This document shows positions 1 through 43,881 of a DNA stretch of 43,881 bases, piece after piece. The notes beneath the pieces are model-generated. The model had not been told where the DNA came from and did not search any database. It worked only from the letters and a program-made list of their open reading frames with translations. This DNA is from Alphaproteobacteria bacterium (GTDB lineage: Bacteria; Pseudomonadota; Alphaproteobacteria; Rs-D84): positions 1-43,881 of the forward strand of contig JAFRSF010000010.1 of the NCBI GenBank assembly GCA_017427715.1, read 5' to 3'. Made by a program: the position numbers and the translations under genes. Positions within the stretch are counted from its first letter, which is position 1. Every line of letters starts with the position of its first letter.

Positions 1-170
1 TCGTTATTTCAGATGTTTCGGTGCTTTTTGCATCGCTATCATCCCCAAATCTAATGGTTGGGGAGCCGTCGGTTATAAAACAGGGATAACCCGAAAGCCG
101 CGGAATCATACTTGACTGATTTATCAACTCCCCGACCGCCAGTGTTTTTGGCGGTTTTGTTTGTTTTTAT
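1..170 (+). promoter_or_regulatory. Structured leader RNA with terminator (element E1)
   Basis: This region folds as a leader ahead of the small gene at 184. A 10-bp stem pairs 56-65 with 128-137, including one G-U pair. It encloses a hairpin (69-76 with 86-94, one bulge) and a second hairpin (104-108 with 117-121, 8-base loop). The 3' strand of the closing stem overlaps the left arm of a rho-independent terminator (135-140 with 150-155, then a T-rich run), so the two cannot form together. A competing upstream hairpin (43-48 with 58-63) shares the 5' strand of the closing stem. The layout is that of an attenuator or riboswitch. A related element lies at 27926-28103. I do not recognise the class. 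The window edge cuts the 5' end, and a short frame at 13-54 could be a leader peptide or the tail of an upstream gene. Confidence 0.5.
134..170 (+). terminator. Rho-independent terminator directly before the gene at 184
   Basis: A 6-bp GC-rich stem (135-140 with 150-155) and a 9-base loop are followed by a T-rich run. It ends only a few bases before the AAAGGA ribosome binding site of the next gene, which is the position expected of a conditional terminator. Confidence 0.65.
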
Positions 171-183
171 AAAGGATTTATTA

Positions 184-510
184 ATGATAAGCAAAAATGA
201 TGTTAAAATTGAAAAGATTCTTGAATCCATAGATAATATTCGTATATCAATAAATAATTTAGACATAGATTGTGCATCTATCTTGAGAAACATAGATTTA
301 TCACTGCAAGATATTAAATGTGATTTCGGAAAAATATACAATGAATTGTGTAATATTGATAAACATTTGTTAATTGCTGCGTTGCTGATACATTCACCCA
401 AAGAACCAGAAAAATTGCTACAGGAATATTCAAAAATAATCGATAAATTCACAGAAAAACAAACAGAAAATTATAGTACACAAATCCCCAGCAAAATCGG
501 ATTTTGTTAA
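184..510 (+). CDS. Small hypothetical coiled-coil-like protein
   Basis: 108 residues. I chose the ATG at 184 because AAAGGA lies seven bases upstream; the longer frame from 112 would begin inside the terminator stem. The first ~65 residues are charged with regularly spaced Ile and Leu, suggesting helices or a short coiled coil. A hydrophobic patch (LLIAALLI, near residue 65) follows, then a polar tail. No domain is recognised and no function is assigned. The gene stands alone between the E1 leader and cysS, so its expression probably depends on readthrough of the terminator just upstream. Confidence 0.55.
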   Translation: MISKNDVKIEKILESIDNIRISINNLDIDCASILRNIDLSLQDIKCDFGKIYNELCNIDKHLLIAALLIHSPKEPEKLLQEYSKIIDKFTEKQTENYSTQIPSKIGFC

Positions 511-524
511 ATTTCATATTAACC

Positions 525-553
525 TTGCAAATAACCATTGTATATGCCATAAT
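525..553 (+). promoter_or_regulatory. Putative sigma-70 promoter for cysS
   Basis: TTGCAA at 525-530, a 17-base spacer and CATAAT at 548-553. The same -10 hexamer appears in the rpsP promoter. It would give cysS a leader of about 130 bases, in which I see no clear structure. Confidence 0.4.
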
Positions 554-689
554 AAGGATATGACAATTTTATTTATAAACTTTTACTGTTGTCGATAATA
601 TGTGTTTCTTTCGCAAACATATTGTTTGCTTTATTATTTTCGTTTCATTATCATATAAACAATGATTTAAATACAAAAAGGAAAAGAAA

Positions 690-2123
690 ATGTCTTTGAA
701 AGTTTATAATGTTATGTCCAGAACCAAAGAAGATTTTGTGCCATTGACACCAGGAGAGGTTAAAATGTATGCGTGCGGTATAACCGTATCTGCAGATGCA
801 CATATTGGACATGCGTACCAATCAGTCGTTTTTGATGTGATAACCAGATATTTGCGTTATTTGGGTTATGATGTGAAATATGTTCGTAATTATACTGATG
901 TAGACGATAAAATTATCGCTAATGCTGCAAAAACTGGTGAAAATCCAATAGATTTTGCTGAAAAATACATGCAACAAACTGATAAGGAAATGTATATGTT
1001 GGGTAATGATAATCCAACAATTATGGCGCGCGCAACACAATGCATAGATGATATTATCAATTTTGTGCAAAAACTGATAGATAGCGGTCATGCTTATGTT
1101 TCTGAATTTGGCGATGTCTACTTCAGATTAGACAGTTTTTCGCAATATGGCAAATTGTCTCACGTTCAAATAGATAAAAACGATACAGGTGTCAGAAAAG
1201 ATGTAGAACCGGGCAAACAAAATGATTTGGATTTTGCTTTGTGGAAATCTGCTAAACCTGGCGAAATTGCGTGGAAATCACCTTGGGGAATGGGGCGTCC
1301 AGGTTGGCACATCGAATGCAGTGCTATGAATTTAAAATATCTGGGCGAACAAATTGATATTCATGGTGGTGGACGTGATTTAGTGTTTCCGCACCACGAA
1401 AACGAAATCGCACAAACAGAATCTTTGACTGGTAAAACATTTGCAAAATATTGGATTCATTGCGGGTTAGTTAAAGTCAACGGGCAAAAAATGAGCAAAT
1501 CTTTGAATAACGGTATTTTGTTAAAAGATGTGTTAAACAAATATGATGCAGACACAATCAGGTTTGCATTATTGCGTAATACATATTCTGCCGATATCGA
1601 CATCACAGATACTTTGTTTCCAGAATCTTTGAAACATATTTATAAAATGTATTCTGTGTTTAATACCGTATCAAATATGGATTTTTCAAATACAGATAAA
1701 ACCAAAACAGATACAAAAATCCAAGAAATCAAAGGCGACTTTGAAAAGTCCATGAATGATAATTTCAATACTTTGGAAGTTATCGCAGCCGCGTTTGGGT
1801 GGTTCAATTTTATAAATGCTGAATTGGCTAAAAAAACAACAGAATATGATTTGCAGGCGATTGTCGTAAAAATCAAAGAATTATTTGGGGTTTTGAACAT
1901 ACTACAACAAGAACCGTCTGCATATATAAACAAAGTTAAAGCAAATATTCTGACGCAAAATGGATTAACGGTTGCAGATATAGACAGTGCAATTATCGCG
2001 CGTACCAAAGCCAAATCAAACAAAGATTGGGCAACGGCAGACAAAATACGCGATAATTTGTTGAACCAAGGCATTGTTCTAAAAGACAGCGCAACCGGGA
2101 CAACCTGGGATGTCAATTTATAA
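690..2123 (+). CDS. cysS: Cysteinyl-tRNA synthetase
   Basis: CysS charges tRNA-Cys with cysteine in the cytoplasm. The 477-residue length is normal for this class I enzyme. The N-terminal Rossmann domain carries the HIGH motif (HIGH, residues 38-41). The second signature, KMSKS, is near residue 268. Zinc ligands are visible as the Cys in YACG (residue 29), the Cys in GWHIEC and the His pair in FPHHENE. The helical C-terminal region ends in the usual DxxWATADxIRDxL-type segment (KDWATADKIRDNL). The start follows AAAAGGAAAAGAAA. It is a single gene with its own putative promoter, followed closely by trcR. Confidence 0.97.
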   Translation: MSLKVYNVMSRTKEDFVPLTPGEVKMYACGITVSADAHIGHAYQSVVFDVITRYLRYLGYDVKYVRNYTDVDDKIIANAAKTGENPIDFAEKYMQQTDKEMYMLGNDNPTIMARATQCIDDIINFVQKLIDSGHAYVSEFGDVYFRLDSFSQYGKLSHVQIDKNDTGVRKDVEPGKQNDLDFALWKSAKPGEIAWKSPWGMGRPGWHIECSAMNLKYLGEQIDIHGGGRDLVFPHHENEIAQTESLTGKTFAKYWIHCGLVKVNGQKMSKSLNNGILLKDVLNKYDADTIRFALLRNTYSADIDITDTLFPESLKHIYKMYSVFNTVSNMDFSNTDKTKTDTKIQEIKGDFEKSMNDNFNTLEVIAAAFGWFNFINAELAKKTTEYDLQAIVVKIKELFGVLNILQQEPSAYINKVKANILTQNGLTVADIDSAIIARTKAKSNKDWATADKIRDNLLNQGIVLKDSATGTTWDVNL

Positions 2124-2145
2124 TAAAAAATATTTAAAAAACTGC

Positions 2146-2175
2146 TTGAATATAGCACTTTTTGTGCTATATTAA
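2146..2175 (+). promoter_or_regulatory. trcR promoter with a perfect inverted repeat in the spacer
   Basis: TTGAAT at 2146-2151 is followed by TATATT (2168-2173, 16-base spacer) or TATTAA (2170-2175, 18-base spacer). A perfect 10-bp inverted repeat (2149-2158 with 2164-2173, TTTTT loop) occupies the spacer and -10. No T run follows the right arm, so it does not look like a terminator; an operator for a dimeric regulator fits better. Confidence 0.45.
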
Positions 2176-2209
2176 AGTGCGTTTAAAAATGATTACAAAG
2201 GAAATATCA

Positions 2210-2737
2210 ATGAATTACCCATATATGCCTAAATCAACAGCCCTTTGGTTGATTGAAAATACTGCTTTGACATTTGAACAAATTGGTGAGTTTTGTGGCT
2301 TGCATGAATTGGAAGTTAAAAATATCGCCGATGCGGAATCAAATAAAATGCAGGGTTTGAATCCGATTATCAATGGTCAGGTTTCTCGTGAAGATATCGA
2401 AAGATGCGAAAATGACCCAAATGCACGTTTGGTTTTACGTGAAGCCATCGTTGAAGCCCAGAAAAAACAAAACAAAAAAGGTGTTGGTTATACACCAAAA
2501 TTACATCGTCAAAATCGTTTAGGCGGCATTTTATGGATTTTGAAAAATTATCCAGAATTATCCGATGGTCAGGTTGCTCGTCTTATGCGCAGCACCAATC
2601 CAACAGTTAAATCTATTCGCGAAAAAACACATAAATCTTATTCTGTTATTCAGATTCAAAGTCCTATTGTTTTGGGGTTGGTATCTGAATCTGCATTGCA
2701 TGAAGCAATTGCCAAGGCACAAAAATCACACAAATAA
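2210..2737 (+). CDS. trcR: TrcR-type cell-cycle regulator (DUF1013)
   Basis: 175 residues. I chose the ATG at 2210, which has AAGGAA upstream, over an in-frame ATG at 2162 that would start inside the inverted repeat. The N-terminus (MNYPYMPKSTALWLIENTAL), the segment NPIINGQVSREDIERCENDP and a C-terminal HTH-like part (LSDGQVARLMRSTNPTVKSI) match the alphaproteobacterial DUF1013 family. That family includes TrcR, a cell-cycle transcription regulator associated with RNA polymerase in Caulobacter. It sits directly upstream of rpoD, 37 bases away, so the two probably share a transcript, which fits a polymerase-linked role. The inverted repeat in its promoter could mean autoregulation; that is inference. 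Confidence 0.85.
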   Translation: MNYPYMPKSTALWLIENTALTFEQIGEFCGLHELEVKNIADAESNKMQGLNPIINGQVSREDIERCENDPNARLVLREAIVEAQKKQNKKGVGYTPKLHRQNRLGGILWILKNYPELSDGQVARLMRSTNPTVKSIREKTHKSYSVIQIQSPIVLGLVSESALHEAIAKAQKSHK

Positions 2738-2774
2738 GTTTTTTATGTTTTACAAATAAATCAAAGGTTTTTTC

Positions 2775-4865
2775 ATGGCTAAAAAACTAGATGAAGCAAC
2801 AAAATTATTGATAGATTCTTTACCAGAAAATCTAAAAGAATTGGCGTTATCTGCTGGTGAAACGGGGTATTTGTCTCAAATGGATTTTAATGCCGCGATT
2901 GAATCAGACGAAGTGCCAGAAGAAGAACAGGGTGAAGTGCTTGATTTTTTTAAGCAAGATTTGGGTTTGGAAATCTTGGAAACTGAAAATAATCGTTTTT
3001 CACGTGATATGGAAAAATACTATGAAGACGATGATGACGATTATAATCATGATAAAACACGCGATTTATTAAATGCAGATGCTGAACAGGTTGATGTTAA
3101 TGATGAAGATTATGAACATTATGCTAAACAATTGGAACGCAGTTCTGTGGGTAATTTGGTTTTAGGCGTTCAAGATTCTGTTCAATCTTATCTGAAACAA
3201 ATCGGGACAGTTCAATTATTGACTGCTTCGGGTGAAATTGCCATCGCACAACGTATAGAGGCCGCATCTAGATTGATGGTTTATGGTTTGTGTGAAAGTC
3301 CTATGACAATCCAAGCGATGTTGAATTGGTATCAACAATTATTGGATGGCGAAATTCGTTTGCGTCATATTGTAAACCTAGAAGTTATGTATTCCAGTGA
3401 ATCCGAACAAAAATCTTTGGCTGCATTGGCGGATACCTTGAAATCTAAAGGGGTAGAGCGTGTTGATGATTTAGATGATGAAGATTTAGATGACCTAGAA
3501 GAATCTGTCACATCTGATGACGAAGACGAAACAGAAGATGATTTAGAAGACGAAGATGGCAAAAAAGAGGATGCACAGCGTGGCTCGTCCGGGGTACCAA
3601 TTCCAGTAATGGAAGATGCTTTGATGCCGATGATTACAGATTTATTCACGAAAATTAAACGTATATTTACCAGTATGCAAAAATTACAGTCAAAACGTCT
3701 GGATAATTTATTAACATCTTCAAAACCTGATGAAATATTGGAAAAAAAGTATACCAAGGCACGTTTGGAATTGTTTGAATATGTCGGAAAAATTCGTTTG
3801 AACGATGATAGAATTGCTGAAATCATGGAAAAATTGACACAACGGGATCAATTATTGATGGGATTAGAAGGTAAAATGTTGCGGTTAGCTTTGGCTTGCA
3901 AAATCAAACGCGAAGATTTTTTGGCCGAATATACAGGTAATGAATTAAATCGCAACTGGATTAAAAAATTAGCAAAAAATAAAAGTACCGCATGGCAAAC
4001 TTTTGCAAAAAAACACGAAGCAGATGTATTAAAAATTCAAGAAGATATAAATGCGATTGCTCAAGAAACTGGTCAGCCGACCGCTGAGTACAAAAAAGTT
4101 GTTGAATTGGTGCGGCGTGGACAAAGCGAAGCAGCACGTGCCAAACGTGAAATGATAGAAGCCAATCTACGTTTAGTTATTAAATTTGCCAAGAAATCTA
4201 GTAATCGTGGTCTAGGATTGGACTTTTCTGATTTGGTTCAAGATGGCAATATCGGTTTAATGAAAGCAGTTGACAAGTTTGATTATCGTTTGGGAAACAA
4301 GTTTTCTACCTATGCAACAAACTGGATTCAACAGGGTATTTCACGCAGTATTGCTGACCAAGCACGTACAATCCGAATACCTGTGCATATGATTGATAAT
4401 ATTCACAAGATTCAGCGTGCATCACGTCAATTTATGCATAAATACGGTCGTCAGCCAACGGCGGAAGAATTATCAAAGATAATTTATTTGCCTGTGGATA
4501 AGATTCACAAAGCAATGAAATCAAATCTGAAACCTATATCTTTGGAAGCACCGGTTGGTACAGAAGATGATAGTTCTAGAATAGAAATTATTGCAGACGA
4601 AACAGCAAAGAATCCGTTTACATCTGCAGCCCAGAAAAACTTGCGTAAAATTGTGACACAGATTTTATCTGAACTTGATCCAAAAGAAGAAACTGTCTTG
4701 CGTCAGCGTTTTGGAATGAGTACTAACAAAACCAGCACACTTGAAGAAGTGGGTGAATATATTGGTGTGACACGTGAACGTATACGTCAGATTGAACAAA
4801 AGGCGTTAAATAAATTAAAACACCCCACACGTGCAAGAAAATTACGCAGTTTCTTGGAAGATTAA
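2775..4865 (+). CDS. rpoD: RNA polymerase sigma-70 factor RpoD
   Basis: Primary sigma factor, 696 residues. A short N-terminal region 1.1 with acidic stretches is followed by region 1.2 (DSVQSYLKQIGTVQLL), then a non-conserved region with a very acidic insert near residues 230-270. Region 2 contains DLVQDGNIGLMKAVDKFDYR and ends in SIADQARTIRIPVHMID. Region 3 and the 3.2 finger (PISLEAPVGTEDDSS) precede region 4 (DPKEETVLRQRFGM, then VTRERIRQIEQKALNKLKHP). In the region 2.3/2.4 helix the usual YATWWIRQAIT reads YATNWIQQGIS: the first tryptophan (E. coli W433) is Asn 516 and R436 is Gln 519. All other core features look intact. It is probably cotranscribed with trcR and ends in a strong terminator. 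Confidence 0.97.
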   Translation: MAKKLDEATKLLIDSLPENLKELALSAGETGYLSQMDFNAAIESDEVPEEEQGEVLDFFKQDLGLEILETENNRFSRDMEKYYEDDDDDYNHDKTRDLLNADAEQVDVNDEDYEHYAKQLERSSVGNLVLGVQDSVQSYLKQIGTVQLLTASGEIAIAQRIEAASRLMVYGLCESPMTIQAMLNWYQQLLDGEIRLRHIVNLEVMYSSESEQKSLAALADTLKSKGVERVDDLDDEDLDDLEESVTSDDEDETEDDLEDEDGKKEDAQRGSSGVPIPVMEDALMPMITDLFTKIKRIFTSMQKLQSKRLDNLLTSSKPDEILEKKYTKARLELFEYVGKIRLNDDRIAEIMEKLTQRDQLLMGLEGKMLRLALACKIKREDFLAEYTGNELNRNWIKKLAKNKSTAWQTFAKKHEADVLKIQEDINAIAQETGQPTAEYKKVVELVRRGQSEAARAKREMIEANLRLVIKFAKKSSNRGLGLDFSDLVQDGNIGLMKAVDKFDYRLGNKFSTYATNWIQQGISRSIADQARTIRIPVHMIDNIHKIQRASRQFMHKYGRQPTAEELSKIIYLPVDKIHKAMKSNLKPISLEAPVGTEDDSSRIEIIADETAKNPFTSAAQKNLRKIVTQILSELDPKEETVLRQRFGMSTNKTSTLEEVGEYIGVTRERIRQIEQKALNKLKHPTRARKLRSFLED

Positions 4866-4868
4866 GCA

Positions 4869-4890
4869 AAACCCGCTTTGGCGGGTTTTT
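4869..4890 (+). terminator. rpoD terminator
   Basis: An 8-bp GC-rich stem (4869-4876 with 4881-4888), a TTTG loop and a T run begin four bases after the rpoD stop codon. The next gene on the same strand starts 25 bases further on, so that gene needs readthrough or a promoter inside rpoD. Confidence 0.85.
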
Positions 4891-4914
4891 ATGCAAAAAC
4901 AAAAAGGCAAAAAT

Positions 4915-5520
4915 ATGAAAAATGTAATATTGTTTTGTACAGGGGTATCTGGATCCGGAAAAAGTCATTTTATTCAACATTATTTATCCCCAGACGCTTT
5001 TCATAATTTAAAATCTGCTACAACACGTGAAAAACGCAACGGCGAACAAGATGGGTGCGAATATTATTTTCGCAATGAAGAATATTTTGATACTGAAAAA
5101 TTTGTAACTAAATTATGGGTAAATGAAAAACTATGGAAACCTGGGGATAAAAAATGGATGTACGGTGTACCAGAATTTGAAGTGTGGGACAATCTGGGTT
5201 ATAATTTTACATATGATGTCATAGAACCTAAATATATTCGTCAAATGATGGACTGGTTTAAAAACAATCGGTTAACTTATTTTTATGATTTTAAAATTTT
5301 ATGGTTTCAACCAAATCAAAACGCGTCAAAAATTATTGAATCACGACAAAATATGCCTAATGATGCATTGGTTCGCAAAATCAACACATGTACATTTAAA
5401 GATTTTACCCAGGTGCATTTATCACCAGATTTTCAAGTAATCAATTCCGAAGAAAAACAAAGAATAGACCAAGGGTTGCTAAATACAATTCACGAATTCA
5501 ACAAAATGAAAATAAAATAA
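4915..5520 (+). CDS. Divergent guanylate-kinase-like P-loop protein
   Basis: 201 residues. The ATG at 4915 follows AAAAAGG; longer upstream frames would run through the rpoD terminator. The Walker A motif is GVSGSGKS (residues ~9-16). Then comes a stretch close to the GMP-binding part of guanylate kinases (ATTREKRNGEQDGCEYYF) and a YGVPEFEV segment resembling the YGTP motif. A late Arg-rich segment (SRQNMPNDALVRK) could be the lid. The middle (residues ~68-120) is unlike classical Gmk and rich in Trp and Lys. I read it as a nucleoside-monophosphate-kinase fold protein of uncertain substrate. It could be this organism's Gmk or a paralogue; the window does not show another. Confidence 0.6.
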   Translation: MKNVILFCTGVSGSGKSHFIQHYLSPDAFHNLKSATTREKRNGEQDGCEYYFRNEEYFDTEKFVTKLWVNEKLWKPGDKKWMYGVPEFEVWDNLGYNFTYDVIEPKYIRQMMDWFKNNRLTYFYDFKILWFQPNQNASKIIESRQNMPNDALVRKINTCTFKDFTQVHLSPDFQVINSEEKQRIDQGLLNTIHEFNKMKIK

Positions 5521-5544
5521 CACCGATTTAGGTGTTATTTTATT
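5511..5544. terminator. Bidirectional terminator between convergent genes
   Basis: A perfect 14-bp stem (5511-5524 with 5531-5544) with a GATTTA loop. The outer part is A/T-rich, giving a T run on both strands. It separates the kinase-like gene (+) from the coiled-coil gene (-), and the left arm includes the last codons of the former. Confidence 0.75.
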
Positions 5545-5556
5545 AGTCCTTTATAT

Positions 5557-7476
5557 TTATAAACTTTTCTTGATAGCAGTATATATTGTTCCTAAATCAG
5601 ATTTTAATACGGCATTTTTAACTTTTGTTGCATCGTTTGTTTGTTCTGCGCCATCCAATATTTTTTCGAAATTGCGCATAAATTGTGCGGCCTGAGATTG
5701 AAATACATTGTCAGATTTTAACAATTCGTGTATTTGTTTTTTATCTGTGGCTGCAAACATTTTTACTAACCATTTAGCAAATATTTTGTTGTCACCATCA
5801 TTATACTTTTTCCAAACAACATTTGGAATATCTGCCCCCACGGCACGTGTTAAATCAACAGATTGTTCATAAAGTTTATTGAATATTGTGTCAACTGTTC
5901 CCAAGAAATCTTTGGTGCTAAGTGGTTTAGTAACAGCAACAGGTGCAACCTTTATGGCATCCATTGGTGCAGCTGCACGTGCAACCATCATTTGTTTATG
6001 TAAACTTTGCATTGCTTCTACTGCCTTTGCATAATCAGACATTAAATCAATCATTTCTTGACGCGATTGACCGGCTAAATCGCCTAATTGTACAGAAGAT
6101 TGGTTTATATCAGTCAATGATTCATTGATGGTTGTTCGCATAGTGTTAATTTTATCAACCAAATCATTAACGATTGTATTTAAATTATCGCTAATATCTT
6201 TTGAACCTTGTGATAAATCTGGCAGTGCTTTGTAATATCTTTCAATCAATTCAGACAAAGGTTTTAATTGTTCTGTAGTATCTTTAGACAGTTGAATTAA
6301 ACTTTCAGATTGACCAGATAATTGAGTATGTGCTTTGTTCATTTCTATCAAGGTCTCTCGAACACCAACCCCCATATTTTTTACAGAATCAGCAAATTCT
6401 GTTGCAGCAACTTTTGTGCTTTCTAGTGTAGTATTTGCAACACCAGATACTTCTTGTAATTCTTTGACTACACTGGTTGAAAAATCGTGTATTTCACTGT
6501 TAAACCTGTTTGTTAATCCAGATAACTCTGTTGAAATACCACTGACTGATAATTTAGTTGTATTAGTAGAATTATTTAGTGCTTCTATGACGGATTCCAA
6601 TTTGCGAATTTGTTTATCTATAGATGATTCAGACAATCTGACCCTTGCACCAACTACATTAGCAGTTTCTGTCATAGTATTTACTTGTTTGACCAATTCT
6701 TTGTCGGCACGTTTACTGAATTCCGTCATTTTGGTCAAATAATCACTTAACAATTTATCGTTTTTATGCATAGTTTCATCATATTCAGTTGATGCATTTT
6801 TAACATTTGTAAAACCATCTGTAACACTGACACCAAGATTCGTCAGTTGTTGTTGCAGGTTTTCAGCAGATTTGGTCAATGCATCCATATTTTCAGTGTT
6901 GGTATTAAACGAAGATTGTAATTTATCCGATATTTGCTGTTCTATGTCAATGCATTGTGTTATTTGTTCTTGGATTTTTAATGCGTTATCTGATGTGCTG
7001 GTTGTGGTATTTTGTATTTTATTTAATAATTCATCAACGCCAGCAGAAAATTGGTCTGTGGTATGATGAATCTCTACCCATCCAGACGAAGAAACAATGT
7101 TCTGTAAATCATTAATGGTGTTTTCTAATCGTTGAGCCATATTAGCAATCTTTTTAGTTGCTTCATCGGCTAATCCGACTAAATTGTTCGTTTCTGTAGA
7201 TAATTGTGTTTTTATTTGTTCTGAACGTTCTATTTGATTACGCAAGGTATCTGACATATTTTTAAAATTGGTATCTATCTTGCTGATTTCATCTTTAAAT
7301 AAAACATCTAATATCCGAACGGCGGATTGTAATTTTGTTTGTTCTGGATGTGTTATGATTTCTAACAAAGAGTGCATAACACGTTGAGATTTGCGCGAAA
7401 TAAAAAATAAACAAATTAAAGTAATGAACAACAATCCACCCAATAGGCATGATACAATTAACAATGTTTGATTCAT
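5557..7476 (-). CDS. Membrane-anchored coiled-coil protein, MCP-like architecture, function unknown
   Basis: 639 residues. One N-terminal membrane segment (residues ~4-27) is followed by a long Gln/Ser/Thr/Asn-rich helical region to about residue 500 with coiled-coil character, rather like the cytoplasmic part of chemoreceptors. I see no HAMP domain and no clear MCP signalling hairpin. An Ala/Val/Pro linker leads to a distinct C-terminal domain of ~120 residues (from LSTKDFLGTVDTIFNKLYEQ) with conserved-looking aromatic positions (VVWKKYNDGDNKIFAKWLVK). It may be a scaffold or an envelope-linked organiser, but nothing in the sequence assigns a role. It is transcribed alone, divergently from addA. 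Confidence 0.75.
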   Translation of the reverse strand: MNQTLLIVSCLLGGLLFITLICLFFISRKSQRVMHSLLEIITHPEQTKLQSAVRILDVLFKDEISKIDTNFKNMSDTLRNQIERSEQIKTQLSTETNNLVGLADEATKKIANMAQRLENTINDLQNIVSSSGWVEIHHTTDQFSAGVDELLNKIQNTTTSTSDNALKIQEQITQCIDIEQQISDKLQSSFNTNTENMDALTKSAENLQQQLTNLGVSVTDGFTNVKNASTEYDETMHKNDKLLSDYLTKMTEFSKRADKELVKQVNTMTETANVVGARVRLSESSIDKQIRKLESVIEALNNSTNTTKLSVSGISTELSGLTNRFNSEIHDFSTSVVKELQEVSGVANTTLESTKVAATEFADSVKNMGVGVRETLIEMNKAHTQLSGQSESLIQLSKDTTEQLKPLSELIERYYKALPDLSQGSKDISDNLNTIVNDLVDKINTMRTTINESLTDINQSSVQLGDLAGQSRQEMIDLMSDYAKAVEAMQSLHKQMMVARAAAPMDAIKVAPVAVTKPLSTKDFLGTVDTIFNKLYEQSVDLTRAVGADIPNVVWKKYNDGDNKIFAKWLVKMFAATDKKQIHELLKSDNVFQSQAAQFMRNFEKILDGAEQTNDATKVKNAVLKSDLGTIYTAIKKSL

Positions 7477-7508
7477 AATTCCTTCCCTTGTGTTAAAAAA
7501 TATCGTTC

Positions 7509-7537
7509 TTGCAGTTACTGAAAATATATACTAAAAT
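7509..7537 (+). promoter_or_regulatory. Putative promoter for addA
   Basis: TTGCAG at 7509-7514, a 17-base spacer and TAAAAT at 7532-7537, 24 bases before the addA start codon. Confidence 0.4.
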
Positions 7538-7561
7538 ATTTTCAATAAAGCAAGGTTATAA

Positions 7562-10195
7562 ATGTCCAAACAAAGATTTTTTTCAGAAACGCAAAACACA
7601 GCAGCGAATCCTGCAGAAAATATTTGGGTCCAAGCCAACGCCGGAACGGGAAAAACTACAGTTTTAATTCGCCGATTGTTACGCATTTTGTTTCGTAATG
7701 GATATTATAATGGTGATACACCACCCGGAATATTATGTTTAACATATACAAACACGGCCGCAGGCGAAATGCGTAATCGGATTTTGGCGCAATTGCGGGA
7801 ATGGTCCAGTGCAAATGATAAAGATTTAACAGATTTGTTGGATGGGATTCCTGAACATCAAGAAATAACAGAACAAGATTTATCGTATGCTCGCAAAGTA
7901 TTTTTTATGTATATAGATAATCCAAATGTTTTAAAAATAAAAACTATACACAGTTTTTGTGAAGAAATATTACATCGTTTTCCATTAGAAGCAGGTATCA
8001 GCCCATCATGGTCTTTAATTTCCGGTGCAACCCAGTCAGTTTTATTACAAAATGCTTTTGATAAAATGATTCAAAACTCTTTTACAAACATTGGTAATTC
8101 ACAACGAATTATAGATGCTTTCTATCGTGTAATAAATATTAAATCAGAACATTTTTTATCGACATTGCGGGAATTATTGGTTGGACATTATAAATCTTTC
8201 TTTCAGGTTGATAATACAGAATCTTATCGTGATTATTTTATTAAAAAAACAAAAGAAATATTATGCATAGAAAAATGTCCAAATATGTCGGTTGACCCTG
8301 TGAAATTACAAAATATTATAAAATATATGGAAAACATTGAAAAAGACACGAAAAAGCCGGCAGAATACATACGAAAAATTATCACAAATACAAAACAGTA
8401 TATTGATAAAACTATAGATTTTTCAAAATACAAAAATTGCTATTTAACTAAAGATAATATGATAATAAAACTGATTTTGAAACATGAAAAATTACTAGAT
8501 GAAGCACAACGTGTTTACGATATACAACAACATCTTTTGAATCTAGAAACTTTTCAAAATACACTGGCATTATTTGATTTGTCACTTGGTTTTGCGGATA
8601 CTTATCGTGCAATAAAACAAGAACATAACTACCTTGATTTTGAGGATTTGATTTTATACACGCAAAAATTGTTTATGAAACCTGATGTTATGGGGTGGGT
8701 ATTGTCGCAATTGGATGTATCTTTGGGACATATATTGGTTGATGAAGCGCAAGATACCAGCCCGCAACAATGGAATATTTTGCGTATGCTGGCGGGTGAT
8801 TTTTTTACAGATGGAGAAATTAAAAATAACCGGTCTATATTTGTCGTGGGTGACACAAAACAATCTATTTATGGATTTCAAAATGCGGACCCTGTGGCAT
8901 TTGCATCCAGTCGAGATGCCATAGCAGAACAAATAAAACAAAATTATCGAACAATTCGCGAAGTTGCACTAGAACAAAGTTTTCGTTCTGTGGAACCGGT
9001 GTTAAATACAGTAGATTACTTTTTTGATAATCCAGAAATCATTAAAGCAACCGGTTTTCATAATAATAAACATTCTTGTTTCCGTCATGGCGAACAAGGT
9101 TTTGTGGAAATGCACAATTTGTTTAAAACCGATTTAACTGGTGATGATAAAAATAAACAATATACAGGTGTAATTGCTGATAAAATAGAATCATTAATCA
9201 ACAATGAACATATAGCGCCCAAAGATATTTTAGTATTAGTGCAAAAACGTAGTTCTTTTGTAGAACCATTATCGTTAGCGTTGAAGAAAAAAGGTATTGA
9301 TATAGCAGGTAATGATAGAGTTAAGTTGCCTGACTTTCCGGCTATTAAAGATATGTTACATATGGTTCGGTTTTGTATAGATACTAAAAATGATTACAGT
9401 TTATGTTGTGTATTAAAAAGTCCAATTTATAGATTGAAAGAAGTAGATATTTTTAATTTGTGTACTATTAAAAACAAATTAATTACTCAAGAAAAACAGA
9501 CAAGCATCTTTGATGTTTTGCGTGACGTTTATCCAGATATTTATAACGATTTAATTGATATTATAAATCAATCTAAGATATTGGCACCGTATTCATTTTT
9601 TACATATCTGTTAAATAAAAATAATAACAGGGAACGAATAATTGCAGCACTAGGAAGTCATGTTATTGACCCGCTGGAAGAGTTTTTGACTATGTGTTTA
9701 GCGTACGAACGTACACAACCTGGGACACTGTACAATTTTATCAAATGGTTTATTACGGGTGACAGCGAAATTAAACGTGATATGGATGCGTCTCAGGGTG
9801 TTAGAATTATGACTGTTCATGGCAGCAAAGGGCTTGATTCGCCAGTAGTGTTTTTAATAGACACAGTGTATGTTCCTAAATCAGAAATCATGTTAAACTT
9901 GAATTATATGCATGATAGATCAGAATATGATTTGTGGTTATGGAAAACCACAAATTCAGACATAATACAATCAATTGCTAATAAAAACAGGCAAGATGAT
10001 ATTGCCGAATATTACAGGTTGCTTTATGTAGCAATGACACGAACCAAAGATCGATTGTATATATATGGTTGCGATATGGCACAGGTACCAGAATTATCTT
10101 GGCATACACAATTATGGAATGTATTATCGACCATCAAAGATGCAAAAATAGACGACACAACAATCAGGATTACAAATGACACAAAGTTTGAATGA
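7562..10195 (+). CDS. addA: AddA helicase part (UvrD/Rep superfamily)
   Basis: Helicase portion of the AddAB double-strand-break repair enzyme, which unwinds and resects DNA ends to load RecA. All superfamily 1 motifs are visible in its 877 residues: I (ANAGTGKTT, ~25-33), II (ILVDEAQDTSPQQW), III (VVGDTKQSIYGFQ), IV (LEQSFRS), V (GVRIMTVHGSKGLDSPVVF) and VI (LLYVAMTRTKDRLYIYG). Alphaproteobacterial AddA normally continues into a RecB-type nuclease domain of a single ~1,100-1,200-residue chain. Here the frame stops shortly after motif VI, and the nuclease domain follows in another frame as a separate ORF overlapping by 20 bases. No addB is in the window; it usually lies directly upstream. Confidence 0.9.
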   Translation: MSKQRFFSETQNTAANPAENIWVQANAGTGKTTVLIRRLLRILFRNGYYNGDTPPGILCLTYTNTAAGEMRNRILAQLREWSSANDKDLTDLLDGIPEHQEITEQDLSYARKVFFMYIDNPNVLKIKTIHSFCEEILHRFPLEAGISPSWSLISGATQSVLLQNAFDKMIQNSFTNIGNSQRIIDAFYRVINIKSEHFLSTLRELLVGHYKSFFQVDNTESYRDYFIKKTKEILCIEKCPNMSVDPVKLQNIIKYMENIEKDTKKPAEYIRKIITNTKQYIDKTIDFSKYKNCYLTKDNMIIKLILKHEKLLDEAQRVYDIQQHLLNLETFQNTLALFDLSLGFADTYRAIKQEHNYLDFEDLILYTQKLFMKPDVMGWVLSQLDVSLGHILVDEAQDTSPQQWNILRMLAGDFFTDGEIKNNRSIFVVGDTKQSIYGFQNADPVAFASSRDAIAEQIKQNYRTIREVALEQSFRSVEPVLNTVDYFFDNPEIIKATGFHNNKHSCFRHGEQGFVEMHNLFKTDLTGDDKNKQYTGVIADKIESLINNEHIAPKDILVLVQKRSSFVEPLSLALKKKGIDIAGNDRVKLPDFPAIKDMLHMVRFCIDTKNDYSLCCVLKSPIYRLKEVDIFNLCTIKNKLITQEKQTSIFDVLRDVYPDIYNDLIDIINQSKILAPYSFFTYLLNKNNNRERIIAALGSHVIDPLEEFLTMCLAYERTQPGTLYNFIKWFITGDSEIKRDMDASQGVRIMTVHGSKGLDSPVVFLIDTVYVPKSEIMLNLNYMHDRSEYDLWLWKTTNSDIIQSIANKNRQDDIAEYYRLLYVAMTRTKDRLYIYGCDMAQVPELSWHTQLWNVLSTIKDAKIDDTTIRITNDTKFE

Positions 10196-10631
10196 TTTTT
10201 TATCTGACATAGAACGCAAAAAACATGCTACCAAACAAGGTTTAGATATGCACATGCTATTACAAAATATTGTAATTGATGACATGGGTAACAATCGTGG
10301 TAACACAGATATAATATCTATTATAAAGCAAAAATCCGATTTAAAACCGTATTTTGTTCCTGATGCTAAAACAGAAGTGCCAATTGCTGGCATTATAAAC
10401 GGTGTTTTTATCAGTAGACGCATAGATCGTTTAATAATAGATAATCAAACCAAAACCATAGCATTTTTAGATTATAAAACTGATACAGATAAAACTACTT
10501 TTTATGACAAATACAAAAAACAATTAAATGAATACGCACAATTGTTGCGTTCTGTGTATCAAGGATACAAAATATCTGGTTTTATTTTATGGATACACGA
10601 TTGGGAATTAGAAAAAATGGTCAGTTTATAA
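10176..10631 (+). CDS. AddA C-terminal RecB-type nuclease domain as a separate ORF
   Basis: 151 residues. The segment KTEVPIAGIINGVFISRRID and the PD-(D/E)XK core (RIDRLII, then FLDYKTD, then YKKQLNEYAQLL) match the C-terminal nuclease domain of alphaproteobacterial AddA. An early GLDMHMLLQ resembles the conserved GxxxHxLLQ-type element of these nucleases. The ORF starts inside the end of the helicase ORF in the +1 frame. The sequence AGGATTACAAATG gives it its own well-spaced ribosome binding site, which suggests a translationally coupled split gene. Alternatives are a real frameshift mutation, programmed frameshifting or a sequencing error; I see no obvious slippery run in the overlap. Confidence 0.75.
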   Translation: MTQSLNDFLSDIERKKHATKQGLDMHMLLQNIVIDDMGNNRGNTDIISIIKQKSDLKPYFVPDAKTEVPIAGIINGVFISRRIDRLIIDNQTKTIAFLDYKTDTDKTTFYDKYKKQLNEYAQLLRSVYQGYKISGFILWIHDWELEKMVSL

Positions 10632-10673
10632 AATATCTTGAACAGGGCCAACTTTTTTGGGTATAATCCTAGC

Positions 10674-12326
10674 ATGTTGAATAATCTGTATATTTCTAAC
10701 ATAGTTTTGATAGAAAAACTGAATCTGCAATTCGGTAATGGTTTAAATATTATGACAGGTGAAACTGGGGCGGGTAAAAGTATTTTATTGGATGCGTTGG
10801 CTTTGGCGTTGGGTGCGCGTTCTGATACGGGTTTAATTCGTTCTGGTTGTGATATGGCATCTGTGATTGCAACATTTGATGGTATAAATGATAATGTCGG
10901 AAAGATTCTGAACGAAAACGGTATTGAATATGACGATGAATTGATTTTGCGCAGAACACTGCAATCAGATGGTAAAAGCAGGGCATGGATTAACGATATA
11001 CCGGTATCAATCAAGATTTTAAAACAAATTGGTGATGAATTGGTTGAAATTCATGGTCAATTTGAAAATCATTCTTTGTTGGATGCAACAACACATTTAA
11101 CGGCCTTGGATGAATATGCTGCTGCAAACAATCAAGAATACGTGTCATTATTAAATGAAATGCGTTCTGCGTATGTTGATATGCACAATGCAGAAAAACG
11201 ACTAAAAGAACTACAAGATTTATTGGATAAATCTGAATCTGAACGTGATTTTTTGAAACATAATGTTGCTGAATTGCGTACGTTAAATGTCCAGGTTGGT
11301 GAAGAAGATGAATTAGCAACCAAACGTACAATGATGATGGACGCTGAAAAAAACGCAGCCATATTGACGGATGCAGTTGAAATGTTAAGAAACAATAGTC
11401 AATCATTAGATGAACAGATTTGTTCTGTGGCACATATTTTGGAACGTATTAAAACTGAACCTAACCCTTATACTGATTGCATAGATAAATTGTACGATGC
11501 AGCATCTATGGTGGCAGAAGTTTCCGAACAAATAAAACCAGAATCAGCAGACATAGACACACTTGATTCAGTAGAAGAACGTTTGTTTGCAATTCGTGCG
11601 GCTGCACGTAAGCACAGGGTGATAGCAGACGAATTACCAAATAAATTAACGCAAATGTTAGAACAATTAAATGCGATTGATAATTCGGATGCTGAATTAA
11701 AGAAATGTAAAAATAAATTGTCCGAATTGTCAAAAGTATTTAACGATTATGCAAATAAAATAACAGATTTGCGTAAAAATGCTGCAGAATCTTTGAGAAC
11801 ACAAATATTGGCTGAATTACCAGATTTAAAACTGGGTTCTGCTGACTTTATAGTTGATATTACAAAGTGCGAACCGTCTGTAAACGGTATAGACAATGTT
11901 GTATTTATGATAAAAACAAATCCTGGAACTCCATTCGCACCGCTGCATAAAATCGCATCTGGGGGTGAATTATCGCGTTTAATGTTGGCATTGCGTGTAG
12001 TTTTGAATAACACAAACAATCAAAAAACATTTGTGTTTGATGAATTAGATACAGGAATAAGTGGTGCAACAGCCAGTGCAGTCGGTAAAAGATTGGATAA
12101 GTTGTCCAAAAATGAACAATTGTTGGTTATAACCCATTCTGCCCAGGTTGCAGGTTTTGCAGATAAACATTTCAAAATATCAAAAAACAGCAACGATAAT
12201 GCAACATTCACAAACGTTGTTGAAATTACTGGTGATGACAGGGTGAATGAAATTGCCAGAATAATCAGCGGCGCTCAAATAACACCAGAATCAATCGCAA
12301 CTGCAAAGACCTTGATAAAACAATAA
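10674..12326 (+). CDS. recN: DNA repair protein RecN
   Basis: SMC-like ATPase acting early in recombinational repair of double-strand breaks. 550 residues, the usual length. The Walker A motif is GETGAGKS (residues 29-36). The ABC signature (SGGELSRLMLALRVVL) and Walker B (TFVFDELDTGISG) are near the C-terminus, separated by a long coiled-coil region (residues ~155-380). The ATG at 10674 was chosen because MLNNLYISNIVLIEKLNL is the typical RecN start; an upstream in-frame start at 10638 adds unrelated residues. It follows the addA pair by 42 bases, so the three ORFs form a recombination operon. Confidence 0.95.
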   Translation: MLNNLYISNIVLIEKLNLQFGNGLNIMTGETGAGKSILLDALALALGARSDTGLIRSGCDMASVIATFDGINDNVGKILNENGIEYDDELILRRTLQSDGKSRAWINDIPVSIKILKQIGDELVEIHGQFENHSLLDATTHLTALDEYAAANNQEYVSLLNEMRSAYVDMHNAEKRLKELQDLLDKSESERDFLKHNVAELRTLNVQVGEEDELATKRTMMMDAEKNAAILTDAVEMLRNNSQSLDEQICSVAHILERIKTEPNPYTDCIDKLYDAASMVAEVSEQIKPESADIDTLDSVEERLFAIRAAARKHRVIADELPNKLTQMLEQLNAIDNSDAELKKCKNKLSELSKVFNDYANKITDLRKNAAESLRTQILAELPDLKLGSADFIVDITKCEPSVNGIDNVVFMIKTNPGTPFAPLHKIASGGELSRLMLALRVVLNNTNNQKTFVFDELDTGISGATASAVGKRLDKLSKNEQLLVITHSAQVAGFADKHFKISKNSNDNATFTNVVEITGDDRVNEIARIISGAQITPESIATAKTLIKQ

Positions 12327-12348
12327 TTATATTAAGGAATCATCACTT

Positions 12349-13830
12349 TTACCGAGATAAATCTTTTGTTTTTGGATTTATTTTTTTTATAAATTCACAT
12401 TTATATTGTTGTGGTTCTAACCTTTTGTATATATAATTATTAGGTAAGAAATTGCAATCGTATTTGGTTTTGTATGGCAAATATATTGTTTCTAATACTT
12501 TGTTTTCAAACATAAAATCCCAACCAATTGTCTTAACATTTGGCAGGCATATTGTTTTTAACCTTTTATTATGCCACAAAAAATTATCACCAATTTCTTC
12601 AAGTTTAGGCAAATGTATTGATTCTAATATTTCGTTATAACGTAAAAAATTATTACCAATGTGTGTTACATCTAGCAAGTTTATTGATTTTAACCTTTCG
12701 TTACTATATAGAAAATCATCACCAATTGTTTTAACTTTTGGCATATTTATTGTTTCTAGTATTTCGTTATGCCATAGGAAAGCACGACCAATGCTTTCAG
12801 CATTAGGTAGATTTATTGATCTTAATGTAGTATTATATTCTAGAAAATTATCAGGAATTTCTGTGACGCTTGGTAAATCCAATTCTATGATTTGACCTTT
12901 GTTATTTGTCACAATGCGGTCACCACTTGATGTTTGTAGTATTATTTTCTGTGTAGTTTTATCAACGGTCTTTGTAATTTGTTTGCCATTAAATACCTTT
13001 GCAAACAATGTACATGTCGCGTCATTTTCCAGGGGTGTTGTTATTGTTTTGTCTTTATCATTATAAATCATGTGTTCTATCATGATTTCACGATCTGTTT
13101 TTAATTTGGTGATTGCACCATTTTTAACATAGTATTTTGGACCAAACAAAATACCACCTTGTTCAAAACCATAATATACCAATTGGTCATGAACATTCGT
13201 ATAGTTTTCAGGCGGTTCAATATCAGAAACATTAAAATCTACATCAAAATATCTTTGTAATGAATTTGTTAGTCCAAGAATTATATTGTCTGGATTGTTA
13301 TAAAATGTTGAATCTGGATTTTTGACAGTATGGTTATAACGATTTTTAATAGATATAAAACCGCCAGATTTGGCAATCTGTATTGATATAACTGATGTTC
13401 CGTATTTGTCTTCGCGTTTTGGATTTGCGGACGGTTTTATTTTATCTGCTCCGCGTTTTATCGCGTGAATTATATAAAAGTTTATATGACGAAAGGAATC
13501 TTTAAATGTACAAAGTTGTTCATTTGGTCTGAAATATTTTTTAATAGAGTTCTTTTGTTCTTCTGTTTTTACAACGAAAGCATCATAGCCGGCTTCGCTT
13601 AATAATTCCAACGGGGTTTTATTTGTTTTGTATTTAGATACAGATATTGTTTTATATTTAGACCGAACAACGAGTATCAAATCGTTTAAATCTTCAAGGT
13701 TTGCAAATTCCAATATATGTTCAATATTTGGTACATCTAATAAATCTGCATCACGCAGTTTTCTGGCAAATCTTTCACCACGATGTTCTTTGATTTTCTT
13801 ATAAACTTTATCTGTATCTATTTCTGGCAT
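12349..13830 (-). CDS. Leucine-rich-repeat protein with a conserved-looking N-terminal module
   Basis: 493 residues. Residues ~319-470 hold seven tandem repeats with an exact 22-residue period, pattern LPxVxxIGxxFLxxNxxLxSIN (starts near 319, 341, 363, 385, 407, 429 and 451). This is the BspA-like/LRR_5 type. The first ~300 residues look like an independent fold (for example GGFISIKNRYNHTV and HDQLVYYGFEQGGILFGPKY) that I cannot name. There is no signal peptide or membrane segment, so it may be cytoplasmic or exported by another route. It lies 6 bases after the 135-residue ORF and shares its promoter. BspA-like LRR proteins often mediate surface or host contact, but nothing here proves that. 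Confidence 0.75.
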   Translation of the reverse strand: MPEIDTDKVYKKIKEHRGERFARKLRDADLLDVPNIEHILEFANLEDLNDLILVVRSKYKTISVSKYKTNKTPLELLSEAGYDAFVVKTEEQKNSIKKYFRPNEQLCTFKDSFRHINFYIIHAIKRGADKIKPSANPKREDKYGTSVISIQIAKSGGFISIKNRYNHTVKNPDSTFYNNPDNIILGLTNSLQRYFDVDFNVSDIEPPENYTNVHDQLVYYGFEQGGILFGPKYYVKNGAITKLKTDREIMIEHMIYNDKDKTITTPLENDATCTLFAKVFNGKQITKTVDKTTQKIILQTSSGDRIVTNNKGQIIELDLPSVTEIPDNFLEYNTTLRSINLPNAESIGRAFLWHNEILETINMPKVKTIGDDFLYSNERLKSINLLDVTHIGNNFLRYNEILESIHLPKLEEIGDNFLWHNKRLKTICLPNVKTIGWDFMFENKVLETIYLPYKTKYDCNFLPNNYIYKRLEPQQYKCEFIKKINPKTKDLSR

Positions 13831-13836
13831 GGTATA

Positions 13837-14244
13837 TTAATCACGTTCTTTTTGAAAAGTTTCAAACAGTTTCCAATGCACATGTTTTCTTGGACATAAA
13901 CCTTGTTTTATATTATATGCACAATCACTAATGTTTTTTGTAGTACATTTAAATTGTTTTTGTTCTTTTCTAGTTACAAAAATAAATACTTCTGCTTTTT
14001 CAATAACTTCTTGTTTATCCGTTGATTTTTCAATATTCATAGTGAAAGAAAAATCTATAGTTGAGAAACATGATGTTTTAACAAAATCTTTTGTTGTTAA
14101 ATCATCCATATATTTTCTTAATTCTTCAATTGTAAAATCTTTAATACCCAATAAATATGTACGAGAATAGGGAAAATTCCAAACCATTCTAGCATTATCC
14201 ATGAATATTAAACTAACCTTTGTTGATATTACAGAATCTTTCAT
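13837..14244 (-). CDS. Hypothetical protein, first gene of the LRR operon
   Basis: 135 residues, starting after AAGGAAATACAAGT. It has no signal peptide or membrane helix. A mixed alpha/beta composition is suggested by alternating hydrophobic strands (VSLIFMDNARMVWNF, AEVFIFV). The tail (CPRKHVHWKLFETFQKERD) contains three of its Cys/His residues. I recognise no family. It is tightly linked to the LRR gene, which suggests the two work together, and it is preceded by a strong promoter. Confidence 0.6.
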   Translation of the reverse strand: MKDSVISTKVSLIFMDNARMVWNFPYSRTYLLGIKDFTIEELRKYMDDLTTKDFVKTSCFSTIDFSFTMNIEKSTDKQEVIEKAEVFIFVTRKEQKQFKCTTKNISDCAYNIKQGLCPRKHVHWKLFETFQKERD

Positions 14245-14278
14245 ACTTGTATTTCCTTGGTATTATATTATTGCTAGT

Positions 14279-14306
14279 ATTGTAAGACAAAAATATAAAA
14301 TGTCAA
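14279..14306 (-). promoter_or_regulatory. Promoter of the LRR operon
   Basis: On the minus strand, TTGACA (14306-14301), a 16-base T-rich spacer and TACAAT (14284-14279). The -35 and spacer are nearly identical to those of the promoter at 22465-22492. Confidence 0.6.
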
Positions 14307-14360
14307 GTTGTATTAGTAAAACATAATAACAGTGTGTAATTTAGCGAAAAATCAATAAAA

Positions 14361-15599
14361 TTATAGTGTCACAGTATCATCTGCAAATTCAATACTGACG
14401 GGTTTTTTATTATCGCTGGCACGCGATATAATTGCACCAGATTCATCACGAACAATCGCATAACCACGCTGTAAAACATTTTTATAACTTAATGATTTCA
14501 GCATTTGTTCAGTATGCACAATTGATTGGCTTAATGTTTTGAATCTGTTTTCCAGAATTATCGGAAAACGTGCCATTAAATCGATTTTCTGACGTGCATT
14601 TTGCATTTTATTATTGATAATTAGCCCCATAGTTTTACCCACATCGTCCAATCGCTGTGATTGTTCCATTAAAACTTGCTTTGGGCTTTTTATGTTTACG
14701 TTTGCGATTTGTTGTTTCAGATTGATTAAACGTGTTGTAAAACTGGCCGACAAGCGGTGTGCCAAATTGTCTAGTTCTTGAATCAATGAAATCTTGGTTG
14801 GGACAACCATTTCGGCCGCACCAGTTGGGGTAGGTGCGCGCACATCAGCAGCAAAATCAATCAGCATCCAATCTGGTTCATGTCCGACACCTGAAATCAG
14901 CGGTATATGGCTGGCTGCTGCGGCACGTACAACAATTTCTTCGGAAAAAGGTAGCAAATCTTCCAATGCACCGCCACCACGTGCAACGATAATAACATCT
15001 ACATTATTCATACGATTGAAATATTCAATACCCGCTGCAACTTCAGCAGCAGCGCTTGTTCCCTGAACTGTGGCTGGATATAATAAAACACGCACTGGAA
15101 ATCTTTCACGTAACCGATTTTGAATATCTTGAAAAGCAGCACCGGTTGGACTGGTAACCACACCGATTGTTTGTGGAAAACGCGGAAGTGTTTTTTTTCG
15201 TGCAGAATCAAATAAACCCTCTTTGGCAAGTTTTTGTTTGCGTTCTTCCAACATTTTCAGAATTGCGCCAACGCCCGCCATTTCGATAGAATTGATTATA
15301 ATTTGATAATTACTGCGGGCGGGATAAGTCGTAAAACGTCCGGTAACGATGACTTCCATACCATCTTCCAATTTGAAATTTACAGGTGTTCCACGCCAAA
15401 TAATTGCATTTATTGCGGCATTTGTATCTTTGATTGTCATATACATATGACCAGACGAAGCCAATGTAATTTGGGATAATTCACCACGAATTCTGATTTC
15501 TGGGAAAGCGGTTTCAACCATGTTTTTCAACAATGCAGACGCGTCAGATACTGAAAAAATCATATCTGGTTTTACAAATGGCTCCGGTTTTGGTAACAC
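14361..15599 (-). CDS. xseA: Exodeoxyribonuclease VII large subunit
   Basis: XseA is the catalytic subunit of the single-strand exonuclease that works with XseB in repair. 412 residues. An N-terminal OB fold (IRGELSQITLASSGHMYMTI) precedes the catalytic domain with GVVTSPTGAAFQDI, VQGTSAAAEVAAGIEY, VIIVARGGGALEDLLPFSEE and ISGVGHEPDWMLIDFAADVRAPTPTGAAE, all family hallmarks. A coiled-coil C-terminal part ends in the usual LQRGYAIVRDESG segment. The start is GTG at 15599, preceded by AAAGGAAAGAACA. It is the last gene of the rpsP operon; xseB is not in the window. Confidence 0.95.
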   Translation of the reverse strand: MLPKPEPFVKPDMIFSVSDASALLKNMVETAFPEIRIRGELSQITLASSGHMYMTIKDTNAAINAIIWRGTPVNFKLEDGMEVIVTGRFTTYPARSNYQIIINSIEMAGVGAILKMLEERKQKLAKEGLFDSARKKTLPRFPQTIGVVTSPTGAAFQDIQNRLRERFPVRVLLYPATVQGTSAAAEVAAGIEYFNRMNNVDVIIVARGGGALEDLLPFSEEIVVRAAAASHIPLISGVGHEPDWMLIDFAADVRAPTPTGAAEMVVPTKISLIQELDNLAHRLSASFTTRLINLKQQIANVNIKSPKQVLMEQSQRLDDVGKTMGLIINNKMQNARQKIDLMARFPIILENRFKTLSQSIVHTEQMLKSLSYKNVLQRGYAIVRDESGAIISRASDNKKPVSIEFADDTVTL

Positions 15600-15628
15600 T
15601 GTTCTTTCCTTTGCTTTGTAAATATCAA

Positions 15629-16759
15629 TTATAATTCAGTCAATGGCCAACGGGGGCGGGGTGCAATTGGTTCTGTGACAATTTTGCCAATTTTGTAATT
15701 TTCTAATCCAGCCCATGCAATCATTGCACCGTTATCTGTGCATAAACTCATCGGTGGGGCAGCAAACAACATGTTTGATTGTTTTGCCAATTCTTCCATA
15801 GCAGCGCGTATAGCGCTGTTTTTTGCAACACCACCTGCAACAACCATTGTTTTTGGATTTGCATTCTTTACGCGTTCATCTTTTAATGCGTTGTGCAACC
15901 TATTGGTTATACAATCGACAACAGATAATTGAAAAGACGCGCAAAAATCATTTATAAATTGTTCATCTATATTTGATTCAGGTGTTTTATCTAGTAACAT
16001 ACGTGCCGCCGTTTTAATACCAGAAAACGAAAAATCGCAACCTGGTTTATCACATAATGGTCTTGGAAAATGAAAACGTTTTGCGTTGCCCAGTTTGGCA
16101 CGATTATCAACAACTGGGCCACCAGGATAACCCAGATTTAGCATTTTTGCGATTTTATCAAATGCTTCACCAGCACTATCGTCAAGGGTTTGCCCAATCA
16201 ATTCATATTTACCAACATTGTGTACCAGCAATATCTGGCAATGTCCACCAGATGCCAACATCAACAAATATGGGAATTCAACATTGATATTTGTTTTAGA
16301 ATCACTAGCAGAAGCTGCACATAAACGTGGAACCAATGCATGTCCTTCCAAATGATTAACAGCAATCAATGGTTTGTTCGTTGCGTTTGCTATACCTGTC
16401 GCAGCCAACCAACCAACCAATACACCTCCAATTAATCCAGGTCCAGCAGTTGCAGCAATAACATTAATATCATCAATAGTTTTTTTTGCATGTTTTAGTG
16501 TTAATAGTATAACTTCGTCAACCGCCAATATATGTGCGCGCGCAGCCAATTCAGGGACAACACCACCATATTTTTGGTGTTCTGGAATTTGTGAATAAAT
16601 GATATGTGCTAAAATATTTTTGTCGGAATCAACAATTGCGGCACTGGTTTCATCACATGAAGATTCAATACCTAAACATAATACAGGTTTATTGTTCCCG
16701 GTATGTTTGATTTCCAATGAACCGCCCATATTCATACGAATAATGTTATCTGTTGCCAT
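15629..16759 (-). CDS. tsaD: tRNA threonylcarbamoyladenosine transferase TsaD
   Basis: TsaD transfers the threonylcarbamoyl group to A37 of ANN-reading tRNAs, together with TsaB and TsaE. 376 residues, about 30 longer than usual because of an N-terminal extension before LCLGIESSCDETSAA. The metal-binding HLEGH motif, the GGVLVGWLAATGIA and SGGHCQIL segments, FSGIKTA and the C-terminal VAGGVAKNSAIR are all present. The start at 16759 has GGTGA upstream. It lies 22 bases after the small membrane protein gene in the ribosomal operon. Confidence 0.95.
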   Translation of the reverse strand: MATDNIIRMNMGGSLEIKHTGNNKPVLCLGIESSCDETSAAIVDSDKNILAHIIYSQIPEHQKYGGVVPELAARAHILAVDEVILLTLKHAKKTIDDINVIAATAGPGLIGGVLVGWLAATGIANATNKPLIAVNHLEGHALVPRLCAASASDSKTNINVEFPYLLMLASGGHCQILLVHNVGKYELIGQTLDDSAGEAFDKIAKMLNLGYPGGPVVDNRAKLGNAKRFHFPRPLCDKPGCDFSFSGIKTAARMLLDKTPESNIDEQFINDFCASFQLSVVDCITNRLHNALKDERVKNANPKTMVVAGGVAKNSAIRAAMEELAKQSNMLFAAPPMSLCTDNGAMIAWAGLENYKIGKIVTEPIAPRPRWPLTEL

Positions 16760-16781
16760 TTTTTATCACCAATTTTGTCAC

Positions 16782-17117
16782 TTATTCTTGTTCGTTTAAT
16801 ACACTGTTTAATTTTATGCCATTATAACACAAAGATACAGCACTTTGAATAATCATATTATTAGATTCAGGTAAATCAGCGATTTTATTCATGCAGGCCA
16901 TAAATAAATCATCATATTCAAAATCTGGAACAATTCGCCGCACAGTTGTTAATCGTTGTGCATCAGTCAAAGAACTCCATTTTTTCATATTAGAGTTTTC
17001 AAAACTGTGTGAATGTTTCACAAAAAAAGTTAATGCGATAAATAAAATCATCAGCACAGATGCCACAGATATTTTTATAAAATTTTTTATTTTTTGTATT
17101 TTGTTTTTCTTACTCAT
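16782..17117 (-). CDS. Small single-pass membrane protein, function unknown
   Basis: 111 residues. A Lys-rich N-terminus and one membrane helix (residues ~14-32) are followed by a soluble part with two Cys residues (LFMACMNKIADLP, SAVSLCYNG). This suggests a periplasmic domain of ~75 residues, perhaps with one disulfide. It begins three bases after the stop codon of the DUF2155 gene and probably depends on translational coupling. No family is recognised. Confidence 0.6.
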   Translation of the reverse strand: MSKKNKIQKIKNFIKISVASVLMILFIALTFFVKHSHSFENSNMKKWSSLTDAQRLTTVRRIVPDFEYDDLFMACMNKIADLPESNNMIIQSAVSLCYNGIKLNSVLNEQE

Positions 17118-17120
17118 ATC

Positions 17121-17480
17121 TTACTCGCACTTTTCAAGCCAAACATCGTATGTATCATCTTGTAACGGGTTTTGACCAGGTTCATTACGGTTCATCCAGC
17201 CACTAAATATGCGTTCATCTGCTTTGGTATATATTTCCAAAAATACGAAAAAGTTTTCGGCATCAAAAGGATCTGATTTTTTGCAATTTTGAACTTTGAT
17301 ATTCAAACTATCATGTTTTATATTTGAACCGACTTTGATATGTAAAAGTTTGGTTTTCCCAGCGGCTTTGTCCATGACACGTAAAACCGCGGCATCTTGT
17401 TCAATATATGCAAAAGCAGATATGGATACAAACAAGAAAAGGGGTATAACAACAAAACATAATTTTCTCAATATGTTCAT
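17121..17480 (-). CDS. DUF2155 exported protein
   Basis: 119 residues: a signal peptide (residues 1-24, ending ISAFA) and a short periplasmic domain. The central region (AVLRVMDKAAGKTKLLHIKV, then FFVFLEIYTKADERIFSGWM and the Asp/Pro-rich NPLQDDTYDVWLEKCE end) matches the alphaproteobacterial DUF2155 family, whose function is not known to me. Two Cys residues could form a disulfide. It is read from AAAGGGGTATAAT, in the same operon as rplS. Confidence 0.8.
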   Translation of the reverse strand: MNILRKLCFVVIPLFLFVSISAFAYIEQDAAVLRVMDKAAGKTKLLHIKVGSNIKHDSLNIKVQNCKKSDPFDAENFFVFLEIYTKADERIFSGWMNRNEPGQNPLQDDTYDVWLEKCE

Positions 17481-17505
17481 ATTATACCCCTTTGATTAAT
17501 AAAAA

Positions 17506-17895
17506 TTATTTATCTTCAGATTTTGCTGTATTAGCAGACAAATCTTCGACAATACGAGCTTTTTTGCCAGACAACCTACGCAAAAAGAACAATTTCGAAC
17601 GGCGAACTTTACCTGTACGAACTTTTTCTATTTTTTCGATTGCTGGTGTGTATAATGGGAACTTGCGTTCTACACCAACGCCATAAGATTCACGACGTAC
17701 AGTGAAAGAAGCATTATTTCCGTTTCCGCCATCGCGTGCGATAACGACACCTTCAAATATTTGAATACGGAATTTGTCACCATCTTTAATTTTTACATGA
17801 ACTTTGACAGTATCACCGGCCTTGAAAGCAGGAATGTTCTTGTTGCCTTTTAATTTGGCAATTTGGTCTTGTTCAATTTTTTTAATAATGCTCAT
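17506..17895 (-). CDS. rplS: 50S ribosomal protein L19
   Basis: L19 lies at the 30S-50S interface. 129 residues. The core is typical ([63 protein letters not shown]), with a short acidic tail. Its start follows the trmD stop by one base and the ribosome binding site lies inside trmD, so translation is coupled. Confidence 0.98.
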
Positions 17896-17896
17896 C

Positions 17897-18571
17897 TTAG
17901 TTTTCCTTTATTAAATCCGGACGACGTTCTGTTGTTATTTCGTCCGATTGTTGTTTCCGCCACCGTTCGATATTGCCATGGTGACCGGACAGCAGGACTT
18001 CTGGGACTTTGTGTCCACGCCATACTGACGGACGGGTATATAATGGCCATTCAAGCCCGCCGATTTCAAAACTTTCATTTTCGGTGGTTTCAACACCACC
18101 ACCAACAACATTATCCATCAAGCGAACCATGCTGTCAATAAAAACTTGTGCTGCAATTTCACCTCCAGACAACACATAATCACCGATAGATATTTCTTCC
18201 ATGCTGTATTCATCAATTACCCGTTGGTCGATACCTTCATATCTGCCACAGAGCAGGGTGATTATATCATGTTTTAAATATTTATGTACCATTTTTTGAT
18301 TCAAAACTTTACCACGTGGCGAAAAATATATAATTTTTCCTTTGGTTTTAATAGAATCCACAGCATCACCCAAGACATCTGGACGCATAACCATGCCAGC
18401 ACCACCGCCAAATTGTTCATCATCTACACTGCCATAATTATTAACAGCAAAATCGCGAATATTTATTGTGCTGTATGACCATATTCCATTATTCAAAGCA
18501 CGACCAACCACACCACCAGACAAAGTGCCTGGAAACATTTCTGGAAAAATAGTCAAAATATTAAAGTGCAT
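17897..18571 (-). CDS. trmD: tRNA (guanine-N1)-methyltransferase TrmD
   Basis: TrmD makes m1G37 in tRNAs, which prevents +1 frameshifting. 224 residues. The knotted SPOUT domain shows the SAM-binding elements ([49 protein letters not shown]). The C-terminal domain contains [25 protein letters not shown]. The start at 18571 has only a weak ribosome binding site (AAGTAGAT). It follows the small ORF at 18577-18822 by five bases. Confidence 0.97.
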
Positions 18572-18576
18572 TTTAT

Positions 18577-18822
18577 CTACTTTTTTGTCTTCTTTTTTTG
18601 CAACGGGCGCAATCTCTTAGAAATTGCCTGCGCAGAGATGTTTACCGTATTGAAAATCTTTGAGTATATCGCCAGCAACAACAATTGTGCCATCCGGCAA
18701 TGTCTCATATATAAGCCAAGGAAATGCTTTTTTAGTCCTATCTGGGCCAAACATTTACGACGTTCCGAACATTTGAAAGACAAAGTGTATGTGTAAATGC
18801 TTGTGTCTGTGGTATAAGTCAT
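18577..18822 (-). CDS. Small ORF between rimM and trmD, possibly a frameshifted remnant
   Basis: 81 residues, with a good ribosome binding site (AGGATTTACAA) ten bases after rimM, so translation is likely. The product is odd: SFKCSERRKCLAQIG, a Leu-rich middle, then a Lys-rich tail. From about 18765 another minus-strand frame, starting ATG TTT GGC and stopping with TAA at 18617, gives a more natural-looking peptide (ending VVAGDILKDFQYGKHLCAGN) with codon use closer to that of the neighbours. That frame is also in phase with trmD. The region may therefore hold a gene with a frameshift, or two overlapping small genes. No family is recognised. Confidence 0.4.
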   Translation of the reverse strand: MTYTTDTSIYTYTLSFKCSERRKCLAQIGLKKHFLGLYMRHCRMAQLLLLAIYSKIFNTVNISAQAISKRLRPLQKKKTKK

Positions 18823-18831
18823 TTGTAAATC

Positions 18832-19299
18832 CTATTTTACTGTTATAACTTTACGTTTTGTATCAACAGAAGCACCGATAAAAGACACCATTTCACCATT
18901 ATCTAATTCAATTATATCGCCACCACCAAAATTATAAAAACCTGTGATAATGCCGATATTTTTATTGTCCCTGATAACAGAAAAACCAATCAAATCACAT
19001 TGATAAAATTCATCGGATTTCAGAGCAGGTAAATCAGAACGCAAAATAAACAATTCTGTGCCACGCAATGTTTCTGCGCTATTACGGTCGAAAATATTAT
19101 CAACCCTTGCAATAATCACATCTGATTTTGGGTTTAACACACGAACAAAATGAAACTGTTCTGGTGTAAATCTGTCTGACAGAACACGAAAATGTTGAAA
19201 ATCCATTGGTGTTTGTGAAAAAGTTTGTACACGAAATTCACCCCGTAAACCCTGTGGGGCAACGATTTTTCCGACCAAGATTTTCTCATTTGTGTTCAT
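18832..19299 (-). CDS. rimM: Ribosome maturation factor RimM
   Basis: 16S rRNA processing and 30S assembly factor that binds S19. 155 residues, slightly short for the family. The N-terminal beta-barrel starts with ILVGKIVAPQGLRGEFRVQT, the family signature. The C-terminal PRC barrel has FYQCDLIGFSVI and IITGFYNFGGGDIIEL. It lies 27 bases after rpsP; I see no clear ribosome binding site before its ATG. Confidence 0.95.
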   Translation of the reverse strand: MNTNEKILVGKIVAPQGLRGEFRVQTFSQTPMDFQHFRVLSDRFTPEQFHFVRVLNPKSDVIIARVDNIFDRNSAETLRGTELFILRSDLPALKSDEFYQCDLIGFSVIRDNKNIGIITGFYNFGGGDIIELDNGEMVSFIGASVDTKRKVITVK

Positions 19300-19326
19300 G
19301 TCAGATTTATTGAGCGCAAAATATTA

Positions 19327-19791
19327 TTATTCAGCAACGGCTTCTGCTGCTGGTTCTGCAACAGGTGTTTCTTCTGCAACTGGTTCAGCAGGTACTTCAG
19401 CGGCGGCCTTGGCAGCTGCTTCTGCTGCGGCCTTTTCTTCTGCAATCTTTGCCAGTTTGTCTGCTTTGTCTTTCGCCTTCATTTGAGTTTTTTCAGAAGG
19501 TTGATTTTTCTTTGTTTGTTTTGGAATTGGTTTTGCAGATACCAAACCTGCGTTTACCAAAAACTTGTAAACACGATCAGATGGTTTTGCACCTTTGCCC
19601 ATCCAAGATTTAATTTTTTCAATATCTAAAATGACACGTTTTTCATCGTTTTTGTCCAACATAGGATTATATTTACCAACTGTTTCCAAAATTGAACCAG
19701 AATTACGCGCATTGCGAGAATCTGTCACAACTACATGATAATAAGGACGTTTTTTTGCACCATAACGTGCTAATCTGATAACTGTTGCCAT
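19327..19791 (-). CDS. rpsP: 30S ribosomal protein S16 with an Ala/Glu-rich tail
   Basis: First gene of the operon. The S16 core occupies residues 1-~85 (IRLARYGAKKRPYYHVVVTD, then ILETVGKYNP and KSWMGKGAKPSDRVYKFL). A tail of about 70 residues, first Lys-rich and then rich in Ala, Glu, Pro and Val, makes this 154 residues rather than the usual ~80-90. Such tails occur in other alphaproteobacterial S16 proteins and are probably disordered. It is read from AAGGAG. Confidence 0.97.
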   Translation of the reverse strand: MATVIRLARYGAKKRPYYHVVVTDSRNARNSGSILETVGKYNPMLDKNDEKRVILDIEKIKSWMGKGAKPSDRVYKFLVNAGLVSAKPIPKQTKKNQPSEKTQMKAKDKADKLAKIAEEKAAAEAAAKAAAEVPAEPVAEETPVAEPAAEAVAE

Positions 19792-19953
19792 ATTATTTTG
19801 CTCCTTAGTTTTTTTTATTTTAAGTTATCTGTTTTTATCACCAAAAACTGTACACAAAAACTGACATCAAAAGTGAAAACTCACCGGATGATGTTCCTTG
19901 CGTTACCACGCACAGGGTGTTTAGTAATGGCAATCTTTGGGATTTGCAGAGCA
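19792..19953 (-). promoter_or_regulatory. Leader of the rpsP operon
   Basis: The mRNA leader is about 155 bases. On the minus strand it can form a small hairpin with a GCG/CGC stem near 19900-19910 and a nested hairpin around 19865-19895 (CATCA with TGATG outside, GTGA with TCAC inside). This might serve autoregulation, as in other ribosomal operons; the evidence is only the pairing. The rest of 19792-20041 holds the promoter and nothing else I can identify. Confidence 0.25.
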
Positions 19954-19982
19954 ATTATGCATTAAAAAATCAAGAAAGTCAA
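19954..19982 (-). promoter_or_regulatory. rpsP operon promoter
   Basis: On the minus strand, TTGACT (19982-19977), a 17-base spacer and CATAAT (19959-19954). It is positioned to drive the nine-gene operon down to xseA. Confidence 0.6.
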
Positions 19983-20041
19983 ATAAATGTTATGTTTTTG
20001 TCTGGACATTTTAATTATAAAAATATAAAATCAAAACCGTT

Positions 20042-20115
20042 GCGGGTGTGGTATAATGGTAGCACGAAAGCTTCCCAAGCTTTAGACGAGGGTTCGATTC
20101 CCTTCGCCCGCACCA
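20042..20115 (+). tRNA. tRNA-Gly (anticodon CCC)
   Basis: A complete cloverleaf. The 7-bp acceptor stem pairs GCGGGTG with CGCCCGC (one G-U). The anticodon arm is AAAGC-TTCCCAA-GCTTT, giving anticodon CCC. The T arm contains GGTTCGATTCC, and CCA is encoded. It reads GGG codons. The short T-rich stretch upstream may contain its promoter. Confidence 0.95.
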
Positions 20116-20177
20116 AAAAGATTTTCATAATGATAGTGGAACAAATTATTTCTGAATAAAAGATATGGAGTTTTATA

Positions 20178-20708
20178 ATGGCTAACACCGTATTAAATTC
20201 TATTAAAACTAGACGAAGTGTTCGTAAATACAAACCAGATATAGTTGAACAAGAAAAAATAAATCAAATCATTGAAGCGGGGCTTTATGCTGCTAGTGGA
20301 ATGAATCATCAAGAAACTAAAATTATTGCGATTACTAATAAAGAATTGCGTGATAAACTTTCCAAAGAAAAAGCAAAATTTGATGGGTTGTATGATGGCG
20401 CTGACCCATTTTATGGCGCGCCTGTGGTATTGGTTGTTATTGCCAACAAAGATTATGCTGATTATGTATATGACGGCTCGTTAGTAATGGGAAACTTGAT
20501 GCTGGCAGCGCATGCTGTTGGTGTTGGTAGCTGTTGGATTTGTCGTGCAAAAGAAACTTTTGAAAAACCAGAATATCAAGATTTCCTAAAATCTTTGGGT
20601 ATTACAGGAAATTGGGAGGGCATTGGTTATTGTATCTTGGGTTATCCAGATAATAATCCAACCCCAGATATTCCACGCAAACCCAATCGTGTATACTATA
20701 TTGATTAA
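20178..20708 (+). CDS. Nitroreductase family flavoprotein
   Basis: 176 residues, the usual size for the NfsB/FRP-like family of FMN-dependent NAD(P)H oxidoreductases. The N-terminal SIKTRRSVRKYKPD carries the FMN-phosphate-binding Arg/Ser cluster. AGLYAASGMNHQ, GAPVVLVVIAN and the C-terminal GIGYCILGYPDNNP are typical. GVGSCWICRAK sits where these enzymes have the GLGSCW motif. The physiological substrate cannot be read from sequence. A GGAG ribosome binding site lies seven bases before the ATG. The gene stands alone and ends in a strong terminator. Confidence 0.9.
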   Translation: MANTVLNSIKTRRSVRKYKPDIVEQEKINQIIEAGLYAASGMNHQETKIIAITNKELRDKLSKEKAKFDGLYDGADPFYGAPVVLVVIANKDYADYVYDGSLVMGNLMLAAHAVGVGSCWICRAKETFEKPEYQDFLKSLGITGNWEGIGYCILGYPDNNPTPDIPRKPNRVYYID

Positions 20709-20725
20709 AAACCATTAATCACACA

Positions 20726-20756
20726 AATAAAAAACGCCATTTTGACGTTTTTTATT
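20726..20756. terminator. Bidirectional terminator
   Basis: A perfect 11-bp stem (20726-20736 with 20746-20756) with a 9-base loop and A/T-rich flanks. It separates the nitroreductase gene (+) from the seven-module gene (-), whose stop codon lies inside the stem. Confidence 0.8.
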
Positions 20757-22437
20757 GTCGTAATTTGTTGTTCGCATATAATTGATATTGCAACAATTCT
20801 AGCATAGTAGTTGTTTTATTCAATTGTTCTTTCCATTTAGATACCATATCAACACAATCAGCACGCAAACACAAATACGAAAAACTATATTTATATCTGG
20901 TCTTTATAATATCAGGATATACATCTTTATGCTTTTGCAATATATTTAATATCGTTGCTGGTGACATATTTAATATACAACACAATTCTTTTGCATTTAA
21001 CCATTGTTCTGTTTTTGCATTATCACAAACAAAACCAGTTGCAGCACAAAATTGTGGTAAATATTTTTTATTTAAACACAATACCTGTTTTCCAGATTTG
21101 GTTATTTTGTATTGAAGCCAATCAGGATGTGTTTTGCTTTGTATTTCAAACATAAACACAAGTGAATCCATTTGTGTATTTTCATCAAAATCTTTTAAAT
21201 ATAATCTACATTCATATGGAACTAACCAATTAGGTGTTTTTGTCATTGATTCACACATTTTCAATTTTGCAATATGGCAAAACTCCGCCACATGGTCGCG
21301 ATGTAAACACAAACAAGATAATTGATAACTTATTTTTGTTTTTATCCATTCTGGCATTTGATTTTGATATTCTTTCAGTAAACAATTCATTTGTGGGGGT
21401 GTTATGCCGTGAACCAAAGTACATAATTGTGTTGGTGTTATCCAATCTTCTGTTCGTTTGTCTTTACACTTAATTTTAAAACCGTACGTATTTGCAAACA
21501 ATTCAAGATAATCAGGATTTAAACCAAATCTTTCTTGTGAATATTTACAAACCATATTAGAATAGGGCGGATTTGTATGTAAATCACGCAATGCATTTGT
21601 TATACTTTTTGAAAAACCTTCTGGTATTTGACGTGTTAAGTAACGTTGTGTTAAATCATATACGGATAACCATTTAACATTATTATCAATTTGTTCACGC
21701 ATTTCAAAACCACATAAGACACAAAAATCTTTTAAATATTTTTTATTAAACAAAAATTGTTTTGAAGTATCGCTTTTGTTTTTAAACCATTCTGGGTGTT
21801 CATCACTGTTATATAGGCGTTCAAAAGAATCACGTATTTGTTTTCTTAAAACAATACTGTCCATAATAAGATTTCTGGCAGCACTTAATGTTATCCATTC
21901 GTCACTTTCATTAGTGTTTACACAAGGTTTAATACCGTTTTTTTGCGGTTGATGATTTGAATTCAGATTTTCGCTTAAAGACACAATAGATAAAACGTAT
22001 TCGATATAATCTTTATGTAAACACAAACATGATAACCTGCCGTTTTGTTTAATTTGAATTGCTTGCGGCATTTTATTTTTAAGTGTATCCAAAATCTTTA
22101 TAATTTTTCGTTCGTGATACGCAAAATATCTGGTCAATTCTCGTGGATTAAGCCAATCTTGTGTTTTATAATCTGGGGCATCTCTGTTAATTGGTGTCAC
22201 CAATTCAAATCCGTACTTGTTGCAAAACTGTTCTATATATTTTTTATTTAATTTGTATGTTTTTGGGGTATCATGACGAACCCAATTATGGCAAACGCCA
22301 CTGTCATATAATTCTTTTAACGAAGAATTAATTCTGTTTTTTTGAATCAAACTGTCTGCAATCAGACATCTAATTTCTGTCACAGTCAACCATTCATCTT
22401 TCAAAAGCGTATTGTGTTGTTGTTTTATTATTTTCAT
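20752..22437 (-). CDS. Protein of seven tandem HTH-like modules, unknown
   Basis: 561 residues built almost entirely from seven divergent repeats of 72-86 residues. Each begins with an invariant Trp followed by Leu or Ile (W16, W95, W181, W256, W332, W404, W479). Shared pattern: WLxxxEL..., a helical stretch, often a Pro-Asp/Glu-Trp-like turn, then CLxxxYIxxFC and in most modules GF. The opening WLTVTEI/WITPTQL resembles the start of MerR/excisionase-type helix-turn-helix domains, so each module might bind DNA; that is inference from pattern only. It is Cys-rich for a cytoplasmic protein (about 25), with no signal peptide or membrane segment. The ribosome binding site is weak (GGTG), but the promoter is strong and shared in type with the LRR operon. 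No known family is recognised. Confidence 0.7.
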   Translation of the reverse strand: MKIIKQQHNTLLKDEWLTVTEIRCLIADSLIQKNRINSSLKELYDSGVCHNWVRHDTPKTYKLNKKYIEQFCNKYGFELVTPINRDAPDYKTQDWLNPRELTRYFAYHERKIIKILDTLKNKMPQAIQIKQNGRLSCLCLHKDYIEYVLSIVSLSENLNSNHQPQKNGIKPCVNTNESDEWITLSAARNLIMDSIVLRKQIRDSFERLYNSDEHPEWFKNKSDTSKQFLFNKKYLKDFCVLCGFEMREQIDNNVKWLSVYDLTQRYLTRQIPEGFSKSITNALRDLHTNPPYSNMVCKYSQERFGLNPDYLELFANTYGFKIKCKDKRTEDWITPTQLCTLVHGITPPQMNCLLKEYQNQMPEWIKTKISYQLSCLCLHRDHVAEFCHIAKLKMCESMTKTPNWLVPYECRLYLKDFDENTQMDSLVFMFEIQSKTHPDWLQYKITKSGKQVLCLNKKYLPQFCAATGFVCDNAKTEQWLNAKELCCILNMSPATILNILQKHKDVYPDIIKTRYKYSFSYLCLRADCVDMVSKWKEQLNKTTTMLELLQYQLYANNKLRQ

Positions 22438-22464
22438 ATATTACACCATATTTATCTGGTATAT

Positions 22465-22492
22465 AATATATACAAAAAATATAAATTGTCAA
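22465..22492 (-). promoter_or_regulatory. Promoter of the seven-module gene
   Basis: On the minus strand, TTGACA (22492-22487), a 16-base spacer and TATATT (22470-22465). The -35 and T-rich spacer nearly match those of the LRR operon promoter (14279-14306). Confidence 0.55.
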
Positions 22493-22513
22493 GTAAATAA
22501 GTGACTAAAAAGA

Positions 22514-22696
22514 TTATTTTGTATGTTTTTCTTGCTTTGGTACTTTGGTTTGTTTTTTATATTCGCTTATAATCTCTAATGCTTTTTTAAAACTTTCCTG
22601 TTCAGCTTCGTCCATACATTCTTTTGCATCTGGATTTTTATTGTAATTTTGAACTAAACTCAAAGCACATTCGTATTCTTTGTATGTTATTACCAT
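22514..22696 (-). CDS. Small hypothetical protein, 60 residues
   Basis: AAGGAG with good spacing precedes the ATG. The product is charged and probably helical (KEYECALSLVQNYNKN, then EQESFKKALEIISEYKK) and ends Lys-rich. It lies 19 bases after the next small ORF, so it is the last gene of the LysM transcript. No family is recognised. Confidence 0.6.
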   Translation of the reverse strand: MVITYKEYECALSLVQNYNKNPDAKECMDEAEQESFKKALEIISEYKKQTKVPKQEKHTK

Positions 22697-22715
22697 GATT
22701 GGTATCTCCTTGTTG

Positions 22716-22973
22716 TTATCTTCCTTTTCCGTATTCTCTGCTGATACGACCGATTTTTGATTCCATACTGCGCAAAACCTTTTTAGATAAATTGGTTTTA
22801 GTATCTTCTAATTGGCGTAACATGTTGTATAATGCTGATAAAATTTCAGATGGTAATTTTTTGTTTTGTAACAAAAATTTAACTGCACATGCCAATTCAT
22901 CTGCTTTCGCTTTTTCTGGTGTAAGCAGTTTACCGTTCATATAATCGCGGGTTGCTTTTCTTTTTTCGTTCAT
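22716..22973 (-). CDS. Small hypothetical helical protein, 85 residues
   Basis: I chose the ATG at 22973 because AAAGGTG lies seven bases upstream. A longer frame would overlap the end of the LysM gene and add a Cys/Asn-rich stretch that looks like antisense. The product is basic and predicted helical (RKATRDYMNGKLLTPEKA, then LPSEILSALYNMLRQLED). It sits between the LysM gene and the 60-residue ORF and is probably cotranscribed with both. Function unknown. Confidence 0.6.
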   Translation of the reverse strand: MNEKRKATRDYMNGKLLTPEKAKADELACAVKFLLQNKKLPSEILSALYNMLRQLEDTKTNLSKKVLRSMESKIGRISREYGKGR

Positions 22974-22995
22974 TATGCAGCACCTTTTGTTGTTA

Positions 22996-24123
22996 TTATT
23001 TTGTCGGGATTTGCAACAATTGTTCTGGGAAAATAAGGTCAGGATTTTTGATACTGTTGCGTTCTGCAATCATAGTAAACAAAATGCCACGGCGTAAAAA
23101 ATTACGGGCAATTATCCATAAACAATCCCCACGACGTACTGTATAAAAAGTATTTGTATCATCTGTCATTTCAGGCATAACAAATTCATGTTCTATGTTC
23201 GCAATCGTTGTGCCTTCACCATCATGCAAACGAACATTAATTTTATATTGTTCACCAGGTTTTAAATCACCTACATCTGCACCTAATCCAAAATTTCTAT
23301 AATCTGAAACGCGTGCGAAACCTAAATATTTATCGTTCAAAGTTAAGGAAACACGTAATCTTGGTAATGCCTTACCAGTAACAACTAAACGACCAGTATC
23401 CAAATAATCTATTTTAGAAACAACCAAATCACCATCTTCTAATGATGGTGCTTGCATGATTTTGCTGCCTTTGTCGGTCATCAACAAAGACACAGAATTT
23501 CTGTAGCCACGGTCAGAAATATATACAAAAACAGAATCTTTGGATTTGATATTTTTATCTGCATCAATCAATGAGATTACATAATTACCCGGGGTAAAAT
23601 ATTTTGCTGGCGCATAAACAAATTCACCATCTGCATTTGTACGTTCTGTGGCAACAATTTTTTTGTTTATAACGATTGATACATTAGATTCTGTTGTATT
23701 CCGTCCAGCAACAACAATATTACCAGATTTTTCAATTCTAACCAAATCAAATGTCGGAACAGATACTGGCTGTTTAACTGTTTTTACAACTGGTTCTGGT
23801 ACTGTTGGTGCAATTACTTTAACGGGTGTATTAATTTTAAACAACATAATCACCACAGCAATAAAAATTACCAATAACGCACACACAATCGGAAACCAAT
23901 AGGCACGCAACACAGATTTGCTTCTGTTTCTTTCAGGATTGTTTTGTACAATAACTGTCGTTGTTTTTTCTTCTTTGGATTCTTTGTGAAACACATTAAA
24001 TCTTTTTAGAAAATTGCGCGTAAAAGAACGACGTTTTTCCAGCCAAGATTGTTGTCTGTCTACTGCATCATTTATCAATTCATCAGTTGAGCGTTTTGTT
24101 TTTCCAATATTATTTGCTGCCAT
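22996..24123 (-). CDS. LysM-domain inner-membrane/periplasmic protein
   Basis: 375 residues. A basic cytoplasmic N-terminus of ~75 residues and one membrane helix (WFPIVCALLVIFIAVVIMLF, ~residues 76-95) are followed by a periplasmic part. This has Ig-like beta segments (residues ~115-310, with VVAGRNTTESNVSIVIN and LVVTGKALPRLRVSLTL) and a C-terminal LysM domain (YTVRRGDCLWIIARN through IFPEQLLQIPTK) that binds peptidoglycan. The order matches the alphaproteobacterial family of membrane-anchored LysM proteins of unclear role, possibly tethering the wall to the inner membrane. It is divergent from pfk. Confidence 0.85.
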   Translation of the reverse strand: MAANNIGKTKRSTDELINDAVDRQQSWLEKRRSFTRNFLKRFNVFHKESKEEKTTTVIVQNNPERNRSKSVLRAYWFPIVCALLVIFIAVVIMLFKINTPVKVIAPTVPEPVVKTVKQPVSVPTFDLVRIEKSGNIVVAGRNTTESNVSIVINKKIVATERTNADGEFVYAPAKYFTPGNYVISLIDADKNIKSKDSVFVYISDRGYRNSVSLLMTDKGSKIMQAPSLEDGDLVVSKIDYLDTGRLVVTGKALPRLRVSLTLNDKYLGFARVSDYRNFGLGADVGDLKPGEQYKINVRLHDGEGTTIANIEHEFVMPEMTDDTNTFYTVRRGDCLWIIARNFLRRGILFTMIAERNSIKNPDLIFPEQLLQIPTK

Positions 24124-24146
24124 ATTTTTTCACCTTGTTATACTAT

Positions 24147-24182
24147 TTGACAAAATTATTACAAATAATATTTATTTGTCAA
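24147..24182. promoter_or_regulatory. Overlapping divergent promoters in an inverted repeat
   Basis: The arms TTGACAAA (24147-24154) and TTTGTCAA (24175-24182) are exact inverted repeats. On the minus strand TTGACA is 16 bases from AATAAT, suiting the LysM gene. On the plus strand TTGACA is 16 bases from TATTTA, and a separate TATAAT lies at 24194-24199 before pfk. Transcription of the two genes is therefore probably mutually exclusive or jointly regulated. Confidence 0.45.
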
Positions 24183-24227
24183 GGTATTTATGATATAATA
24201 TTGCTATCAAACCACAGGAGAAACACA

Positions 24228-25316
24228 TTGACAGCAAAAAGAATAGGTATAATGACGACTGGGGGCGATTGTTCCGGGTTAAATACGGTTATTCAAAGAA
24301 TAATGGATGGTTGCGTTATGCGCAAATGGCATTTGATTGGTATCAAAGATGGAACAGATGGTCTATATGCATCGCCTGCACAAACAATAGACATGAATCA
24401 CGAAGCATTTCAGTTCGCAAACAGCCATCTTGCGGGCAGCATATTATCAAATGGACATGCACATACAACTAATTTTGTCAGTGCTGCACAAAAAGGCAAA
24501 TTATCGCAATTTAATAACAAATTAAAAAAATCATTACAAGATTTAAATCTAGATGCTTTAGTTTTGGTTGGTGGTAACGGCAGTTTATCTTTGGCACATA
24601 CATATCGTGAAATATACAGCAATTTGTCTTTGATATGTATTCCAAAAACTATTGACATGGACATTCCAAAAACAGACAAAACAATCGGTTTTGATACGGC
24701 TGTTCAACAGTTGGTGTCATATTGTGACCAATTATTATTAACTGCGCGCAGCCATCATCGTTGGTTTGTCGTACAAACTATGGGACGTGATTGCGGTCAA
24801 TTGGCTTTACATGCAGGTGTTGCAGTTGCAGCAGATGCAATTTTAATTCCGGAAGTAAAATTTGATGTTGATAATCTAGTTAAACATATTAAATCATCAA
24901 AACGTGATTACGGAATTATATTGGTATCCGAAGGAATATCTTTGCGTGGTCATTCTGGAAAACCAGCGGACATGATTGCACGCAAATTAACAATTGCAGA
25001 TATTTCAAACAGAACTGCTTTTCCAGAACATATTCAAAGGGCAGGTGACACATTGGCAAGTGATAGAATATTAGCCGCAGGATTTGCAAATTGTGCATTA
25101 CACGCCATAGAAAACAATGAAACATATGTCATGACTACGTTTGAAAATGGCGAATATAAAACAATATCACTTGACGATTTTTTCACCACAGGTAAACCTC
25201 AACGTGATCCAAATATTCCGGGTATGATGACATCAAACGCGTATGTTGAACCAGATAACATTTTGTTGCAAATTGCAACAGATATGGGAATATACATCGG
25301 TGAAAAAAAGAAATAA
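24228..25316 (+). CDS. 6-phosphofructokinase family protein with altered active site
   Basis: 362 residues. The TTG start at 24228 is set by AGGAG seven bases upstream; no ATG fits. The fold signatures are present: GIMTTGGDCSGLN, PKTIDMDI, VVQTMGRDCGQLALHAGVAVAADAILIPE, SEGI and HIQRAGDTLASDR. In group III enzymes Gly at E. coli position 104 indicates ATP and Asp indicates pyrophosphate; here it is Gly (GGNGS). The preceding Asp103, which helps bind Mg, is Asn 117. The catalytic Asp pair is kept (D143, D145) but the residue between is Met instead of Asn. The usual GGTxLGSSR segment reads AGSILSNGHAHT and lacks the Arg. It may be a sugar-phosphate kinase with unusual phosphoryl donor use, or a weakened enzyme. 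Confidence 0.8.
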   Translation: MTAKRIGIMTTGGDCSGLNTVIQRIMDGCVMRKWHLIGIKDGTDGLYASPAQTIDMNHEAFQFANSHLAGSILSNGHAHTTNFVSAAQKGKLSQFNNKLKKSLQDLNLDALVLVGGNGSLSLAHTYREIYSNLSLICIPKTIDMDIPKTDKTIGFDTAVQQLVSYCDQLLLTARSHHRWFVVQTMGRDCGQLALHAGVAVAADAILIPEVKFDVDNLVKHIKSSKRDYGIILVSEGISLRGHSGKPADMIARKLTIADISNRTAFPEHIQRAGDTLASDRILAAGFANCALHAIENNETYVMTTFENGEYKTISLDDFFTTGKPQRDPNIPGMMTSNAYVEPDNILLQIATDMGIYIGEKKK

Positions 25317-25318
25317 TA

Positions 25319-25344
25319 AAAACCGGTCATCTGACCGGTTTTTT
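25319..25344. terminator. Bidirectional terminator between pfk and dnaK
   Basis: A strong palindrome pairs 25319-25329 with 25332-25342 (effective loop ATCT), with T runs on both strands. It ends two convergent genes. Confidence 0.85.
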
Positions 25345-25358
25345 AATTAACGATTTTA

Positions 25359-27260
25359 TTATTTCTTTTCTGAAAAATCTGCATCTGTTGTTTTATTTTC
25401 GCCAGATTCAGATTTGTTTTCTGATGCCTGCTGTTGTTGCTGTGCTTCTTGAGCTGCTTTATAAACGGCTTCACCCAATTTCATTGCTTTTTCAGACAAA
25501 GCATCTGTTTTCGCTTTTAAAGATTCAGCAGTTGCATCCGCTTTTGCTAATTCATCAGACAATTCTTGTTTTGCCTTTTCAATGGCTTCGCGTTCTTCAG
25601 TACTGATTTTGTCACCATGTTCTTTTAATGATTTTTCAATACTGAATATAGCGGTTTCAGCGGTGTTTTTTGCTTCTGCTAATGCTTTTTTCTTTTTGTC
25701 TGATTCAGCATTTGCTGCGGCTTCTTTGACCATGCGGTCAATTTCGTCTTCTGACAGCCCACCATCAGATTTAATAGAAATCGCTTGTTCTTTGCCGGTT
25801 CCTTTATCTTTTGCAGATACATGCACAATACCGTTCGCATCAATATCAAAAGATACTTCAATCTGTGGCATACCGCGTGGGGCAGGTGCGATACCTTCCA
25901 AATTAAATTGACCCAATAATTTATTATCAGCAGCCATATCACGTTCGCCTTGAAATACACGAATTGTCACAGCGGATTGATTATCTTCTGCAGTACTAAA
26001 TATTTGTGATTTTTTAGTTGGAATTGTAGTGTTTCTATCAATCAAGCGAGTAAATACGCCACCCAAAGTTTCAATACCCAAAGACAAAGGTGTTACATCC
26101 AACAATAAAACATCTTTGACTTCACCTTTTAATACACCACCCTGAATCGCAGCACCCAATGCAACTACTTCATCAGGATTCACACCTTTGTGTGGTTCGC
26201 GACCAAAGAAATCTTTCACTGTTTCGGCAACCTTTGGCATACGTGTTTGACCACCGACCAAAATAACTTCGTTGATCTGAGAGGTTGTTAAACCCGCATC
26301 TTTCAATGCTTTTTTACATGGTTCAATTGTTCTTTCAATCAAATCAGCAACCAAAGATTCCAACTTGGCACGTGTTAATGTTATATTGAAATGTTTTGGA
26401 CCTGTGGCATCTGCTGTTAAATAAGGCAAATTCACATCTGTTGAAGTTTTAGATGATAATTCAATTTTTGCTTTTTCAGCGGCTTCTTTCAAACGTTGCA
26501 AAGCCAATTTATCATTGGACAAATCAAGACCAGATTGTGCTTTGAATTCATCAATAAAATATTTCAAAACACGTGCATCAAAATCCGCACCACCCAAAGC
26601 AGTATCACCATTTGTAGATTTTACTTCGAACACACCATCAACAATTTCCAAAATAGATACATCGAATGTTCCACCACCCAAATCATAAACAGCGATTGTG
26701 CCATCTTTGTTTTTATCCAAACCATATGCCAATGCAGCAGCCGTAGGTTCATTAACGATACGCAAAACATTTAATCCCGCAATACGACCAGCATCTTTTG
26801 TCGCTTGACGTTGAGAATCGTTAAAATAAGCCGGCACAGTAATAACTGCATCAGTTACAGTTTCGCCCAAATAACTTTCTGCGTCTTTTTTCAATTTAGA
26901 TAAAATCATAGCAGAAATCTGGGATGGTGCATATTTTTTACCATCTATTTCAACCCATGCATCACCATTGTCGCCTGCAACGATTTTATAAGGAACACGT
27001 TTTTGAATCTCACGAACAGCATCACTGTCAAAACGTAATCCCATCAAACGTTTTATTTCATAAATAGTACTTTCTGGGTTAGTGACGGCCTGGTTTTTAG
27101 CGGTAATACCAACCAACTGTTCGCCATTGTTTGTTATTGCAACAACAGACGGTGTTGTGCGTTGTCCTTCGCTGTTTTCAATAATTTTCGGATCTGTTCC
27201 GTCCATGAAAGCCATAGCGGAATTTGTTGTTCCTAAATCGATACCTAATACTTTTGCCAT
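25359..27260 (-). CDS. dnaK: Chaperone protein DnaK (Hsp70)
   Basis: 633 residues. The ATPase domain starts with [18 protein letters not shown] and contains [51 protein letters not shown] and [13 protein letters not shown]. The conserved interdomain linker [14 protein letters not shown] and the substrate-binding domain with [20 protein letters not shown] follow, then the helical lid and a Gln/Ser/Asp-rich tail. The start follows AAGGAGTAAAAACA. A heat-shock promoter lies upstream. dnaJ, usually next to dnaK in alphaproteobacteria, is absent on both sides here. Confidence 0.98.
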
Positions 27261-27299
27261 TGTTTTTACTCCTTGGTTTAAAACTTTTGCATGCTTTTG

Positions 27300-27327
27300 A
27301 TATAGTTGTTATTCAAATAATTTCAAG
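27300..27327 (-). promoter_or_regulatory. RpoH-type heat-shock promoter of dnaK
   Basis: On the minus strand, CTTG (27327-27324), 18 bases, then CTATAT (27305-27300). This fits the alphaproteobacterial RpoH consensus CTTG-N17/18-CYTATNT. It lies about 40 bases before the start codon. Confidence 0.6.
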
Positions 27328-27375
27328 GGGTAAAAGTAAAAATGTTATCGGATAGTTTTCTTAAAACAGAAGCTG

Positions 27376-27900
27376 TTAAAACTCTGTTTTAAAATCCATT
27401 TTTATAGCTTCTGGTGACGCTGATACCTGCATTCCATCGTATCTGCTTACAAACATCCAAGTAAACAGACCACTTATAGCGGCACCAGCGACAACATCAT
27501 GAAAATGGTGTTTTTCTGCCCGTATTCTTGTATAACCAGTAAAACCTGCCATCATATATGGGATTATCGCTCTTTTTATCCCATATCGTTTGTGTATAAA
27601 TGCTGCTCCGGAAACAGCACTGGCTGTATGCCCACTAGGAAATGAATTTTTATCACTTTTGTCTGGTCTGGGTTCCTTTATCGCAGATTTTAATCCAAAA
27701 ACAGTTAATTCCATACTGCCAAAAGAATAAATAAATTGTCTGACACTTTCAAAATCATTTTCGCTTATAGCCATTCCAAAGGCATACGTAGGAACCATTA
27801 CTTGTGTATAATTCCCAAGTTCTTCCAATGCCGAAATTGCGCATGCGTTTTTGCATATCATCGACAAAAGGATTATACCAAGGGTTCTAAACCTTGTCAT
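27376..27900 (-). CDS. PAP2-family membrane phosphatase
   Basis: 174 residues. A signal or anchor helix lies at the N-terminus. The three catalytic motifs are visible in order: KSAIKEPRP (motif C1, KX6RP), FPSGHT (C2, PSGH) and RIRAEKHHFHDVVAG (C3, SRX5HX3D, with Arg-Ile-Arg before the His/Asp). PAP2 enzymes of this size dephosphorylate lipid phosphates such as phosphatidate or undecaprenyl pyrophosphate, or act as acid phosphatases; the substrate is not evident. The ribosome binding site AAAAAAGGAG lies seven bases upstream and directly follows a terminator, so expression is probably controlled by the E2 leader. Confidence 0.85.
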   Translation of the reverse strand: MTRFRTLGIILLSMICKNACAISALEELGNYTQVMVPTYAFGMAISENDFESVRQFIYSFGSMELTVFGLKSAIKEPRPDKSDKNSFPSGHTASAVSGAAFIHKRYGIKRAIIPYMMAGFTGYTRIRAEKHHFHDVVAGAAISGLFTWMFVSRYDGMQVSASPEAIKMDFKTEF

Positions 27901-27925
27901 TTCTGACTCCTTTTTTAATTTTTAT

Positions 27926-27954
27926 TAAATAAAAAGACCGCACGTTAGGCGGTC
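27926..27954 (-). terminator. Terminator at the end of the E2 leader
   Basis: A stem GACCGC (27954-27949) with GCGGTC (27941-27936) is followed on the minus strand by a T run. It ends about 12 bases before the PAP2 ribosome binding site. Confidence 0.8.
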
Positions 27955-28103
27955 GGGAGTTAGAAACGTCAGATATAATTGACTCCGTTGTCTTACGAGC
28001 AACAGCATCCCGACCAATCAAGTCAGGACATTTCGTAGCTTTTGTTATATCTCGGGTTTCTAAACCGATCTACTAACTATGTCTTACGCTTTATTATCAG
28101 CGC
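27926..28103 (-). promoter_or_regulatory. Structured leader RNA with terminator before the PAP2 gene (element E2)
   Basis: On the minus strand, 28015-28008 can pair perfectly over 8 bp with 27958-27951, enclosing a hairpin (28005-28000 with 27990-27985, one G-U) and a second hairpin (27983-27980 with 27971-27968, 8-base loop). The closing stem overlaps the terminator arm at 27954-27949. Two competing pairings exist. 28028-28022 pairs with the 3' part of 28015-28008 (7 bp, one G-U). 28063-28045 pairs with 27978-27960 (16 of 19 positions). The G-U pairs would be A-C mismatches on the other strand, which supports this orientation. The 3' half resembles element E1. It could be a cis-acting switch or an independent small RNA. 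Class unknown to me. Confidence 0.55.
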
Positions 28104-28109
28104 AATACA

Positions 28110-28138
28110 ACTTTACAGGATAAAAAACTAAAATTCAA
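28110..28138 (-). promoter_or_regulatory. Promoter of the E2/PAP2 transcript
   Basis: On the minus strand, TTGAAT (28138-28133), a 17-base spacer and TAAAGT (28115-28110). Transcription would begin near 28103, after the rplY terminator, so the E2 RNA has its own start. Confidence 0.45.
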
Positions 28139-28171
28139 TATAGAAATATTTGCAGGTTTAAAAATTAACAA

Positions 28172-28192
28172 AAACCGCCGAAACGGCGGTTT
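28172..28192 (-). terminator. rplY terminator
   Basis: A 9-bp stem (28172-28180 with 28184-28192) with an AAA loop on the plus strand, and a T-containing run after it on the minus strand. It lies 26 bases after the rplY stop codon. Confidence 0.8.
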
Positions 28193-28217
28193 AATTTGCA
28201 ATTCAAAGAAGAAATTA

Positions 28218-28850
28218 TTATTTCTTTGCGGGTGCAGCAGCCGGCGCGGCAGTAGTCGCAGCAGCGGCCTGTTTATTATCTGCTTCTTCCGGCATTTTAC
28301 CACCAATTGTTGCAAAAGCCAATTCTGCCTGATGTAATCCCAAAGAAACACCGTTTGGTAATACCAAATCTGTTCCATGGATTGTATCACCGATTGTGAC
28401 ATCTGACAAATCGATTGTGATTTTTTCAGGAATATCTTGTACTAAACCAACCAAAGCAACCTTACGTACTGCAAAGTTCAATACACCACCCAATTTAATA
28501 CCTTTGGATGAATCAATATTGATAACTTCTACTGGTACAACCACATGTACTGGTTCTTTGACATTGATACGTTTAAAATCAACATGAACAACTTTATCAG
28601 ACACTGGATGGTATTGAATATCCATCAACATAGCATCTTCTTTGTTGCCATTTGTTGTAATTTCAAATAATTTTGTCCGCAAAGACGGTTGTCCCAACAA
28701 CATTTCAAATGCGTGTCCATCTAATTCAATAGACACAGCTTCTTTCTTTTCGCCATAGATAACAGCAGGGATGTTTTTGTTCTTGCGAACTGCACGTGCG
28801 GCCCCCTTGCCAGCAACTTTGCGAATTTCAGCATTTAATTTAATAGCCAT
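28218..28850 (-). CDS. rplY: 50S ribosomal protein L25/CTC family
   Basis: 5S-rRNA-binding protein of the long (TL5/CTC) form: 210 residues. An N-terminal L25 domain (RKVAGKGAARAVRKNKNIPA, VIYGEKKEAVSIELDG) is followed by a C-terminal beta domain (KLGGVLNFAVRKVALVGLVQ and DLSDVTIGDTIHGTDL). A low-complexity Ala/Pro tail ends it. The ribosome binding site is AAAGGA. A hairpin at 28871-28896 (TGCAC with GTGCA at its base) lies in the leader and might allow feedback control; that is only a pairing observation. Confidence 0.95.
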   Translation of the reverse strand: MAIKLNAEIRKVAGKGAARAVRKNKNIPAVIYGEKKEAVSIELDGHAFEMLLGQPSLRTKLFEITTNGNKEDAMLMDIQYHPVSDKVVHVDFKRINVKEPVHVVVPVEVINIDSSKGIKLGGVLNFAVRKVALVGLVQDIPEKITIDLSDVTIGDTIHGTDLVLPNGVSLGLHQAELAFATIGGKMPEEADNKQAAAATTAAPAAAPAKK

Positions 28851-28943
28851 TTTAAATCCTTTTTTTGTTTATGCACAACCTCCAAGGGTGTCGTGCAGGC
28901 CATATTATTTATCAAAAGCTTTGAAAAATCAAGTATTTTATAA

Positions 28944-29486
28944 TTATTTCTTGCGCAAAAGCAAAAATCTAGCACGACCATAAGTTTTATCTTTTAAAAC
29001 ATCCCAATTATCATCAATTTTTGGTTTTTCTTGGCTGCTTTCATATTCCCATATAATAACTGCACCAGATTTTGCGATTTTAGACAGTTTCTTTACGAAC
29101 AATAACCCCAAACCAAAATCAGAATATGGCGGGTCAAGAAAGATTAAATCGCTGGTTGCACCGTATGTTTTAATTACTGATAACGCATCACTTTTTTCAA
29201 TTGTTGCTGTTGCATTTATTGAACCAAGATTCTTTTTTATGGTATCAACATTCAAATCTGTAAAAACAACATTTGCATTATCATATCGTGAAGTGCATTC
29301 AAGACCAAACGCACCAGATCCCGCAAATGCATCCCAAACAGCAAAAGGTTGCGAAACATTCAGTATTTCATTTAACATATTGAACAAAGCACCACGCGCC
29401 AAATTTTGTGTTGGTCGCGCGTCATTCGGCAAAAACAATTTTTTGCCACGATATTTGCCAGAAATAATTTGCAAATTAGATTTCAT
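28944..29486 (-). CDS. rsmD: 16S rRNA (guanine966-N2)-methyltransferase RsmD
   Basis: 180 residues. The start IISGKYRGKKLFLP and RPTQNLARGALFNML match the family. The SAM-binding motif is VWDAFAGSGAFGLECTSR and the catalytic motif is DLIFLDPPYSD. The start codon at 29486 is separated by only 17 bases from the divergent start of tadA and has no ribosome binding site. A promoter (TTGATT 29521-29516, 16-base spacer, TATACT 29499-29494) ends seven bases before the ATG, so the mRNA is probably leaderless. Confidence 0.95.
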   Translation of the reverse strand: MKSNLQIISGKYRGKKLFLPNDARPTQNLARGALFNMLNEILNVSQPFAVWDAFAGSGAFGLECTSRYDNANVVFTDLNVDTIKKNLGSINATATIEKSDALSVIKTYGATSDLIFLDPPYSDFGLGLLFVKKLSKIAKSGAVIIWEYESSQEKPKIDDNWDVLKDKTYGRARFLLLRKK

Positions 29487-29493
29487 GATATAA

Positions 29494-29521
29494 AGTATAA
29501 ATTATGAACTTTATGAATCAA
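29494..29521 (-). promoter_or_regulatory. rsmD promoter inside the start of tadA
   Basis: On the minus strand, TTGATT, a 16-base spacer and TATACT, seven bases before the rsmD ATG. This spacing is typical of a leaderless transcript. Confidence 0.5.
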
Positions 29522-29953
29522 GCATTTATTTTGGCAAAAAAAGCATTAGCACACGATGATGTACCTATTGGTGCAGTAATTGTCAAAGACGGTAAAATTA
29601 TCGCACGTGGTGAAAATAAGGTGCAAAAATCTAAAAATCCAACCTTGCATGCTGAAATAGTTGCTATCAATAAAGCATGTAAAAAATTGAATTCTAAGTT
29701 CTTGGATGGGTGTGATTTGTATGTGACCCTTGAACCATGTTCTATGTGTGCCACAGCAATATCTTTTGCACGAATCAAAAATATATATTTTGCGGCCCGT
29801 GATGAAAAGGGTGGTGGAATATTACATAATGCAAAGATTTTTGATAACGACAAACACCTTTGGAAACCAAACGTTTATGAAATGTCTGAATACGCAGATA
29901 AATCAGCAGAAATGTTGCGTACGTTTTTTACACAGCTGCGAAACAAAAATTAA
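29504..29953 (+). CDS. tadA: tRNA-specific adenosine deaminase TadA
   Basis: TadA converts A34 to inosine in tRNA-Arg(ACG). 149 residues. The zinc site is H49-A-E51 with the catalytic Glu, plus P78-C-S-M-C82. The flanking KNPTLHAEIVAI and LYVTLEPCSMC are typical. RIKNIYFAARDEKGGGI matches the substrate-contacting region, although TadA usually has D-x-K-x-G-A here. The start could be 29504 or 29513; neither has a ribosome binding site. Its stop codon overlaps that of gpmI, which is convergent. Confidence 0.93.
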   Translation: MNFMNQAFILAKKALAHDDVPIGAVIVKDGKIIARGENKVQKSKNPTLHAEIVAINKACKKLNSKFLDGCDLYVTLEPCSMCATAISFARIKNIYFAARDEKGGGILHNAKIFDNDKHLWKPNVYEMSEYADKSAEMLRTFFTQLRNKN

Positions 29954-31416
29954 ACCAAACTTTTTCCGGTCATAGCATCTGGTTTTTCAATACTCAACAA
30001 TTTTAATATTGTCGGTGCAATATCTTGTAATCCGCCATCGTGTGCAACAAATTGTTCATTAGAAACAATAATAAAACGCACAGGATTCGTCGTATGCGAA
30101 GTCAATGGAACATTATGTTCATCATCCCACATTTGTTCTGCATTACCATGGTCTGCAATAATCAATAACACACCATCCAAATCAAGCACTACTGGAACCA
30201 ATCGTGATAATTGTTTGTCTAAACATTCCATTGCTTTGACAGCGGCAGATTCATTACCAGTATGCCCAACCATATCACCATTTGCATAATTTAAAATGAC
30301 AACGTCAAATTGTGATAATTTGGGTAACAAAGCATCAGTAATTTCATTTGCAGACATTTCTGGCTTCATATCAAAAGTCGCTACATTTGGTGACGGTATT
30401 AAAACTTTTTCTTCCATTTCATAATCTATATTACGTTCAGCATCCATAAAATAAGTCACATGATTATATTTTTCTGTTTCTGCAATACGTAATTGAGATT
30501 TTCCATTTTGCTCTAAAACATCACCCAGTGTTTCTGTTGTTTTGATATCAAGTAACAAAGCAGGACATAATTCATCCAGTCCTTCGCCATATTGTGAAAA
30601 ACACAAAATGTGACAACCGTTTTCTACAACTTTACGCATAATTTGACGCGCACGGTCACTGCGATAATTACCAAATAAAAATCCATCATGCACAGTTATT
30701 TTTGTTGGGGTTATAACCGTTGGTTTTATAAACTCATCCGTTTCACCACGCGCATACGCATCAGCCAATGCTTCATCAATTGTTTTAACCATATATTCAG
30801 ATTCGCCACGCGATATCGCATCCCAAGCCAATTGTGTTCTATCAAGATTATTGTTTCTGTCCATCGCATAGTAACGTCCAGACAAAGTTCCAAAAAATAC
30901 AGAATTATTTTCAAAAGAATCCGCCAATTCATTTTTTATCAGATTTATATATTTTTGTGCAGATTGTGGTGGTGTATCACGTCCATCTGCAATAAAATGA
31001 ATACAGACCCGCAATCCACTTTTAACAATTTGTTTAATTGTTTTTATCATGTCAACAATGTTTGCATGAACACGTCCATCCGACATCAAACCAGCCACAT
31101 GCACAATTCCACCATCATCGGAAACATTTTTAATAAAATTATTTAACGGTTTATTATTCGCCAAATCTTCAATTTCAAACCTGCGCAAAAATTGATTTAC
31201 AACCCGTCCAGCACCGATAGTAATATGACCAACCTCTGAATTTCCCATAATACCATCAGGCAGCCCAACTGCGTTTCCACTGGCATTTAATTTGGAATGC
31301 GGATATCTTTGCAATAAATCATCAAAGCAGGGCATATTAGCCATTGCAACGGCATTATGTGCATCATCTGGATTTATACCGACACCATCAAGAATACATA
31401 AAACAATTGGTTTCAT
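29950..31416 (-). CDS. gpmI: 2,3-bisphosphoglycerate-independent phosphoglycerate mutase
   Basis: Glycolytic interconversion of 3- and 2-phosphoglycerate through a phosphoserine intermediate with two metal ions. 488 residues. I chose the ATG at 31416 (AAGGAA upstream), giving MKPIVLCILDGVGI. The catalytic Ser lies in MGNSEVGHITIGAGRV. Other conserved parts are HFIADGRDTPP, NYRSDRARQIM, VILNYANGDMVGHTGN and LLIIADHGNAEQMWD. It is a single gene, divergent from the XRE regulator. Confidence 0.96.
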   Translation of the reverse strand: MKPIVLCILDGVGINPDDAHNAVAMANMPCFDDLLQRYPHSKLNASGNAVGLPDGIMGNSEVGHITIGAGRVVNQFLRRFEIEDLANNKPLNNFIKNVSDDGGIVHVAGLMSDGRVHANIVDMIKTIKQIVKSGLRVCIHFIADGRDTPPQSAQKYINLIKNELADSFENNSVFFGTLSGRYYAMDRNNNLDRTQLAWDAISRGESEYMVKTIDEALADAYARGETDEFIKPTVITPTKITVHDGFLFGNYRSDRARQIMRKVVENGCHILCFSQYGEGLDELCPALLLDIKTTETLGDVLEQNGKSQLRIAETEKYNHVTYFMDAERNIDYEMEEKVLIPSPNVATFDMKPEMSANEITDALLPKLSQFDVVILNYANGDMVGHTGNESAAVKAMECLDKQLSRLVPVVLDLDGVLLIIADHGNAEQMWDDEHNVPLTSHTTNPVRFIIVSNEQFVAHDGGLQDIAPTILKLLSIEKPDAMTGKSLV

Positions 31417-31462
31417 TTTTAATTCCTTTCTGTGACCACAGGATATCATATATGTTTTTTGA

Positions 31463-31491
31463 TTGCAAAACAAAAAGAAAAATTGTATATA
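31463..31491 (+). promoter_or_regulatory. Putative promoter of the XRE regulator gene
   Basis: TTGCAA at 31463-31468, a 17-base spacer and TATATA at 31486-31491, 39 bases before the start codon. Confidence 0.45.
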
Positions 31492-31530
31492 TTCTGATAA
31501 AGGAAATATTTCATACCAAAGGAATTAAAT

Positions 31531-31947
31531 ATGTCACGCAAAGCAGGTCTTGTCAACGCAGTAGATTGTCACATTGGACAACGTTTACAATTACGCCGGG
31601 TTATGTTGGGTTTATCACAATCTGATTTGGCAAAACGATGTGGGGTCAGTTTTCAACAAATACAAAAATATGAAACAGCGGGTAATCGTATTCCTGCATC
31701 TCGTTTGTTTGATTTATCTCAGGCCCTAGAAACATCGGTTGCATTTTTCTTTGCTGGTCTGCCGGGCAATTTTCCCCCAGAAACCAAAGCAATTCGTTCT
31801 ATGCGCGTATCAGAACCCAAAGAAGATGATCCGTTGTCTAAAAATGAATCTTTGCAATTGGTAAATCTTTATTGGGGTTTGGCATCAGACGAACAACGCG
31901 ACATGATTATGAAGATGCTGAAAACTTTGAACGGTGTTACAGATTAA
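31531..31947 (+). CDS. XRE-family helix-turn-helix regulator
   Basis: 138 residues. A Cro/CI-type HTH spans residues ~10-70 (IGQRLQLRRVMLGLSQSDLA, then CGVSFQQIQKYETAGNRIPA and LFDLSQALETSVAFFF). A C-terminal helical part (LVNLYWGLASDEQRDMIMKM) may dimerise. This architecture is common and conserved in alphaproteobacteria, usually as one of several paralogues. No target is evident; the gene is flanked by gpmI (divergent) and the exported-protein operon (convergent). The ribosome binding site is AAAGGA. Confidence 0.9.
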   Translation: MSRKAGLVNAVDCHIGQRLQLRRVMLGLSQSDLAKRCGVSFQQIQKYETAGNRIPASRLFDLSQALETSVAFFFAGLPGNFPPETKAIRSMRVSEPKEDDPLSKNESLQLVNLYWGLASDEQRDMIMKMLKTLNGVTD

Positions 31948-32039
31948 AAACATAAAGTTATTTATTCGTAATCAATCAAACTGTTTTTCATCATTGTAAA
32001 AAATATGAACATAATCTTGTACCAGGTAAAAAAACCTGC

Positions 32040-34718
32040 CTATGGATTATATTGATAATTAATGTAATTACTATAATCACCAACAACATTACCAACTGGA
32101 CTGATAACACCACCAGATTCGCCTTTACCCAACACGGCATTCATTTTATCCGCTAGCGACAGATTCTCAGACAATGTAAATCCGCCATTGCCACCACCAA
32201 ACTTGTTACCACCACTGTTACTACCACCAGATGTTGAACCGCCTTTTCCCGGACTGGCAGTGGCAACAGTATCTTTACCTTTGGATGCAATGTTACTTGC
32301 TTGGCTTTTGTTATTCGAAGATTGGGAACTTTTACCCCCCCCCCCAGGGGTGCAGCTATCACCCGACAAAGTACCATTTGCTAATAATTTGCATTTGTTA
32401 GAATACCAATTTTTGTCTGCTGTTTCCACATCACATTGACCATTCTTCCACGCATTATCACCAAACATCGATTTACATGTTTTTTCTGCAGATTGATTTA
32501 TGCAAGCGCCTATATCACCCAACTTTCCATTTATAGATGACACTATTGAACTTAACGATGTGCCACCATAGTATTTGGTATAGAAATCTTTATTTAAATC
32601 GCCCTCTGTTATAGTACCAGTCCAAACCCCCATCAATTTATCGGCTTCATACCATACACCACCAAATTTTTCACAATTCATATTCCAAGCCAATCCCAAT
32701 TCATCAAACAAATTTTTAATAACACGTTCCACAACGTCCAAGTTCAAACCAGATTCTTTTGCCAAATCCAAAGCACAAAAATCTTTCGCATGTTCTGTCA
32801 AAGATGCACGTATTTGTTTCTTGTTGAACGGATGCAATGTACATCCATCTGGATATGTTTCACTGACCACTCCACCTGTTAATTGGTCTATTTTTGTCCC
32901 TGTCCCAGCACATAATTCTTTGGCGTATGCAGTTAAAGCGGTTTCACAGCCCTGGGCAACACGCGCAGAATCAACCGTATTAACATAAGCCAACAAAGAT
33001 TTCAATCCGCAATTCGCATTTTCACGGGCTGCTTCTATTTTTCTGGTAGAACGATTATATACACACCCATCAGCATCACCATACATGGCTGCGCATGCCA
33101 TAACTTTGTCCTGACAGAAATCCCGCACAACAATCGCACGACCAGCAGACGTATCCAATTTTTTATCTGATACGGTGTCGGCGGTCAAATCAGCCAATGT
33201 TTCATCATCTGTGTTATAACATTCTTTAATTGTTTGAACACAAGAATCTTTAAAGTTTTCTATGGTATCATCTTGTGCCTGGGCAATACGAATTATGGCA
33301 TTTCTTTTGAATTCCGTCCATACATCATCTGATATGTCACGACAAGTATCCAGCGCCTGTGTTACAAACTTTTTCTTTTCTTCTAACATTTTGTCATACG
33401 GCGAATTCATTTTGATAATATCACCGTCACTTAACACCGGGGCAATAGATGTCAATTTAAACAAAGTTGGATTTGGGGTTCCATCTGTCCTGATATATGT
33501 ATGTGTATAATCCAAACATTCTATATAATCTGGTCCACACGCACCAGATTGTGTGATTTCTTCTTCGACACGTGATAAACATGCATTAAAACTGGGGTCG
33601 TTATGTGCGCGATATTCTTCTAATCTGGCATCCCGTAACAGTTTTTCTGCCTGTCTAACAACCTGCATAACGTTTTCTTTCTTTGCGTTTACACTTTTTT
33701 CAAATACATTACAATCTTGATTTACCAATACAGAATACGCAGAAGACGCCAAATTAAACATGGCATCCCCAGAACAAGTTTCACGCGTTATCGCAGAACA
33801 TTGACTGGCTGCACGTTGATAAAGTGCGCGCCCTTCCAAAGCAGAAATATTATCAGCACTGCGCGAATTAAATACAGACGAACCAGAATCTGACCAAATA
33901 TCACCAACATCAGATAAATCTCCAAAATTCAATACACCAATGGATGCAGTCGACATATTCTTGGACGTTGTTTTTTTACCAGATAATATATCACCAATTT
34001 CATTCAACATTTGTTGCGATGCACTGGTGTCTTTCTTGATAGCATCTTCACCAGCCGTAGAAGAATACATCGCGGTTACTTCCGCAGCAGTTTTATCAAT
34101 AGCATTTAAATTATTATTTTGAAAATCAGCCAACATATTCAAAGCATTATCCAGATTATCAGACATATCACGAAAATCTGCAAATCTATCACTGCAAAAA
34201 CATCTGCGATATGTATCATTTGCGTTTGCACAGAATTGATCCATACAGGTTGCATATGCATCGTGACACGCCGAATACGCACCCCCAATTTTTGTAACAT
34301 CGTTAAATACCGCTGTTGCACGCGCTTTGCCTGCACGCGACAATCCCGCTTTGTTGGTATTCACAGTTGCTTTCTTGGTGGCACCACGAACCAAAGAAGA
34401 TTTTGATACAGCGGCCCTTGACACGTTTGCAGAACCTGACACAACCTTTGCACCAGAACGTACAGAATTGGTACTAGCAGCCCTGGCAACCCCGGGTCGT
34501 GCAACCACAACCATCTTATTTTTGCGATTATTCAATGCAGTTGACCGTGCAATAACGGACGTAGCAGACCGCCGTATAGAAGAGTTTGTATCTGATGCTT
34601 GATTTCTGGAAACAACTTTGCCACCACGCGGATTCTGTGCCTGGACCCCAAAAGCCAGTCCAGGAACAATTGCCATAACAGCCATCATTTTTATAATATT
34701 TTTTACAAAACCCGCCAC
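32040..34718 (-). CDS. Large Cys-rich exported protein with a poly-G tract
   Basis: 892 residues from the GTG at 34718, which has GAGAG/GAAAAG upstream and gives a good signal peptide (hydrophobic core KMMAVMAIVPGLAFGVQA). A low-complexity basic region rich in Arg, Ser, Ala and Val follows (residues ~28-135). A large domain then holds most of the protein's many Cys residues (including CHDAYATCMDQFC, YRRCFCSDRF, CGPDYIECLDY and CEKFGGVWYE), suggesting many disulfides in the periplasm or outside. The C-terminus has a Gly/Ser-rich linker and a short end domain. An uninterrupted run of 11 G on the coding strand lies in the linker (32335-32345). It is the last gene of a three-gene unit. I recognise no family. 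Confidence 0.7.
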   Translation of the reverse strand: MAGFVKNIIKMMAVMAIVPGLAFGVQAQNPRGGKVVSRNQASDTNSSIRRSATSVIARSTALNNRKNKMVVVARPGVARAASTNSVRSGAKVVSGSANVSRAAVSKSSLVRGATKKATVNTNKAGLSRAGKARATAVFNDVTKIGGAYSACHDAYATCMDQFCANANDTYRRCFCSDRFADFRDMSDNLDNALNMLADFQNNNLNAIDKTAAEVTAMYSSTAGEDAIKKDTSASQQMLNEIGDILSGKKTTSKNMSTASIGVLNFGDLSDVGDIWSDSGSSVFNSRSADNISALEGRALYQRAASQCSAITRETCSGDAMFNLASSAYSVLVNQDCNVFEKSVNAKKENVMQVVRQAEKLLRDARLEEYRAHNDPSFNACLSRVEEEITQSGACGPDYIECLDYTHTYIRTDGTPNPTLFKLTSIAPVLSDGDIIKMNSPYDKMLEEKKKFVTQALDTCRDISDDVWTEFKRNAIIRIAQAQDDTIENFKDSCVQTIKECYNTDDETLADLTADTVSDKKLDTSAGRAIVVRDFCQDKVMACAAMYGDADGCVYNRSTRKIEAARENANCGLKSLLAYVNTVDSARVAQGCETALTAYAKELCAGTGTKIDQLTGGVVSETYPDGCTLHPFNKKQIRASLTEHAKDFCALDLAKESGLNLDVVERVIKNLFDELGLAWNMNCEKFGGVWYEADKLMGVWTGTITEGDLNKDFYTKYYGGTSLSSIVSSINGKLGDIGACINQSAEKTCKSMFGDNAWKNGQCDVETADKNWYSNKCKLLANGTLSGDSCTPGGGGKSSQSSNNKSQASNIASKGKDTVATASPGKGGSTSGGSNSGGNKFGGGNGGFTLSENLSLADKMNAVLGKGESGGVISPVGNVVGDYSNYINYQYNP
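32335..32345 (-). repeat. Homopolymer tract of 11 G in coding sequence
   Basis: Eleven C on the plus strand are eleven G in the coding frame (Pro-Gly-Gly-Gly-Gly-Lys). With 12 G the next codon is TAA; with 10 G an alternative tail is read until 32153. Confidence 0.95.
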
Positions 34719-34779
34719 TTTGCTTTTCTCTCTTTTGTCAGTTGTATTGTACCATTTTACGGCAAAACAAATCAAGCAT

Positions 34780-35367
34780 TTATTCTATGCAACAATTTAC
34801 GGCACTCTTTACCCATTGTCCCAATTTTTTAACACCGGACACTTTTTCGTTTTTTGATTTTTTATTATCTGTTTGTGCAATATTGCATGCTTTGGTTGCA
34901 CCATCATAAAAATCTGGTACAGATTCATGCACACCGGATAAATCTATCAAATCCATATTCAACCCCCAAAACAACGAATATAAATCGTATGCTTTGCTGA
35001 ACATTTCATAAGCATCTTTTTTGCGACCCGCACCTAATGCCTTGGTTCCCACTTCGTATAACCGCATAGAAGCAGCCAACAAATGTTTTGAAATACACCA
35101 AACTTCACCATTATCCGCACCTGATTTTTTTACAATACGTTCCATCAATTCTTTGCGCATACTGCGAACAGTATTGATTAAATCATAAAAGCCCGGTTTT
35201 TGTGTTTTTGCACCACTGAAAAAGAAATGTTCTTCCAGTGAAACCAAATTCATCAGCGCAATAGACAAATCTTGGTCAGAAGACAAATCTAATGGATTGG
35301 TTTTCTTTGCGTTATCCAATTTTTTTATCATTTCTTCCATGGATAATTTTTTATCTGTTTTCTTCAT
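34780..35367 (-). CDS. Hypothetical soluble protein
   Basis: 195 residues. The ATG at 35367 (AAGGA seven bases upstream) is preferred over a longer frame that would overlap the upstream gene. It has a Lys/Asp-rich start, then helical content (DLSIALMNLVSLEEHFFFSG, LINTVRSMRKELMERIV, HLLAASMRLYEVGTKALGAG, KDAYEMFSKAYDLYSLFWGL) that may form TPR-like helix pairs. There is no signal peptide. It is encoded between the polytopic membrane protein and the large exported protein, so a joint role is likely. No family is recognised. Confidence 0.65.
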   Translation of the reverse strand: MKKTDKKLSMEEMIKKLDNAKKTNPLDLSSDQDLSIALMNLVSLEEHFFFSGAKTQKPGFYDLINTVRSMRKELMERIVKKSGADNGEVWCISKHLLAASMRLYEVGTKALGAGRKKDAYEMFSKAYDLYSLFWGLNMDLIDLSGVHESVPDFYDGATKACNIAQTDNKKSKNEKVSGVKKLGQWVKSAVNCCIE

Positions 35368-35393
35368 TTTTTCATCCTTATTTGTTATAAAAA

Positions 35394-35942
35394 TTAGCAC
35401 AAAACAATACCAACTGTTGGCAAATACTTAATAATCAACCAAAAGATTCCTGTCATCAACAGCAATCCACCAAACGGCATTACAACCTTTTGAAAAGGAA
35501 ACAGCGCATGACCACCATTATTTTTCTTGATGTGCTGATACCATATTTCCATTAAAATGAAAGTAATTGAACCAACAAATATTCCTAGTAAAAATTGATC
35601 AATTCCCCACATACAATTATCCCACCATTTCACAATTGGATTACCAACTGGAACAAAATATACCCCCAACAGCAAAGACACATAAATCAGTACATTTAAC
35701 ACATACCATAATGCATTTTTCACATTATGTTTTTTCATATAATTCGCGGTCCAACCAATCAAAGATACCGTCAAACCGCCAGCCCAAATACCAGTTAAAA
35801 CATCTTTGACACCCAATATCCGCATACCTTCTAATCCTGCCCCAATTGCAATAGTACAAACCGGACACACAGCATCCGCTGCAGTTACAAATAATACCAA
35901 ACATGCGAAAACGCATAATAAACATGTGATAATTTTTTTCAT
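35394..35942 (-). CDS. Polytopic membrane protein with an N-terminal CPVC motif
   Basis: 182 residues. A signal-peptide-like first helix (residues ~4-22, ending TAADA) is followed at once by VCPVCTIAIGAG, a CxxC motif that would face the periplasm. Four or five more membrane helices follow (around residues 45-62, 80-98, 112-132 and 148-172). The CxxC might be redox-active or bind metal. It is the first gene of the unit with the Cys-rich exported protein, which makes a role in that protein's folding or export an attractive guess. No family is identified. Confidence 0.7.
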   Translation of the reverse strand: MKKIITCLLCVFACLVLFVTAADAVCPVCTIAIGAGLEGMRILGVKDVLTGIWAGGLTVSLIGWTANYMKKHNVKNALWYVLNVLIYVSLLLGVYFVPVGNPIVKWWDNCMWGIDQFLLGIFVGSITFILMEIWYQHIKKNNGGHALFPFQKVVMPFGGLLLMTGIFWLIIKYLPTVGIVLC

Positions 35943-36001
35943 ATTCCTTTCCTTTATCCTGTTATTTTATCTAATTTTATAAAAATGGTCAATACCATAA
36001 T

Positions 36002-36853
36002 TTATAATTTTGCAACACCCCTTAAATGAGCAGACCTGGCACGTGGATTATTTTGTATTTCAGAATCTGCAGGTTTAACCGTTTTTAACATTTTATACTT
36101 TGGCTTTTCTGTTTCAGGCAACCGTGGGTCACCACCAACATTTGTCCATTGATTGAAAATATTTTTAACAATTCTGTCTTCCAAAGAATGAAAAGTTACA
36201 CACAGACACCGCCCACCAGAACGCAATAAATCATGAACTGTATTTAATGCGGATTCTATTTGTCCCATTTCATCGTTTACTGCTATGCGCAATGCCTGAA
36301 AAACAGGGGCTATATCTTTTGGATTTTTAATTAAATCGCGCAATTGAAAAGTAGTTATCGGCAAATGTTCTTTTAATATATTTGCTAACAATCTCGATTT
36401 TTTAATATCCCCATATAAATACAAAATATCAGCCAATTTATCAACCGTAACATTTTTTATTAAATCGGCAGCATTTATTTTTATTCTGTTATCCATGCGC
36501 ATATCCAATGGCCCATCAAATCTAAATGAAAAACCACGATTTGCATTATCTATCTGCATAGAAGAAATACCTAAATCAAAAACAATGTCATCAAAATCAG
36601 TGGCTGACAATTGGTTCAATTCAGAGAAAGCTCTGTTTATAAACCTAAATCTATCACCATATTCTTGATATAATTTTTCTGCATCTGGTATAACATTAGT
36701 GTCTCTATCAAAAGCAATTACGTTTGCTCCAGATTTCAAAAAAGCCCGCGAATACCCACCCGCACCAAAAGTACAATCGACAATTGTTCGACTACGAATA
36801 TCACCCAATTCAATTAAAACATCTTGTAAAAGTACCGGGATATGTTTTGTCAT
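36002..36853 (-). CDS. rsmH: 16S rRNA (cytosine1402-N4)-methyltransferase RsmH
   Basis: 283 residues, slightly short for the family. It starts HIPVLLQDVLIEL. The SAM motif is VDCTFGAGGYSRAFL. Conserved regions are DIVFDLGISSMQIDNANRGFSF, PLDMRMD, VFQALRIAVNDEMGQIESAL and VTFHSLEDRIVKNIF. Its start overlaps the dnaE stop by four bases (ATGA), so translation is coupled. The gene usually opens the division/cell-wall cluster after mraZ; here it is cut off from that cluster and follows dnaE. Confidence 0.96.
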   Translation of the reverse strand: MTKHIPVLLQDVLIELGDIRSRTIVDCTFGAGGYSRAFLKSGANVIAFDRDTNVIPDAEKLYQEYGDRFRFINRAFSELNQLSATDFDDIVFDLGISSMQIDNANRGFSFRFDGPLDMRMDNRIKINAADLIKNVTVDKLADILYLYGDIKKSRLLANILKEHLPITTFQLRDLIKNPKDIAPVFQALRIAVNDEMGQIESALNTVHDLLRSGGRCLCVTFHSLEDRIVKNIFNQWTNVGGDPRLPETEKPKYKMLKTVKPADSEIQNNPRARSAHLRGVAKL

Positions 36854-39800
36854 TCTATTGTCACCTTGGTTCCCAATGCAGTTAAATCTTTGGCGGTTGT
36901 TGAACCTAATTCAATTGTGTTTTTTAACACCAATGATGCACTTTTGCCATCAGAATGTAAATTCAACACGACTTGAGTTTGACCCGCAGGTAATGTCATT
37001 AACGCTTTCTTTACATCTGGTAAAACGGATTGATTGCGAATATCTATGGTTATTGTTTTTGCAATTTTTGCCACCCATTTTGCCAAAGGTATAATTGAAT
37101 CCACAAAAATAGAAACCCTGTCATCGCGCACAGAAGTTTTTCCACAAATAACAACTTCTGTCTCATTATTTAATTGTTGGGCTAATTCGAAAGAGTTTTC
37201 ACCAAATGCAACACCTTCTATGTTACCAAAACTGTCTGATGCATTTATGGTTAACATATCTTTGCCTGTTTTAGTTCTGCGCTTGGAATAAGAATTAACA
37301 TTAACCGCTATTTGCACAATTTTTCTATCTCCTAATGATTCTAAGGTTTCACTGGTTGCCAATTTAGCACGCGCAATCAAATGCTTATACTGGTCTAGTG
37401 GATGTGCAGAAATATAGAAACCCAGTGCGGACAATTCATTTTCTAATCTTTGACCAAAAGTCCACGGCACTGTTTTTGGCAAATCGTGTAATAATCTATC
37501 TTCACTAACATCGTCTTGAGTTGTATTAGCAAACAAAGATAACGAATTTGCAGTTTCACGCGACTTAGACGCATAAGCTAAAATCGCATCTGCATTCATA
37601 AATATCAAAGCACGATTTTTTTCCAAAGAATCTAAAACACCAACTTTGGCAAATGCTTCTAATATACGTTTATTCATGATTGGCGCACAGCGTTTTGCAA
37701 AATCTGTCAGATTTTTGAACTTTCCATTTTTCTCACGTTCTGCCACAATTGCGTCTGTTGCAACAGCGCCTACGCCTTTGATGGCCGCTAATGCATAAAT
37801 TATTTTACCATCTTTGACTGTGAAACTGGATTCACTTTGGTTTATATCAGGTGGTACAATTGGAATATTAAAGTTAGATTTTGCATCATCAACAAATATC
37901 GCCAATTGGTCTGTGTCATTCATATTACTGGACATAGATGCAGCCAAAAACTCTGCTGGAAAATGCGCTTTTAAATACGCACATTGGTTTGCCACAATAG
38001 AATAAGCAATAGCATGAGATTTATTAAACGCATATTTTGCAAAATCTTTAAACTTTTCCCACAAATCTTTTGCAGTCGCTTCATCCAAAGTATCTTCTTT
38101 CTTACAACCTTCCAAAAACTTCACTTCCAATTTAGCCAACAAATCTAATTTCTTTTTACCCATCGCTTTGCGCACAGTGTCAGATTCCCCACGTGTAAAA
38201 CCAGCCAACACACGTGTCAATTGCATAACTTGTTCTTGATAAACAATAATACCATAACTTTCTTTTAAAATAGGTTCTGCACGCGGATGAACGTATTCAA
38301 TTGGTTCTTCACCATGCATACGTGAAATAAACTGTGGGATAAATGCTATGGGTCCCGGACGATTTAATGCATTTAATGCAGATATTTCTAAGAAACTTGT
38401 TGGATGCATTTTCTTTAAAGTTTGTTGAACAAACGCAGCATCAAATTGAAATATACCTTCTGTTAAACCAGATTGCCATAACTGCATTGTTTTTTCATCA
38501 TCAGTTGGGATTTTATCTAAATCTATATTTACACCTTGGGTTTTCTGAATTAATTGCACAGCATATTTTAACACAACCAAAGTTTCCAATCCCAGAAAGT
38601 CAAATTTAATCAACCCGGCAGATTCCAAATAATGTCCATCAAACTGACAAGATGGTAACGGATTCGCAGGATCACGATACACAGGTGCAATTTGTGTTGT
38701 TGGTCTGTCACCAATAACAACACCACAAGCATGTTGTCCAAGATTTCGTATTGAACCTTCTAAATCTTCTGCAACTTGGATAACTTTTTTCATATCAGCA
38801 TCATTTTCTAAAATTTCCTGCATTTCACGCGAAGAATCCACTGCTTCTCTTAATGTCTTTGCATCAGCAGGAATCAATTTAGAAAATCTATCTGATTTAG
38901 AATAGGGTATCCCATACACACGACCAATATCACGGATTGCGCCACGTGCCTGCAAACTGCCAAATGTAATAATCCTGCACACTGAATCACGACCATATTT
39001 TTCCCCAACATAATCCAATACACGTTCAATACCAGTTGGTTCAAAATCCACGTCAAAATCAGGCATTGAAATACGATCTGGATTTAAAAATCTTTCAAAC
39101 AACAATCCATATTTTAATGGATTCACATGCGTAATTCCCAAAGCCCACGCAACAATAGAACCTGCACCAGAACCACGTCCTGGTCCTGTTAAAATATCAT
39201 TATTACGACACCAGTTTATGTAATCTGCCACAATCAAAAAATAACCAGGGAACCCCATACCAATAATAACACCCAGTTCATATTCGGCCTGTTCAAAATA
39301 GGGTGCAGTATCAGTAATATTATGTTGCGCCAAACGTTCTTTCAATCCATTCATAGTCGCATCACGCAACATCTGACATTCTGTCTCTAAATCTGCACCA
39401 AAACGTGGCAACAAAGGTTTTTCATGTACGTTTACATAAAACGCACAACGTTTTGCAATATTAACAGTGTTCTCAATTGCTTCCGGTAAATCAGAAAATA
39501 ACTCTGCCATTTCTTCAATTGATTTAAAATACTGTTCAGATGATTTACGTGGTCTGTCTGGGTCGATTACTTTCGTTTGTCCAAGAACACAACTTAATGC
39601 ATCCATTGCTTCATAATCAGAACGTGTTGCAAAACACACATCGTTTGTTGCAACAATTGGTATGTTTAAATCTTTGGCAATTTGCAAAAATACAGGTTCA
39701 GTTTTTATTTCATCTTCCAGACCGTGTCTTTGAATTTCTATATAAAAATTATTGCCAAACATATCTAGAAATGTTTTCGCTAATTCAAATGCTGTATTGT

Positions 39801-40284
39801 TTTGATTGTTCAATACAGACATCCCAATTGGTCCAGTATGCGCCCCAGATAAACAAATTAAATCATCTTTGTATTTATTTAATTCTTCCAATGTGATATA
39901 AGGACCCAAATGATGGTTTTCTTGGCGCATGTACATTACACGACTGATTTCACAAAGGTTTAAATAACCGTCATGATGCTTTGCTAACAATACAATCTTG
40001 GACAAAGATGATTGTCGCAATATTTTTGGATCAGCATTATGATGATTCAGAGACAATTCAACCCCAATAATTGGCTGTATCTTACCAGATGGCATAACAT
40101 CAGAAAACTCTGCACATGCAGACATCATATTCGTATCTGTTAATGCACAAGCAAACATATTATTATCTTGGCATAATTCAGGAATACCTTTTAAAATACC
40201 AAGTTTTTTATTGCTAGCAACAGGCAGGGTACTGCCCCCCACAGATATTTTTGAATGAACACGCAAATGCACAAAATCTGGCAT
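36850..40284 (-). CDS. dnaE: DNA polymerase III alpha subunit
   Basis: Replicative polymerase, 1,144 residues. The PHP domain starts with FVHLRVHSKIS. The polymerase core has ILTGPGRGSGAGSIVAWALG, the catalytic PDFDVDF with the metal-binding aspartates, and IVYQEQVMQLTRVLAGFTRG. A helix-hairpin-helix region (ALAAIKGVGAVATDAIV) and an OB fold (residues ~990-1070) follow, then a short C-terminal domain. I chose the ATG at 40284, with AAGGAAGGG upstream. It is the middle gene of secA-dnaE-rsmH, 27 bases after secA. Confidence 0.97.
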   Translation of the reverse strand: MPDFVHLRVHSKISVGGSTLPVASNKKLGILKGIPELCQDNNMFACALTDTNMMSACAEFSDVMPSGKIQPIIGVELSLNHHNADPKILRQSSLSKIVLLAKHHDGYLNLCEISRVMYMRQENHHLGPYITLEELNKYKDDLICLSGAHTGPIGMSVLNNQNNTAFELAKTFLDMFGNNFYIEIQRHGLEDEIKTEPVFLQIAKDLNIPIVATNDVCFATRSDYEAMDALSCVLGQTKVIDPDRPRKSSEQYFKSIEEMAELFSDLPEAIENTVNIAKRCAFYVNVHEKPLLPRFGADLETECQMLRDATMNGLKERLAQHNITDTAPYFEQAEYELGVIIGMGFPGYFLIVADYINWCRNNDILTGPGRGSGAGSIVAWALGITHVNPLKYGLLFERFLNPDRISMPDFDVDFEPTGIERVLDYVGEKYGRDSVCRIITFGSLQARGAIRDIGRVYGIPYSKSDRFSKLIPADAKTLREAVDSSREMQEILENDADMKKVIQVAEDLEGSIRNLGQHACGVVIGDRPTTQIAPVYRDPANPLPSCQFDGHYLESAGLIKFDFLGLETLVVLKYAVQLIQKTQGVNIDLDKIPTDDEKTMQLWQSGLTEGIFQFDAAFVQQTLKKMHPTSFLEISALNALNRPGPIAFIPQFISRMHGEEPIEYVHPRAEPILKESYGIIVYQEQVMQLTRVLAGFTRGESDTVRKAMGKKKLDLLAKLEVKFLEGCKKEDTLDEATAKDLWEKFKDFAKYAFNKSHAIAYSIVANQCAYLKAHFPAEFLAASMSSNMNDTDQLAIFVDDAKSNFNIPIVPPDINQSESSFTVKDGKIIYALAAIKGVGAVATDAIVAEREKNGKFKNLTDFAKRCAPIMNKRILEAFAKVGVLDSLEKNRALIFMNADAILAYASKSRETANSLSLFANTTQDDVSEDRLLHDLPKTVPWTFGQRLENELSALGFYISAHPLDQYKHLIARAKLATSETLESLGDRKIVQIAVNVNSYSKRRTKTGKDMLTINASDSFGNIEGVAFGENSFELAQQLNNETEVVICGKTSVRDDRVSIFVDSIIPLAKWVAKIAKTITIDIRNQSVLPDVKKALMTLPAGQTQVVLNLHSDGKSASLVLKNTIELGSTTAKDLTALGTKVTIE

Positions 40285-40311
40285 CAAACCCTTCCTTTGT
40301 TTTTGGAATTC

Positions 40312-42924
40312 CTAGTGCAATTTTCCATGACAATGTTTATATTTCAAACCAGATCCGCATGGACATAATGCATTTCTAGAAATATTCAGATTTGCCATGT
40401 CACCGTTTGTTGCACCCTGATTCAATTCAGAATCATGTTGTGCTTGCTGTTTGGCTGTTTCATCAACATCTGCACGTGTTAATTCCATACGACATATATA
40501 CGCAACAGACATTAACTTAAAGTTTTGCATTGTGTTTCTGAACAAAGACAATGCTTCGTTTTTATATTCATACAAAGGATTCTTCTGGGCATATCCGCGC
40601 AAACCAATTGATCCTTGTAAATAATCCATTTGTTGTAAATGCCGTTTCCAAACAGAATCCAAAGCACCCAACATCATCTGTTTTTGTGCAGTTTGCATCA
40701 ATTCTTTGCCGTATTTTGCAACTTGTTGATTATAACGATGCATTGCTAAATTTAACAAAGTTGTATATGCATTACGTTCTGTGATTGTCTCATCCGTTTT
40801 CCATTTTTCAATATCTGTAATATCCAAAGCAAATATACGCATCATATCATTATGAATACCAGTTATATTCCAATCCATTGGATGTGCTTTTTCTGGGATA
40901 TTATTTTCACATATCATTTCAACAACATCACCAATCAATTCATTTGCAAAATCAGTTAAATCTTCAGAAGACATCAAATCATTGCGTTGTTTATAAACTA
41001 CAGTTCTTTGTTCATTCATAACATCGTCATATTTTAATAATTCTTTGCGTGCTTCAAAATATCTGGCTTCAACACGTTTTTGCGCTTTTTCTAATGCCTT
41101 GGTTATCCACGGATGTGTGATTGCTTCGCCTTCTTTTAATCCCAAAGTCGTCAACATACTTTCTAATCTTGTTGCGCCAAAAATACGCATCAAATCATCA
41201 TCCAAAGCCAAAAAGAACTTAGAATCCCCAGGGTCACCTTGACGACCAGAACGACCACGTAATTGATTATCTATACGTCTTGATTCATGCCGTTCTGTAC
41301 CAATAACATATAAACCACCGGCCTTTAAAACAATTTCTTTGTTTGCTTCAATTCTGTTTATAATTTCTTGTTTACGTTGGTCAAAATCAGGCGCGCTTTC
41401 ATCCAATTCAGCAATTAAATGTTCTGCATTTCCACCCAGTTTAATATCCGTTCCACGTCCTGCCATATTTGTAGCAATTGTTACTGCCCCGGGTGCGCCT
41501 GCCTGAGATACAATTTTTGCTTCGGATTCATGATGTTTAGCATTTAACACAGCAGGATTTATACCCAGTTTTTCACGAACCAACGCAGCCAATTCTTCGG
41601 ATTTTTCAATTGATACTGTACCCACCAATACAGGTTGATTACGTTTCACACATTCTGAAATCTGATTGATAATTGCATTATATTTTTCAGTTTTATTACG
41701 ATATATTTCATCATGATGATCAACACGTGCCACAGGTTTATTTGTTGGTATAGAAACCACACGTAATTTATATATTTCTTCAAATTCTGCTGCTTCTGTC
41801 ATAGCAGTTCCAGTCATACCAGACAACACAGGATACATTCTGAACAGATTTTGATAAGAAATACTGGATACAGTTTGGTTTTCTGGTTGTACAGTAACAT
41901 GTTCTTTGGCTTCTATGGCTTGATGTAAACCTTTGCCAAATCGACGGCCAGACATTACACGTCCCGTAAATTCATCAACAATTAAAACTTCACCATTTCG
42001 TACAACATAATTCACATTTTTAACATACAAATGATGTGCTAGCAAAGATTGTTGGATATGCATAACAACCACAGCATTTTCAGCAGAATACAAATTATCA
42101 CCGACCAATACATTTGCTTCTTTTAATAATGTAGTCGCGTGATCTATACCACTTTCAGTCAAAGTAACATGCCTGTCTTTTTCATCAATCTTATAATCTT
42201 CAGATACCAATTTTACGACAACATCATCCACTTTGTTATATAATTCACTGGTATCTTCTGCAGGTCCAGAAATAATTAAAGGTGTACGTGCTTCGTCAAT
42301 CAAAATACTGTCTACTTCGTCAACAATCGCGTAAAAGAACGGGCGTAATACTTGTTGTTCTTTGGTAAATTTCATATTATCACGCAAATAATCAAAACCT
42401 AGTTCTGAATTAGTTACATAAGTAATATCACAATTGTATGCAACGCGTCTATCTTCATCGGACATATCATGTTGAATTATACCAACCGACATACCCAAAA
42501 ATCTGTAAACTTGCCCCATCCAGCCAGCATCACGAGATGCCAAATAATCATTAACAGTAATTAAATGTGCGCCTTTACCATGCAATGCTTTTAAATACAA
42601 AGCCAAGGTAGCAACCAATGTTTTACCTTCGCCAGTTTTCATTTCAGCAATTTGACCATTATTTAAAACCATACCACCAATCATTTGAACATCAAAATGC
42701 CGCAAACCAATAGAACGTTTGGATGCTTCACGTACAGCAGCAAAAACATCCGGCAAAATAGCACTTTCAGATTCCCCATTTTTTAATCTTTCTCGAAAAA
42801 CATTGGTTAAATTATGTATTTCGTCATCTGATAAATCAGCATATTTTTGTTCTAATTTATTAATATCAGCAACCGTTTTTTCATAAGATTTTACAATTCT
42901 GTCATTTGCAGAACCTATTAACAT
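40312..42924 (-). CDS. secA: Preprotein translocase ATPase SecA
   Basis: SecA drives export through SecYEG. 870 residues from the ATG at 42924, or 876 from a better-placed ATT at 42942. Walker A is MKTGEGKTLVATLALY, the DEAD-like box is IVDEVDSILIDEARTPLIISG, and ATNMAGRGTDIKLGGNAEHL and GTERHESRRIDNQLRGRSGR are in the second motor domain. The C-terminal zinc-binding SecB-interaction motif is complete (CPCGSGLKYKHCHG). The only strong ribosome binding site (AAGGA, 42953-42949) is 24 bases from the ATG but six from the ATT. A hairpin lies just upstream at 42965-42985. Confidence 0.97.
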   Translation of the reverse strand: MLIGSANDRIVKSYEKTVADINKLEQKYADLSDDEIHNLTNVFRERLKNGESESAILPDVFAAVREASKRSIGLRHFDVQMIGGMVLNNGQIAEMKTGEGKTLVATLALYLKALHGKGAHLITVNDYLASRDAGWMGQVYRFLGMSVGIIQHDMSDEDRRVAYNCDITYVTNSELGFDYLRDNMKFTKEQQVLRPFFYAIVDEVDSILIDEARTPLIISGPAEDTSELYNKVDDVVVKLVSEDYKIDEKDRHVTLTESGIDHATTLLKEANVLVGDNLYSAENAVVVMHIQQSLLAHHLYVKNVNYVVRNGEVLIVDEFTGRVMSGRRFGKGLHQAIEAKEHVTVQPENQTVSSISYQNLFRMYPVLSGMTGTAMTEAAEFEEIYKLRVVSIPTNKPVARVDHHDEIYRNKTEKYNAIINQISECVKRNQPVLVGTVSIEKSEELAALVREKLGINPAVLNAKHHESEAKIVSQAGAPGAVTIATNMAGRGTDIKLGGNAEHLIAELDESAPDFDQRKQEIINRIEANKEIVLKAGGLYVIGTERHESRRIDNQLRGRSGRQGDPGDSKFFLALDDDLMRIFGATRLESMLTTLGLKEGEAITHPWITKALEKAQKRVEARYFEARKELLKYDDVMNEQRTVVYKQRNDLMSSEDLTDFANELIGDVVEMICENNIPEKAHPMDWNITGIHNDMMRIFALDITDIEKWKTDETITERNAYTTLLNLAMHRYNQQVAKYGKELMQTAQKQMMLGALDSVWKRHLQQMDYLQGSIGLRGYAQKNPLYEYKNEALSLFRNTMQNFKLMSVAYICRMELTRADVDETAKQQAQHDSELNQGATNGDMANLNISRNALCPCGSGLKYKHCHGKLH

Positions 42925-42939
42925 TTTTAATATATTTTT

Positions 42940-42985
42940 AATTTCTTTTCCTTACTATTTCGTCACAGGACAAACCCAGTCCTGT
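42940..42985 (-). promoter_or_regulatory. secA translation start region: hairpin, ribosome binding site and possible ATT start
   Basis: On the minus strand a 7-bp hairpin (42985-42979 with 42971-42965) precedes AAGGA (42953-42949). The ATT at 42942-42940 is in frame with secA, and the extension reads xKNILKMLIGSANDR, like the usual SecA N-terminus (a short hydrophobic stretch before GSxNDR). TAA at 42954 closes the frame upstream. Confidence 0.5.
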
Positions 42986-43004
42986 ATGTGCTATATTCGA
43001 TATT

Positions 43005-43033
43005 TTTATAGCAATTTTGACGTCTTTGGTCAA
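43005..43033 (-). promoter_or_regulatory. secA promoter
   Basis: On the minus strand, TTGACC (43033-43028), a 17-base spacer and TATAAA (43010-43005), about 80 bases before the ATG of secA. It probably drives secA-dnaE-rsmH. Confidence 0.6.
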
Positions 43034-43105
43034 GTCACTTATTCATATATAGTAAAGATTTTATTTTGAACAAGTAATATATGTAATTTTATTTTCATAT
43101 TAATC

Positions 43106-43133
43106 AAAAATCCCTGAAAATACAGGGATTTTT
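43106..43133. terminator. Terminator of the InlB-repeat gene
   Basis: An 11-bp stem (43106-43116 with 43123-43133), loop AAAATA, with T runs on both strands. It lies four bases after the stop codon of the partial gene. Confidence 0.8.
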
Positions 43134-43136
43134 TAT

Positions 43137-43881
43137 TTATTCAGCAGTCAAATCATACACATTATATGTTGTTCCATTGTATCTGATGTGCAATTTTTTA
43201 TTAGAACCTTTGGTCATCTTTTTGTCAGGGTCCTCAGATGACATCATTCCATAATATACTGTATCACCTAATTTGACCGCCAATGAAGTAGGTGTACGTT
43301 TTGGTAATGTATATAAACACATCTTTTCATTACCAATATGTAAGTATTTACCATCATCACATACAGGTGACCACAAAGCATACAAATCGACATTATCACT
43401 TGTAGGTTTGTTTAGTATTGTTACACAATCAGCAATTGTACCAGTTGTATTTGTCATCCAGCACTCAAACTTATAATCTTTTCTGGTTATGTCACCGGCA
43501 CCGCTTACATCACAGTCACTATTAACATCGCAAGATACACTTTCTTTGCTGCCCTCTGCATCTTCTGCATTCTTGTTAAACGTTACAGTATACGATGATA
43601 TAACCGCATCCCATTTTGCATAGAACGTCTTATCACCAGTTGAACCTTGTTCAATCACAGTTACAGGTTCACCATTTAATTCTGCATTATCATACCAACC
43701 TGCAAATACATAACCATCCTTTGATAACTTGTCATCAGTTGGCAAAGTGACGTCACCTGATTCAATTGTATACGTTGCATCGTCACACGCATTATCAGCA
43801 CACGTTCCACCGTTTGTGTCATATGTAATTGTGTACGGTGTGGCCGTCCATTGTGCATAGAACGTTTTATCACCAATTGAA
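43137..43881 (-). CDS. InlB-like (Listeria-Bacteroides) repeat protein, C-terminal part
   Basis: The frame is open to the window edge, so the N-terminus and start codon are missing; 248 codons are visible. They contain Listeria-Bacteroides (TIGR02543-type) repeats with the pattern YTVTFxxNG...GYVFAGWYDN...DKTFYAKW. One unit starts near 43830 (YTITYDTNGGTC), another near 43590 (YTVTFNKNAEDA, degenerate, with Cys residues). The fragment ends in a Cys-containing domain of about 80 residues (SPVCDDGKYLHIGNEKMC and later YNGTTYNVYDLTAE). Such proteins are usually secreted or surface-exposed in gut bacteria. Acidic residues and paired Cys suggest disulfides outside the cytoplasm. Confidence 0.8.
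   Translation of the reverse strand, partial: SIGDKTFYAQWTATPYTITYDTNGGTCADNACDDATYTIESGDVTLPTDDKLSKDGYVFAGWYDNAELNGEPVTVIEQGSTGDKTFYAKWDAVISSYTVTFNKNAEDAEGSKESVSCDVNSDCDVSGAGDITRKDYKFECWMTNTTGTIADCVTILNKPTSDNVDLYALWSPVCDDGKYLHIGNEKMCLYTLPKRTPTSLAVKLGDTVYYGMMSSEDPDKKMTKGSNKKLHIRYNGTTYNVYDLTAE

Follow-up and report, generated by a model that had tools for sequence, protein, structure and literature searches.

Two alphaproteobacterial leader RNAs as likely host-adapted relatives of sRNA-Xcc1 and candidate antisense attenuators

We analysed a 43,881-nucleotide stretch of an alphaproteobacterial genome (contig JAFRSF010000010.1, referred to here as the window) that carries two related leader RNAs, E1 and E2. 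We consider it likely that both belong to a divergent, host-adapted branch of sRNA-Xcc1-related, C4/P4-CI-like self-complementary antisense leaders, which probably attenuate transcription. The assignment to such a branch is made because of three observations, namely the private key pairs found in this family, the homology of its core to sRNA-Xcc1, and the phage antirepressor loci at which sRNA-Xcc1 occurs. From comparison of the sequences we regard as established the anatomy of the element, the cognate-specific covariation of the keys, the homology, the preference of the keys for their own leader within a genome, and the mutual exclusivity of hairpin P5, the closing stem and terminator T2 by virtue of the bases they have in common. 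The simplest reading of these features would be an autogenous antisense attenuator, for which we infer termination at T2, the sign of the effect and the mode of action in cis or in trans.

In agreement with the original prediction, direct reading of the sequence confirms that E1 on the forward strand and E2 on the reverse strand end in the same string, AACTCCC(C)GACCGCC, that a closing stem surrounds two hairpins in both, and that the second hairpin has an 8-nt loop in each copy (TACTTGAC in E1, ATTATATC in E2), with one stem pair changed from A-T to G-C between them. In E1 the closing stem (56-65/128-137) delimits an sRNA-Xcc1-like core (56-137), recognised by its Rfam match and by covariation. 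Inside it are hairpin H1 (66-103), placed with core alignment A4 and comprising a bulged U, the internal loop AUAmAAyA / GAAAG and a GGG/CCC tip, and hairpin H2 (104-121; AATCA..TGATT). Upstream of the core we find hairpin P4 (19-35; CGGTGC TTTTT GCATCG), identified from the sequence and from the family alignment of 70 copies (A1), and hairpin P5 (43-63; CCCC..GGGG), a competitor of the closing stem that is supported by pairing across the family. The core is followed by a predicted intrinsic terminator, T2 (135-155), whose 5' arm has ACC in common with the closing stem. The closing stem had been proposed to compete with the terminator and with an upstream hairpin, and the common bases do make it mutually exclusive with both. 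The terminators stop just 5' of a Shine-Dalgarno sequence, as had also been proposed; in E1 this is the Shine-Dalgarno-like AAAGGA at 171-176, which belongs to the gene at 184-510, an open reading frame of 108 aa without a match in Pfam, PADLOC or PHROG. An ORF resembling this one is found after another leader copy (contig C34; L012, 17926-18243), and the keys of the two leaders are completely different.

The keys are two segments of the core, key a in the H2 loop and key b in the linker after H2, that are complementary to two segments of the same leader about 70-200 nt upstream, here called a' and b'. Key a of E1 (ACTTGAC, 110-116) has its complement, GTCAAGT, in the 5' half of the leader, and key b (TTATCA, 121-126) has its complement, TGATAA, in the loop of hairpin P2; both complements are located on another contig, C25. 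Positions 1-141 of the window are identical to the last 141 nt of C25 (an exact k-mer-like overlap), and because of this overlap the 5' half of E1 very likely lies on C25, and C25 and the contig of the window are very probably neighbours. The C25 part of E1 sits 3' of an apparent tRNA gene, and the 3' arm of P3 within it could pair with P4 of E1 to form a terminator-like stem, T1. The two leaders that had been delineated are thus real, but the elements are longer than described and E1 is cut by the contig end.

In E2, all of whose features are on the reverse strand, both key/target pairs are inside the window: target a' (AGATATAA, 28052-28045) is complementary to key a (TTATATCT, 27978-27971), and target b' (TTAGAAAC, 28063-28056) pairs with key b in the linker (GTTTCTAA, 27967-27960). 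The core, assigned from sequence and homology to E1, spans 27951-28015 with a closing stem at 28015-28008/27959-27951; hairpin P5 (28008-28027) has its 5' arm at 28027-28022 and a 3' arm in common with the closing stem. The predicted terminator T2 (27954-27936) precedes a PAP2 family gene of 174 aa (27376-27900; Pfam PF01569, E=2.7e-16). The first hairpin of E2 is shorter than that of E1 and is without the internal loop. In a profile search of 303 kb of fetched loci, E2 was recovered at E=1.4e-8 by an HMM made from E1-type copies without E2; judged by such profile comparison, E1 and E2 are homologous beyond chance.

A pattern search for the end string common to E1 and E2 revealed more copies elsewhere in the genome. 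In order to describe the family, we used iterated HMM searches from E1-type copies and then a covariance model, R1, whose scores for E1 and E2 are not independent because both are in its seed. The model gave 10 matches, corresponding to 9 loci, in the 1-Mb genome of the window; all 35 genomes searched from the genus, including this one, carry between 1 and 51 copies, and family matches are present in 49 of 59 relatives and in 33 of 385 genomes sampled from the class. The highest copy numbers are 51, 47 and 31 (G014, G032 and G010), in genomes of about 1 Mb, which is very dense for one structured leader RNA. Matches to the core motif come mostly from gut, rumen and termite-gut Alphaproteobacteria, including Candidatus Enterousia. 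A viral scan with this motif returned seven hits, none of which matched the family HMM. The proposal of a structured regulatory RNA family is borne out by the many homologues and compensatory changes found in these covariance-model and HMM searches. At gathering score, the only Rfam class within the window is one tRNA; low-score Rfam hits of E2 (rimP, Trp_leader and others) look like terminator or chance matches and were discarded.

Across the 70 copies of alignment A1 the full element measures about 200-240 nt. Its parts are arranged, 5' to 3', as a -10 box, P1, P2 (the loop of which is b'), a', P3, P4, P5, the core, T2, the Shine-Dalgarno sequence and the gene; the core itself consists of the closing stem, H1 with its conserved internal loop, H2 with key a in its loop, and the linker with key b, and the 5' arm of T2 is inside the closing stem. 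An ORF starts 30-45 nt 3' of most copies. Of 73 copies, 66 have a -10-like TAnnnT just 5' of the element, which supports the RNA strand that had been proposed. The closing stem is paired in 94.9% of cells, P5 in 94.5% and T2 in 97.1%; six pairs of the closing stem are changed on both sides, and none of 500 shuffles matches its observed covariation. For the whole structure, 33 of 50 pairs are changed on both sides and 94.3% of cells are paired, values of which none is reached in 500 shuffles, and sliding one strand by 1-3 columns lowers pairing to 34-43%. The shuffles ignore kinship, and relatedness is an unlikely cause of the covariation because of the slid controls and the many independent pair types. 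In the core alignment the tip pair of H1 switches from GC (35) to CG (16), and few unpaired parts are as conserved as the H1 internal loop, AUAmAAyA / GAAAG. A T1-like stem is found in 46 of 70 copies versus 5.0 in shuffles, a count confounded by the sequence similarity of P3 and P4; T1 was rejected as a general attenuator, being missing from many copies.

The main feature of the leaders is the behaviour of the keys, which are hypervariable between the 70 copies and matched within each. Perfect complementarity of 7-11 nt links the H2 loop to the segment directly after P2 in most copies, and the linker is complementary to the P2 loop. The summed length of cognate helices is 472 for key a and 427 for key b, versus at most 276 and 274, respectively, in 2000 permutations. 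Double-sided changes occur in all seven key-a pairs and in four of five key-b pairs, and the majority of key-a positions have every one of the four Watson-Crick pairs (e.g. UA 26, AU 21, GC 7, CG 6). One could suppose that the switch operates just as originally predicted, with the two-hairpin domain and its closing stem set against the terminator and the upstream hairpin, and that sequences further 5' are irrelevant; the conserved overlap of closing stem and T2 fits this, but upstream targets that covary with loop and linker do not, nor does the appearance of the closing stem in just one of 70 predicted whole-leader folds, and we give this option hardly any credence. The earlier structural reading is correct as far as it went, but it missed the hypervariable segments that pair upstream, which are the best explanation of function.

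Private targeting was judged by duplex energies in genomes with many copies. In three genomes the best target of a key is mostly the leader to which it belongs: this holds for 33 of 38 usable copies where copies are most numerous, and for 15 of 16 and 5 of 6 in the other two. The mean duplex energy is about -17 to -19 kcal/mol for cognate pairs versus -8 to -10 kcal/mol for other leaders. Leader pairs that are at least 90% identical elsewhere have only 54% of key positions in common; therefore the keys, both arms together, turn over faster than the scaffold. For instance, the proteins encoded downstream of L021 and L032 have nearly identical N termini, yet only half of the key positions of the two leaders are in common. 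Selection against cross-talk may be the driver of this turnover.

Folds were computed as RNAfold minimum-energy structures of full leaders, a model that leaves aside pseudoknots and folding during transcription. P5 together with T2 is predicted in 51 of 70 leaders and the key helices in 58 and 60 of 70, so that key helices, P5 and T2, a terminated state, form the favoured prediction. An antisense attenuator based on these parts would work as follows. The core domain would expose key a in the H2 loop and key b in the linker toward a' and b', and pairing of the core with a'b', whether in cis on the emerging transcript or in trans with processed core RNA that has accumulated, would set the formation of T2. 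By default the transcript would end at T2 and give a short RNA, and in many copies the same control would extend to a T1-like stem further upstream. Each gene would be kept low by its own RNA, in the manner of P4 CI (premature termination) and P1 C4 (ant RBS). If the pairing were broken and the closing stem formed, RNA polymerase would pass; the closing stem would win only if P5 or the keys were undone, or if the 5' part were removed as in the 88-nt sRNA-Xcc1.

The covariation is identical for a cis helix and for a trans duplex. It is possible, but in our judgment unlikely, that the leaders are purely cis-acting attenuators or riboswitches, in which the keys are a drifting long-range helix and a metabolite or protein bound at the H1 loop switches T2. 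The H1 internal loop is indeed strongly conserved though unpaired, and the predicted fold already contains the key helix, nested with P5 and T2; the keys, however, evolve faster than the remaining RNA even among near-identical leaders, which speaks against this reading.

The genes downstream of the leaders appear to encode mostly surface or secreted proteins, plus DNA-modification enzymes. A signal-like N terminus was found in 50 of 83 downstream proteins versus 5 of 31 ORFs of the window, by a crude test with a small baseline, and other products include DNA methylases, GIY-YIG proteins, glycosyltransferases, PAP2 proteins and outer-membrane proteins. No function common to these genes was found, unlike what is seen with metabolite riboswitches, and this too argues against a purely cis-acting switch. 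A further alternative is that mobile elements or prophage immunity loci left the leaders behind along with cargo genes, and that the leaders now have no regulatory role. Phage ancestry of the core is plausible, there are up to 51 copies per genome, and part of the cargo (superinfection immunity, methylases) is reminiscent of phage moron or defence genes. Against this, all helices and the exclusivity of P5, closing stem and T2 are kept through compensatory changes, promoter, keys and terminator are retained near-universally, most elements have a gene beginning 30-45 nt behind them, and the families listed for 78 downstream proteins (25 of 30) include no antirepressor; together these points make inert remnants highly improbable.

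The core of the family is homologous to sRNA-Xcc1, as judged from model searches in both directions. E1 matches Rfam RF02221 (sRNA-Xcc1) with 41.5 bits (E 3.2e-6), so the original statement that the RNA could not be matched to a known class is not supported. The gathering score of RF02221 is 53, E2 scores 19.6 bits and the best copy of the same genome 45.3 bits, the latter in a genome-wide search whose filters lose some copies, E1 among them; E1 and E2 are not formally assigned to RF02221 because both fall below this cut-off. A related alphaproteobacterial copy, L357, is above it with 56.2 bits and scores 43 bits with R1, and in the reverse search R1 finds phage sRNA-Xcc1 loci with up to 42 bits. 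The architecture of sRNA-Xcc1, a closing stem, two hairpins and an internal loop around a 3-bp tip, is present in E1. Distant alphaproteobacterial copies, which precede a glycosyltransferase gene and a cytosine methylase gene, have upstream key matches as well. The Trichodesmium MAG jk18x7bins.61 contains the exact module ATACAACAGGGTAAACCC[GA]AAAG at L223, L225, L227, L236, L254 and about 20 other loci, as part of a repeat that looks structured. Since this repeat is of another kind and lacks both closing stem and keys (L254 has no Rfam match), it was rejected as a family member; a larger repeated RNA may include it.

In annotated phage and plasmid records sRNA-Xcc1 is located directly 5' of ant, KilA-N or BRO genes, with Rfam scores of 65-86 bits. 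Among 58 proteins encoded after sRNA-Xcc1, mostly on viral contigs, the commonest Pfam domains were of antirepressor type, namely KilA-N (14), P22_AR_C (11), pRha (9), AntA (8) and Bro-N (8), with ORF6N also common. The key is present three times at phage sRNA-Xcc1 loci: one copy lies upstream, the loop holds its complement, and a further copy covers or adjoins the Shine-Dalgarno sequence of the gene, as in Aaphi23 (CAAACAG, CTGTTTG, CAAACAGGAG). The summed match of these triples is 527 across 80 loci versus at most 390 in 200 permutations. A separate RBS target of the phage core would be unneeded by a cis helix, a further point against the purely cis-acting reading. At loci L088-L093 (match at about 3000) a terminator-like stem and U run is seen between the upstream target and sRNA-Xcc1, with an alternative hairpin adjoining (GCGGAAATCCGC..AAGCGGTTTTTTT in L088), which suggests attenuation at these phage and plasmid loci also. 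The RNA has been described in Xanthomonas as 88 nt long with both ends mapped (PMC2996969) and has been reported 5' of symE in integron cassettes (PMC12444791); two bacterial sRNA-Xcc1 loci of our own set, L304 and L324, stand before ORFs that by eye are SymE-like, consistent with the published symE cassette. In the literature covered, which includes few subscription papers, we found none that names sRNA-Xcc1 together with an antirepressor.

We lean toward the reading that a phage immunity-type antisense RNA was domesticated to give, genome-wide, tens of privately keyed, mutually insulated switches that keep different surface or DNA-modification genes silent, one gene per switch; as the two arms of each pair co-evolve, the keys would be renewed and the copies would stay free of cross-talk. 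If this is true, the family and the sRNA-Xcc1 RNAs before antirepressors and symE would make up one widespread class of self-complementary antisense leaders. The findings suggest a testable function for sRNA-Xcc1, so far an sRNA without a known mechanism: at the phage loci it looks like an antirepressor RNA of the C4-like kind whose key recurs at the RBS. They also suggest that such an RNA left phage biology for multi-copy control in reduced-genome gut Alphaproteobacteria. The natural key pairs look orthogonal, and could be a resource for the study of cross-talk avoidance in paralogous antisense systems and for insulated RNA regulators.

The layout of C4 consists of two antisense segments with an upstream bipartite target (a1b1) in the same transcript, and by permutation and covariation the host family has two antisense segments and an upstream bipartite target of this kind. 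No match to the C4 covariance model (RF01695), the known class singled out in the original prediction, was found at E up to 10 in the genome of the window. Both C4 and sRNA-Xcc1 are among the motifs listed in Weinberg 2010. The C4 RNA of phages P1 and P7 is likewise a compact RNA that controls a gene through antisense sequences likely in loops and is type-specific, as in P1/P7 heteroimmunity; it acts at the ant RBS (PMC12197685). A target at the antirepressor RBS is found at most phage sRNA-Xcc1 loci, whereas in the host family no key complement at the RBS exceeds chance and no antirepressor is among the families listed for the downstream proteins. The CI RNA of satellite phage P4, likened here by description and not by sequence, is also a leader-processed antisense RNA with an upstream target (seqA), and its pairing with seqA and seqC leads to transcription termination (PMC4825925). 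Unlike P4, which has the downstream target seqC, the host family has its own intrinsic terminator, T2, and no downstream target (a2b2) above chance (329 versus a permutation maximum of 331, and 339 versus 354); because the a2b2 present in phages is absent, the phage mode of action is not simply transferable. IsrK of Gifsy-1 is similar, again by description and not by sequence, in being a leader RNA that exists in terminated and read-through forms and precedes an antirepressor-like gene (PMC4825925), but differs in that it activates its read-through mRNA.

The closest known relative is sRNA-Xcc1 itself, with which the host family has in common a closing stem round two hairpins, the AUACAAnA..GAA internal loop about a 3-bp tip, an antisense loop and linker, and an upstream target. 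The apical stem, however, is mostly GGG/CCC in the host family and CCC/GGG in sRNA-Xcc1, and the host family has two additions, P5 and T2, the latter an intrinsic terminator that shares bases with the closing stem. It has no RBS target above chance and reaches up to 51 copies per genome, and whereas sRNA-Xcc1 precedes antirepressors or symE, the host family precedes host genes.
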